Shown: one piece after another, positions 1-50,117 of the stretch
Layout of the letters: every line of letters starts with the position of its first letter
How positions within the stretch are numbered: the stretch's first letter is position 1
DNA from: Candidatus Methylomirabilota bacterium
GTDB taxonomy: Bacteria; Methylomirabilota; Methylomirabilia; Rokubacteriales; CSP1-6
DNA: 50,117 bases
Assembly: GCA_036002485.1 (NCBI GenBank)
Contig: DASYTI010000057.1
Coordinates: forward strand, 1 to 50,117
Direction of reading: 5' to 3'
Made by a program: the position numbers and the translations under genes
The notes under the pieces: generated by a model
The model's input: only the letters and a program-made list of their open reading frames with translations
Told to the model about the DNA's origin: nothing
Databases searched by the model: none

Positions 1-141
1 CCGCTCCAGGCCAAGACGTACGATGCCCTCGCGGAGCTCTGGCGGGCGCGCTTCCGGCCCAGCGTCGTCAAGCAGATGCAGGACGCGGCGGCCGCGATCC
101 GCGCCAGGGTCTCTCAGGCCGCGCCGGAGCCCAAGCAGTAG
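1..141 (+). CDS. C-terminal end of an unidentified protein (partial)
   Basis: An open frame runs from the first base to a TAG at 139-141, giving 46 residues that end in APEPKQ. The visible part is helical and basic, with KTYDALAELW followed by an Ala/Arg-rich amphipathic stretch. This would fit the tail of a periplasmic binding protein or similar, but no family can be named from so little. A hairpin lies just after the stop. The start and most of the gene are outside the window. Confidence 0.55.
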   Translation, partial: PLQAKTYDALAELWRARFRPSVVKQMQDAAAAIRARVSQAAPEPKQ

Positions 142-147
142 CTCGGT

Positions 148-170
148 CCTCTCCCCCCTCAGCGAGAGGG
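148..170. terminator. Hairpin between convergent genes
   Basis: CCTCTC (148-153) pairs with GAGAGG (164-169) around a C-rich loop. It lies between the plus-strand stop at 141 and the minus-strand stop at 172. It has no clear T-run. It uses the same CCCTCTCC/GGAGAGGG core as the repeats elsewhere in the window, so it may be a degenerate copy of that repeat acting as a two-way terminator. Confidence 0.4.
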
Positions 171-171
171 A

Positions 172-1467
172 CTAGCGGGAGAGATGACCGGGCACGGCGG
201 GGCGGCCTTCCAGGCGCTGGCGGAAGAGCGCCTCGGCATCCTTGGTCCGGCCCGCCCGTAGATACGAGCTCAGCAGCGTCTGCTCGAAGACGTCGCGCTG
301 GGCGCGGCTGCCTCCGACCCGCACGATCTCCTCGAAGACCGGCTCGATGAGACGGATGGCCTCGCCATAGTCACCGCGCGCGAAGGCGGCCATACCCTCG
401 GCGACGTCGGCGACCACGGGGCCGGCGGGCTGGCGTCCTTCCCGCTCCATCTTCCGCAGCTCGGCGAGCCGGCTCTCGACCGCCGCGTGGTCGCCCGCCG
501 CCGCCAGCGCCATGACGATGTGGGCCTCGGCAAAGGCCGTGCTCGGTCGCGGAAAGGACCGAGCGGCAAAGTCCCGGATCTCGCCCCACGGAAGCGCGGC
601 GGGGCCCACTCCCCAGAGCTGGCAGCGCCACAGGAACGCGCTGCTGTCCGCCACCGCCCCCGTGGCCGCGGAGCGCGCGACGCCGGGACGGATGCTGTCC
701 TCGTAGACGGCGAGCGCGCGCGCGCCGCGCCCCGCCCCGAGCTCGAAGAGCGAGAGATGCCAGGAGAGATGGCAGTGCAGCTGGGCCGCGCGCTCGTATC
801 CGGGGATCCACCCGTTCACGAAGTCGGCGCCCCCGATACTGTCGCCTTCCTCATAGAAGACGTGCGCGAGGGCGTGGGCGGCGTTCGCGTTGCGCGGCCG
901 GAGCGTGAGCGACCGCTCGATCTTGCGCCGGCCCTCCGCCGGGCTGCCCGACTCCGTGCAGGCGAAGCCGTGCATGCCCAGGAACCACCAGTCGTCCTCG
1001 TAGGCGGACGCGACCCCATCGAGCAAGTCCCGAAGCAGCTTGTCGCGATCCCGCCGGCCGCTGGCTCCCACGAGGCTGTAGACCCCGGTGACGAGCGACA
1101 GCACGAGGGCATCGCGTGGCGTGTCCGCGAGGTGCTCGCGCACGAGGGCGAGCCCGCCCGTCAGCTCGCCGTCGATGGCGAGGGAGAGCGCCTCGATGTG
1201 GCGGCGCTCGCGCGGTGTGACCCCGCCCGCGAGCGCGCGCGCCCGGCCAATCGCCTCCTTGGCGGCGGGAACGGCGCCGCGGGCCTGCAGGCCACGGGCG
1301 CGGGCAGCGTGACCCAGCGCGAAGTCTGGATCCGCCTCGAGGGCCGCCTCGAGTGCCGGCTCGACGCCCGCGCTCGCCGAGAGGAACGCGTCCACGCCGA
1401 GCCGGTACTGCTCGGCGGCGCGCTCGGAAGTGGTGGACAGGCGAAGACCGCCACGGTCCTCAAACAT
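172..1467 (-). CDS. Tetratricopeptide-repeat protein (TTC38-like)
   Basis: This 431-residue protein is all-helical with no signal peptide or membrane segment, so it is probably cytosolic. Repeats of TPR type are visible (for example the A/L-rich helices near residues 40-75, 165-205 and 350-415). The middle, with LGMHGFACTESG and NAAHALAHVFYEEGD, matches the TTC38/StaR-like TPR family, whose biochemical role is unknown. The ATG overlaps the stop of the upstream enolase-superfamily gene by 8 bases, so the two are likely co-translated. The protein may act as a partner or scaffold for that enzyme, but this is inference from position. Confidence 0.75.
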   Translation of the reverse strand: MFEDRGGLRLSTTSERAAEQYRLGVDAFLSASAGVEPALEAALEADPDFALGHAARARGLQARGAVPAAKEAIGRARALAGGVTPRERRHIEALSLAIDGELTGGLALVREHLADTPRDALVLSLVTGVYSLVGASGRRDRDKLLRDLLDGVASAYEDDWWFLGMHGFACTESGSPAEGRRKIERSLTLRPRNANAAHALAHVFYEEGDSIGGADFVNGWIPGYERAAQLHCHLSWHLSLFELGAGRGARALAVYEDSIRPGVARSAATGAVADSSAFLWRCQLWGVGPAALPWGEIRDFAARSFPRPSTAFAEAHIVMALAAAGDHAAVESRLAELRKMEREGRQPAGPVVADVAEGMAAFARGDYGEAIRLIEPVFEEIVRVGGSRAQRDVFEQTLLSSYLRAGRTKDAEALFRQRLEGRPAVPGHLSR

Positions 1468-2599
1468 AGCCGGGGCCCTCGATCACCGGGTGAGCTGTCA
1501 GAAAAGCTTCGTCGATCTCGACGCCGAGGCCGGGCTTCTCCAGCGGCCGCACGCAGCCGTCCGTGCCGATCCGGTAGGGCTCGCTGCCGAGCTTGTCGCG
1601 GAAGAGGTTGTACGTGGAGACGTCGGCCTCGAAATAGCCGGCATTGTCGATGGCGGCCAGAAAATGGATGCAGGCGGCCATGTTGAGGCCGGTCATCGAG
1701 GTATGCGGGTTGATGGAGAGCTTCCACGTCGAGGCGAGGGCCGCGATGCGCAGCCCTTCCGTGATGCCCCCGGTCTTGGAAAGATCGGGCTGCAGGATGG
1801 TGATCACCCGGTCCTCGATCACGCGGGAGAACTCGAAGCGCGTGTAGTGATTTTCGCCGGCGGCCAAGGGTACGCGGGCAAAGGTGGCCGCCTGCGCATA
1901 GCTCCGGTGGTCGTGGGGCGGAAAGGGCTCCTCGAGCCAGCCCACGGCATGAGCCTCCAGTCCCGGCATGGCCTGGCGCGCATCCGCCACGGTGTAGCCG
2001 GTATTGGCGTCAGAGAGAATGGTCAGCCCCTCGCCGAAGGCCTTGCGCACCGCCGCCACGCGCTCGAGATCACGCGTGGGAGCATCGCCGATACGGAGCT
2101 TGACCGCCTTGTAGCCCGCCTCGACGTGGACACGCGCCTCGTCCACGAGCGCCGCGGGCTCCTGATAGCCGAGCGAGACACCGCCCGCATACGCGGGGAT
2201 GGGGCGCGCCGCGCCGCCGAGAAGACGATAGAGCGGCCAGCCCACCGCCTTGCCGCGTATATCCCAGAGCGCCATGTCGATGCCGCTCATGGCGATGGCC
2301 GTGGCCGCGCCCATCCCGTGGGAGCCCAGCTGCATCTTGTAGATCTTGGCCCACACCCCAACAACATCAGATGCGTCCATTCCCATGACGAGCTGCTTGA
2401 GCGTGGTATTGGCGTGGTGGGCGACCGCGCCGGGCGAGCGGCCGTGATGCGACTCGCCCCAGCCGACCAGGCCCCCGTCCGTCGTCACCTTGACCACGAC
2501 GGCGTCGCGCTTGACCGCCATCCCGATGCCCAGCGAGACACGGGCCTCGGGCGGGACGGGAAACGACGTGGGAAACGCGCGAATGTCCGCGATCTTCAT
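1460..2599 (-). CDS. Mandelate racemase/muconate lactonizing family enzyme
   Basis: This 379-residue enolase-superfamily enzyme is the usual length. It has the N-terminal capping domain (1-125) and a TIM barrel. Visible active-site residues are K167-x-R169 on strand 2, metal ligands D197 (SDANTGY), E223/E224 (WLEEP) and E249 (GENHY), and the D272/H299 dyad (QPDLSKTGG, NPHT). The D-H dyad places it in the mandelate-racemase subgroup, whose members are mostly acid-sugar dehydratases or racemases using Mg2+. KxR instead of KxK is a variation, so the substrate cannot be named. It is followed by the TPR gene with an 8-base overlap. Confidence 0.85.
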   Translation of the reverse strand: MKIADIRAFPTSFPVPPEARVSLGIGMAVKRDAVVVKVTTDGGLVGWGESHHGRSPGAVAHHANTTLKQLVMGMDASDVVGVWAKIYKMQLGSHGMGAATAIAMSGIDMALWDIRGKAVGWPLYRLLGGAARPIPAYAGGVSLGYQEPAALVDEARVHVEAGYKAVKLRIGDAPTRDLERVAAVRKAFGEGLTILSDANTGYTVADARQAMPGLEAHAVGWLEEPFPPHDHRSYAQAATFARVPLAAGENHYTRFEFSRVIEDRVITILQPDLSKTGGITEGLRIAALASTWKLSINPHTSMTGLNMAACIHFLAAIDNAGYFEADVSTYNLFRDKLGSEPYRIGTDGCVRPLEKPGLGVEIDEAFLTAHPVIEGPGYV

Positions 2600-2614
2600 C
2601 GAGGACTCCCCCTC

Positions 2615-2738
2615 ACTAACTCAGCCCTCGCCTCGCGGCTCTGCCGCTCAGCTCGAACTACGGCCCTCTCCCCCTCCTGGGGAGAGGGTTCAAAAGTCTC
2701 CCTCTCCCTTCCAGGGAGAGGGCCGGGGTGAGGGTGGC
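2615..2738. repeat. Composite palindromic repeat (arm plus two hairpins)
   Basis: From left to right there is an arm reading ACTCAGCCCTCGCCTCGCGG with a following GCTCAGCTCGAAC, then two CCCTCTCC...GGAGAGGG hairpins, then GGGGTGAGGGTGG. The first arm matches the left arm of the 215-bp palindrome at 20640-20854. The whole unit is the reverse complement of the unit at 45116-45257. It fills the gap between the cysteine dioxygenase-like and enolase-superfamily genes and may terminate the upstream operon. Confidence 0.75.
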
Positions 2739-2765
2739 CGATCGCACCCTGAAGCATGTCCATGC

Positions 2766-3326
2766 TCAGCAGTTCATGTATTTGCCGCTCACCAGAGACT
2801 TCACGGTGCCGTCGGCGTCGAAGACGTGGCGCTGGAGGCCCATGAGGTCCTTGCCGTAGACGTGGATCTCCAGCGTGTCCTTGGTGGTTGGATTGTGCAT
2901 GGCGTGGATCTCGTCGTGGGGTGGCACGAGTCGGGACACGGCGCCGGGCTTGTGACGAAGCACCTCGCGCACTTCGAGCGCCACCTTGCCTCCGAGGGAG
3001 CGCGCGCCCGTGGAGACATAGCGCGTCTCCTGGATCTCGTTCTCGACCACCCCCACCAGGCCCCACGTTTCATGATCGTGAGAGCGGGCCTCGTCACCCG
3101 GCGGCCAGATCACCGAGGTGACGTTGAATCGCGGGCCCCGGTGGAGGATGTAGCGGCCCCGCTGACCCGCCGGCGCGGTGCGATACTCGGCGGGAATCGC
3201 CTCCGGATTGCCGCAGAGCTTCTCGAGGAACGGCGCCGCCCGGCGGGTGATGACCTCGGGGTCCTGCTCCTTGCTCGTGATCGCCTCGAGATCCTCGAGG
3301 AACTGCTTGAACGTGTACACCGTCAT
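2766..3326 (-). CDS. Cysteine dioxygenase-like (thiol dioxygenase) cupin protein
   Basis: This 186-residue cupin belongs to the type I cysteine dioxygenase/3-mercaptopropionate dioxygenase group. These enzymes use three-histidine Fe(II) to oxidise a thiol to a sulfinate. Iron ligands are visible as HDH in SHDHETWG and the later PHDEIHAMHN. The ATG at 3326 is chosen because GAGGAGGAG lies 5-6 bases upstream, directly after the stop of the sulfurtransferase gene 11 bases away. It is the last gene of the thiol operon, which supports a role in cysteine or mercaptoacid breakdown. Cysteine versus mercaptopropionate as substrate cannot be decided. Confidence 0.8.
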   Translation of the reverse strand: MTVYTFKQFLEDLEAITSKEQDPEVITRRAAPFLEKLCGNPEAIPAEYRTAPAGQRGRYILHRGPRFNVTSVIWPPGDEARSHDHETWGLVGVVENEIQETRYVSTGARSLGGKVALEVREVLRHKPGAVSRLVPPHDEIHAMHNPTTKDTLEIHVYGKDLMGLQRHVFDADGTVKSLVSGKYMNC

Positions 3327-3337
3327 CGATCTCCTCC

Positions 3338-4318
3338 TCAGAGCTCGACCGGTGTGTCGGAGCGGCCGCCCCACTCCGTCCACGAGCCGTCATAGACCGC
3401 GACCTTCTTGTGCCCGATCACGTGAAGCCCCAGGGCCAGCACCGAGGCCGTCACCCCCGAGCCGCAGGTGGTCGCCACCGGTTTGCGCGGATCCAGTCCC
3501 GCCTCGCGAAACGCCTCCTTGAGCCCCTCGGGAGGAAGGAGGGTGCCGTCCGGCCGGTAGAGCATGTCATAGGGCAGGTTGAAGCTGCCCGGAATGTGGC
3601 CGGCGCGCAGCCCCTGACGCGGCTCGGCCTCGGTGCCGTAAAAGCGGCCGCGCGAGCGAGCGTCCAGCACCTGCTCGCGACGCGTGTCGACATTGCGTCG
3701 CATCTGCTCGAGCCCGCGCACGAGCGCGGGCCGGAGCTTGGCGCGGAAGCGACGGACGGCGGGGGTGGGCGCCCCCGTGGCGAGGGGACGCCCCTCGGCC
3801 TTCCACTTCTTGAGTCCGCCGTCGAGCACAGCCACCCGATCGTGCCCGAAGGCCCGGAAGGTCCACCAGACGCGCGCGGCGCTGACCACGCCGCGGGTGT
3901 CATAGACCACGATGAGGTCATGGCTCGACAGCCCCAGCGCGCTCATGTGGCGGGAGAACTCCGCCGCCGCGGGAAGCATGTGGGGAAGAGGCGTGGTGCG
4001 ATCGGCGATCTCGTCGATGTCGAAGAAGACCGCCCCGGGGATATGCCCTTCCTCGAACTCGCGGCGCGCGCTGCGCTGGAGCTGAGGCATGTGCCAGGTG
4101 CCGTCCACCACGCGCACGCGAGAGTTCTCCCCGCCCCCGCGAGGATCAGATAGAACCGCGGCCAGCCACTCCGTGGTCACGACGAGGCCCGGGCTCTTGA
4201 AGGCGGCCGGCCCCCGGGCCGCCTTCGTGCGGGCCCGGGGTCGTGCGGGACGCTTCGCGCGGCGGCTTACTTTGACCGCGCGGCGTCGAGGGCGGCGGGG
4301 TCGAGATCGACTTCCCAT
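3338..4318 (-). CDS. sseA: 3-mercaptopyruvate/thiosulfate sulfurtransferase
   Basis: A tandem two-domain rhodanese. The N-terminal domain is inactive and the C-terminal domain carries the active loop CGSGVTA, the signature of 3-mercaptopyruvate sulfurtransferases (thiosulfate enzymes have CRxGxT). It moves sulfur from mercaptopyruvate to a thiol or cyanide. Two starts are possible. ATG at 4318 has GGAGG 10 bases upstream and overlaps the upstream rhodanese gene by 52 bases, adding a very basic 46-residue N-terminus. GTG at 4180 gives 280 residues, the normal family length, but lacks a ribosome site. I list the longer form; the core is certain and the start is not. Confidence 0.85.
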   Translation of the reverse strand: MGSRSRPRRPRRRAVKVSRRAKRPARPRARTKAARGPAAFKSPGLVVTTEWLAAVLSDPRGGGENSRVRVVDGTWHMPQLQRSARREFEEGHIPGAVFFDIDEIADRTTPLPHMLPAAAEFSRHMSALGLSSHDLIVVYDTRGVVSAARVWWTFRAFGHDRVAVLDGGLKKWKAEGRPLATGAPTPAVRRFRAKLRPALVRGLEQMRRNVDTRREQVLDARSRGRFYGTEAEPRQGLRAGHIPGSFNLPYDMLYRPDGTLLPPEGLKEAFREAGLDPRKPVATTCGSGVTASVLALGLHVIGHKKVAVYDGSWTEWGGRSDTPVEL

Positions 4319-5853
4319 TTCAGATAGGCCTCCATGGCCTCGCGGCCCTTCTCGTACGGCTTGAGCACCACATCGTCGGTCTCGTCGAGGAGTCGGCTCT
4401 TGCCCGTCTCGAGCGCGAGCCCCACCCGCTCCCACGCAGAGGTGCCACCGTCCAGCACGCGGACGGCGGCATAGCCGACGCGCGCGAGCGCGGCCGCGGC
4501 GAGCGTCGAGGGCCGCCCGTCGCGGCACGTGAGAACGAGGGCCCGTGTCCGATCGGGGAGAGCCTGTGGAGCCTTGAGCTCGAGGCGGCTGCGGCACAGC
4601 CATGCCGCGCCCGGCACGTGGCCGCGGGCATAGACATCGCTCGGATCGACGCTGAGCACGGTGGGCGGCTGTCCTCCCGCGAGCGCGGCCTTGAGCTCCG
4701 CCGCCACGAGGCTGCCCACCACCTCCCGCGCCGCCGCGAATCCCCACGGCTCGGCCTCGGGATGGCCGGTCTCGATGGCGCCGCCCTGCTCGATCCATGC
4801 GGGGAGCCCGCCCGAGAGCACCGCCACCTGAGGCAGACCCATGCGCTTGAGCCACGAGGCGGTCATGACCGAGCGGCCGGCGCCATCGCAGACCAGCACG
4901 ACGCGCGCGGCGCGCACCGCGATGTACTCGTCGGTGGCCTGGACGGCCTGGCCACCGGGGGCCCACGCGGCGCCCGCCAAATGACCGGCCTCGTATTCCT
5001 CGCGCATGCGGACATCGAGGACGACGACATTCTCCTCGGCGCGACGGGCCCAGAGATTGCTCAGCTCGACCGCCGTGATGGATGCGATCCCGTCATCCTT
5101 GGCCACCCGCGCCGCCACCGCGCGCGCCCGCTCGCGGCCCGCCTCCGACACCGCGGGCGCCCAGCGCTGGGCTCCCCGCTCGAGGGCAAAGCCGGCCAGC
5201 TCCCAACCCATGGTGCCGTTCTCGAGGGCCACGATGGGATTGGGCAGCCTCATGCGCCGGAGAGACTCGGCGCCGATATAGCTCCGGGTGCGGCCGCCGC
5301 AGTGGACGACGATGGTGGTCTCGGGTTTCGTGGCGAGCTCGCCGATCCGCAGGGTGAGCTCGCCCCCCGGCATGCTCACGGAGCCCGGGATACAGCCCCG
5401 GTGATACTCCTCGGGCGTGCGCGAATCCACGATGACCAAGTCTTCGCCGCCATCGATCCGCCGCTTCAGCTCGTGAGGGGGGATCTCGGGCGTGCCGAGG
5501 TGATGGAGGGCCCATTCCCCGAACGCCTTGCTCGGCACGTTGATGCCCGTGACGGTTTCCCGCCCTCCCGCGCACCAGTCGCCAAGCCCTCCCTCGAGCG
5601 TGCGGACGTCGGTATAGCCCATGGCGCGCACCATGGGCGAGGCGAGCGCGGCCAGGGTGCCGTCGCCGTCACACAATACGAGGGGCGTGCCCTTCGCCGA
5701 CACGAGATCGCGCAGCCTGAACTCGAGGAGCCGCCGGGGCAGAGAGGTCGCGCGGAAGATATGCCCGCGCTCATAAGCCGCGCGCTCGCGGAGATCGAGG
5801 ACGGCGTGGGGCGCCTCGCCCGCCATGAGCGCGGCCAGCTCACGCGGCGTCAC
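4267..5853 (-). CDS. Four-domain rhodanese-like sulfurtransferase
   Basis: This 528-residue protein carries four rhodanese modules in a row. Each has a cysteine at the active-loop position: LVLCDGDG, VVHCGGRTRS, LVCDGAGRS and LTCRDGRPS. There is no signal peptide. Rhodanese domains carry persulfide sulfur on that cysteine. The GTG start at 5853 overlaps the TGA of the upstream VKOR-thioredoxin gene as GTGA, the hallmark of coupled translation. Starts further upstream would run inside the thioredoxin domain. The neighbours (mercaptopyruvate sulfurtransferase, thiol dioxygenase, thiol oxidoreductase) point to sulfane-sulfur handling. The physiological acceptor is unknown. Confidence 0.85.
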   Translation of the reverse strand: MTPRELAALMAGEAPHAVLDLRERAAYERGHIFRATSLPRRLLEFRLRDLVSAKGTPLVLCDGDGTLAALASPMVRAMGYTDVRTLEGGLGDWCAGGRETVTGINVPSKAFGEWALHHLGTPEIPPHELKRRIDGGEDLVIVDSRTPEEYHRGCIPGSVSMPGGELTLRIGELATKPETTIVVHCGGRTRSYIGAESLRRMRLPNPIVALENGTMGWELAGFALERGAQRWAPAVSEAGRERARAVAARVAKDDGIASITAVELSNLWARRAEENVVVLDVRMREEYEAGHLAGAAWAPGGQAVQATDEYIAVRAARVVLVCDGAGRSVMTASWLKRMGLPQVAVLSGGLPAWIEQGGAIETGHPEAEPWGFAAAREVVGSLVAAELKAALAGGQPPTVLSVDPSDVYARGHVPGAAWLCRSRLELKAPQALPDRTRALVLTCRDGRPSTLAAAALARVGYAAVRVLDGGTSAWERVGLALETGKSRLLDETDDVVLKPYEKGREAMEAYLKWEVDLDPAALDAARSK

Positions 5854-6713
5854 GGCCGGGCGCCCGCCTGCGTCGTGTAGCGGAACCTGGAGAGCTCGGC
5901 GAGGCGCTCGAGGGACAGCACTCCCTCGTGCTTCTGGCCGCCGATCATCCACGTGGGATAGGCGCGCACGCCCGCCCTCACGCAGCGCTCATCGATCGTC
6001 TTATGATCGCCCGTGGGATTGCACTCCACGTACGGCAGACGCTCCGCGGCAGGCCCGAACCGGGCCTTTTGCTCTTTGCACGCGGGTCACCAGTGGGCGC
6101 CGTAGAACACGGCCTGGTTCTTCTTGAGATGCTCGGCGAGAGCCATCTGGTATCCCGCGGGCGTGGAGAAGTCCGCGGCGAAGATGAACGCGCCGAAGAT
6201 CACCGCGGCCACGCCCGCCGTGATGCCGAGTCCGGCCAGGTGCTTCAGCGAATACGCCCGGGCAGGGGCCGCGGGCCGCCTCACCATCATGGTCACGAGG
6301 AGCAGGAGCGAGATGGCGCCCGAGGCGAGGCAGTAGGGGCAGGTGGCGCCGATCACGAAGACCGACAGGTACGTGAGGTAGATCGAGAAGGCCACCGCGG
6401 CCGAGACGAACATGAAGGCCGTCTGCCAGCGCCGCACGGTTTGCGGGATGACGCTCAGGACCAAGATGGCGGCGTAGACGGTGGCGCCCCAGAGGGCGGT
6501 GGGGAGACCGGCGAGGAGCGAATAGCGACTGGCCTGGACGATGTCGCAGCCGCTGCCGTCGCGGCAGAGGAAGGTTTGATTGCCGCCCAGCTTCAGCGCG
6601 GTCAGGTAGCCGGCCACGGCCAGACCCACGAGGGCCAACCCCGCGATGATCCAGTCCGGCCGCGACGTGACGGGCGGCGAGGGCATCTCGCGCGGCTTCT
6701 TGAGCTTCGGCAT
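5850..6713 (-). CDS. VKOR-thioredoxin fusion, probable selenoprotein (in-frame TGA = Sec209)
   Basis: Residues 1-190 form a bacterial vitamin K epoxide reductase domain with several membrane helices, loop cysteines C50 and C56 and the active CPYC motif (C125, C128). In related fusions a thioredoxin domain with WCPxC follows. Here the frame reads FYGAHW, then TGA (6089-6087), then PACKEQKARFG, and continues open to a TGA at 5852-5850 as a complete thioredoxin-like domain. So TGA replaces the first CxxC cysteine (U209-P-A-C212). The downstream stop overlaps the next start as GTGA. ATG 6713 has GAGG six bases upstream. A standard caller would stop at 6087 and give a 208-residue fragment. VKOR reoxidises thiol oxidoreductases using quinone. 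A nonsense mutation or a base error is the alternative. Confidence 0.8.
6051..6067 (-). promoter_or_regulatory. Candidate bacterial SECIS hairpin
   Basis: On the minus strand AGGCCCG (6067-6061) pairs perfectly with CGGGCCT (6057-6051) around the three-base loop GUU (6060-6058). The loop begins 26 bases after the in-frame TGA at 6089-6087. Bacterial SECIS elements are known to be stem-loops within the coding region just after the UGA, with the apical loop roughly 16-37 bases downstream and a G among the first loop bases. This hairpin meets all three conditions. SelB binding is inferred. Confidence 0.6.
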
Positions 6714-6752
6714 CAAAGTCCTCGGGCTCGGCCCGCGAGCAGGCGAGCGTTT

Positions 6753-6772
6753 TGTGCGAGGATTATCGCACA
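6753..6772. promoter_or_regulatory. Interrupted palindrome between divergent operons, possible operator
   Basis: TGTGCGA (6753-6759), six bases, then TCGCACA (6766-6772): perfect 7-base arms. It lies in the 145-base gap between the minus-strand thiol operon (start 6713) and the plus-strand hydrolase gene (start 6859). That is where a dimeric regulator controlling both directions would bind. No regulator gene is adjacent, so the protein is unknown. Confidence 0.4.
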
Positions 6773-6829
6773 GGCGGAGCCGTCATGCTGCTCACGCGGG
6801 GCGACCTCGCGGGGGGCGCGGCTCGCGAC

Positions 6830-6852
6830 TATACTTGGCGACAACCAGGAGG
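6830..6852 (+). promoter_or_regulatory. -10 box and strong ribosome site for the nicotinamidase-like gene
   Basis: TATACT at 6830-6835 is a good -10 element, without a recognisable -35. AGGAGG at 6847-6852 lies six bases before the ATG at 6859 and fixes that start over longer in-frame alternatives. Confidence 0.5.
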
Positions 6853-6858
6853 TGTCCC

Positions 6859-7593
6859 ATGACGAGATCCAATCGACGCGAGTTCCTCTCCGGGGTGGCG
6901 GGGGCGGCGGCGGCCGGGCTCATGACGCGGGCCGGCCAGGCCAGCGCCCAGGGCACGGGCGGCAAGATCAAGCCGGATGATCATGCGCTGCTCGTGATCG
7001 TGGACGTGCAGAACGACTTCATTCCCGGGGGCGCCCTTCCCGTCAAGGAGGGTGATCAGATCGTTCCGCTGGTGAACAAGATCGCCGCGGGCTTCCGGCA
7101 TGTGATCCTGACTCAGGACTGGCATACGCCGGGGCACATCTCCTTCGCCTCGACCCATGCCGGCAAGAAGCCCTTCGAGACGGTGGCCCTCGGCTACGGG
7201 ACCCAGGTGCTCTGGCCCGATCACTGCGTGCAAGGCACGCCCGGCGCGGACTTTCACAAGGACCTCAAGGTCCCGCACGCCGAGCTCATCATTCGCAAGG
7301 GATACCGGCAGCACATGGACTCCTACTCGGCCTTCTTCGAGGCCGACGGCAAGGCGACCACGGGGCTCCGGGGCTATGTCCGGGACCGCGGGCTCCGCAA
7401 TCTCTACTTCGTCGGCCTGGCCACGGACTTCTGCGTGGGCTGGTCGGCCCTGGATGCTCGCAAGGTGGGACTTCAGGCCTCGGTGATCGAGGATGCCTGC
7501 CGCGGCATCGACACGGAGGGATCGCTCGCCAAGGCCTGGGCGGCCATGCAGAAGGCCGGGGTCAAGCGCATCCAGTCCAGCGACATCACGTAA
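6859..7593 (+). CDS. Tat-exported isochorismatase-family hydrolase (nicotinamidase-like)
   Basis: This 244-residue protein has a twin-arginine signal (NRREFLSGVAG, residues 5-15, then an Ala-rich core ending in ASAQ). The mature domain shows the cysteine-hydrolase triad D49 (VDVQNDF), K147 and C192 (ATDFCV), and nicotinamidase metal ligands D87 and H89 (DWHTPGH) with H122. Sequence detail fits PncA-type amidohydrolases, which deamidate nicotinamide. An exported copy is unusual, because nicotinamidases are normally cytosolic. The substrate may be another amide in the periplasm. It is the first gene of a short plus-strand pair with the DUF385 gene 7 bases downstream. Confidence 0.8.
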   Translation: MTRSNRREFLSGVAGAAAAGLMTRAGQASAQGTGGKIKPDDHALLVIVDVQNDFIPGGALPVKEGDQIVPLVNKIAAGFRHVILTQDWHTPGHISFASTHAGKKPFETVALGYGTQVLWPDHCVQGTPGADFHKDLKVPHAELIIRKGYRQHMDSYSAFFEADGKATTGLRGYVRDRGLRNLYFVGLATDFCVGWSALDARKVGLQASVIEDACRGIDTEGSLAKAWAAMQKAGVKRIQSSDIT

Positions 7594-7600
7594 AGAGTCG

Positions 7601-7969
7601 ATGCCGGACCCCGCCGCGTCGGAGGAGCCGCAATACCTCTATCTCACGACGCGCGGCCGGAAGACGGGGCGGCCGCGCGAGATCGAGATCTGGTTCACGC
7701 GGCGCGGGCGCTGCTTCTATCTCGTGTCCGAGCGCCGGCTCCGCGCCCACTGGGTGCAGAACCTCCTGGAGGAGCCGCGCGTGCGGTGGAGCGTGGACGG
7801 CCGGAAGTTCCGCGGCCGCGCGCGCGTGGTGCGCGCGGCCAGCGCCCCCGAGCTGGTCCGCGACATCCAGGCCCGCTCGAAGAGCAAGTACGGCTGGGGC
7901 GACGGCCTCGTGGTCGAGCTCGACCCCGGCGCGCCCGCGGCGCGCCGTCGCCCTCACGGCATGGCCTAG
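7601..7969 (+). CDS. DUF385 / deazaflavin-dependent nitroreductase-family protein
   Basis: This 122-residue protein is small, soluble and rich in Arg. The motif TTRGRKTGRPREIEIWF near the N-terminus is typical of the DUF385 (nitroreductase/quinone reductase) split-barrel family, whose studied members bind F420. ATG 7601 is the first reasonable start. The gene begins 7 bases after the hydrolase stop, so the two are probably co-transcribed, and it converges on the crotonase gene 18 bases away. The cofactor, F420 or FMN, cannot be told from the sequence. Confidence 0.65.
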   Translation: MPDPAASEEPQYLYLTTRGRKTGRPREIEIWFTRRGRCFYLVSERRLRAHWVQNLLEEPRVRWSVDGRKFRGRARVVRAASAPELVRDIQARSKSKYGWGDGLVVELDPGAPAARRRPHGMA

Positions 7970-7987
7970 CGGGGGCGGCCGCGCGGC

Positions 7988-8785
7988 TCACCGCGCCGAC
8001 GGAAAGGACGGGGGGCGCTTCTCGCGGATGGCGCGGGCGCCTTCCTTCACATCCTCGAAGCCGAAGCACAGCATCTCGAGGGCGAGCGAGTGGTCGAAGA
8101 TGGGTCCGGCCTGGCGCAGCCAGTTGTTGAGCGCACGCTTGGTGAACCGGATCGCGGGCTGGCTGCCCCCGGCCAGCCCCTCGGCCACGGCCAGGGCCGT
8201 CTCCATGAGCTTGTCGGCGGGAACGCAACGGCTGACGAGACCGATGCGCTCGGCCTCACGACCGTCGATGAAATCGCTCGTGAGGAGATAGTACTTGGCC
8301 TTGGCCATGCCGCAGAGGAGAGGCCAGATGATGGCGGCGTGATCGCCCGCGGCCACGCCGAGCCGCGTGTGGCCGTCCGTGAACCTGGCCGTCTCCGAGA
8401 TGATGCTGACATCGGCGAGCAGGGCCACCACGAGGCCGGCCCCCACCGCCACCCCATTGATGGCGGAGATCACCGGCTTGTCGAGGTTGATGATGTTGTA
8501 CACGAGGTCCGCGGCCTCGCGCATCGTTCGGGCGGCCGCCTCGGGATTCCCCGCCATGTCCTCGACGAGCGCGATATCTCCGCCCGCCGAGAAGGCCCGT
8601 CCCGCTCCGGTGACGAGGGCCACGCGCGCCGCCGGATCGGCGTCGATGGTGAGCCACACCTGGGTCAGCTCCCAGTGCAGCCGCGCATTGGTGGCGTTCA
8701 TCACTTCGGGACGGTTGATCGTGATGAGCACGACCCCGTTCTTCCGGCGGTCGAAGAGCAGGTGCTGGTAATCGGCGTAGTCCAT
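7988..8785 (-). CDS. Enoyl-CoA hydratase/isomerase family (crotonase) protein
   Basis: A 265-residue single-domain crotonase of normal length. The two oxyanion-hole segments are visible (AFSAGGDIA and GVAVGAGL). The position that carries the first catalytic Glu in true hydratases (GxPE) reads RLGVAAGDHAA, so this is probably not a standard hydratase and may be an isomerase, hydrolase or lyase on an acyl-CoA. ATG 8785 has GGAGG 8 bases upstream. A good promoter (TTGACA-17-TAGCAT) precedes it, so it is likely transcribed alone. Confidence 0.85.
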   Translation of the reverse strand: MDYADYQHLLFDRRKNGVVLITINRPEVMNATNARLHWELTQVWLTIDADPAARVALVTGAGRAFSAGGDIALVEDMAGNPEAAARTMREAADLVYNIINLDKPVISAINGVAVGAGLVVALLADVSIISETARFTDGHTRLGVAAGDHAAIIWPLLCGMAKAKYYLLTSDFIDGREAERIGLVSRCVPADKLMETALAVAEGLAGGSQPAIRFTKRALNNWLRQAGPIFDHSLALEMLCFGFEDVKEGARAIREKRPPSFPSAR

Positions 8786-8816
8786 GGACGAAGCCTCCGG
8801 GTAGGGGTCTCGCGCG

Positions 8817-8845
8817 ATGCTAGGGGCGAGGGCCGCCACTGTCAA
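8817..8845 (-). promoter_or_regulatory. Sigma-70-type promoter for the crotonase gene
   Basis: On the minus strand TTGACA (8845-8840) and TAGCAT (8822-8817) are separated by 17 bases. The expected start of transcription near 8810 would give a leader of about 25 bases containing the GGAGG ribosome site. The -35 box is a perfect consensus match. Confidence 0.65.
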
Positions 8846-8905
8846 GGCAAGCATGCATTCGCCCCCCGTCTGGGTGTAGACTAGGCGCCCCAGGGAGGTG
8901 AGGAC

Positions 8906-9184
8906 ATGAGCGAGGAACTGGCGACCAAGGTGCAGGAGCTGATTGACTCGACCATCAATCCGGCCGTGGCCGGCCATGGTGGCTTCGTCCAGCTGATAGA
9001 AGTCAAGGACAACAAGGTCTACCTCCAGATGGGCGGCGGCTGTCAGGGCTGCGGCGCGGCGGATGTCACGCTGAAGGCCGGCATCGAGCGCCTCATCAAG
9101 GAAGAGCTTCCGGAGATCGAGGAAGTACTGGACTCCACCGACCACGCGGCCGGCACCAACCCGTACTACACGCCGGCGAAGTAG
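8906..9184 (+). CDS. NifU-like C-terminal domain protein (Fe-S scaffold)
   Basis: A 92-residue stand-alone NifU C-terminal domain. The pair C46 and C49 in GGGCQGCGAA is the cluster-binding motif. Proteins of this type (Nfu) hold and deliver a [4Fe-4S] cluster to target enzymes in the cytosol. GGAGGTGAGG precedes the ATG closely. A hairpin with a T-run at 9222-9256 terminates it. It stands alone, divergent from the crotonase and convergent with msrQ, so its clients are not indicated by context. Confidence 0.9.
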   Translation: MSEELATKVQELIDSTINPAVAGHGGFVQLIEVKDNKVYLQMGGGCQGCGAADVTLKAGIERLIKEELPEIEEVLDSTDHAAGTNPYYTPAK

Positions 9185-9213
9185 CGACTGAGCGGCGCCC
9201 CGCTCGAAGCTCG

Positions 9214-9861
9214 TTAGCCCGCCCTCTCCCCCAGTGGGGGAGAGGGTTCGTTTTTTAGGGCTCGCGAAGCCAGTTTTTTCCGCCCCCAGTCCCACAGCCG
9301 CACGGCGAGCAGGGCGGCCAGCACGATGGCGTAGTAGTACGGCGTCGTGCGGCCCTTCTTGGCCAGCCACAGGAAGTGGAGCACCCCGAGCACCCCCGCC
9401 ACGTAGACGGCGCGATGGAGCAGTCGCCACCGGGCGCCGCCCAGGCGCTTGATCATGCCCTGGGTCGACGTGAGGGCGAGGGGGATGAGGAGCACGAGGG
9501 CGAGGACGCCCACCGTGATGAAGGGGCGCTTGAGAACGTCCTGCCCCATGCGCTTCCACGCGAAGAAGTGATCGAGCCCTATCCAGACGGTGAAGTGCAG
9601 GCAGACGTAGAAGAAGGCCAGGAGGCCGAGAAGGCGGCGAAACTGGATGGGCCAGGACCAGCGGAACAAGATGCGCAGCGGGGTCATGCCGAGACTGGTC
9701 AGGAGCAGGACGAGGGCGGTGAGCCCCAGGGTCCGCGTGATGTAGTCGATGGGATTGGCGGTGAGATCGTCAGCGAACCAACCACGCACCAGGACCCCGA
9801 GGGGCCAGAGGCTGGCCACCCAGACGGCGGCCTTGAGAGCGACCCGCCTGCGATACGTCAC
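9214..9861 (-). CDS. msrQ: MsrQ, haem-binding membrane subunit of the MsrPQ methionine sulfoxide reductase
   Basis: A 215-residue membrane protein of the ferric-reductase-like family with about six helices. Histidines are placed in helices (CLHFTVWIGLDHFF, LLHRAVYVAG, GVLHFLW) as haem ligands. MsrQ passes electrons from the quinone pool to periplasmic MsrP. GTG 9861 is chosen because it starts 7 bases after the msrP stop. The last residues (PSPPLGERAG) are encoded by the inverted repeat that also terminates nifU on the other strand, so the original C-terminus was probably replaced by repeat sequence. Confidence 0.85.
   Translation of the reverse strand: MTYRRRVALKAAVWVASLWPLGVLVRGWFADDLTANPIDYITRTLGLTALVLLLTSLGMTPLRILFRWSWPIQFRRLLGLLAFFYVCLHFTVWIGLDHFFAWKRMGQDVLKRPFITVGVLALVLLIPLALTSTQGMIKRLGGARWRLLHRAVYVAGVLGVLHFLWLAKKGRTTPYYYAIVLAALLAVRLWDWGRKKLASRALKNEPSPPLGERAG
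9222..9256 (+). terminator. Intrinsic terminator of the nifU-like gene, made of repeat sequence
   Basis: CCCTCTCCCCC (9222-9232) pairs with GGGGGAGAGGG (9236-9246) around AGT, followed by TTCGTTTTTT (9247-9256). This is an 11-base-pair stem plus T-run on the plus strand, 37 bases after the nifU-like stop. The same bases encode the end of msrQ on the opposite strand. Confidence 0.75.
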
Positions 9862-9868
9862 GCGATTT

Positions 9869-10831
9869 CTAGTAGAACTTCCGCAGGTCCATCCCCGTGT
9901 ACATCGAAGCGACCTGATCGCCATAGCCATTGAACATCAGCGTCTCGCGGCGACGCACCTCTGGAATGCGGCGCTCGGTGGCCTGAGTCCAGCGGGGATG
10001 GTCGACCTGCGGGTTCACGTTCGAATAGAAGCCATACTCGCTGGGCGCGGCCTTGTTCCAGGCGGTCTTGGGCTCCTCCGCGGTGAGGCGGATCTTGACC
10101 AGGGACTTGGCGCTCTTGAAGCCGTACTTCCACGGCACCACCACGCGGAACGGCGCGCCGTTCTGGTTCGGGAGGACCTGGCCGTAGAGTCCGACGGTCA
10201 TGAGGGTCAGGGGATGCATGGCCTCGTCGAGCCGGAGCCCTTCCGTATAGGGCCAGTCGAGAGCGAAGCCGAAGAGGCCTCGCCTTTGTCCCGGAAACAT
10301 CTTCGGGTCGACGAGGGTGGTGAACTCGACGTACTTGGCCTGCCCCGTGGGCTCCACGCGCTTGAGCAGATCTTTCAAGGGAAAGCCTATCCACGGAATG
10401 ACCATGGACCAAGCCTCGACGCAGCGGAGCCGGTACACCCGCTCCTCGAGAGGGAACTTCAGGATCTCCTCTATGTCGAAGGTCTTGGGTTTGGCGCAGA
10501 ACCCCTCGACCTTGACCGCCCATGGGCGCGTTTTCAGCGAGGCCTGCAGCCGCTCCGGGTCCTCCTTGTTGGTGCCGAACTCGTAGAAGTTGTTGTAGGA
10601 GGTGACGTTCTTGTACGAGGTCAGCGCGTCGGGCAGCGTGAAGGCCGGGTTCCTGGCCGCCTTGAGCGGGGCGAGATTCCCCTGCGCCGAGGCCCGGGAA
10701 GGCACCAGGGCCAGCGCCGCGGCTCCCGCAATGAAGGCCCGCCGATCGAGATAGAGCCGCTCCTCGGTGATCTCCGAGGCCGGGATGTCCTCTCCTCGAA
10801 CTTTCCTGTCCTGGTCACGCTTGATCAACAT
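9869..10831 (-). CDS. msrP: MsrP, periplasmic molybdopterin methionine sulfoxide reductase
   Basis: A 320-residue protein of the sulfite-oxidase fold. A twin-arginine signal is visible ([16 protein letters not shown], near residues 27-42, cleavage after ASA). C137 in [11 protein letters not shown] is the molybdenum ligand. MsrP repairs oxidised methionines in periplasmic proteins with electrons from MsrQ, encoded next with a 7-base gap. Length and motifs match the family. This pair is normally induced by oxidative chlorine stress in other bacteria; no such regulator is seen here. Confidence 0.92.
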
Positions 10832-10911
10832 GAACTGATCTCCCTCTCCTTGGACTCATCGACCATCCTAACAGGTTCGCGCGCCGAGAGATTCGCGCGA
10901 CCTGGAAACCT

Positions 10912-10939
10912 TTGGCCCACGCCCCCCGATTGAGATAAT
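10912..10939 (+). promoter_or_regulatory. Promoter overlapping the start of the PLD-like gene
   Basis: TTGGCC (10912-10917), a 16-base spacer, then GATAAT (10934-10939). The GTG start codon follows after six bases and there is no Shine-Dalgarno sequence. Transcription would begin at or next to the start codon, which points to a leaderless mRNA. Confidence 0.5.
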
Positions 10940-10945
10940 GGCCGG

Positions 10946-11500
10946 GTGATCCGGCCCCGTCCATGGGCAGGGTGGGTGCTCGTCCTGGCGCTTCTGACCC
11001 CCGCTTCCCGCCCGGCTCTTGCCTCCCACGCCCAGCATCCTCCGGAGGTTGGATTCACCTGTCCTGGGCTGGTCCGCTTCTCTCCCCATGGCGGCGCCGA
11101 GGCCCTCGTCGTCGACACCCTCGGCCAGGCCCGCGTCACCGTGCACATCGCCATCTACGGGTTGACGAGCCGCAAGATCGAGCAGGCGCTGCTGGACCTT
11201 GCCCAGGCCGGCGTGCGCGTATCCATCAAATCCGACCATGTCCAGAGCGCGGGCAAGGCTCAAGGGGCACTCCTGTCACGACTGCGCGCGGCCGGCATAG
11301 AGGTGGAGGTCTCGCGTGTCGGGCGACTGCTCCACGATAAGTTCGCGGTGGTGGACGGTCGCTGGGTCATCACCGGGAGCTTCAACTGGACCGAGGGAGC
11401 GGAGCGCCGCAACCGGGAGAATGTCCTGGCCCTCGATTGCCCGGCCCTGGCCCAGGCCTTCGAGGCGGAGTGGGAGACGATCCGCCCCGACGACCCGTAG
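10946..11500 (+). CDS. Phospholipase D-like (single HKD) exported protein
   Basis: A 184-residue protein with a signal peptide (residues 1-26, hydrophobic WVLVLALL, then ALA). One HKD motif is present: H-x-K-x4-D in LHDKFAVVDG followed by TGSFNWTEGA. Single-motif members of the PLD superfamily act as dimers and include the Nuc-type nucleases, so a periplasmic nuclease is the simplest reading; a phosphodiesterase on lipid is also possible. It starts with GTG 10946 six bases after a -10 box. The 215-bp palindrome begins one base after its stop and may terminate it. Confidence 0.8.
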   Translation: MIRPRPWAGWVLVLALLTPASRPALASHAQHPPEVGFTCPGLVRFSPHGGAEALVVDTLGQARVTVHIAIYGLTSRKIEQALLDLAQAGVRVSIKSDHVQSAGKAQGALLSRLRAAGIEVEVSRVGRLLHDKFAVVDGRWVITGSFNWTEGAERRNRENVLALDCPALAQAFEAEWETIRPDDP

Positions 11501-11501
11501 G

Positions 11502-11716
11502 GGTCCTGGACCAATTTGCTCGCCAATTCTACTCAGCTCTCGCCTCGCGGCGGGGCCGCTCAGCTCGAAAGGCCACGTTCGCGGTCGCCAGCAGCGCTCA
11601 ACGTACAGAAAGTACGCCTCGCACTGCTGGCTCCCTCGGGCGTGGCCTTTCGAGCTGAGGGGCGTAGCCCCGAGGCGAGGGCTGGGTTGGTCTGGCTCGC
11701 AACTTGGCCCAGGACC
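11502..11716. repeat. 215-bp near-perfect palindrome, copy A
   Basis: The outer arms GGTCCTGG (11502-11509) and CCAGGACC (11709-11716) enclose a long inverted repeat. Inner matching blocks include AGCTCGAAAGGCCACG against CGTGGCCTTTCGAGCT, with CGTAC...GTACG at the centre. It is the same length as copy B at 20640-20854 and shares its layout. The gap 11501-11759 between the PLD-like and M48 genes contains this element and the M48 promoter, and no other gene is seen. Confidence 0.85.
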
Positions 11717-11731
11717 AAAGCTGGGGATTTC

Positions 11732-11761
11732 TTGATCAGGCGGGCTAACCGGCGATAGGAT
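11732..11761 (+). promoter_or_regulatory. Promoter for the M48 metalloprotease gene
   Basis: TTGATC (11732-11737), 18 bases, TAGGAT (11756-11761). The -10 box covers the first possible ATG (11760), so translation should start at the next ATG, 11772, on a very short or absent leader. Confidence 0.45.
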
Positions 11762-11771
11762 GTGGGTTCCC

Positions 11772-12449
11772 ATGCGACGGCGGAGCTTGCTCGTCATCCT
11801 CGTTGTGGCGGTCTGGTCGGCCGGCTGTGCCTCCCTGCCCGCCGGTACCTACTATCCCTCGCCCACGGACCCCAATACGCGCCGGGTGGCGAATATCCTG
11901 CACCGCGCCGCGGTGGCGGCCGGCGACGATCCCACCCGCTATAGCTTCTCCTTCATCAAGAGCCAGCACGCGGCGGCCTATACCGACGAGGACGCGACCT
12001 TCTACATCACGGACGGTCTGGCCAGGCTGCCCAACCCGGTCCTCGAGGCCGCCGTGGCCCACGAGGTTGCCCACGAAGTGCTCGATCACGTCGGGACCCG
12101 GCGGCGCCTGGCCCTGTCGCTCAATGCCGGCTTCGGCACGGCCGGTATCTTCGCGCCGGGCGTGGGACTCCTCGATTTCCTCGTCAATCCGCTGGTGGTA
12201 CGGGCCTTCTCGCGCCAGCAGGAGCTCGCCGCCGACCAGCGCGCCATCGAGATCCTTCGTGCCATGGGCAATCCCACGCCGCGCCGTAGTCTCTCCGAGT
12301 CCTTGCGCGCGGTGGACGCCGTGCTCGTCCGCACGCGCGACGAGGGCGGCAGTGTGCTCGATACGCACCCCACGCTCGAGGACAGGCTCAAGGCTCTCGA
12401 GCCGCTCGAGCCGGCCACCGTCGCCGGAGCTCCGGGCAAGAAGCCGTAG
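11772..12449 (+). CDS. M48-family metallopeptidase lipoprotein
   Basis: A 225-residue lipoprotein. MRRRSLLVILVVAVWSAGC gives a lipobox (SAGC) and a lipid-anchored mature protein. The zinc motif HEVAHEVLDH (HExxH) and the later glutamate in QELAADQRAIE match M48 peptidases, close to the LoiP/BepA-like quality-control proteases of the envelope. A THPTLEDRLKAL motif near the end is typical of the family. ATG 11772 is preferred over 11760 because the latter lies in the promoter and the lipoprotein signal starts cleanly here. It converges on the RDD gene 24 bases away. Confidence 0.85.
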   Translation: MRRRSLLVILVVAVWSAGCASLPAGTYYPSPTDPNTRRVANILHRAAVAAGDDPTRYSFSFIKSQHAAAYTDEDATFYITDGLARLPNPVLEAAVAHEVAHEVLDHVGTRRRLALSLNAGFGTAGIFAPGVGLLDFLVNPLVVRAFSRQQELAADQRAIEILRAMGNPTPRRSLSESLRAVDAVLVRTRDEGGSVLDTHPTLEDRLKALEPLEPATVAGAPGKKP

Positions 12450-12473
12450 TCTGCGAGTCTTCCCGTCCAGTTT

Positions 12474-12980
12474 TCAGGCGCTGAGCCGGTGCTCGATCAC
12501 TATTGGCACTTCAGGCTCGAGCTCGGCCATGGCACGTGCCGACCCCGCATCCACGACTCGCGTTCCCGCCAGCATGTCGGCCAGCCCCCGCCGCTCCCGC
12601 GTCACGAGTATCCCCACATAGCCCAATCCCAGACTGGCCGCCGAGAGAAGGCCACCCAGACAACGGAGGCACGCCGCCCCCACGCCTACGGGGCCGCCAT
12701 CGCGGCGCACGACCATGACGCCCACCGCCATCTTGCCCAGGGTCTGGCCGCCCGCCACGAGCATGAAGACGTGATAGGCGACGTGGAGAGCCACCGCGAA
12801 GACGGGCAAGGCCAGAGCGAGAACGAGAAGCTCGCGGAGATCACGCGGGGCGCCGCGAAGCTCCCACACGCCGATCAAGAGCCACATCGAGCCCAGGAGC
12901 CAGGCGCCGAGCCCGACGAGGCCGTCGAGGAGGTGCGCGGCGAGACGGCGCCAGAAGCCGGCCGCGACCAGCTCCGTCAT
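12474..12980 (-). CDS. RDD-family membrane protein
   Basis: A 168-residue protein with three or four membrane helices. The family hallmark region is partly visible as FWRRLAAHLLDGLVG near the N-terminus and GQTLGKMAVGVMVV in the middle. RDD proteins are small inner-membrane proteins; some are linked to ion transport, but most have no assigned role. The ATG overlaps the stop of the upstream lytic transglycosylase as ATGA, so the two are co-translated. Confidence 0.8.
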   Translation of the reverse strand: MTELVAAGFWRRLAAHLLDGLVGLGAWLLGSMWLLIGVWELRGAPRDLRELLVLALALPVFAVALHVAYHVFMLVAGGQTLGKMAVGVMVVRRDGGPVGVGAACLRCLGGLLSAASLGLGYVGILVTRERRGLADMLAGTRVVDAGSARAMAELEPEVPIVIEHRLSA

Positions 12981-15067
12981 GGCTTGGCGCTCACCGCGGA
13001 TGGAGCGTAGAGTCGACGATACTCTTCCCAGGCGAGCATGACGCGCCGGACGAAGCGGCGGGTCTCGTCGTAGGGGATGAGCTCGACCCACACCTCGAGG
13101 TCCTCGGTGGGCCGGCTCTTCCACCACTCGCGCACGCGCGTGGGGCCGGCATTGTACGCGGCCACGGCCAGGCGGGGCTCGCCGAACTCCTTCATGAGCA
13201 CCCCCAGGTAGGCGCCGCCCAGGGCGAGATTGACCGCGGGGTCGTCCAGCGACTCCTCGCTCGTGGGGAGCCCGCGGCTCCTGGCGAGCGGGCGGGCGGT
13301 GTCGGGCATGAGCTGCATGAGCCCGCGCGCCCCCACGCGCGAGCGCGCCTGGGGGTTGAACGAGGACTCCTCGCGCACCATGGCCGCCACGAAGTACGGG
13401 TCGAGGGCCGCTCGCGAGGCGGCGTCGCTCAGCTCATTGCGCCATCCCATCGGATAGAAGAGATCCCAGAAGGTCCGCGGCACGGACGGCGCGCTCCGCG
13501 CCACGCCGAGGAAGCTCCGCCGAAGGATGCGCAGCGACAGGTAGAAGCGCGATTCCTGGGCATAGGCGGCCGAGAGGGCATAGAGCCGCCGTGGATTGTC
13601 GGCGGACCGCCGCACCATGGAATCCATCTCGTCGTCGGCGTAGTCGCCGAGCCCAACCGCGCGCAGCGCTTCCACGCGCGCCCACGGCGCCTCGGCCTGG
13701 AGGAGCTCGCGAGGATCCGCGGGCAGCGATGCCGCGAGCTGAGCGGAGGCGGGATTGCGACCCGGGCCCGGCTGGACGTGCGGAGCCCGGCGGGAGGCGA
13801 GAATGCCGTAGTAGCTGCGCGGCGCCTCCGCGATGAGCTGAGTGAACTGCCGGGTCGCGGCCTCGGTCTGGCCGAGCTCCGCCTGGGCGCGGCCGATCCA
13901 GTAGGTCGAAGCGTCGCGATACCCCTGGCTGGCCATGCGGACCGAGGAAATACGACCCCACCGCTCGACGGCCTCGCCATAGTCGCCGCGCAGCCACGAG
14001 AGCCAGCCGAGCCGCCATGTCGCGGCCAAACCCTCGTCACTCTCCGGATAGCTCTGGGCCAGCCTGACGTAGACAGGCTCCGCCGACTTGGGCGCGCTCC
14101 CCGCCTCCAGGAGGCGCGCCTTGAGCAGCAACGCCTCCGGCGCCTCCGCGCTCTTGGGCTCGGCGGTGAGAAGGCGGTCGAGCTGCACGATGGCGCCCTC
14201 GCGATTCTTCTTCTGCTGGATCTTCGCCGAGTCGAGGATCCACGGCGCGCGCTTGTCGGCGGGGGCGAGGGCGAGCGCCCGGTTGACGGCGAGCAGCGCG
14301 GCGTCGTCGCGATTGAGGCGGCGCGAGGCTTCCATGACCACGTGAAGGGCGCGCAGGGCCACCTCTGTCGAGGGCCGCTCCGCGAGGAGAAGATCCGCTT
14401 CGCTGCGCGAGGCCTCGGCCGTTCCCGCCGCCACCAGACGCTCGGCGCGCTCCACCCGCTGGGCCGGGGTGGGCGCGGCCACGGGCACGCCGCGGCCCTC
14501 GAGGGCGCGGAGCTCGCGCGCCGCCGCCTCGCCCTGCGGGGAAGCGGGGAGGAGGAGCCACAGCTCGCGGTACGCCGCGGCCGCTTCGCCGAGTCGCCCG
14601 GCATTGGCGAGGGCCTGGGCCCAGGCCAGCCGCACGCGCGGGAGGTCGGGCAGATCCGGGAATCGATCGAGGACGCGGCGCCAGAGAGCGGCCGCCCCCG
14701 CCTCGTCGCCCGCGCGCGAGGCCTGCTCGGCGGCGAGCATGAGCGCGGCGGGCACGGCGCGGCTATCGGGCCACTGGTCGGGGATTTGCTGGGCCACCAC
14801 GCGCGCGCCCGCGGGGTCGCCCAGGCGCGCCAGGCTTTCCGCCTGGTAAAGGAGCGCGTAGTCGCCGATGGGAGCCGCCGAACGCGCAATGTCGGCGAGC
14901 TCGCGCGCGGCCGTCGCCCAGTCGCCCGCCCGATAGCTCTGCAGGGCCGCGGCAAAGCGGTCGCGCGCCTCGGGGGCCAGACGGACAGGTGCGGGCCCCG
15001 CCGTGGACGCGGAGGCGAGGAGCGCCACGAAGAGGATACAGACGACGGCCGTGCACGCGCGCCGCAT
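12977..15067 (-). CDS. slt: Soluble lytic murein transglycosylase (Slt70-type)
   Basis: A 696-residue exported protein. It has a signal peptide (1-24), a long helical superhelix of TPR-like repeats (about 30-530), and a C-terminal lysozyme-like SLT domain. The SLT domain shows the catalytic Glu in VREESSFNP, then GARGLMQLMP and YNAGPTRVREW. The enzyme cleaves peptidoglycan glycan strands with formation of 1,6-anhydro-MurNAc in the periplasm. Length and architecture match Slt70. It sits between the CDP-alcohol phosphatidyltransferase gene (9 bases upstream) and the RDD gene (4-base overlap), in one long minus-strand operon that starts with glnD. Confidence 0.92.
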   Translation of the reverse strand: MRRACTAVVCILFVALLASASTAGPAPVRLAPEARDRFAAALQSYRAGDWATAARELADIARSAAPIGDYALLYQAESLARLGDPAGARVVAQQIPDQWPDSRAVPAALMLAAEQASRAGDEAGAAALWRRVLDRFPDLPDLPRVRLAWAQALANAGRLGEAAAAYRELWLLLPASPQGEAAARELRALEGRGVPVAAPTPAQRVERAERLVAAGTAEASRSEADLLLAERPSTEVALRALHVVMEASRRLNRDDAALLAVNRALALAPADKRAPWILDSAKIQQKKNREGAIVQLDRLLTAEPKSAEAPEALLLKARLLEAGSAPKSAEPVYVRLAQSYPESDEGLAATWRLGWLSWLRGDYGEAVERWGRISSVRMASQGYRDASTYWIGRAQAELGQTEAATRQFTQLIAEAPRSYYGILASRRAPHVQPGPGRNPASAQLAASLPADPRELLQAEAPWARVEALRAVGLGDYADDEMDSMVRRSADNPRRLYALSAAYAQESRFYLSLRILRRSFLGVARSAPSVPRTFWDLFYPMGWRNELSDAASRAALDPYFVAAMVREESSFNPQARSRVGARGLMQLMPDTARPLARSRGLPTSEESLDDPAVNLALGGAYLGVLMKEFGEPRLAVAAYNAGPTRVREWWKSRPTEDLEVWVELIPYDETRRFVRRVMLAWEEYRRLYAPSAVSAKP

Positions 15068-15076
15068 AGTGCGAGT

Positions 15077-15664
15077 CTACCGCAGGGTCAGATCCCGGGC
15101 GATCCGGCGCGTGTAGATGATGCGCTGGACGGCCGTGACATTGGTGAGGACGGCGAGCAGCACCATGATGGGCGTGAGCACGAGGAAGGTGGCGCCCGCG
15201 ATCAGGGCGATGAGCCGCTCGGGGCGCTCCATGATGCCGACCTCGCAGCGGAGGCCGATGGACTGGGCCCGCGCCTTCGTATAGCTGACCATGAAGGTGC
15301 CGGCGAGGGTGGCCATGGTGGCGATCGCGCCCGTGGTGTCGCCGCGCGTCTCGTAGTAGACGAGGATGCCCAGGAGCACGGCCAGGTCCGAGTAGCGGTC
15401 CACCACCGAATCCAGAAAGGCGCCATAGTCGCTGTCGGAGCCCGCGAGCCGCGCCACCGCACCGTCGAAGAAGTCGAAGAGCCCGGCCACGGCAAGAAGG
15501 ACGGCACCCCAGCGCAGCCGGCCGGCGGAAAAGACATAGGCGGCGGCGATGCTCACGCCCAGACCCGCTACCGTCAGGTGGTTGGGCCGGAGGCGCGCCC
15601 GGAAGAGGAGCCTGGCCACGGGATCGAAGAGTCGGTGGAGCGGAGCCTTGTAGTGCCCTAGCAC
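15077..15664 (-). CDS. CDP-alcohol phosphatidyltransferase
   Basis: A 195-residue membrane protein. The full family motif D-G-x2-A-R-x8-G-x3-D-x3-D is present from DGAVARL through GAFLDSVVDRYSD. These enzymes transfer an alcohol (glycerol phosphate, inositol, serine) onto CDP-diacylglycerol in the inner membrane. Similarity in layout to archaetidylinositol/phosphatidylinositol phosphate synthases is suggestive, but the acceptor is not identified. The GTG start at 15664 overlaps the glnD stop by 7 bases. A longer frame upstream exists only as a shadow of glnD and is rejected. Confidence 0.85.
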   Translation of the reverse strand: MLGHYKAPLHRLFDPVARLLFRARLRPNHLTVAGLGVSIAAAYVFSAGRLRWGAVLLAVAGLFDFFDGAVARLAGSDSDYGAFLDSVVDRYSDLAVLLGILVYYETRGDTTGAIATMATLAGTFMVSYTKARAQSIGLRCEVGIMERPERLIALIAGATFLVLTPIMVLLAVLTNVTAVQRIIYTRRIARDLTLR

Positions 15665-18363
15665 GGCTTCAGCAAGGCGTCTTCGAGCGCCCCTCGTATC
15701 CGGGCCATCTCGTCGGAGTCCTCGATGCGCCGGCCCCGCCGGTCCACCACGTAGAAGGTGTCGAAGGCGTGGTCGATATCGGTGGCGATGCGCGCGCTCG
15801 CGATGCTGAGGCCGAGCTTCGACAGGGTGAGGGTGATGAGGTAGAGAAGCCCGACGCGGTCGGGGCACTTGACCTCGACCACCGTATGCGTGTCCGAGAG
15901 GTGATTGTCCACGGAGACCTTGGGCGGGCCGGGCACGGCGACCTCCCCCGCTCTCATACTCTTTCGCGCGGCGAAGAGCGCCTCGATGGGCTGCTCGCCC
16001 AGCACCCCGCGGCGGAGGGATTCGAGGGTACGCCGCCAGCGGGCCTCCTCGGTCACCGCCTCGCCGAAGGGATCATTGACCTGGAAGGTATCGATGGCGA
16101 TGCCGTCGGCGCGCGTGTGGATCTGCGCCGAGAGGATGTTGATGCCGTGGGCGGCCAGGCTGCCCGCGATGAGCGAGAACAGGCCCGGCACGTCGCGCGT
16201 CACGATCACGAGGTCGGAGGAGCCGAGATCGTGGTGATGGAAGAGCTCCGTGGCCACGGGATCTTCCTCCAGGCGCTCGATCAGCCGCAGGTGCGCGGCC
16301 ATCCGCGCGGGCGCCGTGGTGGCGAGGTATCGCTCGGACACCATGGCCAGGTGGCCCGGGACGGCGCGCCGGAGGGCGGGATCGGTGAGCTCGGCCGCCA
16401 CGCGCTGGGTGGCCTCGTCACGCGTCACGCTTTCCGGATGGCCTCCCGTCAGCCGTCGGAGCGCGCCCGAATAGAGCTCCCAGAGGACCTGGGCCTGCCA
16501 GCCCGTCATGACGCCGGGGCCGACGGCCCGCATGTCGGCGAAGGTGAGCAGGTAGAGCATGCGCAGACGCTCCGGGCTCCCGCACATCTCGGCCAGGGCC
16601 TCCACGGTCTTCGGATCATTGACGTCCCGCCGCTGCGCGATGTGCGAGAGGGCCACGTGCTGGGCCACGAGGAAAACCACGTGGCCGGCCGCCTCCCCCG
16701 CGAGTCCGAGTCGCGCCGTCAGCTCCTCGGCGAGGGGGATGCCCTTGGCCACGTGCCCGTGTCCCTTGCCCTTGCCGATATCGTGCAGGAGCATGCCCAG
16801 CATCAGGAGGTCCGGGCGCTCGACCTCGTTGAGCACCTGCGCGATGCCCTGGGCCTCGGCGGAGGCGCCCGGGGCCAGCGCCTCGAGGCTCTCCACGGCG
16901 ATGAGGGAGTGCTGGTCGGCCGTGAACTTGTGGTACACGTCGTACTGCACGAGGCAGGTGAGGGCCCCGAACTCCGGCAGGTAGCGCCCAAGAAAGCCCA
17001 CGTGGTGCATGTTCCGGAGGGTGGGGGCCACCCGCCCCCAGCTCCGACAGATGTCGAGGAAGAGATCTCGGACCTCGGGCGACCGGCGGAAGCGGTCATC
17101 CACGAGATCGAGGGCTTCCTCCACAGCCCGCTCCGCCTCCACGCCGAGCTCGAGCCCCAGCCGGTGCGAGTGCCAGTAGAGCTTCATGAGCCGCGCTGGA
17201 TCCTCGCGCAGGTCGCGACCGTCGGGGTGGACGAGGTGGATGCGCTCGTTCATGACGTAGAGCCCGTCGGCGAGCGCCTCTTGCCGCAAGCGCCGCTGCA
17301 CCGTGCTCCGGCGCGAGAGCGTCTCCTGGCAGCGCAAGATGAGCTGGCTCGACACCCGGTGGACCACGCGCGCGTGGAGATAGTAGTCGCGCATGAACTT
17401 CTCGACGGCGAGGGAATTCTCGTCGCTGGTGTAGCCGAAATGCGCGGCGATTTCCGGCTGAATGTCTCGCGCGAGCACGTCGTTCTTGTGGCCGGAGAGG
17501 AAGTGGAGCTCGTTCCGCACTCTCCACAGGAAGGTCAGGGCCTCGTCGGTCTGCCGCTGCTCGCGCTCGGTGATCATCCCCTTCTCGAGAAGATCACGGA
17601 GGGTGCGCGTGCCGAACTTCGTGGAGGCCAGCCACATGGCGGTGTGGAGGTCACGCAGGCCCCCCGCGGACTCCTTGACATTGGGCTCGCCCATGTAGGG
17701 CGAGCCCCCGAACTTGCGATAGCGCTGGTCGCGCTCGGCAAGCGCCGTCTCCAGGAACTGCCCGAAGTCTTTCCGGTAGACATTGGCCGAGAGCACCTTG
17801 CGGAAGCGCTGGAAGAGCCGCCGGTCGCCCACGAGATACCGCGCCTCCTGCATGGAGGTGCGCGAGGGGAAATCGGTGGTGGCCATGGCCACGCAATCGG
17901 GCAGGCTGCGCACCGAGTGCCCGACGGTGAGACCCAGATCCCAGAGCGTGTAGAGGAGGCCCTGGGTGGCGCGCTGCACGAATGGTCCCATCTCGCCGTC
18001 ATAGATGACCATGAGGTCGAGATCGGAGAGCGGGCCCAGCTCGCCGCGCCCATAGCCGCCGAGGGCCACCAGGACGAGCGGAGCCGGCGCGATGCCATCT
18101 CGCTTGCGGTCGTCCACGGCCAGGCGGAAGAGCGTGGAGAGAAACCCATCCATGAAGGCGGCATAGGCCTGCACCGAGTGCTGCCCCGAGGCGCCCCCCA
18201 GGTGGGCCGCCTTGAGGAAGTCGACATTGGAGGTCAGATGCTGGCGGAGGAGCTCGAGTCGGAGTCGCCGCTTCCGTTCGGCGCGCTCGGTGGCCGACCC
18301 CTCGAAGCCCCGCTCCGCCTGCGCCTCCACGCGCTTCACCTGGCGGAATAGGTCCGTGGACAT
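15658..18363 (-). CDS. glnD: GlnD, PII uridylyltransferase/uridylyl-removing enzyme
   Basis: A 901-residue bifunctional nitrogen sensor. Domain order is nucleotidyltransferase with GGYGRGELGPLSDLDL, linker, HD domain with LMLGMLLHDIGKGKGHGH, then two C-terminal ACT domains (near VTRDVPGLFSLIAG and VKCPDRVGLLYLIT) that bind glutamine. It adds UMP to PII when glutamine is low and removes it when glutamine is high. ATG 18363 is chosen because a promoter with consensus -35 and a -10 ending six bases before it fits a leaderless mRNA; GTG 18411 or ATG 18375 would give a slightly longer form. It heads the operon glnD, phosphatidyltransferase, slt, RDD. Confidence 0.92.
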   Translation of the reverse strand: MSTDLFRQVKRVEAQAERGFEGSATERAERKRRLRLELLRQHLTSNVDFLKAAHLGGASGQHSVQAYAAFMDGFLSTLFRLAVDDRKRDGIAPAPLVLVALGGYGRGELGPLSDLDLMVIYDGEMGPFVQRATQGLLYTLWDLGLTVGHSVRSLPDCVAMATTDFPSRTSMQEARYLVGDRRLFQRFRKVLSANVYRKDFGQFLETALAERDQRYRKFGGSPYMGEPNVKESAGGLRDLHTAMWLASTKFGTRTLRDLLEKGMITEREQRQTDEALTFLWRVRNELHFLSGHKNDVLARDIQPEIAAHFGYTSDENSLAVEKFMRDYYLHARVVHRVSSQLILRCQETLSRRSTVQRRLRQEALADGLYVMNERIHLVHPDGRDLREDPARLMKLYWHSHRLGLELGVEAERAVEEALDLVDDRFRRSPEVRDLFLDICRSWGRVAPTLRNMHHVGFLGRYLPEFGALTCLVQYDVYHKFTADQHSLIAVESLEALAPGASAEAQGIAQVLNEVERPDLLMLGMLLHDIGKGKGHGHVAKGIPLAEELTARLGLAGEAAGHVVFLVAQHVALSHIAQRRDVNDPKTVEALAEMCGSPERLRMLYLLTFADMRAVGPGVMTGWQAQVLWELYSGALRRLTGGHPESVTRDEATQRVAAELTDPALRRAVPGHLAMVSERYLATTAPARMAAHLRLIERLEEDPVATELFHHHDLGSSDLVIVTRDVPGLFSLIAGSLAAHGINILSAQIHTRADGIAIDTFQVNDPFGEAVTEEARWRRTLESLRRGVLGEQPIEALFAARKSMRAGEVAVPGPPKVSVDNHLSDTHTVVEVKCPDRVGLLYLITLTLSKLGLSIASARIATDIDHAFDTFYVVDRRGRRIEDSDEMARIRGALEDALLKPC

Positions 18364-18369
18364 GACGAA

Positions 18370-18398
18370 ACGGTACATGCCGTGGTCAGGGATGTCAA
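18370..18398 (-). promoter_or_regulatory. Promoter for glnD giving a leaderless start
   Basis: On the minus strand TTGACA (18398-18393), a 17-base spacer, and TACCGT (18375-18370). The ATG at 18363 follows after six bases, so the predicted transcription start coincides with the start codon. The -35 box is a perfect match and the -10 a modest one. Confidence 0.5.
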
Positions 18399-18424
18399 AT
18401 CTGGCGCGCACTTGGGCGGCGGGA

Positions 18425-18430
18425 TAGAAT
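18425..18430 (+). promoter_or_regulatory. -10 box for hisC
   Basis: TAGAAT at 18425-18430 lies eight bases before the hisC ATG (18439). No -35 match and no ribosome site are seen. This again fits a leaderless mRNA, and shows hisC and glnD sharing a very short divergent promoter region. Confidence 0.4.
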
Positions 18431-18438
18431 GTCCCACC

Positions 18439-19536
18439 ATGAGGCGGATATGGAGAAGAGCGCTCGAGTCAGTGACTCCATATGAGGCAGGCAAGTCTCT
18501 CGAGGCTCTCTCGGAGGAGCTCGGGCTGCCGGCCATCGTACGGCTCTCAGCCAATGAGAATCCGCTCGGTCCCTCTCCCAAGGTAATCGAGGCGTTGCGG
18601 CAAGAGGCTGCCCGAGCCCACCTCTACCCTGACGGCGGCTCGACTCGGCTGCGAGAGGCCCTGGGCTCCTGGCTCGGTGTGCCCCCCGAATGGCTGATGG
18701 TGGGCAATGGCGGTGACGAGCTCCTCGGGCTGATCGCGCGCGCGGCCTTCGAGCCCGGGGACGAGATCCTCATGACAAAGCCAGCCTTCGAGCCCTATGG
18801 CATCGAGACGCTGCTGGCCGGCGCCATTCCGGTCGAAGTGCCGCTGCGCGGCTATGACACCGATCTCGACGCCATGCTCGCGCGTGTGGGGCCCAGGACC
18901 AAGGCCATCTTCCTCTGCACCCCGCACAATCCGGCGACCACGATCATCCAGAAGGGGACGCTCGACCGCTTCCTGCAGGCCCTGGGCGAAGACAGCCCGC
19001 TCGTGATTCTCGACGAGGCGTACAGGGATTTCTCCGATGACCCGGAGACTCCGGACGGGGTGGCGCTCGCGCGGCGGTTGCCCCGGCTCATCGCGCTCCG
19101 TACCTTCTCCAAGATCGCGGCGCTTGCCGGGCTGCGCGTCGGCTATGTCGTGGGGTCGCCCGACACCATGGGCTGGCTCAACCGCGTGCGCGCGCCCTAC
19201 AATGTCAACCGCTTCGCCCAGGTGGCCGCGGTGGCCGCCCTCGAGGACCGCGCCCATCTCGAGCGCACGCGCGCCCTGGTCCTGGCGGAGCGGCCGCGCC
19301 TCCTTGCGGAGTTCGCCCGGCGCGACTGTCCCGCGCCGCCCTCGCAAGCGAACTTTCTCCTGCCCAACGTCGGGAGACAGTCACGGGCGCTCGCCGCGGC
19401 ATTGCTCAAAGCGGGGATCCTGGTGCGGGACGGCACCGCCGTGGGCTTTCCGGGGCACCTCCGGGTCACGATCGGGCGACCCGACGTCAATGCACGCCTT
19501 CTAGAGATCTGGGACCAGACGCTGGCAGGCGACTGA
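18439..19536 (+). CDS. hisC: Histidinol-phosphate aminotransferase
   Basis: A 365-residue fold-type I PLP aminotransferase. The Schiff-base lysine is K225 in TFSKIAALAGLRVGY. Also visible are SANENPLGPSP near residue 37, TPHNPATT (N164) and LDEAYRDF (D192, Y195), the HisC pattern. It converts imidazole-acetol phosphate and glutamate to histidinol phosphate. The length matches the family. It is not next to other his genes, so it could also serve aromatic amino acids, as some scattered HisC paralogues do. A longer upstream start would overlap glnD and its promoter. Confidence 0.9.
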   Translation: MRRIWRRALESVTPYEAGKSLEALSEELGLPAIVRLSANENPLGPSPKVIEALRQEAARAHLYPDGGSTRLREALGSWLGVPPEWLMVGNGGDELLGLIARAAFEPGDEILMTKPAFEPYGIETLLAGAIPVEVPLRGYDTDLDAMLARVGPRTKAIFLCTPHNPATTIIQKGTLDRFLQALGEDSPLVILDEAYRDFSDDPETPDGVALARRLPRLIALRTFSKIAALAGLRVGYVVGSPDTMGWLNRVRAPYNVNRFAQVAAVAALEDRAHLERTRALVLAERPRLLAEFARRDCPAPPSQANFLLPNVGRQSRALAAALLKAGILVRDGTAVGFPGHLRVTIGRPDVNARLLEIWDQTLAGD

Positions 19537-19574
19537 AAGAGGCCCATCTGCTTCGTTGGCGAGCGCCGCGGCGC

Positions 19575-19637
19575 CCCTCAACGTACGTGGGATTTCGAGC
19601 TGAGGGGTGAAGCCACGAGGCGAGGGCTGAGCGAGAA
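19575..19637. repeat. Truncated copy of the 215-bp palindrome
   Basis: CCCCTCAACGTAC (centre of the palindrome) is followed by TTTCGAGCTGAGG and GAGGCGAGGGCTGAG, the right arm of copies A and B. The left arm is missing. It lies in the 189-base gap between hisC and the cNMP-binding gene; nothing else is seen in that gap. Confidence 0.7.
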
Positions 19638-19725
19638 TTACGCTTCGGGGGCCGCGGCGCTCGCCGCCTCGCATCTGGACCTTTTTGAGCCGCCTGCGAG
19701 TTTTTCGGGGACTGCTAAACCTGGA

Positions 19726-20235
19726 TTAGGTGTTCTCCGCCTGCTCGAGCATCCTGATCCGCTTCGAGAGGGTGACAAGAAGCTTGTAGGTCAGATCGGG
19801 CACGTCGCGCAGCAGGACCTGAAAGTTCTTCCGGTCTATGACGAGCACCCGCAGCGGAGTGGCCGCGCGCACGGTGACCGAGCGCGGGCCGCCATCGAGC
19901 AGGCTCATCTCCCCGAAGAAGTCGCCGGGCTTGAGGAAGTTCCTCCTCTTGCCCGGCTTCTCGACCGCGGCGGTGCCGTCGACGAGCACGAAGAACTCGT
20001 CGCCCGGCTGTCCGGCCCGCGTCAGCGAGGTGCCCGTCGGCACCTCGACCACGCGCGAGATGTCGGAGACCGAGCGGAGCTGCTTCTGGCTGCAGTCGGC
20101 GAAGAGCGGTACCTCCTCCAGATGGGCGACCTTCTCGTCGCGACTCATGCGGGGTCCGGCGGGCTCGGCCCGGCGGAGCGCGTCCTTGAGATCCTGCGGG
20201 ATGGAGCCGTCGAGGATGCGACTGATCAATTCCAT
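19726..20235 (-). CDS. Cyclic-nucleotide-binding domain protein (no output domain)
   Basis: A 169-residue protein whose C-terminal two-thirds is one CRP-type cNMP-binding beta-barrel. The phosphate-binding cassette is seen as FFGEMSLLDGGPRSVTVRA. The N-terminal 35 residues are helical and charged. There is no helix-turn-helix, membrane segment or enzyme domain, so it may act by binding a partner, for example its neighbour. Residues around the cassette are close to consensus (GE and R), so cAMP or cGMP binding is possible but unproven. The upstream coiled-coil membrane gene ends 24 bases before it. Confidence 0.8.
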   Translation of the reverse strand: MELISRILDGSIPQDLKDALRRAEPAGPRMSRDEKVAHLEEVPLFADCSQKQLRSVSDISRVVEVPTGTSLTRAGQPGDEFFVLVDGTAAVEKPGKRRNFLKPGDFFGEMSLLDGGPRSVTVRAATPLRVLVIDRKNFQVLLRDVPDLTYKLLVTLSKRIRMLEQAENT

Positions 20236-20259
20236 GCGATCTCCTCGGGCGTCGGAGCG

Positions 20260-20595
20260 CTAGCGCCGAGGCGCCGTCCGTCCGCCCTTCTTGTCATCTG
20301 CCTGCTTGGCCTGACTTTCGGCTTTGAGCGCGCGCAGCTCCCGCTCGAGCCGCGCGATGCGCTCCTGGCCGAGGGCGGCCTGCATGCGTAGATCTTCCGC
20401 CTCCCGATAGACGCGCGTCAGCTCTCGCTGGAGACGGGCCGCCTCCCGCCGATTGTCCGACCACTTGACCCACAGCACGGCGGAGAGCACGACCAGGGTG
20501 AAGCAGGCGGCGATGAGAAACCATGGCCGACGCGGCGGCCGGTGGCGCTCCCGATGATCGGCCTGCTCATCGTCTGGGGCGTCTCCCCTGCGCAT
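20260..20595 (-). CDS. Small membrane protein with coiled coil
   Basis: A 111-residue protein not recognised as a named family. The N-terminus (1-25) is hydrophilic with many Arg, His and Asp. One membrane helix follows (WFLIAACFTLVVLSAVLWV, about 26-45), then a long heptad-rich helix (about 50-95) and a basic tail. The likely topology puts the coiled coil outside the cytoplasm. The FtsB/FtsL-like layout is common and not diagnostic. It is upstream of, and co-directional with, the cNMP-binding protein. ATG 20595 is chosen because longer starts run into the palindromic repeat. Confidence 0.6.
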   Translation of the reverse strand: MRRGDAPDDEQADHRERHRPPRRPWFLIAACFTLVVLSAVLWVKWSDNRREAARLQRELTRVYREAEDLRMQAALGQERIARLERELRALKAESQAKQADDKKGGRTAPRR

Positions 20596-20639
20596 GTGGT
20601 CCGAGCGTAGCACCGCAGGGTCACTGCCCGCCAGAATTT

Positions 20640-20854
20640 GGTACTGGGCCAAGTTGCTTCGCCATACTAACTCAGCCCTCGCCTCGCAGCTGCGCTGCTC
20701 AGCTCGAACGGCCACGTTCTCGGTCGCCCGCGACGCTCAACGTACATACAGGTACGTAGGCAAAGCTGGCTCCCTCGGGCGTGGCCGTTCGAGCTGAGGT
20801 CGCTAGCCCGAGGCGAGGGCTGAGTTGATCTGGCTCGCAACTTGGCCCAGTACC
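20640..20854. repeat. 215-bp near-perfect palindrome, copy B
   Basis: The outer arms GGTACTGGGCC (20640-20650) and GGCCCAGTACC (20844-20854) enclose a long inverted repeat centred on ACGTAC-six bases-GTACGT. The arm block AGCTCGAACGGCCACG pairs with CGTGGCCGTTCGAGCT. Compared with copy A, several base changes are matched on the opposite arm. The 323-base gap 20596-20918 holds this repeat and a -10 box; no further gene is seen. Confidence 0.85.
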
Positions 20855-20905
20855 CAGAATGTCGTAGCCTCGCGGGTCGCCCCGAGGTTGGCGCCCGGAC
20901 TTTGC

Positions 20906-20911
20906 TAGAGT
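20906..20911 (+). promoter_or_regulatory. -10 box for the P1 peptidase gene
   Basis: TAGAGT at 20906-20911 lies seven bases before GTG 20919, without a ribosome site between. It covers the alternative GTG at 20910, which argues for 20919 as the start and for a leaderless mRNA. Confidence 0.35.
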
Positions 20912-20918
20912 GGCAAGC

Positions 20919-21863
20919 GTGATTCCCGGCCTGAGCGTGGGCCATGTCACCGACAACCGCGGGCTCACCGGTTGCACCGTCATCATGCCCGACCGTCCCG
21001 CCACAGGGGCCCTCGAGATCGCGGGAAGGGCGGCCGCGGTGCACGGGCTCGAGTTTCTCGACCCGCGCCACCTCGTGCCCGCGGTGGACGCGGTGGTGCT
21101 GGCCGGCGGCAGCGCCTACGGCCTCGAGGCCATCTGGGGCGTGATGCAGTGGCTGGAGGAGCGCGGGCGCGGCTTCGCGGTGTCCCGGACCGTGGTCCCG
21201 CACGTGGCGGGGGCCATCATCTTCGATCTCTCGGTGGGCGACCATCGCGCGAGGCCCGACCGGGCCATGGGCTATGCCGCCGCCGCCGCGTCCATCGCGA
21301 GCCCCATCGCCGAGGGCAGCGTGGGCGCGGGCACGGGTGCCACCGTGGGCAAGCTCTACGGTATCGAGCGGGCCATGCGGGGCGGACTGGGCGTGGCCAG
21401 CGTGGAGCGGAATGGAATCGTCACGGCCGCGCTCATGGTCGTCAATGCCGCCGGAGATGTGCGCGACCCCGCGACGGGGCGGCTCCTGGCCGGCGCCCGC
21501 GACGCTCCCGATGGCCGGCAGCTCGTGGACACGGCGGCCGCGCTGGCCGCGGGGGCACCGCCGCCGCGCTTCCGCCCCACCCATACCACCATCGGCGTGG
21601 TCGCGACCGGGGCCCGCCTCGACAAGGCGGAAGCGGCGCGCGTGGCGCGCCTCGGGCTCGAAGGGTTCGGGCGCGCGCTGTCGCCGCCGCACCTCGACAC
21701 GGACGGTGACTGCCTCTTCTGCCTCTCGATGGGCGCACAGCCGGCGGACCCGACGGCCGTGGGCGCCGCCGCCGCCGCCGCCGTGGCGCAGGCCATCGCG
21801 CGAGCCGTACTCTGCGCCACGGCCCTCCCCGGGCTGCCCACCGCGCGGGACCTGGCCGGCTAG
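20919..21863 (+). CDS. P1-family (DmpA-like) peptidase
   Basis: A 314-residue protein of the S58/DmpA family of self-processing aminopeptidases and N-terminal nucleophile hydrolases. Visible signatures are IPGLSVGHVTD at the N-terminus, LAGGSAYGLEA and EGSVGAGTGATVGK in the middle, and the DGDCLFCLS stretch later. Family members release N-terminal amino acids or cleave beta-peptides. The activating cleavage normally occurs before a Ser/Thr in the second half; I cannot fix it here. No signal peptide is present. It is followed by the DoxX gene in the same direction, 54 bases away. Confidence 0.85.
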   Translation: MIPGLSVGHVTDNRGLTGCTVIMPDRPATGALEIAGRAAAVHGLEFLDPRHLVPAVDAVVLAGGSAYGLEAIWGVMQWLEERGRGFAVSRTVVPHVAGAIIFDLSVGDHRARPDRAMGYAAAAASIASPIAEGSVGAGTGATVGKLYGIERAMRGGLGVASVERNGIVTAALMVVNAAGDVRDPATGRLLAGARDAPDGRQLVDTAAALAAGAPPPRFRPTHTTIGVVATGARLDKAEAARVARLGLEGFGRALSPPHLDTDGDCLFCLSMGAQPADPTAVGAAAAAAVAQAIARAVLCATALPGLPTARDLAG

Positions 21864-21917
21864 AATTCTCGCCGGGCCGCCGATGACGGGGCTGTAGTAT
21901 TTCAGCGAGAGACGATC

Positions 21918-22340
21918 TTGAGCCCCTTCGGCGCCACGATCCTCCGCGTCCTGCTGGGCGTCGTCTACATCGCCCACGCATATCACGCCTATTTCGAAGT
22001 GACGCCGGATGCCATGGTGGCCATGATCAACAAGGAGCTGGGGCTACCGGGCGCCGACGCCCTCGTCTTCTACCTGCTCGCCGCGCAGCTCCTGGGCGGG
22101 GTCATGCTCGTGCTGGGCTTGTGGACGCGCTGGGCGGCCCTCGTCAATGTCCCACCCATGCTCGTGGTCGTACTTCTCATTCAGCTCAATGACGGGTTCT
22201 TCCTCCGCGCCGCCATCACGGAGACCTCTCGCGGCAAGGCCCATGTGGTCGGCTACGAGTACGCCATGGTGGTCCTCGTCGCCACCATCGCCCAGTTCTT
22301 CCTGGGCGGGGGCACCTGGGCGCTCACCAAGGACACGTGA
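21918..22340 (+). CDS. DoxX-family membrane protein
   Basis: A 140-residue protein with four membrane helices. The N-terminal helix is RVLLGVVYIAHAYHAYF, followed by an internal helix with YLLAAQLLGGVMLVLGLWTR and a third with LVNVPPMLVVVLLIQL. This pattern is typical of DoxX/SURF4 membrane proteins, some of which are quinone-linked thiosulfate oxidoreductase subunits, while most are uncharacterised. The start codon is TTG 21918 with a weak purine-rich site upstream (GAGAG). It converges on the TRAP permease gene 6 bases away. Confidence 0.75.
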   Translation: MSPFGATILRVLLGVVYIAHAYHAYFEVTPDAMVAMINKELGLPGADALVFYLLAAQLLGGVMLVLGLWTRWAALVNVPPMLVVVLLIQLNDGFFLRAAITETSRGKAHVVGYEYAMVVLVATIAQFFLGGGTWALTKDT

Positions 22341-22346
22341 TGCGCG

Positions 22347-23648
22347 CTACTTCATGTGACGGGGGAGGATGAGGGCGAGGTCGGGCCAAGCCGTGAGCAG
22401 GATCATGAGGACGAGCATGGCGGCGAGGAACGGCATGATGCCCCGGAAGATCGTGGCGATGGGCACGTCCTTCGCGATGCCGGCGATGACGAAGACGTTC
22501 AGGGCCACGGGGGGAGCGATGAGCCCGAACTGAACCACGGCCACGATCATCACGCCGAACCAGATCGGATCGAAGCCGAGCGCCATCACCACGGGAAAGA
22601 AGATCGGGACGGTGAGCAGGATCATGGCCAGCTCGTCCATCAAGCAGCCGAGGACCAGATACACCACGATGATGATCCAGATGACCACCACGGGGCCCAC
22701 CTTCAAGGACACCAGCCAGGCGGCCAGGGCCAGCGGAGTCTGGGACAGGGCCATGAAGTAGCCGAAGAGGTCGGCCCCGATGATGATGAGGAAGATCATC
22801 GCCGTGGTGCGGACCGTCTCGTCGAGAGCGCGGAGGAGCCCGGTCCAGATCAGCGTCCGCTTGACCACGCCGAAGCAGAGCGCACCCACACATCCGAAAG
22901 CCGCCGACTCGACGGGGGTGGCCAGCCCCGCATAGAGACCCCCGATCACGATCAGGAAGAGCACCAGCACTTCCCACACGTCACGGACAGCGAGGAGGCG
23001 CTCGCGGACGGTCGCGCGCGGGCCCGGTGCCCCCAGGGCCGGATAGATCGCCGTCTCGATGGCGATGGCCACGCAGAAGAGCGCCGTCTCCACGATGCCC
23101 GGTACCACGCCAGCCAGCAAGAGCTTGCCGATGGATTGCTCGGTCATGATCCCGTAGAGGACGAAGATGATGCTCGGGGGGATCATGATGCCGAGGGTAC
23201 CGCCCGCGGCCACCGAACCCGTGGCGAGACTGTCGGCGTACTTGTAACGGCGCATCTCCGGCAGGGAAACGGTGGCCATGGTCGCCCCCGTGGCGAGCGA
23301 GGAGCCACAGATGGCCCCGAAGCCGGCGCAGCCCACCACGGTGGCCATGGCCAGCCCCCCGCGCAGATGTCCGAGCCATACATTGGCGGCCTGGAAGAGA
23401 CTCCGGCTGAGCCCGGCCTGCGAGGAGAGATAGCCCATCAGCACGAAGAGCGGGATCACCACCAGCGTGTACGACGTCGCGCGCTCGAAGGGCCCCTGAC
23501 GGATGGTGGCGAGCGCGGTGGACCAGCCGCTGATGACCACGGTGCCGAGCACCCCGGCCACAGCCATGGCCACCGCGATGGGCGTCCTGACCAGGATCAG
23601 GGCCATGAGCAGCACGAAGATCAAGGCCGTGACGGCAATGACGCTCAT
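22347..23648 (-). CDS. dctM: TRAP transporter large permease (DctM-type)
   Basis: A 433-residue polytopic inner-membrane protein with about 12 helices. Family segments include IPLFVLMGYLSSQAGLS, GSSLATGATMATVSLPEM, LGIMIPPSIIFVLYGIM and the C-terminal GLIAPPVALNVFVIAG. It forms the sodium-coupled translocation channel of a tripartite TRAP importer. It overlaps the small permease gene by 4 bases, and the binding protein follows in the conserved order P-Q-M. The substrate is probably an organic acid, judged from the adjoining ring-cleavage genes. Confidence 0.92.
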   Translation of the reverse strand: MSVIAVTALIFVLLMALILVRTPIAVAMAVAGVLGTVVISGWSTALATIRQGPFERATSYTLVVIPLFVLMGYLSSQAGLSRSLFQAANVWLGHLRGGLAMATVVGCAGFGAICGSSLATGATMATVSLPEMRRYKYADSLATGSVAAGGTLGIMIPPSIIFVLYGIMTEQSIGKLLLAGVVPGIVETALFCVAIAIETAIYPALGAPGPRATVRERLLAVRDVWEVLVLFLIVIGGLYAGLATPVESAAFGCVGALCFGVVKRTLIWTGLLRALDETVRTTAMIFLIIIGADLFGYFMALSQTPLALAAWLVSLKVGPVVVIWIIIVVYLVLGCLMDELAMILLTVPIFFPVVMALGFDPIWFGVMIVAVVQFGLIAPPVALNVFVIAGIAKDVPIATIFRGIMPFLAAMLVLMILLTAWPDLALILPRHMK

Positions 23649-24175
23649 GCCCTTCGGTCCGAGGCCCTGCCGGCTCTGGGCAGGGCCGCCCGGGCAAAAG
23701 CCGCCAGGGCCTGAATCAGCGCGCCGAGCGCCGCGAGCCAGGCGCTGGCCACCACGACCGCGGCCACGGGGAACACGGGAATCCGCATGGTGATGGTCGT
23801 CCGCGCCGTCCGGCCGTACTCGGCGGCGAGCACGCCCAGCTCATAGGCCAGGATGGCCAGAACGGCGGCGATGAAGAGGGCGTTCAGCCCGATGACGATG
23901 GACTGCGCCCGGGCGGACAGGCGGTTGGTGAACAGATCGAGCACGACGTGGCCGTCGGTGAGAACGGTATACGCCATGGCCGAGAAGATGACGACGGCGA
24001 GCAGCAGCTCCGTGGCCTCGAAGGTGCCCTGAATGGGCCGGTTGAGGAGCTTGCGCAAGAGCGCGTCGAGAACGGTGACGACGGAGAGGGCGAGCAGGAC
24101 CCAGCCGCCGGCCAGGGCCAGGCGGCGGCTCCACGTCAGGGCGACCCGCTCGACCGTCAGGAGCGCGGCTACCAT
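23645..24175 (-). CDS. dctQ: TRAP transporter small permease (DctQ-type)
   Basis: A 176-residue protein with four membrane helices, as expected. Signatures include the RPIQGTFEATELLLAVVIF stretch and YTVLTDGHVVLDLF, both typical of DctQ. It pairs with the large permease in the membrane. GTG/ATG start 24175 follows the binding-protein stop by 33 bases, and the end overlaps dctM as ATGA. The C-terminal tail is long and Arg/Ala-rich. Confidence 0.9.
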   Translation of the reverse strand: MVAALLTVERVALTWSRRLALAGGWVLLALSVVTVLDALLRKLLNRPIQGTFEATELLLAVVIFSAMAYTVLTDGHVVLDLFTNRLSARAQSIVIGLNALFIAAVLAILAYELGVLAAEYGRTARTTITMRIPVFPVAAVVVASAWLAALGALIQALAAFARAALPRAGRASDRRA

Positions 24176-24208
24176 CGTGGAGCCCGCGGGGACACGAACG
24201 GAATGCCG

Positions 24209-25240
24209 CTACTCGGCCTCGCCGTACTTGGTGGAGAGCGCGCGGGCCTCCTGGAGCAGCGCCTTGCCGGGCAGCTTCTTGGCCTCGAGCTCGGCCATCC
24301 ACTTCTCATCGAGCGTCTTCACCGCGTCGCGCCAGCGCTTGCGCTCGTCCTTGGGCAAGGTGTAGATCTCGCCCTTCTGGTCGACCACGGCTTTGCGGCC
24401 GACGATCTCGGCCTTGTCCCAGGACTCGCCGACCTTGCGCCAGTACCCGCTCTGCGCGGAGGTGGTCTCGATGAGGACCTTCTTCACGTCGGGGGGCAGC
24501 GCGTCGAGCTTGGCCTTGTTCATGAACATGGCGAAGGCGGTGCTGTACATGCCCACCTCGGTGTGGTACCTCGACACCTCGATGAGCTTGAAGGGCGGCA
24601 GGGCCTCGAAGGGCATGCCGAAGCCATCCACCACCTTGTTGGACATGGCCTCGTAGATCTGGGTGGCGGGCATGCCGACCTTGGTGGCGCCCAGGGTGTC
24701 CAGGATGTCGCCCACCACGGCCGTGGGCGTCCGGATCTTCATTCCTTTGAAGTCGTCGAGCGTGCGGACGAGCTTGGAGTGAGTGTGGATGTGCCCGGCC
24801 GGATGCACGTGCATGTACAGCACGTAGACGTCGTCGTACTCCTTGGCGAGGTATTTCGGCCAGAGATCGGCCAGCATCTGCGAGCCCACCGCGGCCGTCC
24901 GGTGCATGTAGGGCAGCTCGATGACGCTCGACAGGGGAAATCGTCCTGGGGTCCACCCCGTCACGCCCCAGGCCATGTCGGCGATGCCGGACTTGGCGCA
25001 GTCGTATTGCTGGGGCGGCTTGCACAGCGATGCGCCCGGAAAGACGGTGATCTCCACTCGCCCATTGGTCTTCTTCTTGACCTCTTCCACCCACGGCACG
25101 ATCACGTTGGCATGGTGGTTGTGAGCCGCGGGGAGGAAGTGCGAGAGCTTGAGCTTTATCTCCTGAGCGGGCGCGGGACCGGGGGCCGCCAGCCACGCTC
25201 CCGCCAGTAGGGCCGCGGCGACCCGTGCCGTCCTCGTCAT
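24209..25240 (-). CDS. dctP: TRAP transporter substrate-binding protein (DctP-type)
   Basis: A 343-residue periplasmic protein with a Sec signal (residues 1-25, AGAWLAAPGPAPAQ). The mature part starts IKLKLSHFLPA and has the family region around LDDFKGMKIRTP with the conserved Arg that binds the substrate carboxylate, then GATKVGMPATQIYEAM. It captures a carboxylic acid for the DctQM permease. The ATG overlaps the stop of the upstream cupin dioxygenase as ATGA, tying transport to ring cleavage in one operon. Confidence 0.92.
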   Translation of the reverse strand: MTRTARVAAALLAGAWLAAPGPAPAQEIKLKLSHFLPAAHNHHANVIVPWVEEVKKKTNGRVEITVFPGASLCKPPQQYDCAKSGIADMAWGVTGWTPGRFPLSSVIELPYMHRTAAVGSQMLADLWPKYLAKEYDDVYVLYMHVHPAGHIHTHSKLVRTLDDFKGMKIRTPTAVVGDILDTLGATKVGMPATQIYEAMSNKVVDGFGMPFEALPPFKLIEVSRYHTEVGMYSTAFAMFMNKAKLDALPPDVKKVLIETTSAQSGYWRKVGESWDKAEIVGRKAVVDQKGEIYTLPKDERKRWRDAVKTLDEKWMAELEAKKLPGKALLQEARALSTKYGEAE

Positions 25241-26286
25241 GCGCGGACCTCCTCCTGCCAGAGCCCCAGCGACCGGAGCGCCGGCTCGTCATTGAAGTGG
25301 AAGAGACAGGCCGGCGCCGATGGCGAGAGGTTCTTGTGGTGGATCCAGTGCCACGGCGGCGCCACCACACAGTCGCCCTGCTCCCAGGTGAGGGTCTCGT
25401 CGCCGATGCGACTTTCCCCGTGCCCTTCGATCACGTGGTAGACCCCGCTGCCCGTGCGGCGCTCGGCGCGGGTCGCTTCGCCCGGCCGAAGCCACTGGGC
25501 CTCGCAGCCGATGGTGCGGAGCGGGAAGGTGCCGGTCTGCGGATTGACGTAGCGGAGCACGATGGGCTGATCAGCGGGAGCGGCGGCCGCCATGGCCTCG
25601 AGGGCCCGGCGCACGGTGGTCCACGGCCAGCGCACCTGCGGGTAGCCCGTGTCCTCGTAGCGAGAGGCGCGCGGCAACACGCCCGCGGCGGTGAACTCGT
25701 CCTGCGAGGAGTCAGTCGCCGTCGCCGGGACGACAGCCGGCCGCATCTTGGATGCCCAGGCCGCCTCGAAGCTCCTCACCAGCGGGATGTCGAGACCGTC
25801 GAGCCAGATCACGGGCTCGCTTCCCTCGTGGCCATGATCGTGCCAGCGCATGGGCGGCGTGATGATGAGGTCACCCGGCTCCATCGCGCACTTGATGCCG
25901 TCCACGGTGGTGAAGGCCCCCCGGCCCTCGACGATGAGCCGGAGGGCTGCCGGAGTATGGTGATGGCTCGGGGCCGCCTCCCCCGGCAGGATGATCTGCA
26001 GCCCGGCGAAGAGCGTTGCCGTCACCGCGTAGGCGCCACCGAGCCCTGGATTGCGGAGAACGAGAACGCGACGCTCGGCCTGATCGAGCGGGACGAGACG
26101 CGCGGCCTCGAGAAGCGGTCCGCGCATCTCGGCCCAACGCCAGCGATGGGGTACCGCCTCTGTCACGCGCTCCTGTGGCAGCAGGACGTGAAGGGCGGTC
26201 CACAGCGGGGCGAGGGCGAGTCGGTCGAGCCCCGCCGAATATTCGGCGGGGAGGTTCGCGTCGCGCGTCGTCATGGCAGGGTTCAC
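25237..26286 (-). CDS. Gentisate/1-hydroxy-2-naphthoate dioxygenase-like bicupin
   Basis: A 349-residue double cupin of the family that opens aromatic rings bearing a carboxylate next to a hydroxyl. Iron ligands are seen in the first cupin as PSHHHTPAALRLIVEG with the partner His in PPMRWHDHG. The second cupin keeps GSGVYHVIEGHG and APPWHWIHH. GTG 26286 is chosen because GAGGAGG stands five bases upstream; ATG 26274 is the alternative. The stop overlaps dctP. A salicylate-, gentisate- or hydroxynaphthoate-type substrate is likely; it cannot be resolved further. Confidence 0.85.
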   Translation of the reverse strand: MNPAMTTRDANLPAEYSAGLDRLALAPLWTALHVLLPQERVTEAVPHRWRWAEMRGPLLEAARLVPLDQAERRVLVLRNPGLGGAYAVTATLFAGLQIILPGEAAPSHHHTPAALRLIVEGRGAFTTVDGIKCAMEPGDLIITPPMRWHDHGHEGSEPVIWLDGLDIPLVRSFEAAWASKMRPAVVPATATDSSQDEFTAAGVLPRASRYEDTGYPQVRWPWTTVRRALEAMAAAAPADQPIVLRYVNPQTGTFPLRTIGCEAQWLRPGEATRAERRTGSGVYHVIEGHGESRIGDETLTWEQGDCVVAPPWHWIHHKNLSPSAPACLFHFNDEPALRSLGLWQEEVRA

Positions 26287-26321
26287 GTCGACCTCCTCTT
26301 CAAGCGGCTCAAACTGACCCA

Positions 26322-27167
26322 CTACACACGGCGGGCGGCGGCCGCCGGCTTGGCCCGCTCGATCCAGTCCGTCACCAGGGAGACGAAGCGGGCAGGATCG
26401 TCGAGGACGAGATGATGCCAGGCGCCCTTGAGCTCGGCGAACTGACCGCGCTGCACGGTAGTGGCGACACGAAGCATCGCGGCGCGGTCCATGATCCCGC
26501 TGCCTTCGCCGCGCACGACCAGCGTGGGACAGGCGATCTTGGGCAGGATGGACCAGGCGTCGGGTCTTGCCTGGGCAAACACCTTGCGATCGAAGGCATA
26601 CTGCCAGACTCCGGCGGCACGCTCGACCACGGCGGCCTCGCCGAGGTGGCGCAAACGCTCCGCGGTGGCCGCGGTCTCGGGGGGCGACAGTCGGTAACGG
26701 GCGCCCGCTTCGACAGGATTGGCGAACTCTGGACCGGGTCGCTCGGACTGTCTGAGCGCCCAGGCCGTCTCGTCTTCCGACCACTGGGTCATGGTATCGG
26801 CGATGACGAGGGCGCCCACCCTGTCGGTGTGATGGGCGGCCAGCCAGGCGCCGACATAGCCACCCAGCGAATGCCCGATGACGAGCGGCGCCTCCCAGCC
26901 AAGGTGGTCGAGCACGGGCACGATGTCGCCGGCATAGTCGGAGGCGTGATACGCGGCCGGCTCGGCCCAGCCGCTTTCGCCATGGCCGCGAAGATCGAGC
27001 GCCATCACCGAGAAGCGGGTGGCGAGGAGCGGCGCCGTCCAGTCCCACCAGTGGCTGTGAGCGGCCAGCGAGTGAAGGAGAAGAGCGGGCGCGCCGGAGC
27101 CGCCCCACTCCCAGAGCCTGAGGCGAAGCCCGTTGACCTCGAGAGCGCGGGCTTCGCCGCAGGCCAT
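26322..27167 (-). CDS. Alpha/beta hydrolase
   Basis: A 281-residue cytosolic hydrolase. The nucleophile elbow is GHSLGGY; the oxyanion region follows ALLLHSLAAHSHWW; the DLRGHGESG turn is present; the likely catalytic His is in GAWHHLVLDDP with an acid in the GEGSGIMD turn. It starts 2 bases after the stop of the homogentisate dioxygenase-like gene, so it is co-translated. In ring-cleavage operons such proteins often hydrolyse the meta-cleavage or fumarylpyruvate-type product; that role is inferred from the neighbours. Confidence 0.85.
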   Translation of the reverse strand: MACGEARALEVNGLRLRLWEWGGSGAPALLLHSLAAHSHWWDWTAPLLATRFSVMALDLRGHGESGWAEPAAYHASDYAGDIVPVLDHLGWEAPLVIGHSLGGYVGAWLAAHHTDRVGALVIADTMTQWSEDETAWALRQSERPGPEFANPVEAGARYRLSPPETAATAERLRHLGEAAVVERAAGVWQYAFDRKVFAQARPDAWSILPKIACPTLVVRGEGSGIMDRAAMLRVATTVQRGQFAELKGAWHHLVLDDPARFVSLVTDWIERAKPAAAARRV

Positions 27168-27169
27168 GG

Positions 27170-28480
27170 TCAGAGCGAGCCTGCCTCGCCCTCCGAGCCC
27201 TTGGGCCTGAGCACGTCGCGCACGTCGGCCACGCTCTCGGCGGCCGCCTGGACTTCTCCGAGGCGCGTCGGGCTGTGCTGGAAGCGCGGGTCGGACACAT
27301 AGCCCGACCAGGTCTTCATGTAGTCGGGGCGCGAGATCCCCCGCGCGAAATCGGAGATCTGAGCAGGGTTCGCGAAGTCGGCCATGATTCCCACTTCCTC
27401 GAAGCGCTCCGGGCGCTTGCCGTCGAGCAGGGCCTTGAGGGCGGTGGGATGCGGGCCATGAGGCAACCCCACCGGGTGGACGGAAACCATGCCTTCGGTG
27501 AAGACGCCCCCCCGGCTGAAGAACTGGCCGGAGTGATAGCCGAGCGTCTCGCAGTAGTCCAGGTTCTTGTGGAAGAAAGGTACCCACAGCCCTTCCTTCT
27601 CCGCGGAGCGCACGGTGAAGACGCAGATGTAGCAGCCGGGCAGGATGAACACGGTATGCCCCGAGGGCGGCACGTGCGAGCGGTCCGCCACCAGGGGACG
27701 GACGTCTTCCACCGCGAAGCGGTAGGGCAGATACGTGCCGCGCCAGCCGACCACGTCGAAGGGGTGCGTCGGGTGCACGCGCCGCGTGTAGCTCCCGCCC
27801 ACCTTGGACACGATCTCGAAGCGCCCCGCCTCGTTGCGCGTCTCGAGCGAGCGGGGGAACTTGTAGTCGCTCCGGCTATGCGTCAGGAACTGGCCGGTGG
27901 TCACGGCCTCGGCCTTTTCCGGGTCCCCCGTGAAGCTCTCGTAGACCCAGTAGTAGTGCGGACCGGGACCCAGCTCGAAGCGGTGCGTCAGCCCCTTCGG
28001 CACGATGAGGAAATCCCCGCGACGATACGCGATGGGACCCAGGAGGGTCTCCAGCGTCCCCGAGCCCTGATGGATGAAAAAGATGAGGGTGGCGCCATGA
28101 TGCTCGAAGAAGTAGTCCATGGACGCCCCGGGCGCCGTCACGTTCATGGCCACCGTGGCGTTGGCGATCAGCCTCGCCATGCCCTGATAGACGTCGCCCG
28201 TGGCCGCAGGCTCGATGGTGCCGAGCGCGTGATGCGTGCCCCCCACGTCACGGAGCGGCGAATCCCAGTGGGGCGCCCACGTGCCGCCCTCGAGCGTCAA
28301 GGTCTCGTCGGGCAGCCAATTGTTGGGCGGGTAGAGATGATAGGTGTGCGTCACCTTGCCCGCGAAGCCGCCGCGTCCCAGCTCCTGCTCGTAGACATGG
28401 CGGAGGAGCGGGCCGGCATGCGGCGCCCGGGGGACGATGCCCACTTCGGGGACCCCGCTGAAGTATTCGAATTTCTCCAC
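27170..28480 (-). CDS. Homogentisate 1,2-dioxygenase-like protein
   Basis: A 436-residue protein of the HmgA family (cupin fold, non-haem iron). Active-site regions are visible as FFHKNLDYCE (metal His and Glu), HSGQFFSRGGVF and SVHPVGLPHGPHP (metal and second-sphere His). The spacing HxNxDYxE belongs to the bacterial branch distinct from the classical HxNxxSE enzymes, so homogentisate is not certain. GTG 28480 is chosen since AGGAGG lies 8 bases upstream, just after the P450 stop. Long upstream starts are shadows of the P450 gene. It is followed 2 bases later by the hydrolase. Confidence 0.82.
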   Translation of the reverse strand: MEKFEYFSGVPEVGIVPRAPHAGPLLRHVYEQELGRGGFAGKVTHTYHLYPPNNWLPDETLTLEGGTWAPHWDSPLRDVGGTHHALGTIEPAATGDVYQGMARLIANATVAMNVTAPGASMDYFFEHHGATLIFFIHQGSGTLETLLGPIAYRRGDFLIVPKGLTHRFELGPGPHYYWVYESFTGDPEKAEAVTTGQFLTHSRSDYKFPRSLETRNEAGRFEIVSKVGGSYTRRVHPTHPFDVVGWRGTYLPYRFAVEDVRPLVADRSHVPPSGHTVFILPGCYICVFTVRSAEKEGLWVPFFHKNLDYCETLGYHSGQFFSRGGVFTEGMVSVHPVGLPHGPHPTALKALLDGKRPERFEEVGIMADFANPAQISDFARGISRPDYMKTWSGYVSDPRFQHSPTRLGEVQAAAESVADVRDVLRPKGSEGEAGSL

Positions 28481-28503
28481 GGCTGTGTCCTCCTGGAGGA
28501 AGC

Positions 28504-29748
28504 CTACACGGCCACCGGGAACTGCGCCAGCCCGCGAAATCTGGCGCGCCCTCCGCGCACCACGGGCCCCGCCGACCGAATCTTCGGGAAGCGGCGCACC
28601 AGCCGACCGATGGCAACTTGCCCCTCCATGCGCGCCAGCCACATCCCCGCGCAGGCATGGATGCCCGTCGCGAAGGCGAGATGCCGGTTGGGCGCCCGCG
28701 TGATGTCGAGGCGGTCCGGCTCCGGGAACTGGGCGGGGTCCCGGTTGGCCGCGCCGATGCAGAGCGTGATGAGGGTGCCGGCCGGCATGGCCACGCCTCC
28801 GATCTCGACGTCGGCGAGGGCGCGGCGATTGCCCAGCTGATTGGAGCTCTCGTAGCGCAGGAACTCCTCCACGGCCGTCTCGATCAGCGAGGGATCGTCT
28901 TGCAGCCGCCGGAGCTCGCCGGGATGCTCGAGCAGCGCATGCACGCCATTGCCGATCAGATTGGTCGTCGTCTCGTGCCCCGCGTTCAAGAGGAAGATGC
29001 ACTGGTGCAAGAGTTCAATCTCGGTCAAGGCTCCCTGCTCGTCCTCGGCGGCCATGAGCTTGCTCAGCACCTCGCCGTCGTCATCGAGGGGCGGATGGTG
29101 CCGCCGGTCCTCGCAGAGCGCGCGCAGGAAGGTCTTGAATTCCTCCACGGCGCGATTGCCCCTGTCCAGCCGTTCGGGCCCGGGCACGGGCTCCAGCGCG
29201 CCCAGGATGGCCAGCGACCAGTCGCGCAACCGAGGACGGTCGGCCCGCGGTACGCCCAGCATGTCGCCGATCAGCTCCACGGGCAGGGCGAAGGCATAGT
29301 CGGCGATGAGGTCCATTCCGCCCTGCCTCTCCGCGCGGTCGAGCATGCCATCGACCAGGCGGACGACGCGGGGCAGCAGCGCGGCCAGGGCCTTGGGAGT
29401 GAAGGCGGCGGCGAAGAGGCGGCGGAGACGCGTATGGTCGGGCGGATCGCGGAAGACCAGGCTCGTCGTGTGGTGCTCGAAGAGCGGGGCGTCGCCGAAC
29501 TTCGGCTTGAACTCGACCTGCTTGTCGGAGGAGAGCCGGGCATGGTCACGGTAGACAGCGGCGACATCGTCGTAGCGCGTCAGGAAATAGGAGCCGTCGG
29601 GGCAGCGGTGCACCGGATCCCATCGCCGCAGCCGGTGATAGATCGGGAACGGGTCTTCCAGAAAGCCGGGCTCGAGGCGGAGCAGGTCGAAGGCGAGCGC
29701 GGCCTGCCGCTCCGCTTCGTCGTCGCCCGCGATGATGGTCCCAACCAT
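28504..29748 (-). CDS. Cytochrome P450
   Basis: A 414-residue soluble bacterial P450 (CYP107/CYP105-like size). The I-helix AGHETT is at about 256-261, the ExxR pair E295/R298 is in EEFLRY, and the haem-binding loop FATGIHACAGMWLAR has C366 as the thiolate ligand. It would hydroxylate a substrate using ferredoxin-type electron donors that are not encoded nearby. As first gene of the ring-cleavage and TRAP string, it may supply the ring hydroxyl needed by the dioxygenases. The start at 29748 is followed by a normal MVGTIIAGDDEAERQ N-terminus. Confidence 0.9.
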   Translation of the reverse strand: MVGTIIAGDDEAERQAALAFDLLRLEPGFLEDPFPIYHRLRRWDPVHRCPDGSYFLTRYDDVAAVYRDHARLSSDKQVEFKPKFGDAPLFEHHTTSLVFRDPPDHTRLRRLFAAAFTPKALAALLPRVVRLVDGMLDRAERQGGMDLIADYAFALPVELIGDMLGVPRADRPRLRDWSLAILGALEPVPGPERLDRGNRAVEEFKTFLRALCEDRRHHPPLDDDGEVLSKLMAAEDEQGALTEIELLHQCIFLLNAGHETTTNLIGNGVHALLEHPGELRRLQDDPSLIETAVEEFLRYESSNQLGNRRALADVEIGGVAMPAGTLITLCIGAANRDPAQFPEPDRLDITRAPNRHLAFATGIHACAGMWLARMEGQVAIGRLVRRFPKIRSAGPVVRGGRARFRGLAQFPVAV

Positions 29749-29816
29749 TCCGATCCGTGCTCGGGCTGGATGATCTCACGGAAAAGACCATCCTCTAGGT
29801 CAGTCGGGCGATCTAC

Positions 29817-29845
29817 TTGACAACAAATACTACATTGTAGTATAT
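29817..29845 (+). promoter_or_regulatory. Promoter with operator palindrome for the toxin-antitoxin cassette
   Basis: TTGACA (29817-29822) and a -10-like GTATAT (29840-29845) are 17 bases apart. The perfect palindrome ATACTACA-T-TGTAGTAT (29827-29843) lies in the spacer and -10. A protein bound there would block RNA polymerase, the usual layout of autoregulated toxin-antitoxin promoters. The segment is also much more AT-rich than its surroundings. Confidence 0.65.
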
Positions 29846-29871
29846 GTATCTTGTCGGACCGGGGAGGTGCT

Positions 29872-30366
29872 ATGAAAGGGCTACGAAAGACCAGCATGAA
29901 AGCCGCAGACGAGGTCTGGGTCGCAACGGCGCTTCTCCATCGAGAGCATCCCGAGCGCGCGACCTTCACTCCAAGGGAGATTCTGATGCGCGCGGCAGAG
30001 GAGGCGGCCCCGGACAAGGTGAGACCTGCGGTCTATCAGCATGCGGTGCAACACTGCGTGGCGAACAAGCCACCGGACCCGGGCCGGTATCGCATGCTGT
30101 ACGCGATCGGCAAGACGAGGCGACTGTTCCGCCCAGGCGATCCCTATCATCCAGACCGTCGAGGCGCCAAGATTGTTCCCGAGATCGAAGATCTGCCACG
30201 AGAGTACCGGTACCTTCTCGACTGGTACCGCTCTGAGTACGCTCCGGAGACGACGGAACATGGAACGGCCGACCCGATTTTGCAGTTGCGAGGCGTGGGG
30301 AAGCACATCTGGGCCGGTGAAGATCCGGACGACTATGTGCTCCGCCTCCGGGAACGCTGGGCATGA
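29872..30366 (+). CDS. Putative antitoxin of a PIN-domain toxin pair
   Basis: A 164-residue soluble protein upstream of, and overlapping (ATGA), a PIN toxin. The N-terminal 70 residues (ADEVWVATALLHREHP, TPREILMRAAEE, HAVQHCVANKPP) look like a winged helix, and the C-terminal half is acidic and aromatic. It does not match the common VapB, PHD, RHH or AbrB folds by eye. Start ATG 29872 has GGGGAGG close upstream. Position, overlap and the promoter palindrome support an autoregulating antitoxin role. It resembles uncharacterised proteins that accompany PIN genes; this is from memory and not checked. Confidence 0.6.
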   Translation: MKGLRKTSMKAADEVWVATALLHREHPERATFTPREILMRAAEEAAPDKVRPAVYQHAVQHCVANKPPDPGRYRMLYAIGKTRRLFRPGDPYHPDRRGAKIVPEIEDLPREYRYLLDWYRSEYAPETTEHGTADPILQLRGVGKHIWAGEDPDDYVLRLRERWA

Positions 30367-30785
30367 GCCGCGTCTTCTGGGATACAAACCTCTTCATCTA
30401 TCTCATCGAGGGCTCGGGAGAACGTGCAGACCGCGTGACGCGGCTTCGAGAGCGCATGCTCGTCCGCGGAGACCAACTCTATACCTCGACCCTGACCCTG
30501 GGGGAGGTACTCGTTAGACCGATGGAGATGCAAGATGACACACTCCGAGAGACGTACGAGCAGGCCATCGTCACCGGTGCAACCATCGTCCCGTTCGATC
30601 GATCCGCAGCAGGGGTCTACGCGGCGATCCGAATTGATCGTGCCATCCGCCCGCCTGACGCCATCCAGCTCGCCTGTGCTTCGCAAGCTCGAGTTGATCT
30701 CTTCATCACGAACGACGAACGTCTGAGTCAAAAGATTGTTCCAGGCGTTCAGTTCGTAACTTCACTGGAGAGAGCCTTCCTGTAG
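30363..30785 (+). CDS. PIN-domain toxin (VapC-like ribonuclease)
   Basis: A 140-residue PIN domain with all four acidic catalytic residues: D7 (FWDTNLFIY), E48 (LTLGEVL), D99 (PPDAIQLA) and D118 (TNDERL). VapC toxins are Mg2+-dependent endoribonucleases that cut tRNA or rRNA loops. The start codon overlaps the antitoxin stop as ATGA, the normal translational coupling for such pairs. The RtcB ligase gene follows after 26 bases in the same direction. The target RNA is unknown. Confidence 0.85.
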   Translation: MSRVFWDTNLFIYLIEGSGERADRVTRLRERMLVRGDQLYTSTLTLGEVLVRPMEMQDDTLRETYEQAIVTGATIVPFDRSAAGVYAAIRIDRAIRPPDAIQLACASQARVDLFITNDERLSQKIVPGVQFVTSLERAFL

Positions 30786-30811
30786 CTCAGGCCTGAGTAT
30801 CCGGCGTCCCA

Positions 30812-32053
30812 ATGAGGGAGAAGACCATAACCAGCGAGCGCTCGTACGACGTGATTCATCCCGAGGGCGGCGTCCCCATCAAGGCCTGGACACGCGGCGT
30901 TCCCATCGAGGACGTTGCGGCAAAGCAGCTCGCCAACGTGGCGCGCATGCCGTTCATTCATCAGTGGGTCGCGGTCATGCCCGATGTTCACTGGGGTATC
31001 GGGGCGACCGTGGGCTGCGTCATCCCCACGGTCGGCGCCATCATTCCCGCGGCCGTGGGTGTCGATATCGGTTGCGGCATGATGGCGACCGAGACGACAT
31101 TGACGGCACGCGACCTCCCAGATGACCTCCGGGCCATGCGCTCCGCCATCGAGGCCGCCGTGCCCCACGGTCGCACGCCCGGCCGGCGGGACAAGGGGTC
31201 GTGGGGCACTCCGCCTCCGGCCGCCGTGAAGGCCTGGGACGAGCTGAAGCCCGGCTTTGATTCGATCGTGGCAAAGCATCCGGCGATCGAGCACTCGAAC
31301 CACCAGACCCACCTCGGCACGCTCGGCACCGGGAACCACTTCATCGAGGTATGCCTCGATGAAGGTGATCGTGTGTGGTTTCTGCTCCATAGCGGCTCCC
31401 GCGGGGTCGGAAACAGGATCGGCACCTACTTCATCGAGCTGGCGAAAAAGGACATGCGCAAGTTGATCGCCAACCTGCCGGACGAGGACCTCGCCTACCT
31501 TTCCGAAGGGACCGATCACTTCACGGAATATGTCGAGGCGGTCGAGTGGGCGCAGACGTTTGCCCTCACCAACCGCCGTCTCATGATGAATGCGATCATC
31601 GCCGCGGTAGGCTCGGTGGCGGGAATTCCGCCCTTTGCCGCAGGGATGGAGGCGGTCAACTGCCACCATAACTACGTCGCTCGCGAGCACCACTACGGAA
31701 AGGACGTGCTGCTGACGCGGAAGGGAGCGGTCAGGGCCAAGCTGGGCGATCTCGGCATCATCCCGGGTAGCATGGGGACGCGCTCATACATCGTGCGCGG
31801 CAAGGGAAACCCGGAGAGCTTTCACAGCTGTAGCCACGGGGCGGGGCGAGCGATGTCGAGGTCCGAGGCCAAGCGGCGCTTCACGGTCGCGGACCACGCG
31901 ACAGCCACGGCCGGCATCGAGTGCCGCAAAGATCATGGGGTCATTGACGAGACTCCCGGCGCCTACAAGTCCATCGAGGCGGTGATGGAGGCGCAGAAGG
32001 ACTTGGTCGAGATCGTTCACACGCTTCGTCAGCTCGTCTGCGTGAAAGGGTAG
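30812..32053 (+). CDS. rtcB: RtcB-family RNA ligase
   Basis: A 413-residue RtcB homologue, near the short bacterial form. Metal and GMP-binding residues are visible: DVHWG (58-62), DIGCGM with C88, GTGNHFIEV with H176, H193 in LLHSGSRG, and the guanylated H342 in CSHGAGR. RtcB joins RNA 2',3'-cyclic phosphate or 3'-phosphate to 5'-OH ends using GTP and Mn2+. No archease or RtcA gene is next to it. Placement 26 bases after a PIN toxin suggests a repair role for RNA cut by it, or simple neighbour transcription. The start is ATG 30812 without a ribosome site. Confidence 0.9.
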   Translation: MREKTITSERSYDVIHPEGGVPIKAWTRGVPIEDVAAKQLANVARMPFIHQWVAVMPDVHWGIGATVGCVIPTVGAIIPAAVGVDIGCGMMATETTLTARDLPDDLRAMRSAIEAAVPHGRTPGRRDKGSWGTPPPAAVKAWDELKPGFDSIVAKHPAIEHSNHQTHLGTLGTGNHFIEVCLDEGDRVWFLLHSGSRGVGNRIGTYFIELAKKDMRKLIANLPDEDLAYLSEGTDHFTEYVEAVEWAQTFALTNRRLMMNAIIAAVGSVAGIPPFAAGMEAVNCHHNYVAREHHYGKDVLLTRKGAVRAKLGDLGIIPGSMGTRSYIVRGKGNPESFHSCSHGAGRAMSRSEAKRRFTVADHATATAGIECRKDHGVIDETPGAYKSIEAVMEAQKDLVEIVHTLRQLVCVKG

Positions 32054-32062
32054 CGATCAGCG

Positions 32063-32728
32063 TCACACCGTGGCGAAGAAGCGGGCGGGGGCGCCCTCGG
32101 TGCCCGCGATCTTGTAGAAGGGCGCGGCGAAGTCGACGCGGCGGCGCGGGAGCGCGCCGAGATTGGTCAGCCCTTCCATGATGACCACGCCCGCGCCAAG
32201 GATGACCCGGTGCATGGCAAAATCCTCCGAGCCGAAGTCGGGCAGCCGCGCGCAGTACTCCTCGAAGAAGTCGAAGCCGATATTCTTGGGGCCGCGGTCC
32301 ACCAGCCACTGGGCGGACTCGGGGGGAAAGTATGGCGACTGTGTGAAGTAGTCGGGCCAGGTGCCGTACATCTTGTCCGTCCAGTCCGTGCGCAGCAGCA
32401 CGATATCGCCGCGCTTGACGTCGCCCGCCCCGGCCTTCTTGAGGTCGTCGATGGTGATCGCGTGATTGGCGCCCACCCAGGACAGATCCACCACGAGGGC
32501 CTCGCCCAGCACCTGGTCGAGGGTGATCTCGGCGGTGGTGATGCCGTTCTTGAACACGTGAAGAGGCGAATCGATGTGCGCGCCCGTGTGGAGGCTCTGG
32601 TGCACGCTCGAGACCTGCCAGAAGCCCGGTCCCCGCCGGTGCGGCGTCACCTCGAGCCGCATGTTGGTCGAGGGCGGGCTCATGGTGCTCGAGTCCACCG
32701 TGACGGAGAGATCGACGAAGCGGCCCAT
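32063..32728 (-). CDS. Cyclase family protein (kynurenine formamidase-like)
   Basis: A 221-residue metal-dependent hydrolase of the cyclase family. The zinc-binding motif reads HTGAHIDSPLH (HxGxHxDxPxH). Members include kynurenine formamidase KynB and polyketide or isatin hydrolases. Length is typical. It converges with rtcB 9 bases away and its neighbour upstream is a beta-propeller protein 9 bases away. No other kyn genes are near, so hydrolysis of an imide or lactone-like substrate is all that can be claimed. Confidence 0.85.
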   Translation of the reverse strand: MGRFVDLSVTVDSSTMSPPSTNMRLEVTPHRRGPGFWQVSSVHQSLHTGAHIDSPLHVFKNGITTAEITLDQVLGEALVVDLSWVGANHAITIDDLKKAGAGDVKRGDIVLLRTDWTDKMYGTWPDYFTQSPYFPPESAQWLVDRGPKNIGFDFFEEYCARLPDFGSEDFAMHRVILGAGVVIMEGLTNLGALPRRRVDFAAPFYKIAGTEGAPARFFATV

Positions 32729-32737
32729 ACTCCTCCC

Positions 32738-34213
32738 CTAAGGCTTGCGCCCGATGGCGCGCGCGGCGCCCGTGAGCTCGACGATGTGCAGCCCCGCATC
32801 CGCGCGGTCGGCCAGATAGATGAGCCCGCGGTCGTCCACCTCGACGTTGTTCGTCTGGATGGCCACCTTGCAGCGGTCGGCGCCGTTGACCTTGAGGCAG
32901 CGCTTGTCCGTCTTGGCGGTGACGGCGGGGATGAAATACGCGGTTTCCCGGGGATTGAACGGGTCGCGGATGTCGACGGCGCGCACGCCCGCATTGAAGT
33001 AGGCGATGAAGACGAGACGGCCATAGTAGATGGGCGTGAACGATTCGTGGCTCGAATGGGGGCCGAAGCGCCCGCCGCGGCTGCAGAAGTCACCGGGGGA
33101 GGCGGGCACCTGGAAGGTCGAGACGGAGAACGGCTTCGCTTCCGTGGTGATGTCGACCATGAAGGAGAGCTGCCGGAACTCCTGGCACTCGTTGCGGAGT
33201 GACTCGGAGACGAGGAGCAGGAAGTCACGTGTCTGCCCCTTGGCATTCGCCGACCAGTCGGGGATGGGCATGCCCAGGATGGGGTAGCTCGTGTGCCCGC
33301 CCCAGGCGGGCGACATGTCGAGGCGTCCCACCTGCGGGTAGAGCAGACTCGCGGGAGTGGGAGCAAAGCGGTCCGCGGCGCTTGGGTCACCGGCCAGCAG
33401 CTTCTCGCGATCCACGATCTGCAGGACGCCTTCGGAGCCCGTACCATACGCGAAGTAGACGCGGTTCTTGTAGGCGATGGGCCCGTGCACGCCCTCGGGC
33501 GCCGGGCCCGTCGAGCCCGGCTCCTGGCCCACAAGCCCGAAGTCGCGGATGAAGCGTGGCTGCGCGGGATCGGAGAGGTCGTAGATCTTCGTCATGCGAT
33601 GGGTCCGCCAGCCCGCGGGCCGTCCGTCCGAGACGAGATAGGCGATGCCCGTCTCACACTCCCACCAGTTCTTGTGAGTGGCGTTGAGCCCTGAGATCAC
33701 CGTGGTGAGCAGCGCAGGCTTGGCGCTGTCGCTGACGTCCCACACCTCGTGGGCGAGATTGCCAAGAGTGCGAAGGAGATAGGTCTTGCCCCGCGTCCCT
33801 CGCGGCAGCGACGCGCCATCGCAGAGCCGCACCATCTGGGCGCCACCGGCCTCGGCTTCCCCCGGGGCGCCCGGAATGTGATGGAGATAGCGCGGGCGGC
33901 GCGGATCCGTCACATCCACGACGGAGGTGCCGCTCCGCTCCATCTGCCCCGTGAGGGGATTCGACCTCAGCCCGCCGTGATGGCCGACATAGGCGATCCA
34001 GCGGCTCCCCTGATGATGGATCACGGGCTGGTAGGCCGAGCGGCCCTGCAGATCATCGTGGCCGACGAGCCGCATATCGCGCTGCTCCGCTTCTCGGGCA
34101 GGCGCAGGAGCCTGGGCGGCGCCGTGCTCGATGGGACCTGCCAGCATGGCGAGAAGGAACGCCAGCACTGACCACGTGCGGCACGGATACCGAAGCTTCG
34201 TTGCCTTCGCCAT
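32738..34213 (-). CDS. Exported beta-propeller (LVIVD-type) protein
   Basis: A 491-residue protein with a signal peptide (residues 1-34). Repeating units of the kind SVVDVTDPRRPRYLHHI, EVWDVSDSAKPALL, KIYDLSDPAQPRFIRDF and RAVDIRDPFNPRETAYF are the LVIVD-like propeller blades. This family has no known catalytic function and often binds ligands or acts in extracellular contact. Several Cys residues sit in the later blades. It is likely periplasmic or surface exposed. It starts divergently from the SDR gene and may share an operon with the cyclase gene. Confidence 0.75.
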   Translation of the reverse strand: MAKATKLRYPCRTWSVLAFLLAMLAGPIEHGAAQAPAPAREAEQRDMRLVGHDDLQGRSAYQPVIHHQGSRWIAYVGHHGGLRSNPLTGQMERSGTSVVDVTDPRRPRYLHHIPGAPGEAEAGGAQMVRLCDGASLPRGTRGKTYLLRTLGNLAHEVWDVSDSAKPALLTTVISGLNATHKNWWECETGIAYLVSDGRPAGWRTHRMTKIYDLSDPAQPRFIRDFGLVGQEPGSTGPAPEGVHGPIAYKNRVYFAYGTGSEGVLQIVDREKLLAGDPSAADRFAPTPASLLYPQVGRLDMSPAWGGHTSYPILGMPIPDWSANAKGQTRDFLLLVSESLRNECQEFRQLSFMVDITTEAKPFSVSTFQVPASPGDFCSRGGRFGPHSSHESFTPIYYGRLVFIAYFNAGVRAVDIRDPFNPRETAYFIPAVTAKTDKRCLKVNGADRCKVAIQTNNVEVDDRGLIYLADRADAGLHIVELTGAARAIGRKP

Positions 34214-34348
34214 GTCGATATTCTCTCCATCCCCTTGCGGGCCTCATCTCCGGACGTCCCGCCGCAGGCGCCCAAGACTAGCATCGCCGCTCCGGGTATG
34301 CTATCGCTCCCAGGCAGACGTGCCATTCCGAGGGGACGGGAGAACGCC

Positions 34349-35101
34349 ATGCGGCTCGACGGCAAGGTTGTGATCGTCACGGGCGCGGCCAAGGGCATCG
34401 GCGCAGCCATCGCGGACGCTTGCGCGCGCGAAGGTGCCCGCGTCGCCGTCCTCGATCTCGATGGCGGCGGCGTGGAGGCGGTGGCGGACAAGCTCCGGGG
34501 AAGCGGCGCCGAGGCCATGGCCTTTCGGGCGGATGTGACCCGATCGGCGGAGATCGCGCGCGCGCTCGATGCCGTCATGGCCCGCTGGAGCCGTGTGGAC
34601 GCGCTCGTGAACAACGCGGGTGGCTTCGCGGTCATCCGCGCCACGGAAGAGATCACGGAAGACGAGTGGCAGGCCATTCTCGCCTCGAACCTCACGAGCG
34701 TCTTCCTCTGCGCCAAGGCCGTGCTCCCCATCATGAAACGGCAGCGCTACGGCCGCATCGTGAACCTCGCCTCCGTGGTCGGCCGGGCGGGAGCGGTGCG
34801 CGTCACCTCTCACTACGCGGCCGCCAAGGCCGGCGTCATCGGCTTCACGCGCCATCTGGCCCTCGAGGTCGGGGGCGACGGCATCACGGTCAACGCGGTG
34901 GCTCCCGGGACCACCGCCACCGAGCGCGTGCTCAACGCGCGCACCCCGGAGGAGACGCGGCGTGTCGCCGAGGCAATCCCCGTGAGACGGCTCGGCCAAC
35001 CCGAGGAGATCGCCGAGGCCGTGGTCTTTCTCGCCTCCGACGCGGCGGCCTTCATCAACGGCGCCACTCTCGACGTCAATGGCGGCCAGGTCATGGTGTG
35101 A
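34349..35101 (+). CDS. SDR-family dehydrogenase/reductase
   Basis: A 250-residue classical SDR. The nucleotide-binding motif is TGAAKGIG near residue 12, NNAGG follows, and the catalytic residues are S..YAAAK (SHYAAAKAG). The C-terminal LDVNGG is typical of FabG-like enzymes. ATG 34349 is chosen with GGGAG eight bases upstream; longer starts run into the divergent promoter region. It precedes a 3-hydroxyisobutyrate dehydrogenase-like gene by 42 bases in the same direction. The acid or alcohol oxidised is unknown. Confidence 0.88.
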   Translation: MRLDGKVVIVTGAAKGIGAAIADACAREGARVAVLDLDGGGVEAVADKLRGSGAEAMAFRADVTRSAEIARALDAVMARWSRVDALVNNAGGFAVIRATEEITEDEWQAILASNLTSVFLCAKAVLPIMKRQRYGRIVNLASVVGRAGAVRVTSHYAAAKAGVIGFTRHLALEVGGDGITVNAVAPGTTATERVLNARTPEETRRVAEAIPVRRLGQPEEIAEAVVFLASDAAAFINGATLDVNGGQVMV

Positions 35102-35143
35102 GCGAGGCGAGCCAATCACTGGCAAGGTGAGGGAATAAGTCAC

Positions 35144-36025
35144 ATGTCCACCATCGGCATCGTCGGCCTCGGTCTCCTTGGTCACGCCATCGCCTCACGA
35201 CTGATCAAGGCCGGGCACGCGGTCGTCGGCTTCGACGTCGTGCCGGACCGCATCTCCGCCCTCACCGCCATGGGCGGCAAGTCCGCTCCCTCGGCTGCCG
35301 CCGTCGCCCAGTCCGTCGAGGCGGTCTGCACGCTGCTGCCCTCGCTCGCCACCGCGGAGGCGGTCATCCTCGGCGCCGACGGCATCCTCGCGGGCGCGCG
35401 CCCAGACCTCGCCGTCATCCAGATGAGCACCATCTCCCCCACCTTGACCGAACGCCTCGCCCGCGAGGTGACGGCCCGCGGTCTCGGATTCCTCGACTGT
35501 CCCGTCAGCGGGACGAGCAGCATGGTCGAGCGGGGCGATGGCATCTTCTTCGTGGGCGGGGATCGCGCGCTCTTCGAGCGCTGGCGGCCCGTGCTCGAGT
35601 CGGTGCTGCCGCGCGCCGTCCTCGTGGGCCGGGTGGGTCAGGCCATGGTGCTCAAGCTGGTGGCCAATCTGCTCGTGGCCCTCAATAGCGCGGCGGCCGC
35701 CGAGGCCCTCACCCTCGCGCGCAAGGCCGGGCTCGACCTCGACCTCGCCCTCGAGGTGCTCAATGCCAGCGCGGCCGCCTCCAGCATGCTCAAGGTTCGG
35801 GGTCCCATGATCGTCCGCGGTGAATTTCCCGCCCAGATGAAGCTCGACCTCTTCATGAAGGACATTCACCTCATGCAGGAGGCCGCGAGTGCCGTGGGCG
35901 CTCCCCTCCCCTTCACCGATCTGGCCGAGCGGCTCTATGCCGCCGCCCAGGCCGCGGGCCACGGGGGAGAGGATCTCGCGGTGGTGGTGACGGCGCTGAG
36001 CACGCCCGTGGCCGAATCACGCTGA
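35144..36025 (+). CDS. 3-Hydroxyisobutyrate dehydrogenase-family reductase
   Basis: A 293-residue beta-hydroxyacid dehydrogenase. The Rossmann motif is GIVGLGLLGHAIA, the substrate-binding signature is DCPVSGTSSMVERGDG, and the catalytic Lys lies in KLVANLL. The length fits. Members reduce or oxidise beta-hydroxyacids (HIBADH, tartronate semialdehyde reductase, glyoxylate reductase GLYR). Together with the SDR it could work on a branched-chain or sugar-acid intermediate, consistent with the Liv importer encoded nearby. The exact substrate is not readable. Confidence 0.88.
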   Translation: MSTIGIVGLGLLGHAIASRLIKAGHAVVGFDVVPDRISALTAMGGKSAPSAAAVAQSVEAVCTLLPSLATAEAVILGADGILAGARPDLAVIQMSTISPTLTERLAREVTARGLGFLDCPVSGTSSMVERGDGIFFVGGDRALFERWRPVLESVLPRAVLVGRVGQAMVLKLVANLLVALNSAAAAEALTLARKAGLDLDLALEVLNASAAASSMLKVRGPMIVRGEFPAQMKLDLFMKDIHLMQEAASAVGAPLPFTDLAERLYAAAQAAGHGGEDLAVVVTALSTPVAESR

Positions 36026-36072
36026 GGAATGCCTATGCTAGGCGCACCCCGAGCGGGGTCAGCGCGTGGAGG

Positions 36073-37134
36073 TCACCGGAAGCGCGGCATCACCTCGCGG
36101 GCAAAGAGCTCCATGGAGCGGCGCACCTTGTCCTGAGCCAGGCCGCCGAAGTTCATCCAGCACATCACTTGCCCCACCCCGAGGTCGCGCATGACCTCGA
36201 TGTGCCGCGCCACCGTATCGGGCGAACCGAAGGCGAGCGTCTCGGCCACCAGGCCTTCCCAGGTGATCTTCGACAAGCGCTCCGCCATGGCGCGGAAGCC
36301 CGGCTGGAGCGACGGGTGCGCCTCCTCGATGCGTTCGGGCACGACGAACTTGCGAAACGACTCCTGGTACCAGAGCTCGGCGTCCTTGGCCTCGGCGAGG
36401 GCGCGGGCATCCGTCTCCGCCACGTAGATCTGGCGCGAGACGCCCCAGCGGGCGAGGAGACTCTTGATCTCCTCCGCGCTGCGGCCCGCCTTCTTCAGCG
36501 TGTCGATATAGGTCTCGCGGTTGGCGATCAGCTGGTCCACGGGGCCGAAGAGGACGGAGTTGAGCATGGGCCAGCCATGCAGCGCCGTGTTCTCGATGCC
36601 ATCCTTGCTGACGCACACCTGATAGAGCGGCGGATGCGGACGCTGCACCGGCTTGGGAATCACGGACACCTCGGGCACCTTGAAGAAGCGCCCGTCGTAG
36701 CTGAAGCGCTCCTCCGTCCACGCGCGCCGCAGGATCTCCACGGCCTCGTCGAAACGATCGCGGCTCTCCTCCTGCGGCACGTGGAAGCCGCGGAACTCCA
36801 TGGGGCGATTGCCACGCCCCACCCCCACATCCAGCCGCCCATTCGAGATGATGTCGACGAGGGCCATCTGCTCGGCGAGGCGGAGGGGATGATGAAAGGG
36901 CAGGATGGCCGCGGCCAGACCGATCCGGATACGCCGGGTGCGCGAGGCCGCGGCGGCGGCCAGGGCGGCGGGGTCGACGGAGAGCCCGTAGTTGATGAAA
37001 TGGTGCTCGGTGAGCCAGATCTCGTCGAAGCCCAGCTCCTCCGACCAGACGATCTGATCGAGCTCGCCCCGGATGATGTCGGCGTGACTCTGCCCCGGGG
37101 CGGCCTGGAAGAAATAGAAGGTGCCGAATCGCAT
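36073..37134 (-). CDS. LLM-class flavin-dependent oxidoreductase
   Basis: A 353-residue luciferase-like monooxygenase fold (TIM barrel). Signatures are MRFGTFYFFQAAPGQ at the start, ELGFDEIWLTEHHF, ADIIRGELDQ, and later the GSPDTVARHIEVMRDLGVGQV end region typical of the family. It uses FMN or F420. It is encoded 15 bases after livF, as last gene of the first Liv operon, so it probably acts on the transported compound. Members of this class can oxidise long-chain alkanes, sulfonates or nitro compounds; none can be chosen. Confidence 0.88.
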   Translation of the reverse strand: MRFGTFYFFQAAPGQSHADIIRGELDQIVWSEELGFDEIWLTEHHFINYGLSVDPAALAAAAASRTRRIRIGLAAAILPFHHPLRLAEQMALVDIISNGRLDVGVGRGNRPMEFRGFHVPQEESRDRFDEAVEILRRAWTEERFSYDGRFFKVPEVSVIPKPVQRPHPPLYQVCVSKDGIENTALHGWPMLNSVLFGPVDQLIANRETYIDTLKKAGRSAEEIKSLLARWGVSRQIYVAETDARALAEAKDAELWYQESFRKFVVPERIEEAHPSLQPGFRAMAERLSKITWEGLVAETLAFGSPDTVARHIEVMRDLGVGQVMCWMNFGGLAQDKVRRSMELFAREVMPRFR

Positions 37135-37149
37135 CCGATGACCTCGCTT

Positions 37150-37872
37150 TCAGCTCACTCCAAGATATCGCGACTTCACCTCTTCGTTGGCGAGAAGCTC
37201 CGCGGGCCGGCAGGAATGCACGATCTGCCCCCGGCTGAGAATATGCGTGCGGTCGGCCACGGACAAGGCCAGGGGCAGATTCTGCTCCACGAGCAGGATG
37301 GACAGCCCCTCGCGCTTGAGCTCGCCGATGACCCTCCCCACCTCGCGCACGAGGAGGGGGGCGAGGCCCTCGGTGGGCTCGTCCATGAGGAGCAGCTCGG
37401 GGTTGGTCATGAGGGCGCGCCCGATGGCGAGCATCTGCTGCTCGCCGCCCGAGAGCTTGTTCGCTCGATTGCCCGCCCGCTCGGCGAGCCGCGGGAAGAG
37501 CGTGTGGACGCGCTCGATGGTCCACCGCCCCTGGCCGGCCCGGGCGACTTCGAGATTCTCCTGCACGGTGAGCGAGGGAAAAACGCGCCGGCCCTGGGGT
37601 ACCAGGGCCATCCCGGCCCCCACCATCCGATATGACGGCCACTCCGTGATGTCGCGGCCCTTGAAACGGACATGACCCTCCCGCGGGGGCGTGAAGCCGA
37701 TGATGGAGCGCACCAGGGTCGTCTTGCCCGCCCCATTGCGGCCGAGGATGGTCAGGACCTCTCCCTCCCCCACCCGGAGCGAGATGCCCTGGAGCACGTG
37801 GCTCTCTCCGTAGTAGGTATGGACGCCCTCCACCTCGAGGACGGCGGACGACGCGGGCCGTGGCTCAGGCAC
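37150..37872 (-). CDS. livF: ABC transporter ATP-binding protein, LivF type
   Basis: A 240-residue ATPase. Walker A is GRNGAGKTT, the ABC signature is LSGGEQQML, Walker B is LLLMDEP, and the YGESHVLQGISL start is typical of LivF. It powers import together with LivG, LivH, LivM and the binding protein. GTG 37872 is chosen since it overlaps the LivG stop by 8 bases; a longer frame upstream is only a shadow. The position after livG and before the LLM gene fits the usual order. Confidence 0.9.
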   Translation of the reverse strand: MPEPRPASSAVLEVEGVHTYYGESHVLQGISLRVGEGEVLTILGRNGAGKTTLVRSIIGFTPPREGHVRFKGRDITEWPSYRMVGAGMALVPQGRRVFPSLTVQENLEVARAGQGRWTIERVHTLFPRLAERAGNRANKLSGGEQQMLAIGRALMTNPELLLMDEPTEGLAPLLVREVGRVIGELKREGLSILLVEQNLPLALSVADRTHILSRGQIVHSCRPAELLANEEVKSRYLGVS

Positions 37873-38611
37873 CGAGGTAGATCTCTCGCACCTGCGCATC
37901 GGCCCTGATCTCTTCGCGAGAGCCGTCGGCAATCACCCGGCCGTAGTGGAGCACGGTCACCTGCGCCGACAGCTCGAGGGCGATGTCCATGTCGTGCTCG
38001 ATCATGAGGACGGTGATGGCGGGATCGAGCCGCGTGAGGAGGTCGGCCATCAGGCGAGACTCGGCCGGCGAGAGCCCGGCCGTGGGCTCGTCGAGCAGGA
38101 GCAGACGGGGCTTCCCGGCCAGGGCCAGGGCGATCTCGAGCTGGCGCTGCTCGCCGTGGGAGAGATTGCGGACCGGCACGTCACCGACGGCGCCGAGACC
38201 GACCGCCTCGAGAGCGGCGAGGGCGGCGGCGTGGAGGTCCCGGAAGGCCGTGAGAGGACGCAGCATGGCGAAGCGCGCCCGCGTCACGGCCTGAATGGCG
38301 AGCAGGCAATTGTCCAGCACCGTGAGGTCGGCGAAGAGGTTGGTGATCTGGAAGGTGCGGGCCAGACCCTGCGCGGCGCGGCGATGCGTGGGAATGCCCG
38401 TGACGTCGCGCCCGAAGAAGGAGATGGCCCCCGTGCTCACGGGCAGCGAGCCGGAGATGAGATTGAACAGCGTCGTCTTGCCCGCGCCATTCGGTCCGAT
38501 GAGGGCACGTCGCTCGCCCGCTCGGACGGCGAGCGACACGTCCCCCACCGCCTGCAGTCCCCCGAAGTACTTGGAGACTCCGTCGAGCCGGAGTGCGAAG
38601 TCGGGGTTCAC
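37865..38611 (-). CDS. livG: ABC transporter ATP-binding protein, LivG type
   Basis: A 248-residue ATPase starting at GTG 38611. Walker A is GPNGAGKTT, the Q-loop area is followed by TFQITNLFADLTVLDN, the signature LSHGEQRQLEIA departs slightly from LSGGQ, and Walker B is LLLLDEPTAGL. DRLM and MIEHDMD motifs are present. It is the LivG partner of LivF. A two-hairpin repeat lies between it and the upstream binding-protein gene, and may reduce ATPase expression relative to the binding protein. Confidence 0.9.
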   Translation of the reverse strand: MNPDFALRLDGVSKYFGGLQAVGDVSLAVRAGERRALIGPNGAGKTTLFNLISGSLPVSTGAISFFGRDVTGIPTHRRAAQGLARTFQITNLFADLTVLDNCLLAIQAVTRARFAMLRPLTAFRDLHAAALAALEAVGLGAVGDVPVRNLSHGEQRQLEIALALAGKPRLLLLDEPTAGLSPAESRLMADLLTRLDPAITVLMIEHDMDIALELSAQVTVLHYGRVIADGSREEIRADAQVREIYLGA

Positions 38612-38618
38612 TAAGCCA

Positions 38619-38730
38619 CCCCCTCACCCTCCCCTCTCCCCCTCACGGGGGAGAGGGATCCAAAACGCAGAGAGAAGAGGATTCCAAAAACCCTCTCCCC
38701 CGCCGAGGGGGAGAGGGCAGGGTGAGGGGG
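38619..38730. repeat. Two-hairpin palindromic repeat
   Basis: CCCCTCACCCTCCCCTCTCC leads a first hairpin (CCTCTCCCC with GGGGAGAGG), about 40 AT-richer bases follow, then a second hairpin and the mirror-image outer arm GGGCAGGGTGAGGGGG. The whole is an inverted repeat of inverted repeats. It lies between livG and the binding-protein gene. Confidence 0.8.
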
Positions 38731-38741
38731 AGATGTTTCCA

Positions 38742-39983
38742 CTAGCAGTACTTGCACGGAGGGTAGTCGCGCGTGTAGAGCGGCATCTTCAGGAACTCGT
38801 CGGGGTTGTACTTCCAGAACTGACTCACGGCCGGGTAGGTGACGACCACGCTGTTCTGGAGCTGGCCGCCCGCGCGCTCCACCTTCCGCACGTAGATGTT
38901 CTGGACGGGATTGCCCCAGCGGTCGATCACCACCGGGCCGCGTGGGAAGTCCTTCAGCTCGACCTTCTTGAGGGCGGCCAGGAAGGCCTCGCGGTCCTCG
39001 ACCTTGCCATTGATCGCCTTGATGGCCTCCACGATCCAGCGGGCATTGGTGTAACAAGTCTCGCCATAGTAGGAAGGCACCTTGCCCATCTTGGCCTCGA
39101 AGGCCTTGGCGAACCTCTGATTGGCGGGATTGTCGAGAGCCGCCGAGTAGTGGAGGGCCGTGTGGACGCCGAGCGCCTCGTCACCCATCTGCGGCAGCAC
39201 CGACTCGTCGGTGACAGTGCCATTGCCGAGGAGGGGAAGCTTGGCCTTGAGTCCCGAGTCCGCGTACTGCTTCACGAACTGCAGCGAGCCGCGGCCGAAG
39301 AAGACGGCGAAGACCGCGTCGGCGTCCCGCTTGATCTGGGCGAGGAACGGCGCGAAATCCGTGGTGTTCAGGGGCACCCAGATCTTCTGCACGATCTGGC
39401 CGCCCTGCTCCTCGAAGGTGCGCTGGAAGCCGCCCACCGACTCCCAGCCGAACGCGTAGTCGAAGGCGACCACGGCGATCTTCTTGTGCTTGAGGTTCTT
39501 GGCCACCCATTCCCCGAAGACGTGCATGGACTGGCTGCTGTTCCAGCCCGTCCGCACCACCCACTTCGCGGGCTTGCGCTGGGTCAGGTCGTCGGAGGAC
39601 ATGACCGGATACGTGGTGGGGATCTTCGCGGCGTCCGCGAAGGGGTGGATGGCATAGCCCGTCGAGGCGAGGAGCCCTCCCGTGAGGATGTGGATGTGGT
39701 CCTGGTCCACGAGCTTGCGCGCCTTGGTGAGCGCGGTCGCGGTGACGCCTTCCGAGTCCTCGACAATGAGCTCGATCTTCCTCCCCGCGGCCTGCCGGCC
39801 GATCTCGTCCAGGTAGAGCTCGGTGCCGCCGAGCATGTCCTTGCCGAGAGCGGAGGCGGCGCCGGTGAGCGGCGCCAGAAGTCCGATCTTGATGGACCCG
39901 CCCTGAGCGGCGGCCGGCGCGGGCGCCGTGCCCGCGAGCGCGGTGAGCAAGGTCGCGATGAGGGCAATCGAGCGAATCAGCAT
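38742..39983 (-). CDS. Branched-chain amino acid-type ABC transporter binding protein (first set)
   Basis: A 413-residue periplasmic binding protein of Peripla_BP_6 type. A Sec signal (residues 1-26, ALIATLLTALAG, cleavage AAAQ) precedes the mature start IKIGLLAPLTGAASALG. The pattern GGTELYLDEIGRQ and the later YAFGWESVGGF region fit the family. The C-terminus CKYC is unusual for such proteins. Binding specificity in this family is broad (amino acids, amides, aromatic acids, urea). The surrounding amidohydrolase and LLM genes suggest a xenobiotic or ring acid. Confidence 0.9.
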   Translation of the reverse strand: MLIRSIALIATLLTALAGTAPAPAAAQGGSIKIGLLAPLTGAASALGKDMLGGTELYLDEIGRQAAGRKIELIVEDSEGVTATALTKARKLVDQDHIHILTGGLLASTGYAIHPFADAAKIPTTYPVMSSDDLTQRKPAKWVVRTGWNSSQSMHVFGEWVAKNLKHKKIAVVAFDYAFGWESVGGFQRTFEEQGGQIVQKIWVPLNTTDFAPFLAQIKRDADAVFAVFFGRGSLQFVKQYADSGLKAKLPLLGNGTVTDESVLPQMGDEALGVHTALHYSAALDNPANQRFAKAFEAKMGKVPSYYGETCYTNARWIVEAIKAINGKVEDREAFLAALKKVELKDFPRGPVVIDRWGNPVQNIYVRKVERAGGQLQNSVVVTYPAVSQFWKYNPDEFLKMPLYTRDYPPCKYC

Positions 39984-39999
39984 GTCAGGCCTCCTGTGC

Positions 40000-40983
40000 T
40001 CAGCGCCGCCGGCCGCGGAGCGCGCCGACCACGCCGTGCGGAGCGAAGAGAATGACGCCGATATACACGGCCCCCAGAATGAGAAGCCAGCGCTTGGTGT
40101 ACACGCTCACGAAGTTCTTGAGGAACACGATGAGGCCGGCGCCGATGGCGGGGCCGACCAGAGTGCCCGGACCGCCCAGGGCGACCATGAGCAAGGCCTC
40201 GACGGAGGTCAGGAGCTGGACATCGGTGGGCCCGACGAAGCCGTTGTAGTAAGCCCAGAGGACGCCGGATGCGCCGGCGAAGGCGCCCGAGATGACGAAG
40301 GCCAGGTACTTGTGGAGCCAGACGTTGTAGCCCAGGGCCTCCATGCGCGATTCGCTGCCCCGTATCCCCTTGAGACCGAGCCCGAAAGGCGAGACGACGA
40401 GGAGCCCCAGCAGGGCGAAGGCCGCCGCCGCGCACAGCAGCGAGAAGTAGAAGAAGGGTAGCGGAGCGGCGAGGCTGAGCGTGCCGAGCTCCGGCCGCGC
40501 CACCCCAGAGACACCATTGTCTCCCTTCGTGAGCGAGACCCAGCGGAAGGCCAGCCCCCACACCACCATGCCGAGGGCGAGGGTGATCATGAGGAAATAG
40601 GTGCCCCTGGCACGGATGGCGATGATCCCGAAGACGGCGGCGGTGACGGTGGCCAGGGCGATGCCGGCGGCCGCGCAGCCCACGAGCCCGACCTGGCGCT
40701 CGGTGGTGAGCAGGGCCACCGCGTAGGCGGCCACGCCGAAGTAGGCGGCCTGGCCGAGCGACGGCATCCCCGTGTAGCCGAGCAGCACATCCAGGCTCAT
40801 GGCGAGGATGCCCAGGATGAGCGCCTGGGTGAGGAGCGTCAGCGGATAGGCCGGCAAGAACGGCCCGATGATGCCGAGCCCCACCATGGCCGCGGCGGCG
40901 ATGAGACCCCGCCGGCGGATCACGGCACCGCCCGCCGCTGTCTCGTCGCGAGATCCATCCCGCGGCCCATCACGCGCGGCCAA
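40000..40983 (-). CDS. livM: ABC transporter permease, LivM type
   Basis: A 327-residue membrane protein with about 10 helices of the LivM family. Conserved segments are LTQALILGILAMSLDVLLGYTG, SLGQAAYFGVAAYAVALL, and KGIRGSESRMEALGYN, the coupling-helix loop. TTG 40983 overlaps livH by 14 bases; GTG 40923 is an alternative with a clean hydrophobic start 20 residues later. It sits between livH and the binding-protein gene. Confidence 0.9.
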   Translation of the reverse strand: MAARDGPRDGSRDETAAGGAVIRRRGLIAAAAMVGLGIIGPFLPAYPLTLLTQALILGILAMSLDVLLGYTGMPSLGQAAYFGVAAYAVALLTTERQVGLVGCAAAGIALATVTAAVFGIIAIRARGTYFLMITLALGMVVWGLAFRWVSLTKGDNGVSGVARPELGTLSLAAPLPFFYFSLLCAAAAFALLGLLVVSPFGLGLKGIRGSESRMEALGYNVWLHKYLAFVISGAFAGASGVLWAYYNGFVGPTDVQLLTSVEALLMVALGGPGTLVGPAIGAGLIVFLKNFVSVYTKRWLLILGAVYIGVILFAPHGVVGALRGRRR

Positions 40984-41830
40984 ACAGTCCGGTCGGCCTG
41001 AGGGCCAGGATCACCGCCATGGGAGCGAAGAGGGTGAAGTAGGCGAGCTCGGGAAAGAGCGCCTTCCCGAAATTGTCGAGGAGACCCACGACGAGGCTGC
41101 CCACCATCGCGCCGGGCAGGCTCCCGAGCCCGCCGACGATCACCACCACGAACGCATAGGGAAGCACTTCGGAGTCCGCGCCCGGGTACACCCCGAGGAA
41201 GCCGGCGCCGACCACGCCGCCGAGGGCGGCCAGGGCGGCGCCCAGACCGAAGACCACGAGAGAGATGCGGGGCACATTGATGCCTACGCCCTCCGCCATC
41301 TCGCCATCGTCCACGGCGGCGCGGATCATGGCGCCCATCCGCGTCCGATCCAGGAGGAGCCAGAGCCCCAGGCCCACGGCCACCGCCACGCCCATGATGA
41401 AGAAGCGGTAGATGGGAAACACCATCCCGCCCAGCCGCAGCGCTCCGCCAAGCACCGCGGGCACGGGCAGATTGTAGGGATCGCCGCCCCAGATCAAGAG
41501 GGCCAGATCCTGGAAGATCAGCGAGAAGCCGACGGTCATCAGCACCTGCCCCAGCTCCTGGCCGCGCAGGCGGCGGAGAAAGAGACGCTCCATGCCGATC
41601 CCCACCAGCGCGATGGCCACGGTGCCCGCGACCATGGCCATGACGAAGCTGCGCGTGCGGAGGACGACGGTCAGCCCGATATAGCCGCCGAGGAGGAAAT
41701 ACGAGCCGTGCGCCATGTTGACCACGCGCATGACGCCGAAGATCAGGGAGAGCCCGCTGGCCAGGAGGAAGAGGAGAGCGCCGTACGACAGGCCGTTGAA
41801 GGTCTGGAGGATCCAGAAGTCCGCCCGCAT
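40970..41830 (-). CDS. livH: ABC transporter permease, LivH type
   Basis: A 286-residue LivH-family permease with about eight helices. Conserved blocks are GLSYGALLFLLASGLSLIFG, MRVVNMAHGSYFLLGGY, LRGQELGQVLMTVGFSLIF and the C-terminal VVVIVGGLGSLPGAMVGSL. It forms the heterodimeric channel with LivM. It follows the amidohydrolase gene by 9 bases, so both belong to the same operon. Confidence 0.92.
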   Translation of the reverse strand: MRADFWILQTFNGLSYGALLFLLASGLSLIFGVMRVVNMAHGSYFLLGGYIGLTVVLRTRSFVMAMVAGTVAIALVGIGMERLFLRRLRGQELGQVLMTVGFSLIFQDLALLIWGGDPYNLPVPAVLGGALRLGGMVFPIYRFFIMGVAVAVGLGLWLLLDRTRMGAMIRAAVDDGEMAEGVGINVPRISLVVFGLGAALAALGGVVGAGFLGVYPGADSEVLPYAFVVVIVGGLGSLPGAMVGSLVVGLLDNFGKALFPELAYFTLFAPMAVILALRPTGLFGRA

Positions 41831-41839
41831 GCGGCCTGG

Positions 41840-42844
41840 CTACCTCAGGCGCAGCAGGCGGGCGGCATTGTCGCGCACGACGCGATCCTGGTCCTTTCGA
41901 TTGAGCCCCGTCGCCTTGGCCTCGATGATGGCACGCGGCCGCTCATAGCCCATGTCGAAGCAGAAATCGGTGCCGAGCATCACCCGGTCCGCCCCCACCG
42001 TGGCCACGAGGTACCGCAGGGCCCCCGCGTCGTGGCTGATGATGTCGTAGGTGAAGCGGCGCAGGTAGGAGCTGAAGGGCTTCTTCGCGCGCTTCTGGGC
42101 CTCCGGGCGCACCCGCTGGCCGTGACGGAGCCGGCCGTGCAGATACGGGAGGGCCCCGCCCGCATGCGGGAGGCAGACCTCGAGCTTGGGGAGCCGATCG
42201 AGCACGCCGCCGAAGACCAGGTGGGCAGCTGCGATGGCGGTGTCGAACGGATTCCCGAGGAGATTGCCCAGGTAGTAGGGCTGCAGGCGCTCGGCGCCGA
42301 TGACCCGAAGCGGATGAAGGAGCACGGGCAGCCGGAGGGCCGCCGCGCGCTCGAAGACGGGGAAGAACTCCCCATCGGACAGCTCGCGGCCGCCCACATT
42401 GGTGCCCATGTAGACGCCGCGGATGCCCGGGAGCTGGGCCGCCCGCTCGAGTTCCTCGAGCGCGCGCGGCGGATCCTGCATGGGCAGCATGGCGCAGCCC
42501 ACGAAGCGGTCGGGATGCGCCACATGCGCGGCGCTCGCGGCGTCGTTGAAGGTGGCCGAGAGGCGCGCGCCCATGGGGCCGTCCGCCCAGTAGACCATCG
42601 GCACGGTGAGGGAGAGGGCCTGGACGCCCACGCCCTGGTGATTCATCGATCGGAGGCGAAGGTCCAGGTCCACGAAACGCGGCTCGAGCGGCGCCGTCCG
42701 CGACGCGCCGAACATGATCACGGGCCCCTTGGGATTGCCGCGGTCGATCCCGGCGCCGAAGGGTGCGCCGGCTTCCTCGATGAGCCGGATGAAAGTCTCG
42801 GGAAAGAAATGCGCGTGGACGTCGATGCCGGGCGGGCGGGCCAC
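41840..42844 (-). CDS. Amidohydrolase-family protein (ACMSD-like)
   Basis: A 334-residue metal-dependent hydrolase of the amidohydrolase_2 group. HxH is seen as DVHAHFFPE near the N-terminus, a metal His in LPVLLHPL, another in CLPHAGG, and the catalytic Asp in MLGTDFCFDMGY. Relatives decarboxylate aromatic acids (ACMS, resorcylate, isoorotate) or open lactones. GTG 42844 is preferred over TTG 42865: it lies eight bases after a TAGAAT box at 42858-42853 and places HxH at the usual distance from the N-terminus. It is the first gene of the Liv operon. Confidence 0.85.
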   Translation of the reverse strand: MARPPGIDVHAHFFPETFIRLIEEAGAPFGAGIDRGNPKGPVIMFGASRTAPLEPRFVDLDLRLRSMNHQGVGVQALSLTVPMVYWADGPMGARLSATFNDAASAAHVAHPDRFVGCAMLPMQDPPRALEELERAAQLPGIRGVYMGTNVGGRELSDGEFFPVFERAAALRLPVLLHPLRVIGAERLQPYYLGNLLGNPFDTAIAAAHLVFGGVLDRLPKLEVCLPHAGGALPYLHGRLRHGQRVRPEAQKRAKKPFSSYLRRFTYDIISHDAGALRYLVATVGADRVMLGTDFCFDMGYERPRAIIEAKATGLNRKDQDRVVRDNAARLLRLR

Positions 42845-42950
42845 GGATCGGGATTCTACTCTCAATGCCCGGGCGATGGTAGTCTCAAGGGCGACCGGGG
42901 CCCAGGTTCGGCGGCGCGAGTGCCCGAGCCCTACCGAGAAGGAGGAGGCC

Positions 42951-43820
42951 GTGAAGCTGCCTCGCGAACGCTTCGACTACTCGCCGATGGTGAGCCGCCC
43001 GCCGTGGAGACTGCCCAAGGGCGCCCGCATTGCCGTCTGGACCATCGTCAATGTCGAGGAATGGGACATCGAGAAGGCGATGGCCCGTCAGTACCTGACC
43101 GCGCCCCAGGGGGTGAGCATCGTGCCCGACGTGCCGAACTGGGCCTGGCACGACTACGGCATGCGGGTGGGCTTCTGGCGGCTTCTCGAGGCGCTCGCCA
43201 AGCGCAAGCTGCGCGCGACGACCGCCATCAATGCCCATGTCGTCGAGTCATACGAGCCCGTGGCGCGGGCCATGCTGGAGGCGGGGTGGGAATTCATGGC
43301 CCATGGCGTGATCCAGGGCGCCATGCACCTCCTGCCCGATCAGCGCGCGGCGATACGACAATCGGTGGAGATGCTGACGAAGTTCACCGGCAAGAAGCCC
43401 AAAGGCTGGCTCGGCCCCGGCCTGACCGAGACCTGGGAGACGCTCGACCATCTGGCCGCCGAGGGCATCGAGTACGTCTCCGACTGGGTCAATGACGACC
43501 AGCCCTACGAGATCCGCACGAGCGCGGGCCGGCTCGTCTCCGTGCCGTACTCGATAGAGCTCAACGACATCCCCATGATGGTGATCCAGCACCACACTTC
43601 CTCCGAGTGGCTGCAGCGGGTCAAGGACCAGTTCGACCGTCTCTACACCGAGGGCGCCAAGAATCCTCGGGTGATGGCGCTTGCCGTGCATCCGTACATC
43701 TCGGGCGTGCCGCACCGGATCAAGTACTTCGAGGCGGCCTACGATTACATGCGGAAGAAGAAAGGCGTGTGGTTCACCACGGGCGAGGACATCTACGAGT
43801 GGTACAGGTCACAGCGATGA
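42951..43820 (+). CDS. Polysaccharide deacetylase-family protein (PuuE/allantoinase-like)
   Basis: A 289-residue NodB-fold protein. It opens with LPRERFDYSPMVSRPPW and keeps the NVEEWD metal aspartate region, AINAHVVE, MAHGVIQG and GWLGPGLTETWETLDHLAAEG, as in the PuuE (allantoinase) branch rather than true chitin deacetylases. GTG 42951 follows GGAGGAG closely. It diverges from the amidohydrolase and overlaps the DUF2007 gene as ATGA. It would act on an amide or ring substrate in the cytosol, as it has no signal peptide. Confidence 0.85.
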   Translation: MKLPRERFDYSPMVSRPPWRLPKGARIAVWTIVNVEEWDIEKAMARQYLTAPQGVSIVPDVPNWAWHDYGMRVGFWRLLEALAKRKLRATTAINAHVVESYEPVARAMLEAGWEFMAHGVIQGAMHLLPDQRAAIRQSVEMLTKFTGKKPKGWLGPGLTETWETLDHLAAEGIEYVSDWVNDDQPYEIRTSAGRLVSVPYSIELNDIPMMVIQHHTSSEWLQRVKDQFDRLYTEGAKNPRVMALAVHPYISGVPHRIKYFEAAYDYMRKKKGVWFTTGEDIYEWYRSQR

Positions 43821-44083
43821 GGCGGCGGGGCAAGGTCATCCCCTTTCCCGGGACGCGGCGGCCGGAGCCGGAGTCCGGCTTCATCGAGCTGTGCCGCTGC
43901 GCCAATCAGCTGGAGGCGATGGTCGTGCGCAGCCTCCTCGAGAGCGAGGGCATCCAGGTGGTGATGCGCAGTCGTCTCGCGCAGTCCGTGCATCCCTTCA
44001 GCGTCGGCGATCAGGGCGAGATCGTGATCCTCGTGCCAATCGACCAGGCCGATCCCGCCCGCGCCATCACCTCGCGCACCTAG
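43817..44083 (+). CDS. Small DUF2007-type protein
   Basis: An 88-residue protein with a basic N-terminus and the pattern FIELCRCANQLEAMVVRSLLESEGIQVVM, the hallmark of the DUF2007 (putative signal transducing) family. Its ferredoxin-like fold is known from structures, but its function is not. The ATG overlaps the deacetylase stop (ATGA), so the two are translated together. A two-hairpin repeat follows. Confidence 0.75.
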   Translation: MRRRGKVIPFPGTRRPEPESGFIELCRCANQLEAMVVRSLLESEGIQVVMRSRLAQSVHPFSVGDQGEIVILVPIDQADPARAITSRT

Positions 44084-44138
44084 TCTGGACTATTCATAAA
44101 CGCGTGTTCGTCATCATAGAGGCCCCTCACCATAGACG

Positions 44139-44242
44139 CCCCCTCACCCTGCCCTCTCCCCCTCCGGGGGCGAGGGATCCGAAGAGAGTCTGCAAAATTT
44201 CAATCCCTCTCCCCCATCGGGGGAGAGGGCAGGGTGAGGGGG
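44139..44242. repeat. Two-hairpin palindromic repeat
   Basis: CCCCCTCACCCTGCCCTCTC opens the first hairpin; the spacer GATCCGAAGAGAGTCTGC and AT-rich bases follow; a second hairpin closes with GGGAGAGGGCAGGGTGAGGG. The layout is the same as at 38619-38730. It lies in the gap between the convergent DUF2007 and TatD genes. Confidence 0.8.
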
Positions 44243-44314
44243 CAGACAGAGCCACGTTCATGAACAGTCTCGGCTAGGAGGCTGCTGAGCAGCCTGCGGC
44301 GTTTGCGTGGGCAC

Positions 44315-45094
44315 TTAGTCGATGCGGAGGCGGAAGAGCCGCGCGGCATTCCGCGTCGTGGTCTCGCCCAGCTCGGCTGAATCGACCCCTCGCAGCTCGG
44401 CGATCCTGCCCGCGGTGAGCGCGACATAGGCCGGCTCATTGCGCTGGCCTCGGTGAGGCGTCGGGGGCAGGTAAGGACAATCGGTCTCCACCACGAGCTG
44501 GTCCTCGGGCACGAAGCGCGCCACGTCCGGCAAAGCGCGCGCGTTCTTGTAAGTGACCGGGCCCGCCAGCGAGATGAACAACCCCAGGTCGAGACAGCGC
44601 CTGGCCATCTCGACGTCGCCCGAGAAGCAGTGCATGACCCCGCCCGTCTCTCCGACTTTCTCGTCGACGAGAATGCCCAGGATCTCCGCGTGGGCATCCC
44701 GGCAGTGGATGACCACGGGCTTGCCGACAGCCCGCGCCATTCCCAGCTGGCGGCGGAAGACTTTCTCCTGGACTTCCCTGGGCGACAGATTGCGGAAGAA
44801 GTCGAGCCCCATCTCGCCCAAGCCGACGACCTTGGCCTCGGAGCGCGCGAGTCGCTCCATCTCTTCGAAGTCCGCCTCGGTGGCCTCGGCCGCGTCGTGA
44901 GGATGGATCCCCACCGTCGACCAGACGTCGGGCAGCCGCCGGGCCAGCTCCACCACCGTGCGGTTGGTGTCGCGATCGGTGCCGATCGTCACCATGCCGC
45001 GCACTCCCGCGGCGCGGGCTCGATCGAGCACGGCCTCGAGGTCGTCGGCGAAGTCGGGGAAATGCAGATGCGCGTGAGTGTCGAAGAAGGTCAT
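44315..45094 (-). CDS. tatD: TatD-family metal-dependent deoxyribonuclease
   Basis: A 259-residue TIM-barrel hydrolase. Metal ligands are visible in FFDTHAHLHF (HxH), GEMGLDFFR (Glu), VIHCRDAHAE (His), GGVMHCFSGD (His) and VVETDCPYL (Asp). Members are 3'-5' exonucleases and AP endonucleases or act on D-aminoacyl-tRNA. ATG 45094 gives the standard length; an upstream extension would merely read through a repeat and a neighbouring gene. It stands alone between two repeats. Confidence 0.93.
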   Translation of the reverse strand: MTFFDTHAHLHFPDFADDLEAVLDRARAAGVRGMVTIGTDRDTNRTVVELARRLPDVWSTVGIHPHDAAEATEADFEEMERLARSEAKVVGLGEMGLDFFRNLSPREVQEKVFRRQLGMARAVGKPVVIHCRDAHAEILGILVDEKVGETGGVMHCFSGDVEMARRCLDLGLFISLAGPVTYKNARALPDVARFVPEDQLVVETDCPYLPPTPHRGQRNEPAYVALTAGRIAELRGVDSAELGETTTRNAARLFRLRID

Positions 45095-45115
45095 TGACTG
45101 CCCATCATAACCTTT

Positions 45116-45257
45116 CCCCCTCACCCTGCCCCTCTCCCCCAATGGGGGAGAGGGATGTGGAGAGAACTGAGCTGCGCTTGCCTTGCATCCCTCTCCTCTC
45201 TGGGGAGAGGGCCGCAGTTCGAGCTGAAGGGCGAAGCCCTGAGGCGAGGGCTGAGTG
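45116..45257. repeat. Composite palindromic repeat, mirror image of 2615-2738
   Basis: It starts CCCCCTCACCCTGCCCCTCT, has one CCCTCTCC hairpin, an AT-poorer spacer, a second CCCTCTCC...GGAGAGGG hairpin, then GCAGTTCGAGCTGAAGGGC and GAGGCGAGGGCTGAG. The last part equals the right arm of the 215-bp palindromes. It links the two repeat families in one unit, located between tatD and the membrane-protein gene. Confidence 0.75.
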
Positions 45258-45270
45258 AACGCGGGGCAGG

Positions 45271-46260
45271 CTATGGTCTGACGGTGAATCTGAGGCGACC
45301 GATGAGCTGGCCCGAGGCCGTCACGACGTCGACGTGGTAGCGGCCTTGATAAGGGGGCTTCAGGTCCGTCTTCTTCGAGTAGGTGCGGAAGCCTTCCTTG
45401 CGACCGCCCCGCACCGGCGAGAGCGGCGCGATCCCGATCAGCCGGCCATCCTTCCACCACCGGTGGCTGATGGCCTGCTCGAGACCGGCCGGCGCATACA
45501 CGGCCGTATACGCGGTCAGGCCGCCCCATATCGCCACCGAGGACGCGGGGATTGGGCTCGACACGGGCTCCAGCGGCTCGAGCATGCTGACATCGCGGGC
45601 CACCGTGGCACGCGCGACGAAGAGCGGCGCCGGCGGCACGGCCGTGCGCCCGAACCACACCGCGACCATGGCCACCACGGCGAGGGCCACGGCCCGGCTG
45701 TGCGCCCGCGGCCATGTCAGGGCGCCGCGGTCGCGGAACACCGGGGTCATGGCCAGGAGCGAGAGCGCGGCGGCGCCCTCGAGGGCGAAGATGGGCTTGA
45801 TGCGCAGGAGGGGCAGCGCCACGTTGAGGGCGGCGAAGAACGAGAAGCCGAGCAGGAGCTGATTGAGCCAGGGTCGCGGATGCACGATGGCCGCGTACCA
45901 GGGATCGACGGCCGTGACGAGCGCTCCCGCCACCACGGCAACGAGAAAGATCACATTGATCGAGTCCAGCGTCACGCTCGCCCAGTAGGCGGGCAGCACG
46001 AAGAGAAGGAGACCGTGATAGAGGGACTGAATGACGTAGTCGACGGCATCCACGACGAGGCGCTGGCGCTTGGCCTCGAGGGGCGCTCGGAGCTCGGCCA
46101 CCACGAGGACGAGCAGCCACAGGAGCAGCAGGTAGCCGACGATCCAGCCCACGTGCGGTAATCCGCGGCGGAAGACGAAGAGGGTGGCCAGACCAAGGCC
46201 GAGCGAGAAGATCGAGACGCCCCAGCGCTTCACCCAGCGGAGGAACGGTATGGCCACCAT
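45271..46260 (-). CDS. Polytopic membrane protein with C-terminal extracytoplasmic domain (DUF5924/DUF2914-like)
   Basis: A 329-residue protein with about seven membrane helices in the first 220 residues, then a soluble domain. The soluble tail (VAIWGGLTAYTAVYAP, ISHRWWKDGRLI, GFRTYSKKT, GRYHVDVVTASGQLIGRLRF) resembles DUF2914, a beta-sandwich with an unknown ligand, and the helical part resembles DUF5924. It starts 2 bases after the LivM-type stop and thus may be part of that operon. The function is unknown. Confidence 0.65.
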   Translation of the reverse strand: MVAIPFLRWVKRWGVSIFSLGLGLATLFVFRRGLPHVGWIVGYLLLLWLLVLVVAELRAPLEAKRQRLVVDAVDYVIQSLYHGLLLFVLPAYWASVTLDSINVIFLVAVVAGALVTAVDPWYAAIVHPRPWLNQLLLGFSFFAALNVALPLLRIKPIFALEGAAALSLLAMTPVFRDRGALTWPRAHSRAVALAVVAMVAVWFGRTAVPPAPLFVARATVARDVSMLEPLEPVSSPIPASSVAIWGGLTAYTAVYAPAGLEQAISHRWWKDGRLIGIAPLSPVRGGRKEGFRTYSKKTDLKPPYQGRYHVDVVTASGQLIGRLRFTVRP

Positions 46261-46262
46261 GC

Positions 46263-47168
46263 TCAGTGCTGACCGCCCCGATGATCCCGCCGCCCGATGC
46301 CGGCCAGACCGGACGGAAATGCCACGACCACCGCAATGAGCGTCAGCCCCAGCGCGAGCATGTAGAGATAGCGAAACCTGAGGAGGAAGAGCTCCGAGAC
46401 CAGCCCCAGGAAGGCGGCCCCGAGGGCGGGCCCCGCCACGGTGGTGGCCCCGCCGACCAGCGCCATGATCACCGTCTGGAATGACACCAACGGGTTGAAG
46501 ACCTGCGGATCGAGGTAGGTCCAGCGCGGCGCCATGGCTGCCCCCACCGCGCCCATGAAGGCGGCGCTAAGCGCGAAGGTCCCGATCTTGACCCGCGTCG
46601 TGTCGATCCCCAGGGTCAAGGCGCGCTCTTCGTCCTCCCCGATCCCGATGAGCGCGTATCCCCACCGGGTACGGCGCAGGACAAGCGCGGTCACCACCGC
46701 GAGCCCCGCCAGGGCCAGCACCGTGTAGTAGAGGGTCCACGGCCCCGGTGGAGAGAGGAGCAGCCGCCCCACCGTGCCCGTCACGCGCGTCTCGTACCAG
46801 ATCAATGTGTGCTTGGCGAGCTCGGCCAGGCCGAAGGTGAAGACCGCGAAGTACGGGCCGCGCAGACGGAGAGCGAGGGCGCCGACCACGAGCGCCATGG
46901 CGCCGCCCACCGCCGCCCCGGCCAGCACGGGAAGGGGCCAGGCCAGCCGTCCTCCCACCACGGCCGTCGTATAGGCGCCGGCGCCGAAGAAGGCCCCGGT
47001 GGCCAGCGAGAGATAGCGGGTGGGTCCGGAAAAGAACGCCCACGACACGGCAAGAGCGACGTCGGCCAGGATGGCCAGGAGCAGGGAGCGCTGATAGCCG
47101 GACACGAGCCAGGGCGCGCCGACCAGGGCCAGGACCAGGGCGGCGAGCAGCGCGCGACTAACGGCCAA
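46263..47168 (-). CDS. ABC transporter permease, LivM type (second set)
   Basis: A 301-residue LivM-family permease. Conserved segments are YLSLATGAFFGAGAYTTAVV, the loop YALIGIGEDEERALTLGIDTTRVKI in place of the usual RAIRENE-type coupling helix, and ALVGGATTVAGPALGAAFLG. It overlaps the LivH-type gene by 11 bases. It is quite unlike the first LivM in the window, so the second importer has a different origin and probably a different substrate. Confidence 0.88.
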   Translation of the reverse strand: MAVSRALLAALVLALVGAPWLVSGYQRSLLLAILADVALAVSWAFFSGPTRYLSLATGAFFGAGAYTTAVVGGRLAWPLPVLAGAAVGGAMALVVGALALRLRGPYFAVFTFGLAELAKHTLIWYETRVTGTVGRLLLSPPGPWTLYYTVLALAGLAVVTALVLRRTRWGYALIGIGEDEERALTLGIDTTRVKIGTFALSAAFMGAVGAAMAPRWTYLDPQVFNPLVSFQTVIMALVGGATTVAGPALGAAFLGLVSELFLLRFRYLYMLALGLTLIAVVVAFPSGLAGIGRRDHRGGQH

Positions 47169-48033
47169 AGAGACCCGCGGGCTTGAGGATCAGGATGAGC
47201 GACAGCACGGCGTACGAGGAGATGAGCCGGATATCGGATGAGGCGAGATAGACGCCCGCCGTCTCCACCACCCCCAGGAGCAGGGCCCCCAGCAGGCTTC
47301 CCGCCACATTGCCGAGACCGCCCAGGATGACCACGACGAGGGCGGTCACGGTATAGGGCAGCCCGACGAAAGGAGTCAGCTCGAAGAGCATGCTGATCAA
47401 GGAGCCCGTGACCGCGGCCATGGCCACGCCCAGACCGAAGCAGACGCCGTGAAGCCGCGTCAGGTTGACGCCCACGAGCTGAGCGCCCTCGGGCTCGTCC
47501 ATGAGGGCGCGAATGGCCTTGCCCGTGAGGCTTCGCCGCAGATAGACGTAGAAGCCGACGCTGAGGCCGAGGGCCACCACCGCGGCGAGGACGCGATTGG
47601 CGGGGAAGACCGCGCCCAGGACGCGAAGCGGGGTAGCGAGATAGCCATAGCCCCTGAGGTCGGCGCTCCACACGAGGAGCGCGGCGTTCTGCAGCACGAA
47701 GAGGAGGCCGAAGGACAGCAGGAGCGAGCGCGACTCGATCGCCTCGCGCGCCTCCGCCTGGCCGAGCACGCGCGCGTAGAGGAGCCGGTGAAGGACGAGA
47801 CCGGCGCCAAAGGCCGCCGGTCCCGTCACGAGCAGCGTGAGGAGCGGATTGGCCCCCCAGCCGGTATGCAGCGAGTACGTGACGTAGGCGCCCAGCATGA
47901 GGAACTCGCCGTGCGCCACGTTGAGCACGCGCATGAGGCCGTATTGAAGGTTCAGCCCCAGCGCCACCAGGGCGTAGATCCCTCCGGTGATCAGCCCCGT
48001 GCCGAGGATGTCGAAGAGGAGTGACGCGGTCAC
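47158..48033 (-). CDS. ABC transporter permease, LivH type (second set)
   Basis: A 291-residue LivH-family permease with about eight helices. LGTGLITGGIYALVALGLNL, YGLMRVLNVAHGEFLMLGAY, and VILGGLGNVAGSLLGALLLG are conserved blocks. It pairs with the overlapping LivM-type gene. A repeat and a gap of 115 bases separate it from the upstream binding-protein gene. Confidence 0.88.
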   Translation of the reverse strand: MTASLLFDILGTGLITGGIYALVALGLNLQYGLMRVLNVAHGEFLMLGAYVTYSLHTGWGANPLLTLLVTGPAAFGAGLVLHRLLYARVLGQAEAREAIESRSLLLSFGLLFVLQNAALLVWSADLRGYGYLATPLRVLGAVFPANRVLAAVVALGLSVGFYVYLRRSLTGKAIRALMDEPEGAQLVGVNLTRLHGVCFGLGVAMAAVTGSLISMLFELTPFVGLPYTVTALVVVILGGLGNVAGSLLGALLLGVVETAGVYLASSDIRLISSYAVLSLILILKPAGLFGR

Positions 48034-48058
48034 CGCATCACGTCCAACTGCGCTCCGT

Positions 48059-48120
48059 CACCCTCGCCCCTCACCCTCGGCCCCCTCACCCTCCCCTCTC
48101 CCCCGATGGGGGAGAGGGTT
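48059..48120. repeat. Single-hairpin copy of the CCCTCTCC repeat
   Basis: CCCCTCACCCTCCCCTCTCC runs into CCCCCGATGGGGG and GAGAGGG, preceded by two further CCCTCACCCTC blocks. This is half of the two-hairpin unit, in the gap between the binding-protein and LivH-type genes of the second ABC operon. Confidence 0.7.
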
Positions 48121-48148
48121 CTCTCTAGGAGGGGGTTTGGTCTGGTGG

Positions 48149-49357
48149 TCACGCCCACGCGGGCTTCGGTACGATGAGGGGCGCGGTGGCCAGAGCCTTG
48201 GGCCAGACGATCTCGAACTCTCCCTTCTGCCATTGGCCCACCATGCCGGGCGTGGTGACGTTCACGCCCTTGGCGAACTTGATGGGGCCCGCCACGGTCT
48301 GGAACTCGGTCGCGTCCAGCATCTCCTTGATCTTCTTCCGGTCGAGCCCCACCTCGCCCACGCAGCGCTCGAGGATCTGCAGCGAGCCGTAGGCGAAGGC
48401 GCTCGCCCACCGGTCGGGCTCTTTCTGGTGCTTCTTCACATGCGCCTCGTAGTACTCGCGGGCGCCCGGGTACTTCATCTTCGGGTTCCAGCCCGCGATC
48501 CCCGACACCCCCTCGGCGCCCTTGAAGCGGTCGCGGTAGAAGGGGAAGGCGGTGCCCACGGCGGCGAGATAGACAGGCGGATTGAAGTCGACCTCCTTGG
48601 ACTGACTGGCTGCGAGGATATTGTCCGGCGGATAGGTCAACCCCAGGAAGACGTCGGCCCCGGCGGCCTTGAACCCCTTGAGGACGGGCGAGAGGTCCTT
48701 GACGCCGAGCGGATAGCTCTTGGTGTCGACGATCTCGAGCCCGGTGTCCTTCAGGGTGGCCGTCAGGCTCGAGTGCATCTCGATGCCGAAGAGGTCGTTG
48801 ACGTAGGCGACGCCGACCTTGGACACCTTCCCCTGTCCCTTGAGCTCCTTGAGAAAGCTCGTGAAGGCGCCCATGCAGGCGTCGGGCTGCTGCAAGATGG
48901 CGTAGAAGTATGGGAAGGACAGCTCCTTGAGCTTGTTGGAGCTGACGGTGGGGCCGATCATCGGGTAGCCGTACTTGTTGGCGACGGGGGCTACCGCGAA
49001 GTTCATGGCCGTGCCCCAGGGCGGCAGGATCAGATCGACCTTGTCATCGCCCATCAGCTTCTCGTAGAAGCGCACGGCCGTCTCGATCTCGCTTCGATCG
49101 TCGATGGTGACGTACTCGACGAGACGCCGGCCCTCGCCCTTCACGGCGAGGCCGCCCTTGGCGTTGACCTGCTCGTGCCACAGCGCGTACCCGGTGCCCT
49201 GGGTGATCCCCGCTCCCACCGAGTAGGGGCCGGTGGCCGATAGGGTGTAGCCGATCCTGATCGGCTTGGCTTGCGCCCATGCGCGGCCCCTCAGCACCGC
49301 TGCCGCGGTGGCCCCGCCGCCCGTGGTCGTGAGAAATTCCCGTCTCCGCATCCGCAT
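48149..49357 (-). CDS. Branched-chain amino acid-type ABC transporter binding protein (second set)
   Basis: A 402-residue Peripla_BP_6 protein. The N-terminus RMRRREFLTTTGGGATAAAV has a twin-arginine motif, so export may use the Tat path rather than Sec as in the first set. The mature part begins AKPIRIGYTLSATGPYSVGA. It shares the family fold with the protein at 38742-39983 but has low similarity, so a different ligand is expected. It lies 16 bases after the LivG-type gene. Confidence 0.9.
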   Translation of the reverse strand: MRMRRREFLTTTGGGATAAAVLRGRAWAQAKPIRIGYTLSATGPYSVGAGITQGTGYALWHEQVNAKGGLAVKGEGRRLVEYVTIDDRSEIETAVRFYEKLMGDDKVDLILPPWGTAMNFAVAPVANKYGYPMIGPTVSSNKLKELSFPYFYAILQQPDACMGAFTSFLKELKGQGKVSKVGVAYVNDLFGIEMHSSLTATLKDTGLEIVDTKSYPLGVKDLSPVLKGFKAAGADVFLGLTYPPDNILAASQSKEVDFNPPVYLAAVGTAFPFYRDRFKGAEGVSGIAGWNPKMKYPGAREYYEAHVKKHQKEPDRWASAFAYGSLQILERCVGEVGLDRKKIKEMLDATEFQTVAGPIKFAKGVNVTTPGMVGQWQKGEFEIVWPKALATAPLIVPKPAWA

Positions 49358-49373
49358 GATGGCCTCCTTGCCG

Positions 49374-50102
49374 TCAGTGTGAGCGAGCCATGGACTTGCC
49401 CAGATAAGCCTCGAGCACCCGCGCGTCCCGCACCACGGTCCGCGGCGCGCCCTCAGCGATCACTTCTCCATGATCGAGCACGATCACGCGCTCCGCCGCC
49501 GCCATCACCGCCTGCATCACGTGCTCGATCCAGAACAGCCCGATGCCGTGCTCGTCCCGAATACGCCGCAGGATGGCCGTGGCCCGGCCCACCTCCGTGG
49601 GCGTGAGACCCGCCAGGATCTCGTCGAGCAGGACGAGGCGCGGGCCTTGCGCGAGCGCCATGGCCAGCTCGAGCAGCTTTCGATGCGGACCGGGCAGATG
49701 CCGGGCGCGGATACCGCCCTGGGCCTCGAGCTCGACCAGCCCGAGGAGCGCGGTCGGCCCCGCGGGCGCCGCTCGCTCTCCGAACAGGGCGGCCATCCGC
49801 ACGTTCTCGAGCGCCGTGAGATCGAGAAATGGCCGCGGTGTCTGGAAGGTGCGCGCGACGCCGAGACGCGCCACGCGATGCGCGGGCAGCGCGTCGACGC
49901 GTCGGTCGCCCACGCGGATGGCGCCGGCCGAGGGCCGCTCGAGCCCGCTGATCACGTTGAACAGCGTGGTCTTGCCCGCGCCATTGGGCCCGATGAGCCC
50001 GACGATCTCGCCTTCCGCCACCCGGAAGCCGACCTCGTTCAGCACCCGGAGACCGCCGAAGCTCTTGCTGACCCCGGTGCCCTCGAGGAAGGAGGCCGCC
50101 AT
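49374..50102 (-). CDS. ABC transporter ATP-binding protein, LivG type (second set)
   Basis: A 242-residue ATPase. Walker A is GPNGAGKTT, followed by [19 protein letters not shown]; the signature region reads [18 protein letters not shown], without the LSGG of normal ABC proteins; Walker B is [12 protein letters not shown]; the H-loop is WIEHVMQ. The missing LSGG and the E-I after Walker B are departures, which are also known in some LivG proteins. The ATG at 50102 is fifteen bases from the window edge. No LivF-type partner is in view; it is probably just beyond. Confidence 0.88.
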
Positions 50103-50117
50103 GAGTGCCCTTTGTTA

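Follow-up and report, generated by a model that had tools for sequence, protein, structure and literature searches.

We propose, with a probability of about 0.6, that two functionally independent systems share one gene string in the genus of Methylomirabilota examined here: a cytoplasmic unit for the breakdown of small mercapto acids, and a selenocysteine-containing VKOR-thioredoxin fusion (VKOR-Trx). The string lies in the window, which is the whole 50,117-nucleotide stretch of DNA that was analysed, and comprises four closely packed genes on the minus strand in the order VKOR-Trx, four-domain rhodanese, 3-mercaptopyruvate sulfurtransferase (MST) and thiol dioxygenase. A first-pass annotation of this DNA had reported four co-directional, tightly packed genes, and all four are indeed present. 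Its identification of the first three gene products likewise stands, but the protein that it named a cysteine dioxygenase is better described as a relative of 3-mercaptopropionate dioxygenase (3MDO).

The VKOR-Trx gene (5850..6713) runs from an ATG at 6713, through an in-frame TGA at 6087..6089 that falls within the motif W-U-P-A-C, to a stop codon at 5852-5850. This stop overlaps the GTG start of the rhodanese gene (4267..5853; start at 5853, TAA stop at 4269-4267) in a GTGA sequence at 5850..5853. The MST gene (3338..4180, stop at 3340-3338) most likely begins with the GTG at 4180, which leaves about 86 bases to the upstream rhodanese gene and predicts a 280-residue protein that matches in length those of other genera; an alternative in-frame ATG further upstream would make the two genes overlap. 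The dioxygenase gene (2766..3326) follows 11 bases on with an ATG at 3326, preceded by AGGAGG. A scan for sigma-70 promoters found none and was uninformative. Given the spacing of the genes, VKOR-Trx is probably co-transcribed and translationally coupled with the other three in this genus.

The string has an extended neighbor, a gene for a mandelate racemase/sugar-acid dehydratase-like enzyme (1460..2599, minus strand; PF13378, E 2.2e-60). Such a gene is immediately downstream of the dioxygenase gene in one congener (G057), and in other genera, six genomes carry a gene 79-84% identical that is upstream of the rhodanese gene and co-directional with it. A few kilobases from the cluster, at 9214-10831, are genes for MsrP/MsrQ, which carry out periplasmic methionine sulfoxide repair.

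The rhodanese, MST and dioxygenase genes occur together in 21 genomes representing 12 genera. Because the linkage has been kept in 12 genera, it is far above chance, and on this comparative evidence the trio is a real, conserved unit of thiol metabolism. In two other genomes (G038 and G004) the dioxygenase and four-domain rhodanese genes adjoin without MST. None of the three proteins has any hydrophobic segment, and all three look cytoplasmic.

The rhodanese protein (528 amino acids; four stretches matching PF00581, E 6e-63) aligns over residues 7-517 with PDB entry 1yt8 (E 1e-94), a four-domain thiosulfate sulfurtransferase that we take to be P. aeruginosa PA2603. Domain 2, with the loop HCGGRTRS, is the sole domain that has an active-site cysteine in every homologue examined, and domain 1 frequently lacks one. 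Judging from these active-site loops, four working rhodanese sites can be rejected as a general feature on account of domain 1. A literature search on four-domain rhodaneses found nothing relevant. The MST protein has two rhodanese domains and the active-site sequence CGSGVTA, which fits CG[ST]GVT. It scores 252.7 bits against NF008557 (cut-off 250), and its best PDB match is human MST (3olh/4jgt, E 2e-85).

The fourth gene product, of 186 amino acids, has the cysteine dioxygenase (CDO) fold with its three histidine ligands kept. By sequence and modeled structure, it is a 3MDO-type thiol dioxygenase and not a canonical CDO. Its score against PF05995 (19.6 bits) is under the family cut-off of 23, its best PDB match is Pseudomonas 3MDO (3uss/4tlf, E 7.7e-20; profile E 8e-28), and its predicted fold is most similar to 4tlf (E 6e-17). 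With Pa3MDO (4TLF) and Av3MDO (6XB9) it shares, in addition to the fold and the three histidines, a glycine in place of the crosslink cysteine and an arginine (Arg166, invariant in the alignment) at the position of Arg168, the carboxylate clamp of 3MDO (PMC8050391). However, Arg58 occupies the CDO Arg60 position, where Pa3MDO has Gln62; this residue is arginine in the aligned family members and serine in one distant homologue (L163). Furthermore, the Ser-His-Tyr triad of 3MDO is replaced by Glu153-His155-Tyr157. Mercaptosuccinate dioxygenase (8VNI) also carries arginine at both aligned positions, but resembles the present protein less closely in both sequence (profile E 5e-11) and fold. A dioxygenase with arginine at both of these carboxylate-binding positions is new, as is the MST inserted in the unit. 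The altered active site offers a natural test of what decides substrate choice in thiol dioxygenases.

One might instead suppose that the enzyme functions as a CDO, such that it and MST would represent two parallel routes of cysteine breakdown, one via a sulfinate and the other via mercaptopyruvate. The arginine at the Arg60 position is consistent with this idea, as is the adjoining MST, which takes a cysteine-derived substrate. We nevertheless consider such a function rather doubtful because the protein is nearest to 3MDO in both sequence and fold, also retains the Arg168 position, and has no cysteine at the crosslink position.

In the mercapto-acid unit that we favor, which would be conserved across the family, the dioxygenase may use O2 to convert the thiol of a small mercapto-carboxylate (the candidate substrate class) to a sulfinate, as has been shown for its relatives. 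The sulfinate would later yield sulfite, by analogy with the known pathways for 3-mercaptopropionate and mercaptosuccinate. MST would draw sulfane sulfur from 3-mercaptopyruvate. In the next step, transfer of this sulfur by the four-domain rhodanese, the acceptor would most likely be sulfite and the product thiosulfate. If so, the unit points to a route, open to experimental test, by which these uncultured soil bacteria would handle small organosulfur thiols. Genes for family III CoA-transferases and enoyl-CoA hydratases are located near the unit in some genera and would fit a route via 3-sulfinopropionate-CoA. Because such genes are common, and because a single CoA-transferase gene (at L139) abuts the unit, we regard this route as a lead.

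The first-pass annotation called the thiol module undescribed, which is too strong given that a dioxygenase-rhodanese pair is already known from Pseudomonas. In P. protegens, 3mdo and tst (c14110/c14100) form an apparent transcription unit homologous to P. aeruginosa PA2602/PA2603; deletion of 3mdo raises 3-mercaptopropionate, whereas deletion of tst does not change it significantly (PMC12947264). The likeness extends to the proteins, in that a 3MDO-type dioxygenase gene is clustered with a thiosulfate sulfurtransferase gene and the rhodanese described here matches 1YT8 throughout. The arrangement differs, however, with 3mdo upstream in P. protegens and the order rhodanese-MST-dioxygenase, with MST inserted, in our genomes. 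Klebsiella, Sodalis and Azospirillum also carry the pair with the dioxygenase gene first and no MST gene between. The msdo clusters of Variovorax and Advenella contain a rhodanese gene as well (PMC5373536), but with cystathionine beta-lyase and no MST.

The position of VKOR-Trx beside this unit is a different matter. Its gene adjoins the trio in this genus alone, although it does so in all four genus genomes that have VKOR, and the GTGA overlap is found in three of them (the present genome and two congeners). In the fourth, G057, the rhodanese gene has been deleted and VKOR-Trx still adjoins MST, which could reflect either a functional tie between the two or plain retention. Elsewhere, 18 genomes from 11 other genera carry the full trio without an adjoining VKOR, many with overlapping genes. 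Outside the genus, VKOR-Trx and the dioxygenase show no co-occurrence beyond chance (both in 6 of 52 genomes, 6 expected; Fisher p = 1.0), and in a sample of 80 VKOR-Trx loci covering many phyla, no partner genes lie nearby. VKOR-Trx orthologues in other genera often have as neighbors genes for multihaem cytochromes, an MtrB/PioB barrel or FeoA/FeoB. We therefore reject the idea that VKOR-Trx generally partners the unit. A search of genomes for the four genes, as the first-pass annotation had proposed, thus finds three of them together in 12 genera. The unlinked state in relatives, which it had named as evidence against a single module, is what we observe for VKOR-Trx and not for rhodanese, MST or dioxygenase.

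These distributions bear on two other ways of relating VKOR-Trx to the unit. In the first, the tie is loose and the two are induced together by stress from oxygen or thiols; VKOR-Trx might, for instance, make periplasmic disulfides as the unit clears mercapto acids that would otherwise reduce them. The linkage in all four genus genomes that have VKOR and the nearby MsrP/MsrQ genes speak for this possibility, which we judge unlikely overall given that the linkage is confined to one genus and that a regulator was not found. The second, advanced in the first-pass annotation, is that the selenoprotein drives a sulfane-sulfur or cysteine-catabolism module by giving disulfide exchange to the sulfurtransferases and the dioxygenase. 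Every part does handle thiols, and the gene overlap in three genus genomes would fit. However, we find this proposal improbable in light of the trio without VKOR in 11 genera, the lack of co-occurrence, the differing VKOR neighbors and the different predicted compartments. More probably, a rearrangement in the ancestor of this genus landed the VKOR-Trx gene upstream of a unit that does not need it, with the enzyme acting in another compartment. The case serves as a warning that the gene order of one genus should not be read as a pathway.

VKOR-Trx itself (287 amino acids with UGA read as selenocysteine, or Sec; PF07884, E 2.5e-26) has five hydrophobic segments followed by a thioredoxin-like domain that bears the WUPAC motif. 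It aligns almost end to end with Synechococcus VKOR-thioredoxin (3KP9, 4NV2; E 4.5e-42) and shares with it the full architecture of a membrane VKOR domain and a thioredoxin domain with WxPxC and YPTW. In the VKOR domain C38, C44, C113 and C116, corresponding to the loop cysteine pair and the CxxC, are invariant in the alignment. The hydrophobic segments and charges lead us to expect that the thioredoxin domain is periplasmic. By analogy with its family, the enzyme would form disulfides in exported proteins at the membrane and pass the electrons to quinone. The Synechococcus protein has cysteine first in the thioredoxin motif, whereas the protein here would have Sec in place of this attacking residue. 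Sec is found at the same position of the thioredoxin-fold CxxC in DsbA-like and thioredoxin-like UxxC selenoproteins, but here the thioredoxin domain is joined to a membrane VKOR domain.

The first-pass annotation had already proposed that VKOR-Trx is a selenoprotein, and comparisons with relatives bear this out. TGA is present at the same codon in approximately 20 relatives (43-87% identity) whose frames are open past it, and three members of the class have a cysteine codon there. A hairpin resembling a SECIS element (AGGCCCG-GUU-CGGGCCU; 6051..6067) begins 19 nt past the UGA, and its codons (K-A-R-F-G) show zero variation in 20 sequences, whereas the corresponding value for 63 other conserved codons is 0.93 bits. 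Because TGA recurs in these relatives and the hairpin codons that follow are invariant, we conclude from the alignments that this UGA is a selenocysteine codon.

No match to selA, selB or tRNA-Sec was found in this genome bin. However, within the class 84 of 95 genomes have SelA, and three congeners have tRNA-Sec with selA, two of them also with selB. The genes that flank the congeners' sel locus are absent from the bin as well, which points to an assembly gap as most likely and disfavors loss of the Sec machinery in this species. The missing machinery might suggest that the UGA is a genuine stop codon, a sequencing artefact or the mark of a decayed gene, but these readings can be set aside, given the conserved TGA with open frames beyond it, the invariant hairpin and the joint absence of the sel locus and its flanks.

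Among the 80 VKOR-Trx loci sampled, TGA occupies this codon in 12 and a cysteine codon in 68. VKOR-Trx genes of other phyla have a different hairpin (GAACAGA-AGGN-UCUGUUC) 12 nt past the UGA, which alone does not discriminate because some cysteine homologues can form similar hairpins from their E-Q-K-x-L-F codons. A May 2026 review of prokaryotic selenoprotein families (PMC13188914) never mentions VKOR and does not list a Sec VKOR-Trx, and a literature search on VKOR selenoproteins found nothing relevant. The Sec-containing fusion, spread over several phyla, is new and looks real. Annotation halts this protein at the UGA, ahead of the complete thioredoxin motif, and the selenoprotein would be overlooked as a result. 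If correct, a selenium-based, quinone-linked disulfide-forming enzyme would take selenoproteins into membrane oxidative protein folding. As a tentative extension, Sec VKOR-Trx might be an unlisted family in Methylomirabilota, SAR324, Thermodesulfovibrionia/Nitrospirae and Desulfobacterales, with two different SECIS hairpins that perhaps mark two separate Cys-to-Sec changes. It might serve the folding of exported multihaem cytochromes in Rokubacteria and have been recruited to the mercapto-acid operon in this genus.

The window corresponds to contig 57 of a genome bin (4.45 Mb in 253 contigs, 95.7% complete) and carries on its minus strand the gene order VKOR-thioredoxin (6713-5850), four-domain rhodanese (5853-4267), 3-mercaptopyruvate sulfurtransferase (MST; 4180-3338), and thiol dioxygenase (3326-2766). 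Among named organisms, near relatives of this VKOR are those of Candidatus Rokubacteria. The tight, co-directional packing reported in the first-pass annotation is present: the VKOR and rhodanese genes overlap by GTGA, and 11 bases separate the MST stop codon from the dioxygenase ATG, which is preceded by AGGAGG. Its four genes are also present, but the cysteine dioxygenase label is replaced, as this thiol dioxygenase is nearest to 3MDO by sequence and predicted fold. A mandelate-racemase-like enzyme (1460-2599) is 79-84% identical in other genera, exceeding the rhodanese's own identity, and its gene lies near the rhodanese in several genomes. MsrQ/MsrP, a methionine-sulfoxide reductase pair, and a protein with a NifU-like domain are encoded a few kilobases past VKOR (8906-10831). 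A palindromic repeat of the dispersed kind has copies at 2615-2691, 9208-9249, and 11502-11716, one with 105-nt arms.

Rhodanese and dioxygenase were searched separately in the 95 genomes of the class, and 32 regions were then fetched. Rhodanese, MST, and dioxygenase genes occur in this order on one strand in 18 genomes from 11 other genera; with this genome and two congeners, the trio is found in 21 genomes and 12 genera. Four genomes have rhodanese and MST only, one has rhodanese and dioxygenase only, and contig ends interrupt the locus in G047. VKOR adjoins the unit in none of these genomes of other genera, and the genes upstream differ, including CoA-transferase III with enoyl-CoA hydratase, an MFS-like transporter, a putative dihydrolipoamide-dehydrogenase-like gene, and others. 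The trio is confirmed as a conserved unit, but its type is already known; here the MST is an insertion and the dioxygenase is altered. Of the thiol module initially proposed, the conserved trio remains; calling it undescribed goes too far, and VKOR membership outside the genus is not supported.

In Pseudomonas protegens, 3mdo and tst apparently belong to a single transcription unit; deleting 3mdo raises 3-mercaptopropionate, and deleting tst has no significant effect (PMC12947264). Mercaptosuccinate dioxygenase clusters also include a rhodanese gene (PMC5373536). We found the dioxygenase-rhodanese pair in Azospirillum, Klebsiella, and Sodalis plasmid records, and several Burkholderia records have matches to both within about 200 bases. 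More distant rhodanese or rhodanese-dioxygenase loci (L163 in G004, L166 in G090, and L171 in Azospirillum) adjoin ABC transporters of dipeptide or taurine/sulfonate type, hinting at organosulfur uptake. A second four-domain rhodanese in this bin (L164, G000:C1:114210-115796), 43% identical, adjoins a luciferase-like monooxygenase and lacks MST or dioxygenase.

The rhodanese matches 1YT8, which we take to be PA2603, over its whole length, and its active site is invariant in domain 2 only. The dioxygenase has Arg where Gln-type 3MDO has Gln, and Glu for the Ser of the 3MDO triad; it keeps Arg at the position of the carboxylate-binding Arg168 described in Av3MDO (PMC8050391). Because mercaptosuccinate dioxygenase, whose substrate is a dicarboxylate, likewise has Arg at both aligned places, the thiol substrate here may, by analogy, carry a second carboxylate. 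The likeliest flow would run from thiol to sulfinate to sulfite, which would be joined with sulfur from MST and rhodanese, through relay steps that we infer, to give thiosulfate.

Using the read-through VKOR protein as query against the 95 genomes of the class, we found TGA at the same codon in about 20 relatives (43-87% identity) and Cys in place of Sec in three. Every TGA version reads W-U-P-[AV]-C-x-E-Q-[KQ]-A-R-F-G. A hairpin, AGGCCCG-GUU-CGGGCCU, begins 19 nt 3′ of the UGA (6089-6087), and its core codons (K, A, R, F, G) show zero variation across 20 Sec sequences, compared with a mean of 0.93 bits for 63 other conserved codons in the same sequences. This difference argues that synonymous sites in the hairpin are constrained, as they should be in a SECIS element. 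Across the hairpin region, the protein sequence of the Cys homologues is different. The selenoprotein assignment is therefore upheld, and comparative sequence evidence indicates that the selenocysteine is real. Sec VKOR-thioredoxins of other phyla (loci L184, L187, L193, L195, and L200) instead have GAACAGA-AGGN-UCUGUUC, with AAACAGA/UCUGUUU as a variant at L204, 12 nt after the UGA rather than the Rokubacterial 19-20 nt. Given these different hairpins, the two types may reflect separate Cys-to-Sec changes.

Of the elements of the locus, the selenocysteine VKOR-thioredoxin appears the most novel. VKOR is not mentioned in four other selenoproteome papers or in the text of a review from May 2026 on the selenoprotein families of prokaryotes (PMC13188914). 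That review cites a bin from Methylomirabilota for which 63 selenoproteins are predicted, so the protein may have been predicted before.

VKOR lies next to the unit in four genomes of the genus. In the congener G057, the rhodanese between VKOR and MST has been deleted, leaving a C-terminal remnant (L059:14009-14173) beside a palindromic repeat copy similar in sequence to the repeats in the window; VKOR, MST, dioxygenase, and downstream genes are retained. This reading assumes that two contig ends sharing MST belong together. Elsewhere, the co-occurrence search suggested in the first-pass annotation gave no link between VKOR and the unit. Among 52 family genomes outside the genus, 15 have VKOR, 21 have the dioxygenase, and six have both, which is exactly the chance expectation. 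In a scan of named genomes, the best 80 VKOR-thioredoxin loci, taken as a sample, comprise 12 Sec and 68 Cys versions, and none has rhodanese, MST, or dioxygenase nearby; the Sec hosts are Rokubacteria, Methylomirabilis, SAR324, Thermodesulfovibrionia, Nitrospirae, and Desulfobacterales. In other genera, Sec-VKOR neighbors are multihaem cytochromes with an MtrB/PioB outer-membrane barrel, FeoA/FeoB, or unrelated genes, and the first two settings suggest that the enzyme helps exported electron-transfer proteins to mature. Loci with such cytochrome, barrel, or Feo genes in other Rokubacteria and relatives are L073, L069, L072, L077, L062, and L068.

Five hydrophobic segments are present in VKOR, and basic residues lie at its N terminus as well as in the loops that join segments 2-3 and 4-5. 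Because this pattern resembles that of Synechococcus VKOR-thioredoxin, the thioredoxin domain is expected to lie outside the cytoplasm. No hydrophobic segment was found in the rhodanese, MST, or dioxygenase. Since the predicted compartments differ, direct exchange between the VKOR thioredoxin and these three proteins is unlikely. This separation, the trio's occurrence without VKOR, and the chance co-occurrence all speak against a pathway driven by the selenoprotein, as had been proposed.

Within the bin, SelA had no match, and neither SelB (best match IF-2) nor tRNA-Sec had one above the cut-off. SelA is present in 84 of the 95 genomes of the class and in 51 of the 53 good ones. In three congeners tRNA-Sec and selA occur together; selB-like genes adjoin selA in two, and in the third the contig stops just past selA. 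A larger deletion in this genome is a possible explanation for the missing sel region. However, the flanking neighbors are missing too, which makes an assembly gap the simplest and most likely reading: the nearest congener's entire 8.6-kb sel region with its neighbors is missing from the bin, except for a dispersed repeat, and the second congener's gene beyond selB has only a 41% match in the bin, on another contig. The tRNA-Sec/selA region with flanking genes, as seen in congeners (L257-L259), is missing from this bin as a whole. Distinct from the palindromic repeat of the window, a second repeat directly follows selA in G057 and has matches on many of the bin's contigs.

Follow-up and report, generated by a model that had tools for sequence, protein, structure and literature searches.

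In the VKOR-thioredoxin (VKOR-Trx) protein of Synechococcus, electrons pass from substrate to the Cys209–Cys212 pair of the thioredoxin domain, then to Cys50/Cys56, then to Cys130/Cys133, and finally to quinone (PMC3800646). Bacterial selenoproteins, in turn, were inventoried in May 2026, with the resulting 119 prokaryotic families and subfamilies including thioredoxin, DsbA-like, DsbG-like, and other UxxC proteins, and no VKOR. A Methylomirabilota MAG for which another study predicted 63 selenoprotein genes is reported in a 2026 review (PMC13188914), the phylum being reported as very selenoprotein-rich. Considered here is a gene in which these two subjects appear to meet, that is, a VKOR-Trx fusion in which selenocysteine (Sec) seems to take the place of the first thioredoxin cysteine.

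The window, i.e., the whole 50,117-nucleotide stretch of DNA that was analysed, corresponds to contig 57 in a Methylomirabilota MAG of 4.45 Mb (253 contigs, 95.7% complete). On its minus strand, at 5850..6713, is a gene of 287 residues when translated with TGA as U, identified as a VKOR-[Sec]-thioredoxin by its PDB match to Synechococcus VKOR-Trx. The open reading frame starts with ATG at 6713, runs 208 codons to an in-frame TGA at 6089-6087, i.e., residue 209, and then continues for 78 further codons to a stop at 5852-5850. A sequence-only reading had proposed precisely this layout, namely a VKOR domain, the TGA, and a thioredoxin domain in the same frame ending at 5850, and its coordinates are exact, so that the VKOR-Trx reading with an in-frame TGA is confirmed. 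The VKOR domain (PF07884, residues 21-141; 6291..6653, minus strand) is recognised by hmmscan at 2.4e-26. The thioredoxin-like domain (residues 190-277; 5883..6146, minus strand) is recognised by its match to 3kp8, at 8.3e-24, and by Foldseek (TMt 0.94 against 3kp8), and has Sec209-Pro-Ala-Cys212 as its translated active site along with cis-Pro253, the latter within YPTW at residues 252-255. Two further cysteine pairs, placed by alignment and with roles as per PMC3800646, are a loop pair, C50 (6566-6564) and C56 (6548-6546), together spanning 6546..6566 on the minus strand, and C125 and C128 of a quinone-side CPYC motif (6330..6341, minus strand), which are the equivalents of Synechococcus C130/C133. 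All four of these VKOR redox cysteines are kept in orthologues. An NCBIfam scan of the protein matches VKOR models plus, weakly, glutaredoxin ones, and nothing else.

An end-to-end alignment pairs the translation with the Synechococcus VKOR-Trx of solved crystal structure (residues 22-277 on both sides, 4.3e-42), and the TGA falls on Synechococcus Cys209, the first of the thioredoxin cysteines, which is the outcome that the sequence-only reading had predicted for alignments with Cys-containing homologues. An AlphaFold model built using 19 orthologues (mean pLDDT 78) has Synechococcus VKOR as its best structural match as well, with TM 0.77 by query and 0.82 by target. Synechococcus matches emerging from a scan of genome contigs were rejected, those that were translated being stand-alone thioredoxin-like proteins lacking a VKOR fusion.

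Is the TGA simply a stop, with a truncated VKOR as product and the thioredoxin portion a decaying remnant? That is the reading which standard gene callers give, and selA, selB, and selC are indeed missing from the window's own MAG, as discussed below. Across the phylum, though, 21 of 24 VKOR-Trx orthologues possess TGA at the thioredoxin-site codon, with Cys found in the other three. TGA-containing VKOR-Trx genes are present in 18 of 60 genomes of the order (the window's own included), where one further gene, that of genome G034, is without TGA. A profile search over 95 genomes of the phylum then contributes three more TGA genes (G067, G069, G077) and two more Cys genes (G070, G072). The 21 TGA genomes are spread over three families of the class, and the Cys codon is TGT at loci L034 and L143, with L142 reading CPHC. 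More than half of the genomes of the order supply no VKOR-Trx match, and the enzyme thus is not universal within it. In a tree of these genes the window's genus has the Cys form of G034 next to it (support 87/93), and a change from Sec to Cys in that lineage is suggested on phylogenetic grounds; the other two Cys genes form a separate long branch, and many deep forks are unresolved.

Beyond the TGA the frame is open for at least 70 codons in 22 of 23 loci (the product of locus L138 ends approximately 69 codons past the site), as compared with only 3 and 9 loci for the other two frames. Pairwise dN/dS values after the TGA, 0.13-0.50, are similar to those of the VKOR part, 0.14-0.42, and as judged from these comparisons purifying selection is acting downstream of the TGA. 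The distal stop, rather than the TGA, overlaps by 4 nt (GTGA) the GTG start of the next gene, which encodes a multi-rhodanese protein (4267..5853, minus strand) and is a genus-specific neighbour. This overlap, as would fit with translation of the distal end, occurs in three genomes of the window's genus (G000, which is the window's own, G024, and G025). Given a TGA and an open downstream frame that are kept in 21 genomes, low dN/dS past that TGA, and Cys orthologues that are single continuous proteins, termination at the TGA can be granted almost no credence. The earlier contention that the extension is not random stands, given this conservation of the TGA and of the frame. A UGA that aligns with the Cys of homologues and which is retained as UGA in relatives, moreover, is a criterion for bacterial selenoproteins that the gene meets.

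Readthrough of a UGA nonetheless need not imply Sec. The codon could be read as Cys or Trp instead, that is, by a suppressor tRNA or via SelB-independent read-through, and both the equivalence of the site to a Cys in homologues and the lack of selABC in the window's own MAG would be compatible with that. Published criteria for bacterial SECIS elements (bSECIS) are a loop of 3-9 nt, a stem of 4-16 bp, and a spacing of 16-37 nt from the UGA, and further a G at loop position 1 or 2 and an MFE <= -7.5 kcal/mol (PMC13188914). In the window a hairpin of this type, with a 6-7 bp stem and a GUU/GGUUC apical loop, is found at 6051..6067 on the minus strand (-13.0 kcal/mol). All 21 TGA genes possess the same type of hairpin, GGCCC-GGUUC-GGGCC, 25-26 nt downstream of the UGA, with stems of 6-8 bp, loops of GUU (or of GGUUC without the uppermost G-C pair), and MFEs of -8.6 to -13.0 kcal/mol, and in all 21 every one of these criteria is satisfied. 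The sequence GGCCCGGTTCGGG, beginning 20 nt past the UGA, is invariant among them. Of the three Cys genes, the two that were folded, L034 and L143, use different codons at this position, reach just -6.1 and -0.6 kcal/mol, respectively, and have no hairpin.

Conservation of the hairpin is seen at the level of codons as well. At 27 columns the 21 sequences agree in an amino acid that is four- or six-fold degenerate, and synonymous variation is seen in 24 of them. The only columns without synonymous change are 217, 218, and 220 (GCC, CGG, GGG), all of which lie within the hairpin and of which CGG and GGG are non-preferred codons. By our count the chance of the invariant columns being exactly these three is 1 in 2,925. 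A covariation test revealed no compensatory base changes in the stem, but is uninformative since the stem hardly varies. When only the window sequence is considered, stems of such length arise in 1459 of 5000 synonymous resamples, and so the length is not significant, while a hairpin energy such as that seen at this spot is rare, being matched in 21 of 5000. The argument for the hairpin consequently rests on its conservation. An Rfam search of the site returned no SECIS family match, only a chance match to gyrA. With a Sec-type hairpin that accompanies UGA and is absent from the folded Cys genes, with relatives that carry a selA-selB-selC cluster, and with a selD in the window's own genome that likewise has UGA at a Sec position, decoding as Cys or Trp is very improbable.

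Within the order, selA and selB each score above cut-off in 54 of 60 genomes. Of the 21 TGA genomes 19 have selA, the exceptions being the window's own and G042 (81% complete), and within the order the picture for selB is alike; the genomes added by the phylum-wide search, G067, G069, G070, G072, and G077, all have selA. Because selA is almost ubiquitous in the order, its co-occurrence with the TGA gene is consistent with Sec use rather than discriminating. Among the nine selA loci that were scanned first, eight have a tRNA-Sec (UCA) next to the gene, as do the same-genus genomes G022, G024, and G025, and all three same-genus relatives with the VKOR-Trx gene have selA, selB, and tRNA-Sec together. 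The criterion of selA, selB, and selC for a bacterial selenoprotein is thus met at the level of the lineage. One genome of the same family, G052, listed as 100% complete, has no selA or selB match at the thresholds used, and is possibly a case of true loss of Sec use.

Within the window's own MAG, a search of its contigs did not find selA, selB, or tRNA-Sec. Candidates for tRNA-Sec there were all below cut-off, with eight that were checked by ARAGORN being ordinary Leu, Ser, Trp, Arg, and Gly tRNAs; candidates for selB also were all below cut-off, the best of them reading as an initiation-factor-2-like protein. What this genome does have is a selD that is itself a selenoprotein gene, with an in-frame TGA in CAGUASKMGPGDL (L017:1405-2481, minus strand, contig G000:C51). 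A second selD homologue, without TGA, forms the C-terminus of a 746-residue ORF (L018:310-2550, plus strand, G000:C54), the N-terminal half of which resembles an FAD/NAD oxidoreductase. Sec at the first CxxC position, as the sequence-only reading proposed, hence draws support from the Cys orthologues, the hairpin, selA, selB, and tRNA-Sec in relatives, and this Sec-containing selD. Of the sel genes for which it had proposed to test the host only selD was found, with absence of selA, selB, and selC formally meeting what it had named as a refutation, though an assembly gap is probable; the Sec-tRNA gene that it had proposed to look for was not found in this MAG but lies beside selA in the three same-genus genomes.

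A short dispersed repeat occurs near the sel cluster of the genus (L167:10332-10478, L168:1-93, L169:1861-1989 and 3814-3885, L170:6916-7100), copies of which coincide with the start of a contig and with synteny breaks. Contig C193 of the window's MAG is collinear with G022:C22 up to the repeat within which C193 starts, approximately 6.5 kb before selC. Contig C219 is collinear with the selB-side G022 contig up to another copy, and then departs into 7.6 kb of other sequence. With collinearity lost at the repeat on both sides of the cluster, and with the cluster present in same-genus genomes, absence of selABC is probably an assembly gap. The same geometry, i.e., C219 leaving synteny at a repeat copy and C193 beginning inside that repeat, could be as seen following a recent deletion. 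The protein would then be a functional selenoprotein in relatives, with the window's strain making the truncated product only. That scenario is not excluded, but a repeat-caused break is the simpler reading, and with the gene, its hairpin, and the Sec-type selD all intact, the cluster kept in all three same-genus relatives that have the gene, and the MAG both fragmented and incomplete, recent loss is considered unlikely.

A Sec-containing VKOR-Trx, its UGA decoded under the guidance of a hairpin, thus is very probably what this gene encodes, and the protein most likely is a de novo generator of disulfides, albeit without expression, mass-spectrometric, or enzymatic data. The TGA and its conservation, the hairpin, and the fold family are observed, while Sec insertion itself is an inference, in which SelB together with tRNA-Sec would decode UGA 209, with guidance by the hairpin deduced from its conservation. 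The thioredoxin domain, by homology, would be periplasmic and is fused to the membrane VKOR homologue. Substrate thiols, themselves an inference, would reduce a Sec209-Cys212 selenenylsulfide, and electrons would continue via C50/C56 and C125/C128 to membrane quinone, a direction of flow and a quinone-dependent oxidase activity that are inferred by homology with Synechococcus VKOR. General selenium chemistry implies that an exposed Sec should accelerate exchange with substrates and should render oxidative damage reversible. The 60 genomes of the order yielded no DsbB, though six of the control genomes did, and it is from this absence together with retention of the redox cysteines that a role in quinone-linked disulfide formation is inferred. 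That de novo disulfide formation in these bacteria, whose order is without detectable DsbB, runs through the selenoenzyme is favoured, though with considerable reservation; if true, then selenium would be part of quinone-linked oxidative protein folding.

Downstream of the gene is a run of sulfur genes (window 2766-5853, minus strand) encoding the multi-rhodanese protein, a second rhodanese-like protein, and a cysteine-dioxygenase-like protein. Their order is kept in G024 and G025, with G022 lacking most of the first gene. Selenenylsulfides, furthermore, are usually more reducing than disulfides. The selenoprotein might, on the basis of such neighbours and such chemistry, act as a reductase or isomerase, or handle sulfane sulfur with rhodanese, rather than serve as a disulfide-generating oxidase. 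All of the VKOR redox cysteines are retained, however, an order without DsbB has VKOR as its known quinone-linked candidate left, and the rhodanese neighbour is not found outside of the genus, all of which leave this option unlikely, though not one to be dismissed. Rhodanese as a conserved partner was rejected given that confinement. The earlier suggestion, in which a thioredoxin or rhodanese system would be the exchange partner of Sec, is thus unsupported as well, since the thioredoxin domain is itself the fused partner.

Disulfide generation by a Sec-containing VKOR-Trx, then, would tie selenium to oxidative protein folding, and the naturally occurring Sec/Cys pairs are material with which Sec's contribution to a disulfide-forming enzyme can be tested. 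With gene callers that stop at TGA, such genes would be annotated as truncated VKORs, of 208 residues in the window. VKOR is not mentioned in a 2022 selenoprotein review, in two marine surveys, or in the deep-Sep paper; literature on VKOR with selenocysteine, or on Rokubacteria with selenocysteine or selenoprotein, yielded nothing relevant; and NCBIfam 20.0 contains no selenoprotein VKOR model that matches the protein. Given that 63 selenoproteins have already been predicted in a Methylomirabilota MAG, prior listing of VKOR-Trx as a candidate is possible. The finding is rated as the pairing, not previously listed in the inventories examined, of an enzyme architecture and a type of Sec motif that are each already known.

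Compared with known systems, the protein is like the HUIPC-motif selenoprotein (NF047660) in being UxxC and thioredoxin-like, though the NF047660 model did not match it in the NCBIfam scan. With the thioredoxin, DsbA-like, and DsbG-like UxxC selenoproteins of bacteria it shares a thioredoxin fold, Sec in the first position, and a bSECIS within the coding region, but unlike them it joins its thioredoxin domain to the quinone-linked membrane domain of a VKOR. The selenoprotein families thereby gain one whose architecture is that of a quinone-linked membrane protein, and from uncultured soil bacteria (the Rokubacteria group). With Synechococcus VKOR-thioredoxin (PDB 3kp9, 4nv6) and plant LTO1 it shares its overall architecture, and with the former also the redox pairs (C50/C56, CxxC, 209/212) at the same or almost the same numbering. 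Where Synechococcus has Cys209, however, the window protein instead has a UGA-encoded, presumptive Sec, followed by a bSECIS-type hairpin.

Follow-up and report, generated by a model that had tools for sequence, protein, structure and literature searches.

VKOR is a membrane-bound enzyme that takes part in oxidative protein folding, and the protein targeted by warfarin in humans is a relative. The VKOR-thioredoxin fusion of Synechococcus (PDB 3kp9, 4nv2, 4nv6) shares its two-domain layout with the protein described here, with 255 residues aligned. The present protein differs from the Synechococcus fusion in having a predicted selenocysteine (Sec) where the CxxC motif has its first Cys, and Arg rather than Leu or Ile two residues before a conserved Gly. 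A UxxC motif in a thioredoxin (Trx)-like fold is also found in the Thioredoxin and DsbA/DsbG-like selenoproteins (PMC13188914, Table 1), whereas the UxxC domain here is fused to a membrane VKOR. In the bacterial SECIS (bSECIS) model, as quoted in this 2026 review (PMC13188914), the loop lies 16-37 nt from the UGA, is small, and has a G in its first two positions. The hairpin reported here resembles such elements in being a coding-region stem-loop just 3' of a UGA, with a small G-led loop and a spacing within range. It differs in being near-invariant across a phylum and in having a loop of only three nucleotides, GUU, as a putative SelB site.

The VKOR-thioredoxin gene and its hairpin

The window, the whole stretch of 50,117 nucleotides that was analysed, is contig C57 of a draft genome (G000) of 4.45 Mb that is 95.7% complete, and its closest relative among the genomes compared is a Candidatus Rokuibacteriota MAG, at 86% protein identity. 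Three features of the window are central to this report.

5850 to 6713, reverse strand: VKOR-thioredoxin fusion gene, from ATG at 6713 to TGA at 5850, 287 residues, with Sec at 209 if the internal TGA is read as U.
6087 to 6089, reverse strand: in-frame UGA, putatively read as selenocysteine, at the first position of UxxC.
6051 to 6067, reverse strand: candidate SECIS hairpin, 5' arm AGGCCCG (6067-6061), loop GUU (6060-6058), 3' arm CGGGCCT (6057-6051).

An ORF finder run without recoding stopped at the UGA and returned 209 residues from a start one codon upstream of the ATG at 6713, and routine annotation would truncate the gene in the same way. The Pfam VKOR domain covers residues 22-142 of the protein (P0001; 92.9 bits), and the Pfam Thioredoxin score of the fusion is 21.0 bits, below the cut-off of 23.5. 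Both the VKOR domain and the Trx-like domain that follows it, in which CxxC is UxxC, are covered by the alignment to the full Synechococcus chains (E 4.9e-42 to 8.3e-42). In this alignment the UGA falls on chain residue 209 of the solved homologue, the Cys that opens the Trx CxxC. The 79 codons from the UGA to the stop of the gene are conserved as a Trx-like domain. Judged from the alignment, the gene encodes a VKOR-thioredoxin fusion with a predicted Sec in place of the first Cys of CxxC.

The hairpin had been proposed in an original prediction made from the letters of this locus. Its coordinates, 6051-6089, were exact and the 7-bp stem with loop GUU is perfect, but the stem does not start 26 bases after the UGA as stated: the distance from the UGA (6089-6087) to the stem is 19 nt, and 26 nt reaches the loop. 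The accompanying claim of a G-led loop at a SECIS-range spacing holds with the corrected distances, as a loop 26 nt away that begins with G lies within the 16-37 nt of the bSECIS model, and the stem-loop lies in the coding region just 3' of an in-frame UGA. Folded alone, the 17-nt element has an energy of -11.9 kcal/mol (z -2.93). When the 42 nt that follow the UGA are folded, both the MFE structure (6/7 pairs) and the centroid (7/7) contain the stem, with a z of -1.62, and in an 81-nt stretch it is still within the MFE structure, with a z of only -0.76. At gathering scores, Rfam gave zero matches in the window.

Chance levels were estimated for Watson-Crick stems with 7 or more pairs whose loop lies 16-37 nt downstream and has a G as its first or second base. 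A comparable stem was produced by 0.76% of 50,000 synonymous-codon shuffles, and an equally good one exists at 1,447 of the 100,074 positions scored in the window (1.4%). As stems of this quality arise in 0.8% of shuffles and at 1.4% of positions, the single sequence is suggestive rather than proof, and the palindrome taken alone is only mildly unusual.

Selenocysteine machinery and other candidate selenoprotein genes

Searches of the 95.7%-complete draft gave zero matches for selA, and nothing above cut-off for either selB or tRNA-Sec (150 of 756 tRNA-Sec candidates scored). The best selB match (104 bits) was taken as another GTPase, resembling the second-rank matches of about 90-110 bits that stand beside a real selB in most relatives. 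There were 11 tRNA-Sec-like matches, and the eight with a locus fall on ordinary tRNA genes. Same-genus genomes with the VKOR gene (G001, G002, G004) have selA, selB and tRNA-Sec all over cut-off. Among the 60 genomes searched were 16 of the 21 with the TGA form (G086, G089, G090, G091 and G094 were left out), and in these 16 selA was over cut-off in 14, selB in 13 and tRNA-Sec in 13. The three genomes with the Cys form also have selA, selB and tRNA-Sec, and the machinery alone therefore does not predict the TGA form.

In G001, selB, selA and selC are clustered inside about 4.7 kb, so that one missing stretch would explain the absence of all three. When the 17-kb sel stretch of G001 was compared with the host genome, matches were found from position 13187, at the very start of C193 and about 2.2 kb beyond selC, and also at 42-558, inside C219; to the sel genes within this stretch there were none beyond short pieces. 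Of the two sides of the gap, only the one at C193 coincides with the end of a contig. The arrangement suggests that the absence of selA, selB and tRNA-Sec from this draft is an assembly gap. In G004, the DNA that directly follows selB matches both the start of C193 and part of C219 (L166 1-93, L144 1861-1989), perhaps because of a repeat that broke the assembly.

Two further genes of the host genome carry an in-frame TGA. The SelD gene (L174, G000:C51) has a SECIS-like stem, GTCCCGG-AGATCT-CCGGGAC in G000 and G004 and GTCCTGG-AGATCT-CCAGGAC in G001, G002, G003 and G006, so that the close relatives (L171-L176) show a compensatory change from C-G to U-A. The FDH-like gene (L146, G000:C150:4700-7200) has a 7-bp stem, GGTCCCC-GCTTT-GGGGACC, with a 6-pair form in five other loci; L153 (G006) differs. 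A second selD match (G000:C54:11480-12397) contains no stop inside its 799-residue frame, and is perhaps a fusion.

These data bear on whether the species is truly without Sec machinery, with the UGA terminating translation and the hairpin a relic. Such a loss would agree with the failure of all three sel searches in a draft of this completeness. We nonetheless consider it very unlikely, given that the host genome holds three TGA genes with intact stems and that one missing stretch would account for selB, selA and selC, with C193 starting some 2.2 kb past the position that selC would occupy. It is more improbable still that a suppressor tRNA or an altered genetic code places another amino acid, such as Cys or Trp, at the UGA, with the hairpin aiding readthrough without Sec. 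Relatives do have Cys at the UGA position, but the next stop of the VKOR gene itself is also TGA, most genomes that carry this gene also have selA, selB and tRNA-Sec, the SelD and FDH-like genes carry their TGA at motif sites, and the tRNA-Sec-like matches of the host that were read are ordinary tRNAs.

Comparison of TGA and Cys homologues

The phylum set comprised 95 genomes, and the motif was read in 24 homologues, with TGA in 21 and Cys in three (L032, L039, L040). L016, with the same hairpin as L024, was excluded from the 21, and a weak, short match in G034 over the motif (E 7e-4) stands outside the counts, as do L042-L052 (no Trx motif) and L118-L120 (by match range) for the Cys homologues. 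All 21 TGA loci have the pattern AGGCCCG-GTT-CGGG[CT]C[CT] and in each of them the loop lies 26 nt past the TGA; 11 loci form seven standard pairs and the other 10 form six, the outermost pair there being A.C. This conservation was found even though the TGA proteins outside the genus are just 43-53% identical to the window protein. In contrast, none of the nine aligned Cys homologues (three from the phylum and six Synechococcus) has the hairpin, with at most 3/7 positions pairing, and the exact stem was likewise absent from six further Cys homologues (L177-L182), judged by eye from the letters and not scored. Under loose criteria, allowing G-U pairs and any allowed placement, some stem of at least 7 pairs exists in 5 of 15 Cys homologues (L022, L032, L179, L180, L181), so that only the exact stem and its place discriminate.

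The stem was predicted to be the local minimum, and this is so in the window at both 42 and 81 nt and in the 60-nt MFE structure of 18 of the 21 distinct TGA loci, with L029, L038 and L041 favouring another fold. A TGA orthologue without a hairpin at this spacing, which would have spoken against the original prediction, was found in 0 of 21 cases. The paired changes in the arms that it had looked for are absent: no pair in the VKOR helix has both sides changed over 21 loci, and there was no covariation across the first six. Five of the seven pairs are constant, one alternates between G-C and G-U, and the outermost is A-U or A.C; covariation is thus missing because the element hardly varies.

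The codons GCC, CGG and GGG of the hairpin are identical in 21/21 TGA loci, whereas the pair identities expected from codon usage in these genes, uncorrected for relatedness, are 0.44, 0.33 and 0.41. The Arg encoded by CGG is present in all 21 TGA proteins and in none of the nine Cys proteins, which have Leu or Ile instead, as if the RNA element had altered the protein at this position. The argument that selection on the protein alone would not create the palindrome is weak for one sequence and strong when made comparatively, and the conservation in these alignments goes far beyond a chance palindrome. The hairpin is kept with TGA and lost with Cys, and it is this that decides for a SECIS element where the palindrome alone does not.

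The same comparison bears on two other explanations, both of which we regard as negligible. If the TGA were a sequencing error, or a nonsense mutation in a gene undergoing decay, with a palindrome that arose by chance in GC-rich DNA, the draft state of the assembly and the 1.4% of window positions with an equally good stem would cause no surprise, but the same codon is TGA in 21 genomes, the 79 codons past it are conserved as a Trx-like domain, and the hairpin is retained in 21/21. An element acting by its sequence, for example as an mRNA site for another protein, and not as a SelB-bound hairpin, would suit the near-invariant letters and the lack of covariation, but its presence tracks TGA versus Cys exactly in 30 aligned loci, and its spacing and G-led loop match the bSECIS model.

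A tree of 20 Sec and nine Cys rows, omitting the incomplete L041, has three changes between the forms; the Sec form of the VKOR fusion may have arisen once. In a search of 388 genomes, 10 genomes beyond the phylum matched at E 1e-15, with eight matches covering the motif. None of the matches listed contains a stop, and the six that were read (L177-L182) all have Cys. Viral contigs gave zero matches to the TGA-plus-hairpin pattern, and one weak relative (L170).

Discussion

Taken with the fold of the stem, the presence of the hairpin in 21/21 TGA loci and 0/9 Cys loci supports the SECIS reading of the original prediction, and it is very probable that the hairpin is a bacterial SECIS element in the VKOR-thioredoxin mRNA, through which the UGA would be read as Sec via SelB. 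The alignment of the UGA with the leading Cys of CxxC in the Synechococcus structure, the G-U start of the loop and the 26-nt spacing also count for this reading, as do the SelD and FDH-like genes of the host, with their TGA codons and stems, and the sel genes of G001, G002 and G004. Counting against it are the failure to find selA, or selB and tRNA-Sec over cut-off, in the host draft, the lack of compensatory change, the fact that the palindrome is not rare, the stems that 5 of 15 Cys homologues show under loose criteria, and the Sec machinery of the three Cys-form genomes. In the proposed mechanism, SelB carrying Sec-tRNA-Sec would bind the hairpin in the VKOR-thioredoxin mRNA, and the ribosome would insert selenocysteine at the UGA and continue through the rest of the thioredoxin-like domain. 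Sec would thereby replace the first CxxC Cys, through which electrons are expected to be exchanged with the membrane domain of VKOR. By analogy with the homologue, the product, a membrane VKOR with a Trx-like UxxC domain, would pass oxidising equivalents to secreted proteins, and we infer a role for the enzyme in disulfide-bond formation.

Of the 119 families or subfamilies tabulated in the review (PMC13188914, Table 1), none is named VKOR, and neither 'VKOR' nor 'vitamin K' appears in its text. A literature search gave no paper whose title or opening abstract lines suggest a selenoprotein form of VKOR in bacteria. The review mentions one Methylomirabilota MAG for which 63 selenoproteins are predicted, and these may include the VKOR family. 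The hairpin is an element of a known kind in an apparently uncatalogued selenoprotein. We consider it likely that the family itself is uncatalogued, a Sec form of VKOR seen here only in Methylomirabilota-type genomes, in which the SECIS element froze the codons and the Arg, and which would tie selenium supply to periplasmic disulfide-bond formation. If this is true, VKOR joins the proteins that use selenocysteine, and its hairpin offers a clear comparative example of how a SECIS element shapes the surrounding protein.

The gene neighbours of the VKOR fusion are conserved within the genus, and two of them lie downstream.

4267 to 5853, reverse strand: four-rhodanese gene, from a candidate GTG start.
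3341 to 4123, reverse strand: second gene with a rhodanese domain (sulfurtransferase-like), farther downstream; coordinates are those of the scan.

The candidate GTG start of the four-rhodanese gene overlaps the VKOR stop as GTGA, so that its translation would be coupled to UGA readthrough in the VKOR gene. This neighbour is also present in G001 and G002, and the second rhodanese-domain gene is retained in G001, G002 and G004. The divergent neighbours, both on the forward strand, are an isochorismatase-domain gene (6862-7590) and an F420H2-dependent quinone reductase-like gene (7601-7966).

Follow-up and report, generated by a model that had tools for sequence, protein, structure and literature searches.

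Two palindromes of 215 nt each, here termed A and B, lie in the window, that is the whole stretch of 50,117 nucleotides from a Candidatus Methylomirabilota bacterium that was analysed. Palindrome A (nt 11502–11716) begins 1 base past the TAG stop codon (nt 11498–11500, plus strand) of a PLD-like gene (nt 10946–11500), and palindrome B (nt 20640–20854) is flanked by divergent genes. Both share the same layout, a hairpin termed P whose arms each contain an S module, and both are placed on the minus strand, which in A is the better-folding strand (the GA strand). In A, the P core (nt 11579–11639, minus strand; R1 match, alignment A1) combines a covarying stem with tandem G·A loops and a GTAC apex, and the S modules occupy nt 11532–11569 (minus strand) in one arm and, inverted, nt 11649–11686 (plus strand) in the other. 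In B, the P core spans nt 20718–20778 (minus strand), with a variant apex in one arm (CCTACGTAC replacing CGAGGCGTAC), and the S modules span nt 20671–20708 (minus strand) and, inverted, nt 20788–20824 (plus strand). A preliminary description of this DNA had reported two near-perfect palindromes of equal length and different sequence at these positions. Coordinates, lengths and divergence were confirmed, the two sequences sharing 84% identity when aligned with gaps, and both palindromes fold far better than shuffled sequence (z -13.8 for A and -16.2 for B). They are not near-perfect, since 80 of 107 positions are complementary when the arms of A are paired without gaps and good pairing of the arms of B requires gaps.

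P copies without inserts measure about 125 nt and read GTGCCGGGCCAA..GACGAGCCAGACGAGGCCCGAGGGAG-stem-CGAGGCGTACnnnnnGTACGTTGAG-stem'-CGACCGAGAACGAAGTATGGCGAAG..TTGGCCCGGCAC, with ends of the form GTACTGGG...CCCAGTAC in the genus of the window. In this genus the S module, TTCGAGCTGAG-hairpin-GAGGCGAGGGCTGAG, takes the place of the internal loop of P in both arms, in inverted orientation, and the 215-bp length of A and B is due to S sitting in both arms of the 125-bp P. Some copies have S replacing the apex loop as well, and in others it is missing from one arm or both. Free S modules are also present in the window, at nt 2620–2657 (minus strand) and 45218–45255 (plus strand). A further palindrome, Q (nt 19525–19697, no strand assigned), has ends unlike those of P (GCAGGC..CTGAAA..), an apex in common with it (CTCAACGTAC/GTACGCYTCG) and an S module within that apex (nt 19594–19631, plus strand); the same site is without Q in four sister genomes. 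About a dozen Q copies were counted in the window's own genome, and in other families of the class, related copies of Q often adjoin TAG too. In genus g10 (L145, L146, L148, L150) the P loops that S fills in the window's genus hold other, GCGAGC-rich modules, flanked in places by ATGGC repeats. A separate family of intergenic inverted repeats, CCCCCTCACCCTGCCCTCTCCCCC..GGGGGAGAGGG, occurs in the window at nt 2663–2695, 38619–38730, 44138–44246 and 48077–48118, and S adjoins one of its copies.

When palindrome A was used as query, 113 matching pieces were retrieved from the own genome (G000, a Rokubacteria MAG of 4.45 Mb in 253 contigs), 16 of which, A included, span more than 200 of the 241 query bases. 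A and B are two of about 50 copies of P in this genome. A covariance model built from 57 P cores gave at least 49 matches there, and it detected the core in 62 of the 95 class genomes examined (the own genome among them), belonging to 27 of 33 genera; as 56 candidates were scored per genome, these counts are lower bounds. A match to palindrome A itself was found in 13/60 genomes searched (own included), among them all four congeners, and a pattern search for the P core in a species collection returned 32 stretches, every one from Candidatus Rokubacteria or Rokuibacteriota. No Rfam family matches P at gathering score, no match to the P family was found in phage, plasmid and viral contig collections, and a literature search, mostly of title-level listings, found none that describes repeats of this kind from Rokubacteria or Methylomirabilota. 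The copies whose collection the preliminary description had proposed exclude a single recent duplication as the source of A and B, because the family is class-wide. A and B represent a small mobile DNA hairpin that carries no gene and has spread through a whole class of bacteria known from soil and groundwater but not from culture.

Empty sites, also proposed in that description, were found for both palindromes. Site A is empty in genome G004; at site B three sister genomes have the empty allele (CGCCAGAATTTGCTAGAG) and a fourth has a Q palindrome. In sister genome G003 (L064, nt 1000–1480) Q lies at the CTAG of the promoter region where the window has B. Nearly the same spot is thus taken by two different palindromes. 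When 17 further own-genome sites were searched in four congeners, eight of them (L004, L009, L015, L024, L025, L086, L088 and L089) had an allele in a sister genome that runs across the junction and lacks the element. The A/B subtype gives weak evidence for target duplication: direct repeats score at least 6 in 4 of 44 copies versus 0.35 expected, and no duplication is general. Palindrome B is flanked by CCAGAATTTG/CCAGAATGTC, followed by extra bases absent from the sister genomes. These, about 39 bases to the right of B (nt 20855–20893) missing from three sister genomes, begin by repeating the left flank imperfectly.

In other genera P is extended on its left by about 48 nt, and these relatives, designated E-P, read CTAG-TGCGCCTCCAACGAG...P...CCGGCA-CTAG. 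Their length from CTA to the next CTA is about 175 bp (172–174 in copies without modules). The left end (GTGC-GCCT-CCAAC) and the right end (GTGC-CGGG-CCAAC) have in common the terminal inverted repeat GTGC-N4-CCAAC; in the A/B type the inverted repeat runs over the whole element. Empty alleles of E-P carry one TA, mostly within CTAG, versus two in the occupied allele, in 17 of 20 alignments picked from spanning hits and covering 11 sites. Of 39 elements with this right end, a set chosen by a CACTA-like end in which some elements represent one site in several sister genomes, 36 have there a stop codon (TAG, in one case TAA) that closes an open frame of 80 or more codons approaching from the right; the left CTAG closes such a frame in 9/18. 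In a stricter set (at least 600 bp of flank, 150 codons) the stop contact was found in 18/22 elements on the right and 8/22 on the left. The orientation of E-P is strongly biased despite the symmetry of CTAG, a bias that plain IS630 insertion does not predict; REP-like targeting of single-stranded DNA or selection for a 3' element could be its cause. No stop-codon bias was seen in A/B-type copies (12/36 right, 19/36 left), and P-only copies show no bias either. In genomes of family f5 (L180, L181, L183, L188), with 0–3 P copies each, the left extension of P is of about 60 nt, conserved and peculiar to the family, and P likewise ends in CTAG at stop codons.

The covariation test that the preliminary description had recommended showed a stem that covaries far beyond controls. 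In the 57 distinct P cores 96.7% of the stem cells are paired versus 85.3% in shuffles, and 143 cells are changed on both sides versus 46 +/- 9.7. Because the rows are related copies, shuffling somewhat exaggerates significance; a control with slid partners, which retains relatedness, gave 24–46% paired. The S hairpin covaries as well, with 24 cells changed on both sides versus 7.8 +/- 2.0 in the 66 copies of length 37 among 93 S copies. As for the two paired changes between A and B on which the preliminary description had relied, one is real and the other a chance match. The outer one is general in the A/B subtype: in its 44 copies (from 77 rows, the others being 26 of the CACTA-end type and seven that were dropped), outer-stem position 2 is paired in 95% and position 3 in 98%, versus 66% and 48% when arms are paired across copies. 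This pairing ends past position 5, and inverted copying of the host flank into the stem was on this ground rejected as a general process. The inner one (AAAGG/CCTTT versus AACGG/CCGTT) is a coincidence of A and B, the only two of 31 copies with both S modules in which both bases match. Matched bases in these copies number 11/62 versus 19.0 +/- 3.4 when permuted; facing module bases of the two arms thus match below chance, as though full pairing of an arm were selected against or otherwise avoided. Fewer matches than chance argue against arm-to-arm copying, and so do the S modules themselves, which are less alike within one copy (20.5) than between different copies (21.7), so that arm copying is not what preserves the palindrome. 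Arm-to-arm conversion was accordingly rejected. It had been proposed that the fold is kept by selection or by a copying mechanism; the keeping of the fold stands, the copying between arms does not.

In the P core, three tandem G·A mismatch columns are retained in 54–56 of the 57 cores, and copying between arms would have erased such near-invariant mismatches. Two G·T wobbles are almost invariant, and the GA strand of the cores contains 134 G·T pair cells versus 9 A·C (28 versus 9 without the two fixed G·T pairs). This strand folds lower than its complement in 33/33 short copies (mean -79.1 versus -66.6 kcal/mol) and in 74/77 of all copies, which a symmetric cruciform fails to account for. The gap is small in palindromes A (-164.9 versus -161.5) and B (-159.7 versus -157.2), and the Q palindrome of the window has no strand difference in folding. 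The stem changes freely yet stays paired and the mismatched loops hardly change, so that evolution seems to keep the folded shape and not merely a copied repeat. Covariation, mismatch conservation and strand asymmetry together point to a single strand of P as the working form, which most likely acts as RNA and less likely as single-stranded DNA.

A mobilising enzyme was sought. The REP-type (Y1) transposase suggested in the preliminary description gave no hit in the own genome, and Y1 genes are present in 25/60 genomes. Y1_Tnp hits numbered 0 in G000, G001 and G003, where gaps of the MAGs may play a part, and the genomes with 8–10 Y1 genes (G041, G053, G054) have 0–3 P copies. DDE_3 (IS630 family) was likewise without a hit in the own genome and present in 32/60 genomes. 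Since MAG assemblies lose repeated IS copies, a missing transposase in G000 is weak evidence. An autonomous element bounded by P ends was not found in the own genome either, neither as a distant pair nor as a lone end, each P end (0 or 1 mismatch) having its partner on the opposite strand no more than about 370 bp away. Among 35 IS630 loci inspected, eight have ends starting with GTG and CTA/TAG outside, and a single one has ends matching those of E-P (GTGC-N4-CCAAC). This is the element at L261 of G038, a genome of the same order: 1,152 bp long, with 16-bp ends GTGCTGTTCCAACTTA, lying between two CTAGs and with its HTH and DDE_3 parts split over two frames. The likeness of the E-P ends to these, a match picked from 35 loci, may be read as suggestive only. 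In the first 27 Y1 and IS630 loci, nearby similarity to P or E ends was at chance level only, and the 172 kb of G038 surveyed contained no P copy (best E 0.077). IS630 prefers TA within CTAG, according to the title of a reference listed in PMC2170065.

Several other accounts of these palindromes were weighed. That they are shaped by mutation, template switching or inter-arm conversion maintaining the pairing of a functionless sequence, would fit the palindromic arms and the paired changes of the outer stem, but is highly improbable in view of the near-invariant G·A mismatches, the lower likeness of S modules within copies than between them and the G·T/A·C asymmetry between strands. The same fold of the GA strand, its covariation and the contact with stop codons could instead mark a structured RNA gene or an element of 3' UTRs (a terminator or RNA stabiliser) that is dispersed and kept for the host, its spread being incidental; many sites, however, are not shared by sister species, palindrome B lies between divergent genes and Rfam provides no match, so that we regard this account as quite doubtful.

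A giant REP-like element deserves somewhat more attention, although we consider it unlikely. A Y1 (HUH) tyrosine transposase would read the mismatched GA-strand hairpin as single-stranded DNA and cleave at TAG/CTAG, and the apparent CTAG duplication would be the sum of the target and a cleavage site inside the element. According to PMC8266576, REPs are recognised strand-specifically as single-stranded DNA and mismatches in their stem are required, which P parallels, and GTAG REPs often provide TAG stop codons, as described in PMC3733652, which is paralleled in relatives of P. Against it stand the lack of Y1_Tnp hits in G000, G001 and G003, the scarcity of P in the genomes richest in Y1 genes, and a hairpin several times the length of a REP and without a GTAG foot.

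The reading we favour, and hold to be probable, is that A and B belong to a family of IS630-type MITEs whose hairpin is strand-specific and under selection. Its unit, P, would be the 125-nt directional hairpin of a miniature, non-autonomous (MITE-like) transposon. An IS630/Tc1-mariner transposase acting in trans would insert E-P at CTAG, often at a stop codon, with duplication of TA or CTAG, and the A/B subtype would share this mobilisation. In the window's genus the ends would have drifted to their present form and most copies would have acquired S in both arms, reaching 215 bp. The fold would be preserved because the single GA strand works, probably as an RNA hairpin, and not by copying of the arms. 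More tentatively, the sequences may describe a class-wide mobile structured RNA, in which a conserved, directional motif, made up of three tandem G·A platforms with a GTAC apex, is carried to stop codons in fixed orientation by IS630-type ends and hairpin parts are exchanged as modules, the apex being swapped into Q and the smaller S hairpins entering exactly at the loops.

At integron attC sites IntI recombines the folded strand at paired R'/R'' boxes; no boxes of this type were seen by eye in the palindromes. Nested mobile palindromes, in which small hairpin modules are combined within larger repeats, are known from RPE-like elements and BIME mosaics, and P with S resembles them in having small hairpins inside a larger repeat, but differs in that S occupies the internal-loop and apex-loop positions of P, in both arms. 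With REP/BIME elements mobilised by RAYT (TnpA-REP) the P family has in common dispersed, strand-specific hairpins, conserved stem mismatches and a TAG given to neighbouring ORFs. REPs and BIMEs, however, measure 20–40 nt as compared with 125–215 nt, and the P family has no constant GTAG foot, a CTAG/TA duplication and no Y1 gene found in the own genome; membership of REP/RAYT was rejected on the foot and the Y1 gene, the hairpin being of about 125 nt. Like IS630/Tc1-mariner MITEs, the P family is short, non-coding and multi-copy, with terminal inverted repeats, and E-P in particular duplicates TA/CTAG and has ends resembling those of an IS630 element of the same order. Unlike them, no autonomous partner was found in the own genome, the interior is a conserved directional hairpin with a compensated stem, and the hairpin end of E-P faces the gene at stop codons. 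Bacterial MITEs are mostly taken as passive leftovers, whereas here a precise single-strand fold is kept across a bacterial class; if confirmed, the P family would be a clear model for asking if functional RNAs travel with mobile repeats, and what makes the insertions face gene ends in one orientation.
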